Source: a virus
Strand: one strand, 5' to 3'
Virus record (IMG/VR): IMGVR_UViG_3300017781_000124
Coordinates: 1 to 24,622 of that record
DNA: 24,622 bases
Part shown: in pieces, positions 1 through 24,622 of the stretch
Layout of the letters: each line of letters begins with the position of its first letter
How positions within the stretch are numbered: the stretch's first letter is position 1
Notes under the pieces: generated by a model
Told to the model about the DNA's origin: nothing
Database searches by the model: none
Seen by the model: the letters and a program-made list of their open reading frames with translations, nothing else
Translations under genes and position numbers: made by a program

Positions 1-869
1 CTTTTATAGATTTTGATGCTCCTGATATTAGTGCTAGTGGGGGTGATATATTTTATAGGTTTGGACGAGGTACTACAGAAGCCACTGATGAATTAAGTGC
101 ATTAGTTTTTTATGCACATGATAGTGGTAATAATCCTGTTTTCCAAGTTACAACAAACTCTGATCTAACATTAACTTCTTATGATGCTGGTTCATCAGAG
201 AACCCCACACTAGATTTATACAGAAACAGTGCAAGTCCTGCCACAAATGATAAACTTGGTCATATCAATTTTAGTGGTGAAAATGATGCTGATGAGAAAA
301 TCGTATATGGAGAAGTGGAGGGTCAAACTACATCAGCCGCAGATGGTAATGAGTACGGTGCTGTTAATATAAGTGCAATGATAAATGGCACATTCACACA
401 ACATTACAGTGCTATTTTTGGAGAAAATAGATTCAGTAGAAACATTCGCTTAAATACTGGAATTAATTTATTGTTTGAGGGGGCTACGAATAATAACAAC
501 GAAACGACCCTGACTGTCACCGACCCCACAGCAGACCGCACCATAACATTACCTGATAGCACAGGCACTGTTCAATTAACTAGTTCATCAGACAGACGTT
601 TAAAGAAAAACATAGAACCAGCATCATCTGCATCTCAGAAAATAGATGATATCAATGTCTATCAATTCGACTGGATAGAAGATAACAAGCATGAAGATTT
701 CGGTGTCGTAGCACAGGAGATGCAAGAGGTATTTCCTGACTGTGTAGCAGTACAAGACCCAGAGACAGGCTATCTTGGAATAGATTACAGCAAGCTCGTT
801 CCTGTGTTGTTAAAAGAATTAAAAGATTTAAGGGCAAGAGTTGCTGATTTAGAGAATAAAGATGGATAA
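1..869 (+). CDS. Tail fibre C-terminal part with S74 intramolecular chaperone (5' end outside window)
   Basis: The reading frame is open from base 3 and lacks its start, so this is the distal part of a larger tail fibre or spike. The first ~165 residues are Gly/Ser/Asn/Thr-rich and beta-like, as in fibre shafts. Next comes the segment TLTVTDPTADRTITLP, which recurs in marine phage fibres, and then a Peptidase_S74 domain. The S74 hallmark SDRRLKKNI starts at base 588. In this family the chaperone trimerises the fibre and then cuts itself off just before that serine, with a Ser-Lys pair; here Ser is at 588-590 and Lys at 603-605. The end of the domain (GVVAQEM, DYSKLVPVLLKELK, then a coiled coil) is intact, so the cleavage product would be about 90 residues. 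The role is host receptor binding at the virion surface. The C-rich patch at 501-542 differs in base use from its surroundings. Confidence 0.88.
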   Translation, partial: FIDFDAPDISASGGDIFYRFGRGTTEATDELSALVFYAHDSGNNPVFQVTTNSDLTLTSYDAGSSENPTLDLYRNSASPATNDKLGHINFSGENDADEKIVYGEVEGQTTSAADGNEYGAVNISAMINGTFTQHYSAIFGENRFSRNIRLNTGINLLFEGATNNNNETTLTVTDPTADRTITLPDSTGTVQLTSSSDRRLKKNIEPASSASQKIDDINVYQFDWIEDNKHEDFGVVAQEMQEVFPDCVAVQDPETGYLGIDYSKLVPVLLKELKDLRARVADLENKDG

Positions 870-1029
870 GTTAACAGCACATGAAATGATTTGTGAAGAA
901 CGCTACAAAGGTCTAGTTGAGAAATTAGAGGACATGAACAAGCGTATGTGGCGGTTAGAAGGATTGACGATGGTATCAACAATAGCGGTGGTAGGAGCAG
1001 CTGTAACAGTGGTTACGTTGATAGTGTAA
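862..1029 (+). CDS. Small tail-anchored membrane protein, XhlA/holin-like (55 aa)
   Basis: A 55-residue protein whose ATG lies inside the end of the tail-fibre gene (8-bp overlap) and whose TAA shares its last A with the next ATG. The first ~34 residues are charged and helical (EERYKGLVEKLEDMNKRMW), and residues 36-55 are one hydrophobic segment (TIAVVGAAVTVVTLIV) ending at the stop. A charged helix followed by one C-terminal membrane span is the layout of haemolysin XhlA-type phage proteins, which assist lysis or membrane association. It heads a run of small membrane proteins leading to holin and endolysin, which supports a lysis role. The family link is by architecture only. Confidence 0.68.
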   Translation: MDKLTAHEMICEERYKGLVEKLEDMNKRMWRLEGLTMVSTIAVVGAAVTVVTLIV

Positions 1030-1502
1030 TGGTTGACCCAATTTCAGCAATGGCAATCGCTGGTACTGCTTTTAATGCTTTAAAAAAAGGTGTATCCATT
1101 GGTAGAGACATCGAGAGCATGGGCAAAGACCTCTCTCGATGGATGTCTGCTGTATCTGATGTAGATAGAGCGCATCATGAGGCAAAAAACCCACCTATAT
1201 TTAAAAAACTATTTAATGGTGCATCTGTTGAGCAAGAAGCTATAGAGTTATTTACTCAGAAGAAACAACTTGAAAATCAAAGAGATGAATTGCGTAAGTT
1301 AATATCTTCTATGTGTGGGCCTAGTGCTTGGCAAGAACTCATTCGTATGGAAAAAGATATTAGGCAACAACGCAAAGAAACTATTTACAAGCAACGTGAA
1401 GCTCGTAAACATTTCATGGAAGCAATAGCAATTATATTTTTAGGAATAACTATTGTAGGTTTCTTTGTCTTAATACTTTATCTTTGGCATAACAAAGGCT
1501 AG
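1029..1502 (+). CDS. C-tail-anchored membrane protein of the lysis block, unknown function (157 aa)
   Basis: The start at 1029 (MVDPISAMAIAG) is chosen because its ATG shares one base with the preceding stop (TAATG). A longer frame from 948 would lie inside the upstream gene. Residues 1-50 are alanine-rich helix, ~85-130 are strongly charged helix likely to form a coiled coil (QLENQRDELRKL, RQQRKETIYKQREARKH), and 132-152 form one hydrophobic membrane span followed by WHNKG. A long cytoplasmic helix anchored by a C-terminal span is seen. This protein type is familiar beside tail-fibre and lysis genes in marine phages, where it carries no assigned function. A holin accessory or spanin-like role is possible, but nothing in the sequence proves it. 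It sits 2 bp before the next gene. Confidence 0.75.
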   Translation: MVDPISAMAIAGTAFNALKKGVSIGRDIESMGKDLSRWMSAVSDVDRAHHEAKNPPIFKKLFNGASVEQEAIELFTQKKQLENQRDELRKLISSMCGPSAWQELIRMEKDIRQQRKETIYKQREARKHFMEAIAIIFLGITIVGFFVLILYLWHNKG

Positions 1503-1504
1503 AC

Positions 1505-1834
1505 ATGATACAAAAGAAATTAGAAAAAGATAGTAAATACAGTTACTTAGATGTAGATGGTGACGGTATAGTTGATGATGATGAAATGCGTTTACATGAC
1601 ATGGAGATGCAAGACAGAAAAGAAAATGCACAACTCCGCAAACTAACAGCACAAAGACGCATGGCAACAGCCGTGTTATGTTTTATGGCTGTATATACTT
1701 TGTTAATGTTTGCGCCTTTTGTTCCTGATACACGTATCAAACTACTTACTGATTTGTCAAACTTGCTGTATATAACAGGCGGTGGTATAGTAGGAGCATA
1801 CATGGGTGTTAGCGCATGGCTGAGTAAAAAATGA
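1505..1834 (+). CDS. Two-span membrane protein with a single canonical EF-hand loop (109 aa)
   Basis: Residues 16-27 (DVDGDGIVDDDE) fit the 12-residue EF-hand calcium loop: Asp at 1, 3 and 5, Gly at 6, a hydrophobic residue at 8, and Glu at 12. A charged helix follows (28-52), then membrane spans at about 53-73 and 84-106, ending in SKK. This puts a probable calcium-binding loop on the N-terminal side of a two-span membrane protein. Its position between two small membrane proteins and the holin suggests a holin or antiholin-like role. Calcium binding is inferred from the motif and regulation by calcium is speculation. The stop overlaps the next start (ATGA). Confidence 0.75.
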   Translation: MIQKKLEKDSKYSYLDVDGDGIVDDDEMRLHDMEMQDRKENAQLRKLTAQRRMATAVLCFMAVYTLLMFAPFVPDTRIKLLTDLSNLLYITGGGIVGAYMGVSAWLSKK

Positions 1835-2046
1835 TAGAAATACACCACAATGCAGAGATAGCGTGGGTGCTTGTGGTAGCAGTGTGGGGTAACAACGGTA
1901 TAGATTGGCATCCTATTGGTCAGATGGTATTGCAACAACCTATGTTAGAACAGCAATGTAATTGGTTAGCAAGAGATGAAATGTGGGAACAATTTTATGG
2001 TAACCAATATTACAAAATGACTGCTCAATGTTATCCAGAGGAGTAG
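1831..2046 (+). CDS. Small Trp- and Met-rich protein, unknown (71 aa)
   Basis: A 71-residue protein starting in an ATGA overlap with the EF-hand gene and ending 3 bp before the holin gene. Residues 10-20 are hydrophobic (IAWVLVVAVWG), too short for a firm membrane span. The rest is rich in Trp, Gln, Tyr and Met and holds two cysteines (43 and 67), which could form a disulfide if the protein is exported. It is not recognised. Its tight fit between two membrane-protein genes of the lysis block is the main evidence that it is real. No lipobox is seen, so it is not a convincing outer-membrane spanin lipoprotein. Confidence 0.6.
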   Translation: MIEIHHNAEIAWVLVVAVWGNNGIDWHPIGQMVLQQPMLEQQCNWLARDEMWEQFYGNQYYKMTAQCYPEE

Positions 2047-2049
2047 CAA

Positions 2050-2445
2050 ATGATACAAGCATTGATAGGGCCAGTAACAGGATTATTAGATAAGTTTGTT
2101 GAGGACAAAGACCAGAAGAACGCACTTGCCCATGAAATCGCCACACTCGCAGAAAAACAAGCGCACGAAGCGCAACTCGCCCAAGTCGAAGTCAACAAAG
2201 CAGAAGCCCAGCACAGGTCAATATTTGTTGCTGGATGGCGTCCCTTTACAGGATGGGTCACTGCGTTCGCGCTTGCGTACCACTTTATCATTACTCCGTT
2301 TATTCTTTTCGCAACTGCGATTGCTGGTATTGAAATACCTGAACTACCTAGTTTCGACATGGAAACCTTAACAACTATTCTGCTTGGAATGTTAGGTCTT
2401 GGTGGTATGCGTAGCTTCGAGAAGTTTAAAGGAGTATCTAAATGA
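2050..2445 (+). CDS. Holin, GTA-type three-span family (131 aa)
   Basis: The motif AGWRPFTGW (61-69) followed by a long hydrophobic segment (69-93) and a second one (105-120) ending in a basic tail matches the 'holin of 3TMs, for gene-transfer release' family (GTA_holin_3TM). That family is found in gene transfer agents and many alphaproteobacterial phages. The N-terminus has an amphipathic helix (1-17) and a charged, Ala/Gln/Glu-rich helix (18-57). The role would be timed permeabilisation of the inner membrane to release the endolysin encoded 0.6 kb downstream. The stop overlaps the next start (ATGA). Bases 2101-2217 are about 54% G+C with many C-ending codons, well above the rest of the cassette. 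Confidence 0.8.
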   Translation: MIQALIGPVTGLLDKFVEDKDQKNALAHEIATLAEKQAHEAQLAQVEVNKAEAQHRSIFVAGWRPFTGWVTAFALAYHFIITPFILFATAIAGIEIPELPSFDMETLTTILLGMLGLGGMRSFEKFKGVSK

Positions 2446-2621
2446 GAAAGTTTGCTAAAGTTGCTAAGACAAAAAAAGGTGTGCCAAAGAAATATGTTAA
2501 GGGTGCAAAGAACCCTAAGAAAAGAGAAGCAGAGATAAAGCGTACCTCAAAGTTATATAGACAGGGTAAACTTACACCAGCTATGATGGATAGAATTAGT
2601 AAGCAGAGGAGCAAAGGATGA
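2442..2621 (+). CDS. Small basic protein, unknown (59 aa)
   Basis: A 59-residue protein starting in ATGA overlap with the holin and ending in ATGA overlap with the next gene. It is dense in Lys and Arg (MRKFAKVAKTKKGVPKKY at the start) with a helical C-terminal half (REAEIKRTSKLYRQGKL, PAMMDRISKQ). No cysteine, membrane span or signal peptide is visible. It is the first of six small basic proteins around the endolysin gene. The REAEIKRTAKLY-type pattern is familiar from other marine phage micro-proteins, but no function is known to me. A nucleic-acid-binding role is a guess from charge alone. Confidence 0.72.
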   Translation: MRKFAKVAKTKKGVPKKYVKGAKNPKKREAEIKRTSKLYRQGKLTPAMMDRISKQRSKG

Positions 2622-2860
2622 GCAAAGCAGCCGTTGTAGCAAAGTATTCTAAGTCATCTGGTATATCTAAAGGCACGTTAGGTAAGGTATATCAAAGAGG
2701 ATTAGGTGCATATTATTCTAGCGGTAGTAGACCTAAAGTATCAGCACATCAGTGGGCAGCTGGGCGTGTTCGCTCATTTGCAACAGGCAAGGGTGGCGCA
2801 CGTAAAGCAGATGCTGATTTAACTAGAGGTGGTAAAAAGAAAAAGGCAAAAAAGAAATGA
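2618..2860 (+). CDS. Basic protein with GLGAYYSSGSRP and QWAAGRVRSF motifs, possibly DUF5824-like (80 aa)
   Basis: An 80-residue basic protein. The core YQRGLGAYYSSGSRPKVS followed by HQWAAGRVRSFATG resembles a short domain found in marine phages and giant viruses (pattern: Lys/Gly helix, 'RGxGAY', 'SRP', 'QWAxxRVxSF'), which I recall as DUF5824; this was not searched. The tail is KKKKAKKK. The ATG overlaps the upstream stop (ATGA), and its own stop lies in ATGATG, which starts the next gene. There is no catalytic signature. The tail and core charge would allow DNA or RNA contact. Confidence 0.72.
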   Translation: MSKAAVVAKYSKSSGISKGTLGKVYQRGLGAYYSSGSRPKVSAHQWAAGRVRSFATGKGGARKADADLTRGGKKKKAKKK

Positions 2861-2982
2861 TGACGAAACAGCAAAAGGCAAAGGTCAAAAAGGTAGCTTC
2901 TGGCTTGCGTAAAGCATCACGTTCTCATGCAGGACAAGCTAAATCACTACAATCTTTATTGAAAAAGAAAGGTAAGAAATAA
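2857..2982 (+). CDS. Lysine-rich micro-protein (41 aa)
   Basis: A 41-residue protein, starting at 2857 or at the adjacent ATG 2860, with 14 Lys/Arg. It reads as one amphipathic helix (KVKKVASGLRKASRSHAGQ, then SLQSLLKKKGKK). It overlaps the upstream gene by 4 bp and shares one base with the next start (TAATG). No strong Shine-Dalgarno site is seen, so it is probably translated by coupling to its neighbour. I have seen similar 'GLKKASxxHAGQAKxL' proteins in marine phages, without function. Confidence 0.62.
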   Translation: MMTKQQKAKVKKVASGLRKASRSHAGQAKSLQSLLKKKGKK

Positions 2983-3092
2983 TGCCAGGTAAAAAACTAT
3001 CGCCGAAACAAAAAAAACTTGCTCAAGTAGCATCACCGCGCAATAAAATAACTGGTGCTGATTTTAAGAAACTTAAAAAGAAAAAGAAATGA
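2982..3092 (+). CDS. Lysine-rich micro-protein with LSPKQK and ITGADF motifs (36 aa)
   Basis: A 36-residue protein, 13 of them lysine, with the pattern KKLSPKQKKLA ... NKITGADFKKLKKKKK. The LSPKQK...DKITGADF pattern is widespread in short phage ORFs near lysis or structural genes, which argues that this is a real gene despite its size. It starts in TAATG with the preceding gene and ends in ATGA with the endolysin, so it is translationally coupled on both sides. Function is unknown; the C-terminal lysine run recalls nucleic-acid-binding tails. Confidence 0.65.
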   Translation: MPGKKLSPKQKKLAQVASPRNKITGADFKKLKKKKK

Positions 3093-3556
3093 ACCTTGAT
3101 AAATTAAGAGAAGAGTTAGCTGAAGATGAGGGGTGTAAGTACGAGATATACCTTGACCATCTGGGCTTACCTACATTTGGTATCGGACATTTAATTACCA
3201 AAGATGACCCAGAATGTAGCATGGGAGTTGGCACAGTTATAGAACAAAGCCGTGTACAATCAGCATTTAATCTTGATATAACAGTTACTATAGAAGATTG
3301 TCATAGGTTATATAAAGATTTTAATGAGTTACCAGAAGAAGTTCAGTTGATAGTTGCAAACATGATGTTTAATCTAGGCTATCCAAGGCTATCTAAGTTC
3401 AAGGGCATGAAGGCAAATGTAGATGCAAGAGATTGGTCTGGTGCAGCAGATGAAATGGTTGATTCAAGATGGTACACACAAGTAACAAACAGAGCTAGAC
3501 GTTTGGTAGATAGAATGAGACAGGTAGATGGTAGCGAAACGGTTTCAGAATCCTAG
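3089..3556 (+). CDS. Endolysin, T4-type lysozyme (GH24, 155 aa)
   Basis: This muramidase cleaves the beta-1,4 bond between MurNAc and GlcNAc in peptidoglycan. The catalytic set of T4 lysozyme (Glu11-Asp20-Thr26) is present with the same spacing as Glu14, Asp23 and Thr29 in DEGCKYEIYLDHLGLPTFGIGH. The C-terminal part has the family motifs VANMMFNLGYPRLSKF and a Trp/Arg-rich end (DSRWYTQVTNRARRLVDRMR). Length is close to T4 lysozyme (164 aa). There is no N-terminal signal or SAR span, so export should depend on the holin. It starts in ATGA with the micro-protein before it and overlaps the next gene by 29 bp. Confidence 0.93.
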   Translation: MNLDKLREELAEDEGCKYEIYLDHLGLPTFGIGHLITKDDPECSMGVGTVIEQSRVQSAFNLDITVTIEDCHRLYKDFNELPEEVQLIVANMMFNLGYPRLSKFKGMKANVDARDWSGAADEMVDSRWYTQVTNRARRLVDRMRQVDGSETVSES

Positions 3557-3815
3557 CGGTGGTTTAAACAGGGCTGGTAGAGCGCACTTCAAGCGCACTA
3601 CTGGTGCTAATTTAAAACGTCCTGTAAAGTCCGGGGACAATCCAAGACGTGCTAGTTTTTTGTCAAGAATGGGTAATATGAAAGGGCCAGAACGTGACAG
3701 TAAGGGAAAGCCTACGAGATTACTACTTAGCCTTCGTGCGTGGGGTGCAAACAGTAAAGCTGATGCTCGTAAAAAAGGGGCATCAATCAGCAAACGCAAC
3801 AAAGCCAAGAAGTAA
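3528..3815 (+). CDS. Basic protein of DUF6321 type (95 aa)
   Basis: The pattern GGLNRAGRAHFKRTTGANLKRPV followed by RRASFLSRMGNMKGPERDSKGKPTRLLLSLRAWG matches a short basic phage family that I recall as DUF6321. The invariant part of that family is 'FxxRMxxMKGP ... KGKPTRxxLxLxxW'. Function is unknown. The start at ATG 3528 lies inside the endolysin gene (29-bp overlap) because the conserved N-terminal motif begins just after it. The protein is strongly basic and ends in SKRNKAKK, like its neighbours. A 5-bp hairpin with a CGCGT loop (3817-3831) follows the stop. Confidence 0.75.
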   Translation: MVAKRFQNPSGGLNRAGRAHFKRTTGANLKRPVKSGDNPRRASFLSRMGNMKGPERDSKGKPTRLLLSLRAWGANSKADARKKGASISKRNKAKK

Positions 3816-3858
3816 AGAGGTCGCGTACCTCAAAGGAAAGAAAGAAAAGGAGACTGAT

Positions 3859-3987
3859 ATGCCAATGGGTAAAGGTACATATGGTTCTATGAGAGGTAGA
3901 CCAAAGAAGTCACAAGCTATGAAAAAGCAAGCTGCGACTGCTATGGCTATGAAGAAAGCTAAGAAGAAGCCTAAGAAGAAGATGTAA
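3859..3987 (+). CDS. Lysine-rich micro-protein with MGKGTYGS motif (42 aa)
   Basis: A 42-residue protein with 15 Lys/Arg: MPMGKGTYGSMRGRPKK, then an Ala/Met/Lys helix ending KKAKKKPKKKM. The 'MPMGKGTYGSxxGRP' opening is a recurring micro-protein start in marine phages. A strong Shine-Dalgarno site (AAGGAG, 3847-3852) six bases before the ATG fixes the start; upstream in-frame sequence lies inside the preceding gene in another frame. It is the last plus-strand gene before transcription converges and overlaps the minus-strand HNH-like gene by 17 bp at its 3' end. Function is unknown. Confidence 0.72.
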   Translation: MPMGKGTYGSMRGRPKKSQAMKKQAATAMAMKKAKKKPKKKM

Positions 3988-4381
3988 CGGTGGAGTAAAA
4001 CTTTTCCTTAAATTTTATATTGATACAGTTCTGACAAATAATTTTCTTTGTTCTTATGTATTCAATAAGTTTCTTTGGTTGCCACTTTATATAATTGTTT
4101 TGAGTTTTTCTATCTAAGTCTTCAAAGGATAAAGCGTAAGCATTATCTTTGTAGCTACAGACATGGCATCCTTGTGATTGTTTGTATTTGTTTAGCCAGT
4201 ACCTTCTTCTATTATATTTTTTATAATATCTTTGCTCTCTTTCTTTTCTCTTACGATATTGAGCATCATATTTATCTTCTTTGTATCTTAGGTAATCTTG
4301 CCAAGCTCTATGGTCATCATTGATATCATTTTTAATTGTTATATTATTATTATTATTGTATGATATTTTTATATCCTTCAT
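3971..4381 (-). CDS. Degenerate HNH-like zinc-ribbon protein (136 aa)
   Basis: The start is ATG 4381 because GGGAGG (4388-4393) lies six bases upstream; a TTG further up would lie across that site. Residues 24-70 are extremely Lys/Arg/Tyr-rich (RYKEDKYDAQYRKRKEREQ), probably a DNA- or RNA-binding helix. A zinc ribbon follows: Cys72-x2-Cys75 and Cys116-x2-Cys119, spaced as in phage HNH nucleases. The catalytic histidines expected at about 87-88 ('FHHLD') and after the second Cys pair ('CxNCH...H') are Glu87-Asp88 and Ile120...Phe124, so nuclease activity is doubtful. An ATT repeat in the DNA gives five consecutive Asn at 9-13. The gene is antisense to, and overlaps the end of, the plus-strand lysis operon. 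Confidence 0.68.
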   Translation of the reverse strand: MKDIKISYNNNNNITIKNDINDDHRAWQDYLRYKEDKYDAQYRKRKEREQRYYKKYNRRRYWLNKYKQSQGCHVCSYKDNAYALSFEDLDRKTQNNYIKWQPKKLIEYIRTKKIICQNCINIKFKEKFYSTVTSSS

Positions 4382-4403
4382 GGATTTCCTCCCTGTCAAA
4401 CTG

Positions 4404-4439
4404 CCCCTGTCTAGTTCTCATCTACACAGGGGTTTTTTT
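4404..4439 (+). terminator. Rho-independent terminator for the plus-strand lysis operon
   Basis: The 7-bp perfect stem CCCCTGT (4404-4410)/ACAGGGG (4426-4432) continues after a C/C mismatch into TAG (4412-4414)/CTA (4422-4424), with the U tract TTTTTTT at 4433-4439 on the plus strand. There is no T tract in the minus direction, so it acts on rightward transcription. It lies about 415 bp after the last plus gene, beyond the whole HNH-like gene, so rightward readthrough RNA would be antisense to that gene. It also sits just upstream of that gene's ribosome-binding site. Confidence 0.82.
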
Positions 4440-4441
4440 AT

Positions 4442-4744
4442 TTAAAATGGTGAGTTCATTTTTTTAATAGCTGGTTGGAATGGGTTACTCACACTACCAT
4501 CATCAGTTACTTCAGAAATACGAAGGTTAAATTTCTTCTTACCTCTGGCAGTTTTGTATTCTGATGCGTATAATTGTAAAGAATATGTTTTACTTGCTTC
4601 AAGTGTCACAGTTTCTGCATCTATAGAATTTGTATTCTTATTCCAAGTACCAATTTGTGTAATGTTCTGACATAATAAATTCTCATTTTTTGTTTCTGTT
4701 GGTTCAAACAAAGTTACGTCCATTATTTTATTATAAGTTGCCAT
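4442..4744 (-). CDS. Small protein following the annealing protein, unknown (100 aa)
   Basis: A 100-residue protein with alternating hydrophobic residues suggesting a beta-rich fold (MDVTLFEPTET, KTYSLQLYASEYK, FNLRISEVTDDG). The GGAG Shine-Dalgarno site (4751-4754) abuts the stop of the upstream annealing-protein gene, so the two are one operon. An OB-fold-like single-strand DNA-binding partner would fit the context (exonuclease, annealing protein, small beta protein), but no diagnostic motif is present. The C-terminus ends IKKMNSPF rather than the acidic tail typical of bacterial SSB. Confidence 0.62.
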   Translation of the reverse strand: MATYNKIMDVTLFEPTETKNENLLCQNITQIGTWNKNTNSIDAETVTLEASKTYSLQLYASEYKTARGKKKFNLRISEVTDDGSVSNPFQPAIKKMNSPF

Positions 4745-4753
4745 TTTTTTCTC

Positions 4754-5437
4754 CTATTTTGATGTAATTTCTGTCCATTTATTTCTGAACAGTTTTTGTA
4801 TTATCTTGTGGTCTATTGGATATCTTTGTTCTATTTCATTTATAAATGCTTTGTTCTTGGTATGCCAAGCACTAGCATTCTCTATTGTTACAAAGTTATC
4901 AATGTGAAAGCTGACCTGATATACTTTTAATTCAAAGGTATCTAATTCTCTTGCTTGGTCTTCAGTTTTTGTATCCCTGATAATAGATGGGCCATCTTCT
5001 ATAGGCTCTTCTACTTCAGGTTCAGGTTCTGGCTGATTTGTAAACCGATTAGGGTTTTGAAAACTATCAGCTTCTTCTTCTGAATACACAAACCCACTAG
5101 CACCTATGAGTTTAAGTATTACCCTGTCTTTGGCACGTTTCTCAGACATAGCAAATGGATAGCTATTCTTTGAATTATGTGGACTAGCTTCACCTATTGA
5201 CCATGCAGTTTTATCTCCATTAGTTCCTTGTACGAGCATAGCAACAATACCTTTTTCTGCTATTGTTTCTATGATAGTAGGCTTATCAAACATAATGCCT
5301 TGATGCTCAGCAATACGCTCTAACGCATCGTGATATATTACAGGAGTGCCATGACAATCCCAAGTAGCTTCTTGTTCGCTCATGCCAACAGCCTGTATCA
5401 AGTCTTTAAGATGTTGTGGTATCTGTCTTTTTTTCAT
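4754..5437 (-). CDS. Putative single-strand DNA annealing protein (227 aa)
   Basis: ATG 5437 is preferred over the adjacent GTG because AAGG stands seven bases before it. The core has the pattern WSIGEASPHNSKNSYPFAM (79-97) followed by SEKRAKDRVILKLIG (98-112). A conserved GEA...YP...EKRAxxRxxL helix of this kind occurs in phage recombination proteins paired with an exonuclease, and it recalls the Rad52/Erf/Sak group. An acidic, Pro/Glu-rich linker (about 132-150) separates it from a helical C-terminal domain, a common layout of annealing proteins. The neighbouring PD-(D/E)XK exonuclease supports a two-component recombinase like lambda Exo-Bet. The family assignment comes from context and motif, not from a search. 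The gene overlaps the upstream gene by 32 bp. Confidence 0.55.
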   Translation of the reverse strand: MKKRQIPQHLKDLIQAVGMSEQEATWDCHGTPVIYHDALERIAEHQGIMFDKPTIIETIAEKGIVAMLVQGTNGDKTAWSIGEASPHNSKNSYPFAMSEKRAKDRVILKLIGASGFVYSEEEADSFQNPNRFTNQPEPEPEVEEPIEDGPSIIRDTKTEDQARELDTFELKVYQVSFHIDNFVTIENASAWHTKNKAFINEIEQRYPIDHKIIQKLFRNKWTEITSK

Positions 5438-5636
5438 CACCCTGCCTTATCAATCTGTTGTTTTCATTTAATAGAGTTACAAACGCTTGTAGGTTTTCTG
5501 TCATTGCATCTAATTCTTTTATTGTTTTAGATAACTTTATATTCATAACATCTATTTGTTGTTGTAGTTCATTTTGAAAGTCATTCATCTTTTGTAAATC
5601 TTCTTTCATTAGCTGTTCAAATTGTTGTTCTGTCAT
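5406..5636 (-). CDS. Coiled-coil protein in the recombination operon (76 aa)
   Basis: The start is ATG 5636, in ATGA overlap with the exonuclease stop and preceded by GGGGA; an ATG 12 bases earlier has no ribosome site. The protein is nearly all one charged heptad-patterned helix (QFEQLMKEDLQKMNDF, then ELQQQIDVMNIKLSKTIKEL) with no Cys or membrane span, ending DEKKTDTTTS. A dimeric or trimeric coiled coil is likely. No enzymatic role is visible. Its position between the nuclease and the annealing protein suggests an adaptor or structural role in the same pathway. Confidence 0.68.
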   Translation of the reverse strand: MTEQQFEQLMKEDLQKMNDFQNELQQQIDVMNIKLSKTIKELDAMTENLQAFVTLLNENNRLIRQGDEKKTDTTTS

Positions 5637-6523
5637 TCTATTCCCCATTGTAATTGTGCAATTTTATGTATGTCTGGGCCGTGATAGTTTTTTATTCTAT
5701 CAAAGTCTGGTTGAACCATATCAAAGAGTGTGCGCCAGTTACCCCTTGCGTTTTTTAGTATGTTTTGTTGTACAAGCCATCTTTGTTTGACTAAGTTAAA
5801 GTGATAATCAAGACTATCTTTTTTAAGCAAGTCAGTTGTTTGTGCTGTGGCTATCTCAAATCCCTTTGATGTTACGAATAACAATGCAGGTTCTAGCCCT
5901 GTTGCTTTGTGATATACTGCCTGTTGAATTACCTGATTTATTGTAGGTTCGGTTCTAGGTGATGGTATTCGCCATGACCTAGTACCGTCCTTCTTCATTG
6001 GATTACGTGTGGGAAAGCTGCACTTTAAATCAAGCTCTAGTTTAGCTGATGCGTAATCAAGATACATCATACATGGCACATCAATACCATCTACATCCAT
6101 CCATCTTTTGTACTCACCTTCGATTTCCTGATTGCCAAAATATTCTCTCATACCTTGTAATGCATGAGAAGCCATCTCGCTAAGATGGTTTTTGATTTCA
6201 GCGTGTTCTTCTGCATCCCTGCCATCATCAAAACCTCTTGGTTTATAAAGGCTGTATTTATAAGCAACTTCTCGTAGTGCTTGCTCAAAAGACTTTTGTT
6301 CTTGCACTCCTCTTGCTTTGATGTAGTTATCAAGACCTAAAGCTAAATCTACTATCTTCTGGACAGCCTTACCGCCTTCCATTTTAGCAGAACCTGGGTA
6401 TCCTATCTTTAAATGATGGTCTATGAATAGCTTTAAGAAGTAATCATCAAGAGGTTGTGTACCACCTGATGCACTTACGTGCATGGCTCGACTGCCATAT
6501 TCTTTTCTATAATCTGGTATCAT
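5633..6523 (-). CDS. PD-(D/E)XK exonuclease of the recombination module (296 aa)
   Basis: The probable nuclease core is Glu137 (EGEYKRWMDVDG), Asp156 (MMYLDYAS) and Asp165-x-Lys167 (LELDLK), followed by a Gln/Tyr helix (NQVIQQAVYHKATG) as in the RecB/Cas4/lambda-exonuclease superfamily. The N-terminus has a conserved-looking PGSAKMEGGKAVQ segment (43-55). Such enzymes resect double-stranded ends to give 3' single strands for the annealing protein encoded just downstream. AAGGAG (6530-6535) stands six bases before the ATG, and a consensus promoter lies just upstream, giving a short leader. It is the first gene of a leftward operon that reads through 5406-5636, 4754-5437 and 4442-4744. Confidence 0.78.
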   Translation of the reverse strand: MIPDYRKEYGSRAMHVSASGGTQPLDDYFLKLFIDHHLKIGYPGSAKMEGGKAVQKIVDLALGLDNYIKARGVQEQKSFEQALREVAYKYSLYKPRGFDDGRDAEEHAEIKNHLSEMASHALQGMREYFGNQEIEGEYKRWMDVDGIDVPCMMYLDYASAKLELDLKCSFPTRNPMKKDGTRSWRIPSPRTEPTINQVIQQAVYHKATGLEPALLFVTSKGFEIATAQTTDLLKKDSLDYHFNLVKQRWLVQQNILKNARGNWRTLFDMVQPDFDRIKNYHGPDIHKIAQLQWGIE

Positions 6524-6544
6524 TGTTTTCTCCTTCCTTGACCC

Positions 6545-6588
6545 TTCATATCATACCTATTGACAATATGTCAAATAGTTATTATGAA
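6545..6588. promoter_or_regulatory. Back-to-back divergent sigma70-type promoters with overlapping palindromic -35 boxes
   Basis: Rightward promoter: TTGACA (6560-6565), 17-bp spacer, TATGAA (6583-6588), driving the gene at 6620. Leftward promoter on the minus strand: TTGACA (6569-6574), 18-bp spacer, TATGAA (6545-6550), driving the exonuclease at 6523. The two perfect -35 boxes form an inverted repeat (TTGACA ATA TGTCAA). The promoters should therefore compete for polymerase, and one bound regulator would block both. -10 boxes match 4 of 6. Confidence 0.72.
6558..6568. promoter_or_regulatory. Candidate operator, 11-bp palindrome TATTGACAATA (copy 1)
   Basis: TATTG-A-CAATA is a palindrome around its central base and covers the rightward -35 box. 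The identical 11-mer occurs at 9989-9999 over the -35 box of the leftward small-gene operon. It is a likely binding site for one of the small HTH proteins encoded here (6937-7125 or 8785-8958). Part of the match is forced by the shared TTGACA, so only the flanks TA and ATA are extra evidence. Confidence 0.45.
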
Positions 6589-6619
6589 TTATTTATTAAC
6601 AAAAGAAAAGGACAATGAA

Positions 6620-6940
6620 ATGGAAAACAAACAAGCATATAAAATGGTAAGAACAACTGACCCTGATACATCTATAGATGCAGCTATATCAATAGACCCA
6701 ACACGATTGGAGTCTTTAGTATTAGATGCAATTAGACATTTTGGTGAATCAGGTGCAACTATGGATGAAGTTGATAGAGCATTACCTGACGTTAGAGCTG
6801 GTAGTATCTCACCAAGGTTTAAGCCATTAATCGAAAAGGGTTTTGTTATTGGTGATGGTAGGACACGTAAGGCTATTTATTCTAATAAACAACAAAGAAT
6901 CTTATGGGCAGTTGAATTTTACAAGGAAGAAGAGCAATGA
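6620..6940 (+). CDS. Winged-helix DNA-binding protein (106 aa)
   Basis: The start is ATG 6620 with AAAGGA (6607-6612) seven bases upstream. A longer frame reaching 6560 would begin in the promoter. The opening MVRTTDPDTSIDAA and the helix-turn-helix-wing pattern (LVLDAIRHFGESGATMDEV, then SISPRFKPLIEKGFVIGDG, then TRKAIYSN) match a common phage winged-helix family of the form 'RxTDPDTSxxAA...SPRxxxLxxxGxI...GxTR'. These are usually found beside nuclease or replication genes. It binds DNA by inference and may be a regulator or a replication accessory. It ends in ATGA overlap with the next regulator gene. Confidence 0.72.
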   Translation: MENKQAYKMVRTTDPDTSIDAAISIDPTRLESLVLDAIRHFGESGATMDEVDRALPDVRAGSISPRFKPLIEKGFVIGDGRTRKAIYSNKQQRILWAVEFYKEEEQ

Positions 6941-7125
6941 CATTAGAAGAACATATAGTAAAACGTGGTATCTCTCGCAGATACTTTGCAAAGATAGCAA
7001 AGCTAGACCCAAGTTCAATTACTTTATTGATACAGGGCAAGCGCAAACCATCGCAAAAAACACTCACTAAAATATTTATAGCGAGTAAGGGTGAGGTTAC
7101 TGCGGATGATTTCTATCATGGTTGA
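6937..7125 (+). CDS. Small Cro/CI-type helix-turn-helix regulator (62 aa)
   Basis: A compact HTH_3-type protein: RGISRRYFAKIAKLDPSS is followed by a recognition helix SSITLLIQGKRKPSQKTL and a short C-terminal helix with EVTADDFYHG. At 62 residues it is Cro-sized, with no oligomerisation or protease domain, so it is not a full CI repressor. It is translated in ATGA coupling with the winged-helix gene, and its own stop overlaps the start of the methyltransferase by 8 bp. It is the best candidate to bind the palindromic divergent promoter 0.35 kb upstream, as self-regulation is usual for such proteins. Confidence 0.8.
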   Translation: MTLEEHIVKRGISRRYFAKIAKLDPSSITLLIQGKRKPSQKTLTKIFIASKGEVTADDFYHG

Positions 7126-8191
7126 TATAAAAATTGGTGATTGCAGAGATGTATTAAAAACATTGCCAGATAAATCTGTAGATTGTTGTGTAACATCTCC
7201 CCCTTACTGGGGATTAAGGGATTATCAAACAGGCACATGGGAAGGTGGTGACTCAGACTGTTTACACATGAGAACAACTAAAATATCTAAGAATACTGCT
7301 ACAGGTCATAAAGCTATGGCACAGCAAGGTAATGTTGTGTCTGACGCAATTTATAAAACAAAATGCCCCAAGTGTGGTGCGGTCAGAAAAGATAAACAAA
7401 TTGGCTTAGAAGAAACACCAGAAGAATACACAAAAAATATTGTTAATGTATTCAGAGAGGTAAGAAGAGTATTAAAAGATGATGGTACTTTGTGGCTTAA
7501 CCTTGGTGACACATATTCATCAGGAGGCAGGGCAACAACTACTAACCAAACCTTGCGAGGTGATAAAGACTATGGAGTTACAAGAGCTGCATCACCTGAA
7601 GGTATTAAACCTAAAGATTTAATCGGTACACCTTGGCGAGTAGCTTTTGCATTGCAAGCTGATGGATGGTATCTAAGGCAAGATATTATCTGGCACAAAC
7701 CTAATCCTATGCCTGAGAGTGTGCAAGATAGATGCACTAAGGCACATGAATATATATTTTTGTTAAGTAAAAGTAAGAATTATTACTATGATAACGATGC
7801 GATTAAAGAGAAGGCAACTGATTGGGGTACAAGAGATAGAGTGAATGGCAAGTATCACAATGAGGGTACTGGGTTGCAACCACATAGTGGTCTTGAAAAA
7901 TCTTACGAAACAAAAAATAAAAGGTCTGTGTGGACTGTACCAGTAAAAGGATATAAAGAAGCACACTTTGCAGTTTTTCCTACCGAACTTATAGAGCCTT
8001 GCATACTAGCTGGGTGTCCTAAAAATGGCACTGTCCTTGACCCTTTTGGGGGTTCTGGCACTACTGCATTAGTAGCTGATAGGTTAGGTAGAAAATCTAC
8101 AATAATAGAATTAAATAAAGATTATATTTCTATTGCTGATAATAGATTGTATCAAGATTCACCTTTGTTTGTGGATATAAATCATGGTTAA
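7118..8191 (+). CDS. DNA methyltransferase, N4-cytosine/N6-adenine beta class (357 aa)
   Basis: Motif IV is TSPPYW (26-31) near the N-terminus and motif I is DPFGGSGTT (308-316) near the C-terminus, the order that defines the beta class of amino-methyltransferases (PF01555). An insert between them has Cys48-x-His50 and Cys83-x2-Cys86, likely a zinc ribbon, then IGLEETPEEYTKNIV and FREVRRVLKDDGTLWLNLGD. This arrangement is familiar in phage enzymes with the SPPY motif. It would methylate an exocyclic amine in phage or host DNA using S-adenosylmethionine; the target sequence cannot be read from the protein. ATG 7118 is chosen because the family starts 'MxDIKIGD'; in-frame ATG 7106 and GTG 7091 lie further inside the upstream gene. 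Likely roles are evasion of host restriction or marking for packaging or regulation. Confidence 0.88.
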   Translation: MVDIKIGDCRDVLKTLPDKSVDCCVTSPPYWGLRDYQTGTWEGGDSDCLHMRTTKISKNTATGHKAMAQQGNVVSDAIYKTKCPKCGAVRKDKQIGLEETPEEYTKNIVNVFREVRRVLKDDGTLWLNLGDTYSSGGRATTTNQTLRGDKDYGVTRAASPEGIKPKDLIGTPWRVAFALQADGWYLRQDIIWHKPNPMPESVQDRCTKAHEYIFLLSKSKNYYYDNDAIKEKATDWGTRDRVNGKYHNEGTGLQPHSGLEKSYETKNKRSVWTVPVKGYKEAHFAVFPTELIEPCILAGCPKNGTVLDPFGGSGTTALVADRLGRKSTIIELNKDYISIADNRLYQDSPLFVDINHG

Positions 8192-8591
8192 TGGCAGAAA
8201 CAAAGGGGCATCATTTGAAAGAGAGGTTGCAAACTATTTAAAACTGCACCTCTCTCTTCAAGATATCAAAAGAGACATCGAACAATACCGCACTGCTGAT
8301 AGAGGTGACTTACTTGGGATAGATGGATGGACTATTGAATGCAAGCGATATAAGCGTCCTCAGTCCAGTGTAGGTATTTATCGCAAGGAGTGGTGGGAAC
8401 AAGTGGTAAAGGCTTCTGAGAAGGCTAAAAACAAGCCTGTACTTATATTTAAGTTTGACCATCAACCTATACGCTGCGCTCTCTATCTAAAACATATCAA
8501 TAATAAATATAAGGGTAATGATGTAGCGATTGTTACCCTTGAAGCTTGGGTAAAGCTCCTCTCTCTCTCTAGGGCTTGCGTGTCAATATAA
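8184..8591 (+). CDS. PD-(D/E)XK nuclease, Holliday-junction-resolvase-like (135 aa)
   Basis: The opening NKGASFEREVANYL with Glu12/Glu14, then Asp42 (ADRGDLLGIDG) and Glu52-Cys53-Lys54 (WTIECKRYKR), give the E-D-ExK core of archaeal Hjc-type resolvases and related phage endonucleases; the length also fits. It would cut branched recombination or replication intermediates before packaging. It overlaps the methyltransferase by 8 bp and so is co-translated, which also leaves open a restriction-modification-like pair. It is the last rightward gene before the hairpin region. Confidence 0.75.
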   Translation: MVNGRNKGASFEREVANYLKLHLSLQDIKRDIEQYRTADRGDLLGIDGWTIECKRYKRPQSSVGIYRKEWWEQVVKASEKAKNKPVLIFKFDHQPIRCALYLKHINNKYKGNDVAIVTLEAWVKLLSLSRACVSI

Positions 8592-8619
8592 AATATGATA
8601 TTGAATAATTTCATTGTCT

Positions 8620-8647
8620 ACGCGAGTGCATACATTGCATCACGCGT
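8620..8647. other. Inverted repeat with CGCG and TGCA arms
   Basis: ACGCG (8620-8624) pairs with CGCGT (8643-8647) and TGCA (8627-8630) with TGCA (8636-8639) around a five-base loop TACAT. An 8-bp palindrome CACGCGTG lies at 8641-8648. It is the first of three hairpin-forming segments in a 193-bp interval without genes. It could be an RNA hairpin or a protein-binding site. Confidence 0.45.
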
Positions 8648-8657
8648 GCCTTTCTCT

Positions 8658-8704
8658 AAATAAGTGTTCTACTGCCCCTCAAAGGGCAAGTAGGACGCTT
8701 ATTT
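8658..8704 (+). ncRNA. Long RNA hairpin (20-bp stem) after the resolvase gene; candidate terminator or structured RNA
   Basis: AAATAAGTGTTCTACT (8658-8673) pairs with AGTAGGACGCTTATTT (8689-8704). After a bulged A (8688), GCCC (8674-8677) pairs with GGGC (8684-8687), closing a CTCAAA loop. The only non-Watson-Crick positions (8665/8697 and 8668/8694) are U-G in plus-strand RNA but A-C mismatches in minus-strand RNA, so the fold is built for rightward transcripts. There is no clean U tract after it, so it is not a standard terminator. A processing or stability element, or a small RNA, is possible. Confidence 0.6.
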
Positions 8705-8723
8705 AAGAGCATATATAATAATA

Positions 8724-8757
8724 AGAACGCGAAACACATATATATATCTCGCGTTCT
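8724..8757. repeat. Perfect 9-bp inverted repeat AGAACGCGA/TCGCGTTCT
   Basis: AGAACGCGA (8724-8732) and its exact complement TCGCGTTCT (8749-8757) enclose a 16-base loop with an alternating AT run. The same 9-mer appears once more at 10207-10215 in the other large non-coding region, within a shared 12-mer (TATAGAACGCGA; minus strand 8749-8760, plus strand 10204-10215). AT-only runs (8758-8785) with CTATAG repeats follow. It may be a binding site for a replication or regulatory protein, or part of an origin. Confidence 0.5.
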
Positions 8758-8784
8758 ATAGCCTATATATATAACCTATAGATA

Positions 8785-8958
8785 TTATTTTAGTTCTGAT
8801 TTTAAAGCTTGCATAGCTAACACTATAGCTTTTGGTATAGGATAGTTACCATACTCATAGTTAAATATAGTTTGCCTGGTTAACTCAAGTTTCTCTGCTA
8901 GTTGTATCCTAGTAAAGCCAAGTGCCTCTCTTTCTTTCATGAATTGTTGTTTAGTCAT
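8785..8958 (-). CDS. Small XRE/Cro-type regulator (57 aa)
   Basis: A 57-residue helix-turn-helix protein: MKEREALGFTRIQLAEKLEL, then TRQTIFNYEYGNYPIPKAI, then a final helix LAMQALKSELK. The 'LGxTRxQLAEKLxxTRQTIxNYExG' pattern is classic HTH_3. It is the last gene of a leftward operon of tiny genes and overlaps the preceding gene by 8 bp. A role in autoregulation of this operon or of the divergent switch is likely. It is a second small regulator, distinct in sequence from the one at 6937-7125, so the pair could act as opposing switches. Confidence 0.78.
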   Translation of the reverse strand: MTKQQFMKEREALGFTRIQLAEKLELTRQTIFNYEYGNYPIPKAIVLAMQALKSELK

Positions 8959-9109
8959 ACTCTACCTCGTAGTTTATAGATGTTAAATATAGTTTTGGGT
9001 CTTGTGATACTGCTATCTCTGCATAATTAGCTGCATCCTCTCTGTTACTAGCCGTTATGTTTACTTTATAAGTTTGATAAAATGTTACTGTAAAACTTTC
9101 CTCATTCAT
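8951..9109 (-). CDS. Small protein, unknown (52 aa)
   Basis: A 52-residue protein (MNEESFTVTFYQTYKVNITA, then SNREDAANYAEIA, then LYLTSINYEVEYD). The beta-alpha-beta pattern with an 'xxAxxxAxxxA' helix looks like a complete mini-domain. It starts in ATGA overlap with the upstream gene and its stop lies inside the next gene (8-bp overlap), so it is part of one polycistron. GAGG stands before the ATG. It is not recognised. Confidence 0.6.
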   Translation of the reverse strand: MNEESFTVTFYQTYKVNITASNREDAANYAEIAVSQDPKLYLTSINYEVEYD

Positions 9110-9321
9110 TCTTTTGCATCCTCTTTTAAAACGTAATCCATATAGTAATCACCTGAAGGTGATTTAAAACCAAAAAAATGCCTGATATAAAACATTGCAT
9201 TCTCTATTTCTCTGATGTCTGTAAGACATAAATCTTTAGTTTCATCTATGTTTTGAATAGCTATTTTAAGTTTGTTATGAATTTTAAGAAATTCTTTTAT
9301 ATTTTGTTTATCAAGTTTCAT
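9106..9321 (-). CDS. Small helical protein, unknown (71 aa)
   Basis: A 71-residue Lys/Ile/Asp-rich helical protein (KEFLKIHNKLKIAIQNID, then CLTDIREIENAMFYIRHFFG) ending with DYVLKEDAKE. A purine-rich ribosome site (GAGAGAGGG) stands seven bases before the ATG. The stop overlaps the next start (ATGA). No motif is recognised; a small phage protein acting on a host target would fit an early operon, but that is inference from position. Confidence 0.62.
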   Translation of the reverse strand: MKLDKQNIKEFLKIHNKLKIAIQNIDETKDLCLTDIREIENAMFYIRHFFGFKSPSGDYYMDYVLKEDAKE

Positions 9322-9345
9322 TTTTTTGCCCTCTCTCTTTCTCTT

Positions 9346-9504
9346 CTAAAATAAATCAAATGGATTAAAGCAGGAATTATATTCATTCCATTGGCTTTTA
9401 TCCCATGTATTACAACCTAATAGCCAATTGATAATAATAAAATCAAACATAGCTACTGCTAATAGTGTTATCATTATTGCTATAAAAATATTAAACTTGG
9501 TCAT
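9346..9504 (-). CDS. Small single-span membrane protein (52 aa)
   Basis: A 52-residue protein with one long hydrophobic segment (residues 4-29: FNIFIAIMITLLAVAMFDF, then IIINWLLG), then a polar Trp/Asn-rich tail with two cysteines (31 and 47), the second in NSCFNPFDLF. GGGAG precedes the ATG by nine bases. It is likely an inner-membrane protein with a short external tail. In an early operon such proteins often act in superinfection exclusion or host membrane modification, but there is no specific evidence here. Confidence 0.6.
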   Translation of the reverse strand: MTKFNIFIAIMITLLAVAMFDFIIINWLLGCNTWDKSQWNEYNSCFNPFDLF

Positions 9505-9508
9505 TGTC

Positions 9509-9661
9509 TTATTCTCCCTCTACACCCTCTAATTCATCAATTAATACTCCAAGAGAAAGATACCAATCTCTTTCTTTCGGTTCCTTTTCGTATTGATTAA
9601 CTGTAATTTCTTTTAATTTATCAGCTATCTCTTGATGTGTAAGTTTGCATTGTTTATTCAT
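9509..9661 (-). CDS. Small acidic helical protein, unknown (50 aa)
   Basis: A 50-residue protein (MNKQCKLTHQEIADKLKEIT, then NQYEKEPKERDWYLSLGVL, then IDELEGVEGE). It begins like a helix-turn-helix ('LTHQEIADKLKEI') but is too short for a full domain. The leader CAATGAAAAGGATTAAGACA before its ATG is nearly identical to that of the next upstream gene, including an AAGGA ribosome site. It is not recognised. Confidence 0.58.
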   Translation of the reverse strand: MNKQCKLTHQEIADKLKEITVNQYEKEPKERDWYLSLGVLIDELEGVEGE

Positions 9662-9689
9662 TGTCTTAATCCTTTTCATTGTTTATTGT

Positions 9690-9932
9690 TTAATTGTTAT
9701 TTTGAAATATCCAAGTATGTTTAACTTTACCATCACCACCAACCACCGTGTGGTGTATTGGTGTTTTATCGTTCATTTTGTGCATAAATAAATATTCTAC
9801 TATTTCAGCGATATTGATATGTTCTTGATTATCGTCATAATAGATATGACCATTTTTTACAGTTGTTTTGGCGTGCATTATTTTCTGATAAATATCCATT
9901 GCGATATCATAATTAGATAAATCTTTGTACAT
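9690..9932 (-). CDS. First gene of the leftward small-gene operon, unknown (80 aa)
   Basis: An 80-residue protein (MYKDLSNYDIAMDIYQKIMH, then TTVKNGHIYYDDNQEHINI, then VVGGDGKVKHTWIFQNNN). ATG 9932 is chosen because AAAGGA lies about ten bases before it; extending upstream would run into the promoter. It has a helical N-terminal half and a beta C-terminal half with several His residues (29, 39, 51, 60, 61, 72). No known motif. It is the gene closest to the operon promoter (-35 at 9992-9997) and so probably the earliest and most abundant product. Confidence 0.65.
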   Translation of the reverse strand: MYKDLSNYDIAMDIYQKIMHAKTTVKNGHIYYDDNQEHINIAEIVEYLFMHKMNDKTPIHHTVVGGDGKVKHTWIFQNNN

Positions 9933-9968
9933 TGTCTTTATTCCTTTCATTGTAAAGTTATTTAACAA

Positions 9969-9999
9969 TAAGTAATTTAGTCTAAGCCTATTGTCAATA
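9969..9999 (-). promoter_or_regulatory. Leftward promoter of the small-gene operon with TATTGACAATA palindrome (copy 2)
   Basis: On the minus strand a perfect TTGACA (9992-9997) sits in the palindrome TATTGACAATA (9989-9999), identical to 6558-6568. The -10 is weak: TACTTA (9969-9974) at 17 bp spacing, or ACTTAT one base further. The first gene starts at 9932, leaving a leader of about 30 bases. A second TTGACA in the same direction (10061-10066) has TATAGT (10036-10041) at a long 19-bp spacing and could be a backup. Confidence 0.55.
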
Positions 10000-10343
10000 C
10001 TCACAAGTAAAATAATTTAACATTAATTATATGATACTATATTTTGTGGATGGTATTGTGTGTCAACACTATATATGGTATTAGTTACCTATTCTATTAG
10101 AGCTACTATTAGCTCGTGTTATATAGTGTAGTTTAAATATAGTTATTTTGTTGAGTGTGTTTTGTATAATTATCAACAGACAGACATTACAATCTCATAT
10201 GTGTATAGAACGCGATTGCCTATGCTATATATTTACAATGTGTAGCCTAGGCGGGGTATATTTTATAGCCATCACCCCCAGACAGGCGCACCACTCTATA
10301 TATGTGTTAAATACTACTATCAACCACACAGTCAGGAGTATCC
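10000..10343. other. Non-coding AT-rich control region between the early leftward operon and terminase
   Basis: No credible gene lies here. It holds a 6-bp hairpin GAGCTA (10100-10105)/TAGCTC (10110-10115) with a CTAT loop, a direct repeat ATGGTATT (10050-10057 and 10075-10082), and a perfect -10 box TATAAT on the plus strand (10165-10170) without a good -35. It also holds AGAACGCGA (10207-10215), the palindrome GCCTAGGC (10245-10252) and GGGGT/ACCCC arms (10253-10257/10274-10278). The AGGAG ribosome site of the terminase gene is at 10334-10338. The late-gene promoter and possibly a packaging or origin site are expected here. Confidence 0.5.
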
Positions 10344-10748
10344 ATGCCTAGAAAGTTAGCTAAGAAGGAAGATATTATATTACGTATGGTAGGCGATGGT
10401 ATAAGTGTTAGTGAGATATGTAGGGGTATAGGTATTAGTAGGAATACTTTTTATCAGTATTTAAATGATAATAAGGATATTAAGGATGCTTATGAGATAG
10501 CCAAGAGTAGTTTTTCTTCTGAGTTTAGGAGTAACTATGAGGGTTTACTTGTAGGGGCTGTTACTGGTACTGCCAAGGTAGATGTTATGGCATTGAGGGA
10601 GATGGGAACGCACAGTAGGTGGTTAGAGTCTCATTGTAACTCTGAGGACTTTGGGGAGAAGGCTAAAGCTATGATGCAGTTAAAGACTGGTGATACTGAG
10701 ATTAACATTGCTTGGATTACAGATGGCTCAGATAACAATACCTTATAA
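10344..10748 (+). CDS. terS: Terminase small subunit (134 aa)
   Basis: The N-terminal helix-turn-helix (VGDGISVSEICRGIGIS, then RNTFYQYLNDN) is the DNA-recognition domain of TerS proteins, followed by helices for oligomerisation (KDAYEIAKSSFSSEFRSNY) and a C-terminal tail. The gene directly precedes and overlaps the large terminase by 26 bp, the usual order. TerS binds the packaging site and activates TerL. AGGAG stands five bases before the ATG. The coding strand is strikingly poor in C and rich in G and T compared with the following gene, which may reflect a different origin. Confidence 0.82.
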   Translation: MPRKLAKKEDIILRMVGDGISVSEICRGIGISRNTFYQYLNDNKDIKDAYEIAKSSFSSEFRSNYEGLLVGAVTGTAKVDVMALREMGTHSRWLESHCNSEDFGEKAKAMMQLKTGDTEINIAWITDGSDNNTL

Positions 10749-12012
10749 GCCTCGTGCGCCTCAAGCTGAAATGCATAACAGCCTGAGACGCTGGAATGTT
10801 TTAGTCATGCACAGACGTTTTGGCAAGACTGTTTTTGCTGTTAATCATTTAATTAAGGAATGTCTGACTTGTCCATTGCCAAGACCTAGGGTTGCATTTA
10901 TTGCGCCTACCTTTACACAAGCTAAGAGAATTGCATGGGATTATGTAAAGTATTATGCCAGTGTAATACCTGATGTTGCTTTTAATGAAACTGAGTTAAG
11001 GGTAGATTTCCCCAATGGTTCTAGGTTGATGTTATTGTCTGCTGAGAATCCAGATGCACTTAGAGGTATTTATTTAGATTTGGCTATCTTCGATGAGTTT
11101 GGGATGCAGAATCCAAGAGTATGGGGGGAGGTAGTACGACCAGCCTTGTCTGACAGAGAGGGGGCAGCTGTATTTTTAGGGACTCCCGCTGGTCATAATC
11201 ATTTTTTTGATTTACTGCAACAAGCAAAGAATGAATGTGAAGAAGGTTCAGACAAGTGGTATTGGAAGACGGTTAAGGCATCTGAGAGTGGTATTGTAAA
11301 AGAAGAAGAACTAGAAGCTGCTAAGAAGCAAATGACAGAAGAGCAGTTTGAACAGGAATATGAGTGTTCCTTTACAGCCAGTATTATTGGTGCGTACTTT
11401 GGAAAACTTATAACAGAAGCAGAAGATGATAATAGAATTACAAAAGTGCCGTATGACCCTTCATTGCCAGTACATACAGCATGGGATTTAGGAATAAATG
11501 ATGCGACAGCTATTTGGTTTGCACAAGTTCATAGGGGCGGTGCGGTACATATTATTGATTATTACGAGAATAGTGGAGTGGGTCTCGACCACTATGCGGA
11601 AGTTCTTAACAGGAAAGACTTCGCATACGGTGACCATCTCGCACCCCACGACATTGAAGTCAGAGAACTTGGGTCTGGCAAATCGCGTTTGGAAACGGCT
11701 TTCTCGCTTGGTATTAGATTCAAGGTTGTTCCGAAAATAAAAGTAGCTGATGGCATCAATGCTACAAGGATGTTGCTACCTAAGTGTTTTTTTGATAGAG
11801 ATAAAACACAGGATGGTGTTGATATGTTAAGACAGTACCGGCAAGAGTGGGATGATAAGAAGAAAGTGTTTCGTGACCATCCAAGACATGACTATACATC
11901 TCATTCGGCAGATGCCTTTAGATATCTTGCAACTGGACTTGAGCAAAGAACAAGAATGGTAAGACCGCCACAAACAGTTGCAGTAAATGAATATAATCCT
12001 TTTGCCATGTAA
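10723..12012 (+). CDS. terL: Terminase large subunit, packaging ATPase/nuclease (429 aa)
   Basis: This motor pumps DNA into the prohead and cuts the concatemer. The start is ATG 10723 (MAQITIPYKPRAPQAEMH). The ATPase has Walker A HRRFGKT (30-36), Walker B LAIFDEFG (120-127, catalytic Glu125) and coupling motif FLGTPAG (151-157). The RNase-H-like nuclease has AWDLG (253-257, Asp255), HDIE (308-311) and SADAFRY (395-401, Asp397). Length is typical of compact TerL proteins. Bases 11578-11712 (45 codons in the nuclease domain) are about 52% G+C with C-ending codons, unlike the AT-rich rest. Confidence 0.95.
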   Translation: MAQITIPYKPRAPQAEMHNSLRRWNVLVMHRRFGKTVFAVNHLIKECLTCPLPRPRVAFIAPTFTQAKRIAWDYVKYYASVIPDVAFNETELRVDFPNGSRLMLLSAENPDALRGIYLDLAIFDEFGMQNPRVWGEVVRPALSDREGAAVFLGTPAGHNHFFDLLQQAKNECEEGSDKWYWKTVKASESGIVKEEELEAAKKQMTEEQFEQEYECSFTASIIGAYFGKLITEAEDDNRITKVPYDPSLPVHTAWDLGINDATAIWFAQVHRGGAVHIIDYYENSGVGLDHYAEVLNRKDFAYGDHLAPHDIEVRELGSGKSRLETAFSLGIRFKVVPKIKVADGINATRMLLPKCFFDRDKTQDGVDMLRQYRQEWDDKKKVFRDHPRHDYTSHSADAFRYLATGLEQRTRMVRPPQTVAVNEYNPFAM

Positions 12013-12023
12013 GGAGCAATAAA

Positions 12024-12224
12024 ATGAGTTTCCTAAGTCCGCCAAAAACAATAGCACCACCACCGCCTCCTCCTCCTCCGCCAGAACCAGATATGGAATT
12101 AGGTGCAGCCCTTGCTGAAGAAGGTATGAGAAGGCAAAGAGTAGGCAGAAAAGGCAGAGGTTCTACCATTGTTGCAGGATTACTAGGTCAGGATACTGGC
12201 ACAAGTAACACGATAATTAAATGA
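12024..12224 (+). CDS. Small polyproline protein between terminase and portal (66 aa)
   Basis: A 66-residue protein with nine consecutive prolines (12-20) in an otherwise short N-terminus, then an acidic stretch (EPDMELGAALAEEGM) and a basic C-terminal half (RRQRVGRKGRGSTIVAG). AAGGAG (12011-12016) precedes the ATG. It ends in ATGA overlap with the portal gene. A small protein with Pro-rich start and 'GR(G/A)STIL'-like end is common at this spot in podoviruses, with no defined role; a head-completion or portal-associated protein is possible. Nine prolines in a row should stall ribosomes lacking elongation factor P. Confidence 0.72.
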   Translation: MSFLSPPKTIAPPPPPPPPPEPDMELGAALAEEGMRRQRVGRKGRGSTIVAGLLGQDTGTSNTIIK

Positions 12225-13816
12225 CAGATGAAGAATTAAAAGCATTACTTAAACGCTTTGAGTATGTTGAAGACCAGCGAGATACATGGAATACCCATTA
12301 TCAGGAACTGGCAGATTATATGCTTCCTAGAAAAGCAGAGATAGTAAAGAAGCGTTCCAAAGGCGAAAAGCGGATGGAACAAATATATGATGGCACAGCT
12401 TTGCAAGCCGTAGATTTATTAGCTTCTTCATTGCATGGTATGCTGACTAGCGGTGCATCACCTTGGTTTCATCTGGATGTTAAAGATACAGATATAAACA
12501 GAGATGATGATGTACGTGAATGGTTGCAAGATACCTCAAGACGTATGATGCGATTATTTAATCAATCCAACTTTGAAACTGAAGTGCATGAAATGTACGT
12601 AGATTTAGTTGTGTTTGGAACTGGCTGTATGTTTGTAGAAATGGGAGAAGACAAACAGCTTCGATGTTCTACACGGCATATATCAGAGTTTTATGTTCAA
12701 GAAGACCTACATGGCATGGTTGATACAGTGTATCGAAAGTATGAGTCTTCTGCAAAAGCAGCAGTACAAAGATTTGGGGAAGAAAATATTGGTGACCATA
12801 TAGCCAAAGTATTTAAAAAGAATCCAGAAGAACCAGTTGAAATATTACATATTATAACACCTCGTATGGTACGAGATATTACAAAACGTGATAATATAAA
12901 TATGCCATTTGCTTCTGTGTATGTGTGTAGTAAATCACGCATGATATTATCAGAAGGTGGCTTTGAAGAAATGCCGTTCATCGTACCTCGTTTCTTAAAA
13001 AGTACAGGTGAGATAATGGGGCGTTCTCCTGCGATGACGGCATTACCTGATGTTAAAATGTTGAATCTAATGAGTAAAACAATCATTCAGGCAGCGCAAA
13101 AACAAATCGACCCACCGTTACTTGTTCCAGATGATGGCTTTATGTTGCCTGTAAGAACACAGCCCGGTGGTTTAAACTTCTATCGCTCTGGTACAAGAGA
13201 TACGATTACGCCATTAAATACAGGTAGCAATACTAACGTTGGCTTAAATATGGAAGAGCAAAGAAGACAGGCTATTCGCTCTGCATTTTATGTAGACCAG
13301 ATACTTGTTGGTGGCTCTCCTAATATGACAGCAACAGAAGTTATACAAAGACAAGAAGAGCGAATGAGAGTTATTGGCCCTGTTCTTGGAAGATTAATGA
13401 ATGAGATGCTACGTCCATTAATAGACCGTGTGTTTGCATTAATGTTAAGAGAAGATATGCTACAACAACCACCAGCATTAATACAAGGAAGAGATATTGA
13501 TATAGAATATGTATCCCCATTGGCTATGGCGCAAAAATCAAGCAGTCTTAATAATACAATGAAGGCATTGGAAATATTAATGCCATTAGCACAGGCATTG
13601 CCTGTAGGTGACCACATAGACCCAGATGGTTTGGTGCGGCACATTACAGATAGTCTAGGTGTACCTAAAATGACATTAAAATCTCAACGTGAAGTTGATG
13701 CAATGAGGCAACAGCGTCAGGAAATGCAACAGGCTATGCAAGAACGTGAAGCATTATCACAGGATGTAGCCGATACCGCGCAAGCAGCGCAAGCAGTTAG
13801 GATGGTAAGTAAATAA
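12221..13816 (+). CDS. Portal protein, podovirus head-tail connector type (531 aa)
   Basis: The portal ring sits at one capsid vertex, carries the terminase during packaging and joins the tail. The sequence follows the T7 gp8/Head-tail_con family: N-terminal helix (RFEYVEDQRDTWNTHYQELA, then DYMLPRKA), YDGTALQAVDLLASSLHGML, SPWFHLDV, a VFGTGCMFVE segment and the late SAFYVDQILVGGSPNMTATE, then RQEERMRVIGPVLGRL. The length is close to T7 gp8 (536 aa). The C-terminus is a Gln/Ala-rich helix (MRQQRQEMQQAMQEREAL). The ATG overlaps the upstream stop (ATGA). Confidence 0.93.
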   Translation: MTDEELKALLKRFEYVEDQRDTWNTHYQELADYMLPRKAEIVKKRSKGEKRMEQIYDGTALQAVDLLASSLHGMLTSGASPWFHLDVKDTDINRDDDVREWLQDTSRRMMRLFNQSNFETEVHEMYVDLVVFGTGCMFVEMGEDKQLRCSTRHISEFYVQEDLHGMVDTVYRKYESSAKAAVQRFGEENIGDHIAKVFKKNPEEPVEILHIITPRMVRDITKRDNINMPFASVYVCSKSRMILSEGGFEEMPFIVPRFLKSTGEIMGRSPAMTALPDVKMLNLMSKTIIQAAQKQIDPPLLVPDDGFMLPVRTQPGGLNFYRSGTRDTITPLNTGSNTNVGLNMEEQRRQAIRSAFYVDQILVGGSPNMTATEVIQRQEERMRVIGPVLGRLMNEMLRPLIDRVFALMLREDMLQQPPALIQGRDIDIEYVSPLAMAQKSSSLNNTMKALEILMPLAQALPVGDHIDPDGLVRHITDSLGVPKMTLKSQREVDAMRQQRQEMQQAMQEREALSQDVADTAQAAQAVRMVSK

Positions 13817-14073
13817 TGGTTACTATAATGTCAAAATTAGCAAAAAAAGATAAACCAAAAGGTAAAACAATTTTGCAACAGGTGTCAGATAGGGATTATT
13901 TTTTTGCAGAAGGAATATTAGACGATTATGCAAAAGGTAAGTTAAGTGGCGCACAAGCACAAAGAAGGTTAAAATCTGGAGGATTTAAAGCTGACCTTAG
14001 AACAAACAGAAGTTCTAACATAATTTTTGTAGAGCCATTAGGCAGTGGTAACGGATTTATGGTGGATCTTTAA
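13816..14073 (+). CDS. Small head-region protein, unknown (85 aa)
   Basis: It starts at ATG 13816, sharing one base with the portal stop (TAATG); ATG 13828 (MSKLAKKDKPKGK) is an equally possible start. The first ~25 residues are Lys-rich and the rest is mixed (DYFFAEGILDDYAKGKLSG, then QAQRRLKSGGFKADL, then IIFVEPLGSGNGFMVDL). It is not recognised. Its place between portal and the Bbp19-like gene suggests a small head-assembly factor. Confidence 0.65.
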   Translation: MVTIMSKLAKKDKPKGKTILQQVSDRDYFFAEGILDDYAKGKLSGAQAQRRLKSGGFKADLRTNRSSNIIFVEPLGSGNGFMVDL

Positions 14074-14074
14074 A

Positions 14075-14326
14075 ATGACAGAAGTGCAAACATTAGAGAA
14101 TGAAGCCTATACACAAGATATGAGGCAAAAAGAAATAGAACAGCTAAGAGATATGTACACTCAAACATTTACATCTGAAAATGGCAAAAGAGTATTTACA
14201 GACTTAGCAAATAGATGTCACTGGATGACAACCAGTTATGTATCAGGAGATGCTAACGCATCTGCTTATGAAGAAGGAAAACGTGCTGTTTTCTTACACA
14301 TTAACAATATGATTAATAAGGAGTAA
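14075..14326 (+). CDS. Bbp19-like phage protein (83 aa)
   Basis: The start is ATG 14075, one base after the upstream stop. The sequence has the family pattern: an N-terminal helix (QKEIEQLRDMYTQTFTS), then GKRVFTDLANRCHW, then an acidic segment and a final helix (SAYEEGKRAVFLHINNMINK). Bbp19 of Bordetella phage BPP-1 lies at the same place in the head block, and this domain is common between portal and scaffold genes. Its exact role is not established; a head-assembly or connector accessory is likely. Confidence 0.78.
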   Translation: MTEVQTLENEAYTQDMRQKEIEQLRDMYTQTFTSENGKRVFTDLANRCHWMTTSYVSGDANASAYEEGKRAVFLHINNMINKE

Positions 14327-14328
14327 AA

Positions 14329-15165
14329 ATGGAAGAACAGATAGTCGAACAGGTAGACCAGCCAACTACAACGGTGCTAGAAACACCAGCAGAAGTAGCA
14401 CAGGGCGGTTCTGGTAACGATTTCTTAAACCAGTTGCCAGAAGAATTACGCTCACATCCAAGTCTATCCCCCATAAAAGATGTAGGTAATCTGGCTAAAT
14501 CCTATGTAAATGCACAACAACTTATAGGCGCAGATAAACTAGCTGCTCCCAAAAACCCATCTGAAGAACAGCTTGTTAAAATACATCAGTATCTAGGTGT
14601 ACCAGAAACATCCGATAAGTATGAAGTTGCTGTTGATGGTAATGTAGTAACAGAAGAAGTTGCTAATAATTTCAGAGACATAGCACATAAACTTAATCTT
14701 ACACCTAATCAGGTAAGTGGTGTTATGGAATATTATAAATCCACTGTAAGCACATCACAGGAAGAAGTAAGCAGACAACAGGAAACTTTAAAAGAAGAAA
14801 CCATTAACGGGTTAAAAAAAGAATGGGGTCAGGCTTACGATGATAAACTTGCAAGCGTCAAAGGATTGCTTGGTAAGTTTGGAGACTCTGATATTTATGA
14901 ATTAGAACTATCTAGTGGGTTAAAGTTTGGCGATGACCCTAGGGTTATAAAGTATTTTTCTGAAATTGCTAACTTTGTTAGCTCTTCTACTAGTGAAGAT
15001 ACAATTGCAGATGCAACACAAACACGTAAACTTACACCTAATGAAGCACAATCAGAAGTTAATTCTATTATGAACTCTCCAGAATACACAGATAAAAAGA
15101 ACTATGTTGGAAGGCAAAGAGCCATAAATAGAGTAAATGAATTAATGGAAATGATACATGGATAA
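14329..15165 (+). CDS. Capsid assembly scaffolding protein (278 aa)
   Basis: An acidic, helix-rich protein directly upstream of the capsid gene. The N-terminus is disordered (Gln/Thr/Pro/Glu-rich), followed by FLNQLPEELRSHPSLSPIKD, then VGNLAKSYVNAQQLIGADKL and PSEEQLVKIHQYLGVPETSD, the standard start of phage scaffold proteins in T7-like and BPP-1-like phages. The C-terminus is basic (YVGRQRAINRVNELMEMIHG), where scaffolds contact the capsid shell. It directs prohead assembly and then leaves. AAGGAG (14318-14323) lies in the end of the preceding gene. Confidence 0.85.
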   Translation: MEEQIVEQVDQPTTTVLETPAEVAQGGSGNDFLNQLPEELRSHPSLSPIKDVGNLAKSYVNAQQLIGADKLAAPKNPSEEQLVKIHQYLGVPETSDKYEVAVDGNVVTEEVANNFRDIAHKLNLTPNQVSGVMEYYKSTVSTSQEEVSRQQETLKEETINGLKKEWGQAYDDKLASVKGLLGKFGDSDIYELELSSGLKFGDDPRVIKYFSEIANFVSSSTSEDTIADATQTRKLTPNEAQSEVNSIMNSPEYTDKKNYVGRQRAINRVNELMEMIHG

Positions 15166-15397
15166 TAATGACATTATCATTGCTAGAAACGAGTTAATAT
15201 GTAACCTCTTGCAAACTTGTGCAAATAGGGATATTTTAGATATAAGCCAACTTGAACAAAAAGCAGAGTTGCTTTGGAGTTGGGTTGTAAAGGGTAGCGG
15301 TTCAAACCGTCCTGAAGACAATCGGATAGACGATAGTTCTACGGCAACTAAAAAGCCTAGGCGTGTCCGTGAGGGTAGCACATCGATAAAAGTATAA
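15158..15397 (+). CDS. Small protein between scaffold and capsid, unknown (79 aa)
   Basis: A 79-residue protein overlapping the scaffold gene by 8 bp. The N-terminal half is helical (IIIARNELICNLLQTCANRD, then ISQLEQKAELLWSWVVKG); the C-terminal half is polar, probably disordered and basic (ATKKPRRVREGSTSIKV). A frame this tightly embedded, with its own overlap, is likely real. It is not recognised; a capsid assembly or stoichiometry helper would fit the location. Confidence 0.62.
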   Translation: MDNNDIIIARNELICNLLQTCANRDILDISQLEQKAELLWSWVVKGSGSNRPEDNRIDDSSTATKKPRRVREGSTSIKV

Positions 15398-15425
15398 ACG
15401 CAATTTGTGAAAGAAGGAGTTAAAA

Positions 15426-16304
15426 ATGTCTTCACAAGTAACAACCGCGTTCGTGCAACAATATTCTGCTAATGTGCAAATGCTCTCACAGCAAAAGGGT
15501 AGCCGTTTACGTGACGCAGTTAATATAGAAAATGTTGTTGGTAAGAACGCATTTATAGACCAGATTGGTAAAGCGACAGCACAGCTTCGTACTAGCCGAC
15601 ATGGTGATACACCGCAACTTGATACCCCACACGCAAGACGTAGAGTATCATTAGCATCATACGAATATGCAGACTTAATTGATGACCAAGATAAAGTTCG
15701 TATGTTGATTGACCCAACATCACAATATGCACAAGCCGCAGCAGCTGCTATGGGTCGTGCTATGGATGATGTTATTATCGATGCAGCACTTGGTACAGCA
15801 TCAACAGGAGAAACAGGTTCTGGTTCAGCTACGCTAGATTCAACAAATAACATGGTAGGTTCAGCTTCATCAAATGATGGATTGACCATTGCCAAGTTGC
15901 TTGAAGCAAAGCGTAAGATGGACTTAAACGATGTTGACCCTTCTATCGCACGTTACATTGCAGTAGGGCCAAAGCAGATTGAAGACTTACTTGGTACAAC
16001 TCAGGTTACTAGTTCAGACTTCAACACTGTAAAAGCTCTTGCTCAAGGTGATATCAATACATTCTTAGGCTTTGAATTTATCATGACAAATCGCCTTGAT
16101 GTAGATTCAAATGACATCCGTTCATGCTTTGCATGGGCAGAGGATGGTATTACCCTTGGAATAGGCAAAGATGTTTCTGCAAGAATTGATGAGCGTTCTG
16201 ATAAAGGGTATGCAACTCAAGTTTACTATTGCATGGATATTGGTGCGGTGCGGATGGAAGAGTCCAAAGTCGTAAAAATATTCTGTGATGAAACACCAGA
16301 CTAA
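15426..16304 (+). CDS. Major capsid protein, BPP-1-like HK97 fold (292 aa)
   Basis: It starts with an N-terminal arm (SSQVTTAFVQQYSANVQMLS) and a long E-loop-like region (KGSRLRDAVNIENVVGKNAF, then SRHGDTPQLDTPHARRRVSL). A spine helix follows (QYAQAAAAAMGRAMDDVIID), then a central domain with EDLLGT and FEFIMTNRLDV, and a final IDERSDKGYATQVYY strand. This is the pattern of the short podoviral capsid family that includes BPP-1 Bbp17. AAGGAG lies about eight bases before the ATG. It forms the icosahedral shell and is expected to be the most expressed gene here. Confidence 0.9.
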   Translation: MSSQVTTAFVQQYSANVQMLSQQKGSRLRDAVNIENVVGKNAFIDQIGKATAQLRTSRHGDTPQLDTPHARRRVSLASYEYADLIDDQDKVRMLIDPTSQYAQAAAAAMGRAMDDVIIDAALGTASTGETGSGSATLDSTNNMVGSASSNDGLTIAKLLEAKRKMDLNDVDPSIARYIAVGPKQIEDLLGTTQVTSSDFNTVKALAQGDINTFLGFEFIMTNRLDVDSNDIRSCFAWAEDGITLGIGKDVSARIDERSDKGYATQVYYCMDIGAVRMEESKVVKIFCDETPD

Positions 16305-16320
16305 GATAGGAGAATAGAAA

Positions 16321-16800
16321 ATGACAACTAAAAATTCCGACTTAGTCGCAAATTATCTTGCTCTACCTCAAGTTGCTAATCCAGCAAGTGAGTTAGGTGG
16401 AAGAATCAGAATAGCATCAGGAAACGTAGCATTGGCTGCTGGTGACAGCACAGACAATGATATAGTTTATCTTGCTCCTATACCATCACACGCTAATCTT
16501 GTATCTATCAGGATTGGAACAGATGCATTAGGTGGTTCATGTACTTACAATGTTGGCTTATATAAGTTAGACAATACTGTTGTAGATGAGGACTGTCTTG
16601 CAACTACTGTTGCAGATGGAGCAGCCGTTGCTGAACTTCGCTATGAAGTTCTTGACTTAAATACAACAGGTCAAAAGCTTTATGAGCTTGGCGGTTTAAG
16701 TACAGACCCAAATGAACCACTTTATGTAGCAGCTACTTTTGCAGCTACTGGTGGAACAGCAGGAGACATGGCATTTATTATTGAATATGCCGTAGACTAA
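16321..16800 (+). CDS. Probable capsid cement/decoration protein (159 aa)
   Basis: The gene lies 16 bp after the capsid gene with a strong ribosome site (AGGAG, 16307-16311). The product is beta-rich with many Gly, Ala, Thr and Asp residues and few Lys (GGRIRIASGNVALAAGD, then NDIVYLAPIPSHANLVSIRI, and a final AGDMAFIIEYAVD). A jelly-roll-like fold is plausible. In BPP-1 the gene after the capsid gene encodes the cement protein Bbp16, which clamps capsomers from outside. The assignment is from position and composition; no signature motif proves it. A hairpin follows the stop. Confidence 0.72.
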   Translation: MTTKNSDLVANYLALPQVANPASELGGRIRIASGNVALAAGDSTDNDIVYLAPIPSHANLVSIRIGTDALGGSCTYNVGLYKLDNTVVDEDCLATTVADGAAVAELRYEVLDLNTTGQKLYELGGLSTDPNEPLYVAATFAATGGTAGDMAFIIEYAVD

Positions 16801-16808
16801 ATAATTTG

Positions 16809-16840
16809 GGGCAGTGCTGACTCATGATAAGGTACTGCCC
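16809..16840 (+). promoter_or_regulatory. Hairpin between head and tail genes
   Basis: GGGCAGT (16809-16815) pairs perfectly with ACTGCCC (16834-16840) across an 18-base loop, in the 65-bp gap between the cement and tail-tube genes. Only ATAATTT follows rather than a U tract, so it may be a leaky terminator lowering tail gene expression relative to capsid, or an RNA processing site. Confidence 0.5.
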
Positions 16841-16865
16841 TAACATAATTTAAAGGATAAAAGAT

Positions 16866-17462
16866 ATGTCTTCTGTTGTTGATATTTGTAATGAATCAAT
16901 GGATTTACTTGGTGCAGCTACAATAACTTCCCTTGATGAAAACTCCAAAGAAGCCAAATTATGTAACAGAAGATTTACAACAGTGCGTGACCAAGTATTA
17001 CGCTCACATCCTTGGAACTCTGCTATACGCAGAGCATCATTAGCTAAAGATTCTGATGCACCTGCATTTGGATTTACAAGCCAGTTCTCCCTTCCTACAG
17101 ACCCATTTTGCTTACGTGTTTTATCCTTTTATACTGATAGTATAAATCAAGATATAGCTGCATATGAATCACAGGTTATGTTTAAAATAGAAGGAAGAAA
17201 AGTATTATCGGATGAGACAGCTTGCAAGATAATATATGTAGCAAGAGTTACCGATACAGAAGAATATGACAGTTTGTTATCAAGCACAATAGCACATAAA
17301 CTAGCCTCTGAAGTTGCCTATGCAATTACAGGAAGCTCATCCTTATCAGGGCAGATATATCAATTATATCAAGCCAGATTATCAGAAGCTAAAGCAATGG
17401 ATGCTATGGAAGGTGTACCAGATAGATTGACCTCAAGTGAATTTATTGATGTAAGGGTATAA
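16866..17462 (+). CDS. Tail tubular protein A, T7 gp11-like adaptor (198 aa)
   Basis: The opening VDICNESMDLLGAATITSLD, then SKEAKLCNRRFTTVRDQVLR, then SHPWNSAIRRASLA is the hallmark of the T7 gp11 family, whose 12-mer ring joins the portal to the tail nozzle. Next comes FTSQFSLPTDPFCLRVLSFY with typical Leu-Pro/Cys-Leu-Arg-Val residues, and a C-terminal helix (IYQLYQARLSEAKAMDAMEG). Length is close to T7 gp11 (196 aa). It is one base from the tail nozzle gene in the same operon. Confidence 0.9.
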   Translation: MSSVVDICNESMDLLGAATITSLDENSKEAKLCNRRFTTVRDQVLRSHPWNSAIRRASLAKDSDAPAFGFTSQFSLPTDPFCLRVLSFYTDSINQDIAAYESQVMFKIEGRKVLSDETACKIIYVARVTDTEEYDSLLSSTIAHKLASEVAYAITGSSSLSGQIYQLYQARLSEAKAMDAMEGVPDRLTSSEFIDVRV

Positions 17463-17463
17463 T

Positions 17464-20400
17464 ATGGCGCGAGTGTCAACCATAGTAACTAACTTCCAGT
17501 CTGGCGAACTAACACCAAGACTTGAAGGAAGGGTAGACTTACAGAAATACAGTGCTGGTGTTCAAACCCTACAGAATATGGTTGTCTTCCCTCAAGGCGG
17601 TATTACCAGAAGAACAGGTAGTTACTATGTTAATTCATCAAAAGATGGTGGCGAGGTTAGACTTGTAAACTTTGAGTTTGGTGCAGATACCACATCAGAA
17701 GAGCCTGTATCTTATGTATTAGAGTTTGGACTAAACTATATACGTTTTTATAATAATGAAGCGATATTAACAGAAGCTACCAAAGCTATATCAGCTATTA
17801 CCAAAGCAAGCCCAGCGGTGGTTACAGCATCATCTCATGGCTATAGTAATGGTGATAGAGTATTTATCAAAGACATTGTAGGCATGACGGAACTCAATAA
17901 CCGTGAGTTTACCGTTGCAAATCAAACAACCAATACATTTGAGTTATCTGGTATTAATAGCTCTGCTTTTACAACTTATGGCTCTGGCGGTACATCTGGT
18001 AAAATAGTTGAGATAACTACCACATATACAGTAGCACAGGTAAAAGAACTAACCTTTGCACAATCAGCAGATGTAATGTTCATAGCACACAGAAGTCATG
18101 CACCAGCGCAACTTACTAGAACAACGGCCACTTCATTTACACTTGCTGATATGAGTTTTGTAGATGGCCCTTATGAAGATGAGAATATAGGAACAACAAC
18201 AATTACATCAGATGCAAACACAGGTACAGTTACACTAACTGCTTCTGCCGATTTATTTGCATCATCTGATATAGGCTCTTTGTTTAGATTTAGAGATATT
18301 GTTGAAGTGCAACATGACGCGTGGTCTACGTCTGATACCTATTCACAGAATGATTTAGTTAGACATAATGGCAATGTGTACAAGAAAACAGACGCTGGGA
18401 GTAATGAGCAAACAGGAGCGCAAGCACCTGTTCATACATCAGGCTCAGAGGTGTATGGCAATCATACATGGCAGTTCCAACATAGTGGTACAGGATTTGT
18501 AAAAATAACAGCCGTTGCTAGTGCTACATCAGCTACAGCTATCGTGCAGAATAATTCTGTAAATGGGAATATAAATACACTTGTATTGCCAAAGAACTCC
18601 ACAGATGGAACAACAAGATGGTCAAGGGGCGCATTTAGTACACGAAATGGGTTTCCAAGAGCAGTTGCATTTTATGAAGAAAGATTATTTTTTGCTGGTA
18701 CAACAGCACAGCCACAAAGTATCTTTGGCTCTGTAACAGATGATTTCACCAATCATAGCCCTGGCACAAACGATGATGATGCAATAAATGTAACAATAGC
18801 ATCTGATAAGGTAAATGTTATAAAACATTTAATACCGGGACGTTTTTTACAAATACTTACAACAAGTGCAGAGTTTACATTATCTGGTGGTACGCAAGGG
18901 GCTGCGGTTACTCCTACATCAGTAAACGTATTACGAGAAACTACATTTGGCACATCAAATGTGCGCCCACTTAGAGCAGGAGCAAGCACCATATTAGTGC
19001 AGAAAAGTGGCGAGAAAGTAAAGGAAGTTACTTTTGATTTGAATACAGATGGTCTAGTGGGAAGAGACTTAACAATATTAGGAGAACATCTAGCTAAAGG
19101 CGGTCTTACAGATATGGTTTGGCAACAAGAGCCAGAGCTTATCTTATGGTTTGTGCGCTTTGATGGAGTATTGATAGGTCTTAGCTATGACCCTGCAAAC
19201 AATACAGTTGGATGGCATCAGCATCAGTTTGGTAATTCTGGTGTGGTAGAAAGCGTTACATCTATACCTAGCGGTACAGAAGACCAAGTATATTTATCAG
19301 TCAAACGTACTATCAATAGTATTACAACAAGACATATCGTATATCTAAAATCATTTAATTTCTCTCAGAAAGTAAGAGATGCTTTTTTTGTAGATTCTGG
19401 TGTTACCATAGAAAACACAGCTAAGACTATTACAGGTGCTTCATTATCTACAGACCAAGTAAGCAGTGTTACAATAGACCATCAGACAGTTACTATTACA
19501 TCTTCTTCACATGGTTTTAGCAATGGAGATGATGTGGTTATTAATGATGTAGTGGGCATGACTGAATTAAACGCAGACAGTTTTACCGTATTTAACTCGC
19601 AAACAAATACATTCGAGTTAGCAAACCCAGCAAGTAAAAGCATTAAATCAATTACCAAAGCAAACCCAGCAAACATTAATATTGATAATCATGGCTTTGC
19701 TACCAATGACCAGATAGCCATATTTGATATCGTAGGTATGACAACTGTTAATAATACAGGGGTTATCGTAACCAAAGTAGATGATAATAATTTCACGATA
19801 GGTGTTGATTTAAGTGCAGTAAGTGGATTCCCAGCAGCCAAAGTAAATAATGGAAGTGGTATAACTAGTGGTGCTACGGTCATTGATATCGATAACGTGT
19901 CAGGTACAATATCAACAGGTATGGTGGTAACAGGAACAAACATTGCTTCGGGAACAACTGTTGTTGCGTTGGCTGGTCAAGCAAAGATTACGCTATCTAC
20001 TGGCACAACAGGTGCAATCAGTGATGATGCAGATTTAGTATTCTTACCCAACAGCGGTGTAGTACGTAAGGCAACTAACGGTACGCCTTTTACAACTTAC
20101 ATATCAGGTGGTGAAGCACGTAAAAAAGTATCTGCTGTTACAGGTGTTAATCATTTAGAAGGCGAGACTATAGCTGTTCTGGTAGATGGCGCAAGTCATG
20201 CAGATAAGACTGTTACAAATGGCAGTATCACATTAGATAGAACTGGCGGTGTTATCCATGTTGGGTATAACTATGATTCTTTAGTTAAGACTTTGCGTAT
20301 GGAAGGTGGTGCAGAAGACGGCATATCACAAGGAAAGATTAAAAGAATACATGGGGTAACAGCACGATTTATAGATACAGTTGGCGCAGAAACAGGGCCA

Positions 20401-20601
20401 GATGTAGACAATCTTGACCGTATGCCATTCAGAGATAGCAGTATGGCTATGGATGGCCCAATACCATTATTCAATGGTGATAAAGAAATATTCTTCCCAT
20501 CTGGGTATGATAATGATGCACAGGTTGTTATAAGACAAAACCAGCCCTTGCCTATGACCATACTTGCAATTATGAGAAGGTCTAATACATTCGATGCTTA
20601 A
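17464..20601 (+). CDS. Tail nozzle/tubular protein B, T7 gp12-like, with inserted repeat domains (1045 aa)
   Basis: The N-terminus (NFQSGELTPRLEGRVDLQKY, then SAGVQTLQNMVVFPQGGITR, then RTGSYYV) and the C-terminal part (MPFRDSSMAMDGPIPLFNGD ... QPLPMTILAIMRR) are those of the nozzle family forming the distal tube. It is about 250 residues longer than T7 gp12 (794 aa). The excess includes three FCCH-like repeats (about 112-161, 669-719 and 730-783) with the shared pattern HG[YF]...IxDxVGMT. There is also a segment like a carbohydrate-binding module (about 285-306, AWSTSDTYSQNDLVRHNGNV) and a Gly/Thr-rich stretch (about 800-865). The added domains may contact host surface sugars. It overlaps the following gene by 8 bp. 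Confidence 0.88.
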   Translation: MARVSTIVTNFQSGELTPRLEGRVDLQKYSAGVQTLQNMVVFPQGGITRRTGSYYVNSSKDGGEVRLVNFEFGADTTSEEPVSYVLEFGLNYIRFYNNEAILTEATKAISAITKASPAVVTASSHGYSNGDRVFIKDIVGMTELNNREFTVANQTTNTFELSGINSSAFTTYGSGGTSGKIVEITTTYTVAQVKELTFAQSADVMFIAHRSHAPAQLTRTTATSFTLADMSFVDGPYEDENIGTTTITSDANTGTVTLTASADLFASSDIGSLFRFRDIVEVQHDAWSTSDTYSQNDLVRHNGNVYKKTDAGSNEQTGAQAPVHTSGSEVYGNHTWQFQHSGTGFVKITAVASATSATAIVQNNSVNGNINTLVLPKNSTDGTTRWSRGAFSTRNGFPRAVAFYEERLFFAGTTAQPQSIFGSVTDDFTNHSPGTNDDDAINVTIASDKVNVIKHLIPGRFLQILTTSAEFTLSGGTQGAAVTPTSVNVLRETTFGTSNVRPLRAGASTILVQKSGEKVKEVTFDLNTDGLVGRDLTILGEHLAKGGLTDMVWQQEPELILWFVRFDGVLIGLSYDPANNTVGWHQHQFGNSGVVESVTSIPSGTEDQVYLSVKRTINSITTRHIVYLKSFNFSQKVRDAFFVDSGVTIENTAKTITGASLSTDQVSSVTIDHQTVTITSSSHGFSNGDDVVINDVVGMTELNADSFTVFNSQTNTFELANPASKSIKSITKANPANINIDNHGFATNDQIAIFDIVGMTTVNNTGVIVTKVDDNNFTIGVDLSAVSGFPAAKVNNGSGITSGATVIDIDNVSGTISTGMVVTGTNIASGTTVVALAGQAKITLSTGTTGAISDDADLVFLPNSGVVRKATNGTPFTTYISGGEARKKVSAVTGVNHLEGETIAVLVDGASHADKTVTNGSITLDRTGGVIHVGYNYDSLVKTLRMEGGAEDGISQGKIKRIHGVTARFIDTVGAETGPDVDNLDRMPFRDSSMAMDGPIPLFNGDKEIFFPSGYDNDAQVVIRQNQPLPMTILAIMRRSNTFDA
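17797..17946 (+). repeat. FCCH-like repeat, copy 1 (in tail nozzle gene)
   Basis: It encodes residues 112-161 (SSHGYSNGDRVFIKDIVGMT, then ELNNREFTV...NTFEL). It is recognisably similar at DNA level to the copy at 19468-19620, for example TGGTGATAGAG against TGGAGATGATG and GGCATGAC...GAA in both, so it looks like an internal duplication or domain capture. Confidence 0.6.
19468..19812 (+). repeat. FCCH-like repeats, copies 2 and 3 in tandem (in tail nozzle gene)
   Basis: Copy 2 (19468-19620, residues 669-719) has SSSHGFSNGDDVVINDVVGM and copy 3 (19651-19812, residues 730-783) has IDNHGFATNDQIAIFDIVGM. Copy 2 is closer to copy 1 than to copy 3 (both keep TELN and TNTFEL), although copies 2 and 3 are adjacent. 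In this copy 3 the TFEL end is changed to NNFTIG. Confidence 0.6.
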
Positions 20602-21016
20602 ATTAAGAACATTTGATAAAAAAGATATAGATAACATAGACTTAGAGTTTGTTATTGAAAAGCAACACAAAGATGCTTTTATCGCACCAGAACGAATACA
20701 TGGTTATACGTTAATGTATGATGATGTTATATTAGGTATGGGCGGTGTTCATTTTATGTGGGGCAAGGTTGCAGAAGGTTGGTTTTTTATATCTAAACTA
20801 GGTAAGGTAAAATACAAATCTGTGGTAAAGCATACCTATTATATGTTTGATGTAATAGAAACAGAAAACAATATTGATAGAATACAGGCTAGTGTTTCAG
20901 CAGATGACCCAACAGCAATACGATTTGCAAAATGGCTTGGCTTTGAGAATGAGGGTTTGATGAGACAATATGGTGTAGATGGCGGTGATTATTACCGCAT
21001 GGCGAGGATAAAGTAA
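20594..21016 (+). CDS. GNAT-like protein at the T7 gp13 position (140 aa)
   Basis: The gene follows the nozzle with an 8-bp overlap, as gp13 follows gp12 in T7. The sequence ends with the acetyltransferase-like pattern RIQASVSADDPTAIRFAKWL, then GFENEGLMRQYGVDGGDYYR, typical of GNAT folds ('AxxFxxKxGFxxEG'). The N-terminus shows MLKLRTFDKKDIDNI, also GNAT-like. T7 Gp13-family proteins share this fold and help virion assembly. Whether it binds acetyl-CoA is unclear, because the usual RxxGxG loop is not evident (VILGMGGVHFMWGKVAEGW is seen instead). Confidence 0.75.
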   Translation: MLKLRTFDKKDIDNIDLEFVIEKQHKDAFIAPERIHGYTLMYDDVILGMGGVHFMWGKVAEGWFFISKLGKVKYKSVVKHTYYMFDVIETENNIDRIQASVSADDPTAIRFAKWLGFENEGLMRQYGVDGGDYYRMARIK

Positions 21017-21489
21017 TGCCTGATGGTGGATTAACAGCATTAGCCGTAGGTGGTCAGGTTCTTGGCGGTATCATGGGTTCAAAAGGAAACCAAGCTGCTG
21101 CTAGGTCTGCACAACAAGTAGCTGAATATAATGCACAGGTTGCTGAGAATGAAGCAGTTCTTTTACAAAGACAAAAGAGAGAAGAAGAGTCTGCGCTTAG
21201 AAGGCAGTCTGACAGGCTTATAAGCACCCAGAGAGTCGCTACAGCAACTTCTGGTATCAGAATGTCTGGCAGTCCATTACAGGCTATGGCAGACGCTTAT
21301 TTCAATACAGAGAAAGATGCAGCTAGAATACAATACGCATCAAGCATACAGCAAATGCAAAAGGAATCAGAAGCAACTTTATCAAGGCTTGAGGGACAAG
21401 CAACAGCACAAGCATTAAGAACGCAAGCACAACAATCACTACTTGGTGGGTTTACTAGTGCTGTATCAACTTATGGGAATCTAGCGTAA
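21016..21489 (+). CDS. Internal virion protein, T7 gp14-like (157 aa)
   Basis: The N-terminal Gly/Ala-rich hydrophobic helix (LTALAVGGQVLGGIMG) is followed by a long Ala/Gln/Glu helix (AARSAQQVAEYNAQVAENEA, then VLLQRQKREEESALRRQS) and the motif SGIRMSGSPLQAMADAYF, a common signature of this family ('SGVxxSGSPLxVL'). T7 gp14 is ejected first and forms a pore in the outer membrane. The ATG shares one base with the upstream stop (TAATG), and the stop likewise overlaps the next gene. Confidence 0.84.
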   Translation: MPDGGLTALAVGGQVLGGIMGSKGNQAAARSAQQVAEYNAQVAENEAVLLQRQKREEESALRRQSDRLISTQRVATATSGIRMSGSPLQAMADAYFNTEKDAARIQYASSIQQMQKESEATLSRLEGQATAQALRTQAQQSLLGGFTSAVSTYGNLA

Positions 21490-24122
21490 TGCCTAAAATA
21501 CCATTATACAATCAGGGGGCAGGGCCAACACAAGGACTAGCTGCTGGTCAGTTATCGCCAAGAGCAAGTACAGCAGCCTTTACTGCACCAGGTAGAGCCT
21601 TTGCAGGGTTTCAGCAAACACTATCGCAAGCAGGAAAAGTAGCCGCTGACTTTGAACTAGCACAACAAAAGATAAATGCAGATACGCTAGAAACACAGCT
21701 TACATCTGACCTTAATGAAAAATTTTCAGAGCTAGAAAATAAACGTATAAGTGATGTGAAGGTATTTGAAACTGAATCAAAAAATATATTTGATGAGTTA
21801 AATTCACAGATTGATAATGCCGGTAGAATAAATTCAAAGTTAAAATCTACACTTAAAAACAATTTTAATGCTCGTTTTTCAGCTGCGTCTATCGGTGGTA
21901 AGCAAAATGCTTTCACAAGAGGCATTGAAAATCAGGCAGAAAGTGCTGTGCTTGGTTTAAAAGCAATATCTAAATCTATGATAACAAGCCCACAATTTTT
22001 TGAAGCTGGGTTAAACGATGCTCAAAATATATTTGAAAATCTGAAAGCATCTGGTGCAGATAGATTAGTAGAATTAAGTTTTGATCAATTCAAATCAGAA
22101 GCAATACAAGAAGATTTTGCTGTAAAGGTAAGAACATTTGATACAATAGATCAAGTAAAGTCTCAATTAGAAAACAGCACGACAGATAAAGGCTTAACAT
22201 CTTCACAAATTAGTGCGTATCAAAAAATAGCAAATGCACAAATATCCAAAATAAGTTCTGATGCATTTGATGTTGCTCTAACAGCTATACAAACGTCAAA
22301 TATACCTTCCTTTGAAATAGATGATATTATTGATGAAGCTAATAAAACACAAAAAATTACATACAACGGAGAAGTAATTGCAGATTTAACTCAAATAGGT
22401 AGAGAAAACTATCCAAATCTTCTGGCACAACTGAAAAATAGAGCAGATGATGTTCTTGCTGAAAATCTTACTAATCAAAGTGTTTTACTGAACGCTACGG
22501 ATGATGTGCTTACTCAAATGCAATTTAATTCAACAAGTCCTTTGGGATTAACTAAAGAAGAAGAGAATAATGGTAATCTTAATTTTTTAGATAATCGATT
22601 AAAAAGAATTGATGCAGCGATAGGAATAGACCCTAGCGCAGTATCAGTAGAAGAAGTAGATAGAATTGTTGCAGAAACTTTAAATATTTTATTGGATGAA
22701 GATTTAATCGATGGTCAACCTTCTTATTTAAACTTTGGTGAAGACATTGGAAATAAAGCAATAACTGTACTGAACAGTGCAGAAAAATTAAAACAAAGCG
22801 TAAGAACTGCTGTTGCAAATGGTGTAGAAGTAACAAACTATTCAAATGCACTTACAAACAATCGTGGTATGTTTGTCAAAGACGGCATCTCATCAGATAA
22901 TAGAGTTACAGCAGTCAATCAAACAATGGCAAAATTATCAGATGACCCCAACAAACAAGTTGATTTGCTTGCTCGTAATAATGAAACATACGGTGCTTTT
23001 ACAGCAGTATTAGTAAATGGATTCAATGAAGCATTAATACCAGAATATAATCCATTAGAAGCAGGAGAAAACGACCCTGTTATGCAAGGTCTTGAGCTTT
23101 ACAGATTGATGGAATTTAGAAATGAATCGATTGTAAGCAATCATTTATCTGACCCAAAAGCAAGAGCATTTTATGAAACAGTCCTTGAATTAGAGCAAAG
23201 TTTTTCAACAGAACAAGCTATAGCTACCGCAAAAAGAATTGACCTTGATATTGATATGTCTGTTCCAATGAAAAAAGTAGATGAACAGTTAGCTAAAACA
23301 TCTGAAGAAATGGCAGATAAAAATTGGTATGCTTTTATTCCTTTCATGGCAGATACAAAATTTGTTCCAGAAAATATCTCAGCTATGAAAGCTGATATAA
23401 GAGATTTGGCTGAGAATTTTGTTAGACTTGGAATGGAGCCAACAAAAGCAGTTGAAAGAGCTGCAAAAGATTATGGTAAAAATCACAAAAGAATAAGAGG
23501 TATGTCTATTCAAATAACTACTGATTTACCAGAAGATATTGAAGAGTTGGCAGATATAGCAGCAGAAGCTGCTATGAAAGTAATTCCAGAGGATGCTTAT
23601 GAAATAGATGATTTATCTATCGCACCTGTATCAAAAGATAGAACAGATAGATTTATTGTTGTTTATTCTGGTGGTTATCCTGTTCAAGATAAGGAAGGTA
23701 ACTTTATTGAATACGAAGTAGGTAAACCAATTATAGGTGAACAAGTTGGCTTTATGGGTTTGCAGCCAACTGAAATAGATGGCAGACAAGTGTACACAGC
23801 TAATACACTTAGAGGTATGAGAGATGCTAAACAATTATCGGCAAGAACAGTTTCTTTAGCTCAAACAATAGCAAAACAAAACATACAAATAAAATTTAAA
23901 ACAGGAGCAGATGAATATTCTGGTTTAACTCGCAAAGAAGCAAATCTTTTAAAATCACAACAATTGAAACAAGTTGAAAATATTGGTGCAGTACCAGAAA
24001 TACAAAAAGACACAAGAACCCCTGTATCAGCACAGATGGCTTTAAGAGAAACTATGGCTGAGAAAAAAGAAGAGTTTGAACAACAACAAAAATTTCAACA
24101 AAGTCTTCTTGGTAATCAATAA
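21489..24122 (+). CDS. Large internal core/ejection protein, T7 gp15-like position (877 aa)
   Basis: An 877-residue, mainly helical protein with no membrane span. The N-terminus MPKIPLYNQGAGPTQGLAAG with LSPRASTAAFTAPGRAFAGF is typical of podovirus ejection proteins, followed by a long coiled region (about 45-130) rich in Gln, Lys and Asn. The C-terminal part (LPEDIEELADIAAEAAMKVI, then YSGGYPVQDKEGNF) is mixed. By position it corresponds to T7 gp15, part of the ejected conduit across the periplasm. Similarity to T7 gp15 itself is not evident; the call relies on position, size and composition. Confidence 0.75.
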   Translation: MPKIPLYNQGAGPTQGLAAGQLSPRASTAAFTAPGRAFAGFQQTLSQAGKVAADFELAQQKINADTLETQLTSDLNEKFSELENKRISDVKVFETESKNIFDELNSQIDNAGRINSKLKSTLKNNFNARFSAASIGGKQNAFTRGIENQAESAVLGLKAISKSMITSPQFFEAGLNDAQNIFENLKASGADRLVELSFDQFKSEAIQEDFAVKVRTFDTIDQVKSQLENSTTDKGLTSSQISAYQKIANAQISKISSDAFDVALTAIQTSNIPSFEIDDIIDEANKTQKITYNGEVIADLTQIGRENYPNLLAQLKNRADDVLAENLTNQSVLLNATDDVLTQMQFNSTSPLGLTKEEENNGNLNFLDNRLKRIDAAIGIDPSAVSVEEVDRIVAETLNILLDEDLIDGQPSYLNFGEDIGNKAITVLNSAEKLKQSVRTAVANGVEVTNYSNALTNNRGMFVKDGISSDNRVTAVNQTMAKLSDDPNKQVDLLARNNETYGAFTAVLVNGFNEALIPEYNPLEAGENDPVMQGLELYRLMEFRNESIVSNHLSDPKARAFYETVLELEQSFSTEQAIATAKRIDLDIDMSVPMKKVDEQLAKTSEEMADKNWYAFIPFMADTKFVPENISAMKADIRDLAENFVRLGMEPTKAVERAAKDYGKNHKRIRGMSIQITTDLPEDIEELADIAAEAAMKVIPEDAYEIDDLSIAPVSKDRTDRFIVVYSGGYPVQDKEGNFIEYEVGKPIIGEQVGFMGLQPTEIDGRQVYTANTLRGMRDAKQLSARTVSLAQTIAKQNIQIKFKTGADEYSGLTRKEANLLKSQQLKQVENIGAVPEIQKDTRTPVSAQMALRETMAEKKEEFEQQQKFQQSLLGNQ

Positions 24123-24622
24123 TGTCTGCTCAAACCATTAATATTTTCTTACAAAGATTACCAGAATATGAAGGCACAACGTATCATAAAGATTTAAAGG
24201 GTATTGAGACTGCACCTTTGGGTATTGTTATTAATAATCGGCAAAATCAATCTATTGCTCAAAATCTTAATATTACTTTAGATAAAAACATATCTGTTAG
24301 CGATGCTGAAAAAATAGCAAGAGCAAGAGCAGAGCAAGATTTTACGGAACTTACTAGTTCTATTGGAAATAATTTTACACAATTAAAACCAGAGTATCAG
24401 GCTATTGTTCTTGATGCTAAATATAATGCTGGTACATTTCCCAAACTTGCTGAAAATCTTAACAACTTCCAAACATCGCCGACTCCAGACAACAGAACTG
24501 CTGTTATAAAAGAGTCTAGGAGAGTTGTTGGTGGAAAGCCTGTAAGGGGTTTAGATAATAGGGCTTTTAAAGTTTTATTTGATTCTGGCATTGTATCATC
24601 ATTAGATGACGTAAAGCCTATC
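24122..24622 (+). CDS. N-terminal part of an ejection protein with lysozyme-like domain (3' end outside window)
   Basis: The first 167 codons are visible, opening in TAATG overlap with the preceding gene. The start resembles GH24 lysozyme: LQRLPEYEGTTYHKDLKGIE with Glu17, Asp24 and Thr30, and later YQAIVLDAKYNAGTFPKLAE like the 'LxDxxYNxG' helix of the family. Glu to Asp is 7 residues (9 in T4 lysozyme) and Asp to Thr is 6 (as in T4), while the usual GIGH is replaced by LGIVINN, so activity is uncertain. In T7 the equivalent gp16 carries an N-terminal transglycosylase that opens the cell wall during DNA entry, which fits this position. Confidence 0.75.
   Translation, partial: MSAQTINIFLQRLPEYEGTTYHKDLKGIETAPLGIVINNRQNQSIAQNLNITLDKNISVSDAEKIARARAEQDFTELTSSIGNNFTQLKPEYQAIVLDAKYNAGTFPKLAENLNNFQTSPTPDNRTAVIKESRRVVGGKPVRGLDNRAFKVLFDSGIVSSLDDVKPI

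Follow-up and report, generated by a model that had tools for sequence, protein, structure and literature searches.

The window analysed here, a 24,622 nt stretch of virus record IMGVR_UViG_3300017781_000124, is from a marine phage with kinship to the SAR11 viruses: it is a relative of the HTVC010P-type pelagiphages, with a capsid protein 73% identical to that of HTVC203P, and another relative (G001) is apparently complete, at 32.4 kb with a 123-nt terminal repeat. HTVC010P-type phages are among the most abundant in the ocean (PMC12753301) and are described as having no RNA polymerase of their own; the study of one such phage that reports this also found no terminators or riboswitches (PMC10504331).

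The hairpin interval between two converging operons

A plus-strand operon encoding an N6/N4 methyltransferase (PF01555) and then a PD-(D/E)XK resolvase (PF24608, stop at 8591) converges, as the earlier note had stated, on a minus-strand operon that ends in a small HTH_3 gene (stop at 8785). The interval between them contains three hairpins (H1, H2 and H3, Table 1), found where that note had put them, and these are real and well beyond chance, the whole interval folding with z = -9.0 on the plus strand and -5.6 on the minus strand. Its description of H2 was also exact: the stem has 20 pairs, its only bulge is A8688, U8665-G8697 and U8668-G8694 are wobble pairs, and there is no U tract on its 3′ side, where the sequence reads GCTTATTTAAGAGC. 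The limits given for the interval (8592-8784) need one change: the start of the conserved unit moves from 8592 to ~8576, so as to take in a promoter-like element that overlaps the resolvase 3′ end. A search for tRNAs found none, and the interval matched no family in Rfam 15 at the gathering score, whilst permissive thresholds gave only sub-threshold matches to hairpin miRNA and other models, none of them credible. In Roseobacter phages CRP-811/821 the resolvase sits in another gene order.

H2 is not an intrinsic (rho-independent) terminator when this is defined as a GC-rich stem followed by a U tract: an A/U-mixed TTATTTA lies within its stem and no U run follows, whereas the canonical terminator of the same phage family, at the other convergent junction, has a T6-T8 tail. 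H2 is probably the 3′ end of an RNA, acting as a terminator and/or an exonuclease barrier. H3 is probably a 3′-end or terminator-like element of the minus-strand early operon, separate from the RNA that carries H1 and H2. Elsewhere in the window (4403-4440), a canonical intrinsic terminator (CCCCTGT..ACAGGGG-T7) stands at the end of the lysis operon and is kept in relatives.

Table 1 Hairpins, promoter-like elements, predicted RNA and predicted targets, in positions of the window
Feature	Position	Strand	Remarks
Promoter-like element TTGCGTGTCAATATAAAATATGATA	8576-8600	+	palindromic TTGnnnnnCAA, then -10-like TATGAT; overlaps last resolvase codons
Promoter-like element, second copy	10056-10080	+	264 nt upstream of terminase small subunit gene
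Predicted small RNA, ~100 nt	8605-8705	+	from single-sequence fold, strand preference (14/14) and tree-based pairing test; 5′ end estimated
Seed 1, UUCAUUGU	8610-8617	+	complement of early/middle start context ACAAUGAA; invariant in 15 group 1 sequences
H1	8619-8648	+	lower stem covaries; apex length varies widely; tree-based test jointly with H2
Seed 2, linker CCUUUCUCU (CCUUUCU)	8649-8657	+	conserved pyrimidine linker between H1 and H2; complements early Shine-Dalgarno AGAAAGG
H2	8658-8704	+	20 pairs; no variation in lower stem AAAUAAGU/GCUUAUUU, which keeps a U-G
H3	8724-8757	-	terminator-like on minus strand, tail TATTATTATA; 3′ flank folds better on minus strand in most members
Predicted target, first gene of middle operon, start codon 6620	6610-6622	+	GGACAATGAAATGG; ddG -14.7, bipartite
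Predicted target, early gene, start codon 9504	9504-9528	-	ddG -16.8
Predicted target, early gene, start codon 9661	9661-9685	-	ddG -14.6, bipartite pairing
Predicted target, first early gene, start codon 9932	9932-9956	-	ddG -14.3
Predicted target (weaker), first gene of recombination operon	6523-6547	-	ddG -11.3

Conservation of the block and its upstream element

A protein search and two DNA patterns gathered 15 distinct block-carrying sequences (group 1), one of which (L014) ends inside the block; pairing and strand counts rest on 14 sequences. In these 14 marine phage sequences, all from HTVC010P-type relatives, H1 and H2 are kept with compensatory changes, and the block follows either the resolvase or an extra gene inserted behind it (L004-L006); this gene encodes 222 amino acids (L005:433-1101) and the block is intact downstream of it. 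The core of H2 occurs in at least four forms in group 1, including a complete swap from GTTCTACTGCCC to AACCCAGAGCCT, with both sides changed at 7 pairs and 98.2% of the alignment cells paired, and its basal part AAATAAGT/GCTTATTT is invariant throughout, together with its U·G. The lower stem of H1 also shows compensatory changes in the alignment. The largest change in H2 is a single block swap, and a pairwise R-scape-like covariation analysis, which had low power with so few sequences, gave no pair with E < 0.05 over all column pairs. To complement it, we compared the helices with a tree-based null in which the 44 helix substitutions were re-placed at random along the tree (300 replicates). 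The observed proportion of paired helix cells in H1 and H2 was 97.4%, against 78.7 ± 3.3% in the null (0/300 replicates). Pair positions with G·U numbered 8 and those with A·C 0, where the null gave ~13 and ~9.

As the helix substitutions keep pairing, with G·U present and A·C absent, the functional strand of H1 and H2 is the plus strand, and the block carries conserved RNA structure on one strand. The plus-strand RNA signature that the earlier note claimed for the middle stem applies to H1 and H2, which fold more stably on the plus than on the minus strand in 14/14 members, but not to H3, which lacks this preference; across the 90 nt 3′ of H2, where H3 lies, the minus-strand fold is the more stable in most members. 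A DNA search of cultured phages with positions 8100-9400 and an H2 pattern search of the genome collection both gave no match, and in a broad motif scan the matches beyond the known members of group 1 and of a more distant group 2 looked like chance.

The promoter-like element upstream of the hairpins occurs a second time before the terminase operon. Searching nine records with up to 3 mismatches recovered the hairpin-side and terminase-side copies, on the same strand, wherever the records cover those sites, with one further weak three-mismatch match and 0 matches to the reversed pattern used as a control. Every group 1 member conserves the element, and it can still be recognised in group 2; it has no clear -35/-10 pair, and our reading of this predicted element is that the two sites share a late promoter or an activator site. 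The 264-nt 5′ leader of the terminase operon that follows the second copy (10081-10343) contains conserved blocks (CAGACAGAC) and a GC-rich hairpin at ~10230-10290, and could be a packaging site or a regulatory leader.

Complementarity to early and middle gene starts

Genes were classed as early, middle or late from gene order, with starts from a simple purpose-made caller. An initial scan for complementarity with shuffled-query controls was not significant alone, and the signal appeared once the genes were split by class. When every hexamer was ranked by its enrichment at early/middle starts (46) over late starts (124) in four genomes, ACAATG came top (24/46 vs. 0/124, p = 8e-17), followed by CAATGA (22 vs. 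1), AATGAA (17 vs. 2) and ATGAAA (13 vs. 0), counts that are not independent across genomes because the block-carrying phages share kinship. The contrast is also present inside single genomes, in G004 (10/14 vs. 1/32, p = 2e-6) and in G001 (5/10 vs. 1/29, p = 0.002), and in eight further members CAATG was found at 46 of 65 early starts and at none of 11 late starts. In two pelagiphages from culture, where the search for such a block found none, CAATG occurs at 2/28 early and middle and 2/85 late starts. Late starts prefer AGGAG (39/124, vs. 1/46 early/middle).

The complements of the four top hexamers assemble into the seed UUUCAUUGU. Seed 1 lies directly 5′ of H1, is better conserved than any other non-stem part of the predicted RNA and is predicted to be unpaired with a probability of 0.8-0.99 if the 5′ end of the RNA lies a few nucleotides past the -10; the block includes a conserved segment, predicted to be accessible, that is complementary to the start regions of the predicted target mRNAs. 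Similarly, the energy of pairing between the linker and the Shine-Dalgarno is better at early/middle than at late genes (p = 2.6e-4). Tandem start-like units (ACAATGAAAGGAATAAAGACAATG) precede early genes at 9930-9956 and 9658-9682 on the minus strand, a possible leader mini-ORF overlapping the Shine-Dalgarno.

In cofolds of the predicted RNA with start regions, early/middle genes had a mean ddG of -10.9 kcal/mol and late genes one of -5.6 (p = 2.5e-10), and most of this contrast was gone when the seeds were reversed (-6.3 vs. -5.3). None of 120 equal-length random genomic windows matched the class separation in any of three genomes (z -4.3 to -5.4). Left unconstrained, the cofolds show bipartite pairing in which H1 and H2 stay intact and H1 forms a three-way junction; the order of the seeds is correct for antiparallel pairing, with the 5′ seed at the start codon and the 3′ seed at the upstream Shine-Dalgarno, and each pairing is short (~5-12 bp). 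The early gene starting at 9321 is also among the best predicted targets in the window (Table 1). At the start of the middle operon the motif AGGACAATGAA is kept in nearly all relatives whilst the sequence upstream of it diverges, and the counterpart of the first recombination-operon gene is among the best non-early predicted targets in all four genomes. The early HTH gene adjoining the block (start 8958) fits poorly, with a ddG of only -4.6. The RNA also gives fairly good predicted pairing (mean -12.7) with early starts of HTVC203P, a phage whose search for the block was negative, and part of the early-gene consensus is for this reason older than the RNA or serves the ribosome.

The more distant phages of group 2 (L018, L019, L103 and others) keep the synteny, the promoter-like element and TCATTGT, but their predicted RNA differs, being a multi-hairpin of ~190 nt rich in CATTG/CAATG (L018:5688-5910; L103:3170-3388, minus strand), in which CATTG occurs seven times, inverted relative to CAATG. 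Extending the targeting model to group 2 gave a paired seed and almost no targeting; either the function differs there or the targeting model is incomplete.

A predicted late small RNA and competing readings

The interval probably encodes a conserved folded RNA with two unpaired stretches that complement ribosome-binding sites of early genes of the phage itself, and this RNA probably switches the genes off late in infection. The reading we favour, with a probability of about 50%, is a late-expressed, plus-strand phage small RNA of ~100 nt that keeps early and middle genes from being translated. The promoter element also present before the late (terminase/structural) operon has a copy of its own here, from which transcription of the RNA would probably start. 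From 5′ to 3′ the RNA would consist of seed 1, H1, seed 2 and H2: seed 1 would pair with the start-codon region of an mRNA and seed 2 with its Shine-Dalgarno, H1 would be bridged as a three-way junction between the two seed pairings, and H2 would end or protect the RNA. Such pairing would occlude the ribosome on early genes, on the first genes of the middle operon and on the first gene of the recombination operon, and would spare late genes. We infer from the sequences that the RNA is transcribed, that it is made late, that it pairs in the cell and that it affects translation; made late, it would therefore shut off early and middle protein synthesis and leave the late genes alone. That a single late RNA, as a two-part complement of the early ribosome-binding-site consensus, acts as a class-wide translational off switch which late genes escape is a more tentative proposal, to which we give slightly less than even odds. 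The earlier note had offered a structured small RNA, a stabilising 3′ element and a bidirectional transcription barrier; the small RNA is the best supported of these, through the strand-specific compensatory changes, the promoter-like element and the seeds, although H3 probably does not belong to the same RNA, and a role for H2 as terminator or stabiliser at its 3′ end is compatible with it. The promoter-like copy and the target complementarity go beyond that note.

The position of the hairpins at a convergent junction suits an arrangement without a trans-acting RNA, in which H1, H2 and H3 are a transcription barrier and the 3′ ends of the converging operons, H2 being a bidirectional terminator with a weak U tract and an RNA stabiliser and H3 a minus-strand terminator. 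Tails that are symmetrical on both strands (TAAATAAG...CTTATTTA), a stem core swapped as a block between fixed A/T flanks, and a scan in which the one strong stable-stem/U-tract terminator common to the genomes fell at the other convergent junction are all in keeping with this, but H2 lacks the canonical tail of that family terminator, the conserved U-G wobbles and strand bias argue against it, and the promoter-like copy, the conserved H1 and the invariant seeds matching early-gene starts are left unexplained. We regard it as unlikely.

Less probable again, and in our view doubtful, is a structured small RNA whose targets are host mRNAs or a protein, or that is a 3′UTR-derived fragment, where the match to early starts reflects a shared ribosome-binding-site consensus or the relic of an antisense start. 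The minus strand of the seeds does read as a ribosome-binding site split by H1, the early Shine-Dalgarno consensus is partly present in HTVC203P and group 2 lacks targeting; yet an antisense open-reading frame is not conserved (3 to 100 codons), H1 folds worse on the minus strand, both seeds are conserved and match in the order that antiparallel pairing requires while H1 stays folded, and the discrimination between early/middle and late genes exceeds that of all random windows. An operator, replication or recombination site, with the palindromes acting as duplex or cruciform DNA, is very improbable: the TTGnnnnnCAA palindrome resembles a dimer operator, inverted repeats of CATTG/CAATG abound in the version of group 2, and two direct copies of the element flank the early operon, but retention of G-U-type pairs and absence of A-C would be unexpected for DNA palindromes, GC skew does not turn at the hairpin block, and both copies of the upstream element have a direction. 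Further candidates were rejected or set aside. A conserved minus-strand gene with a hairpin-split ribosome site conflicts with the strand bias and with a frame that is mostly below 45 codons, a replication origin has no skew signal, and a CRISPR-repeat mimic or a 6S-like RNA was set aside because the H2 core swaps between unrelated sequences and a large central bubble is absent.

Among known RNAs, NfeR1 and AbcR1/2 have anti-Shine-Dalgarno motifs, which are unpaired pyrimidine-rich segments beside hairpins that pair at the Shine-Dalgarno of many mRNAs. The predicted window RNA likewise has an unpaired pyrimidine-rich segment beside hairpins that complements the Shine-Dalgarno, whereas NfeR1 and AbcR1/2 are host-encoded and address the Shine-Dalgarno only, and the window RNA adds a start-codon seed with a hairpin between the seeds. 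Lambda 6S RNA is a short non-coding transcript from pR′ at the head of the late operon. It is tied to a late promoter just as the window RNA stands behind a late-operon-type promoter-like element, but differs in lying at the head of the late operon, and we know of no early-gene complementarity in lambda 6S RNA. NfeR1 and AbcR1/2 belong to the alphaproteobacterial sRNAs (PMC10746234, PMC8844928), and a review of phage-derived small RNAs (PMC12197685) lists lambda 6S RNA as an sRNA whose function is unexplored. According to that review, P22 sar and lambda OOP are short phage antisense RNAs that repress phage mRNAs by pairing, sar by blocking initiation of ant translation, and aQ is likewise a single-target antisense phage RNA, whilst lambda PreS acts on the host dnaN mRNA and VP882 VpdS on host and phage mRNAs with Hfq (PMC12197685). 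As with sar and OOP, a short phage-encoded RNA is predicted to base pair with phage mRNAs; unlike them, described against one mRNA each, it would address a gene class, through short stretches complementary to a consensus start region. It resembles PreS and VpdS as a predicted trans-acting RNA encoded by the phage, those two being expressed in infection, and differs in that its predicted targets are the phage's early and middle starts.

One viral RNA silencing a whole class of the virus's own genes would be unusual, and neither a small literature search nor the passages of the review (PMC12197685) that it covered contained a phage-derived small RNA that represses its phage's early genes as a class. 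If the proposal is right, the start regions of early genes hold a class tag that an RNA can read. An RNA of this kind would be a simple and testable answer to how HTVC010P-type phages pass from early to late expression, and a compact natural case in which an entire gene class is repressed by one RNA. Many metagenomic contigs (L004, L005, L014, L017, L020, L022, L027 and L097) start or stop close to the hairpin block, no more than a few hundred bases away, perhaps as an assembly break from strain variation.
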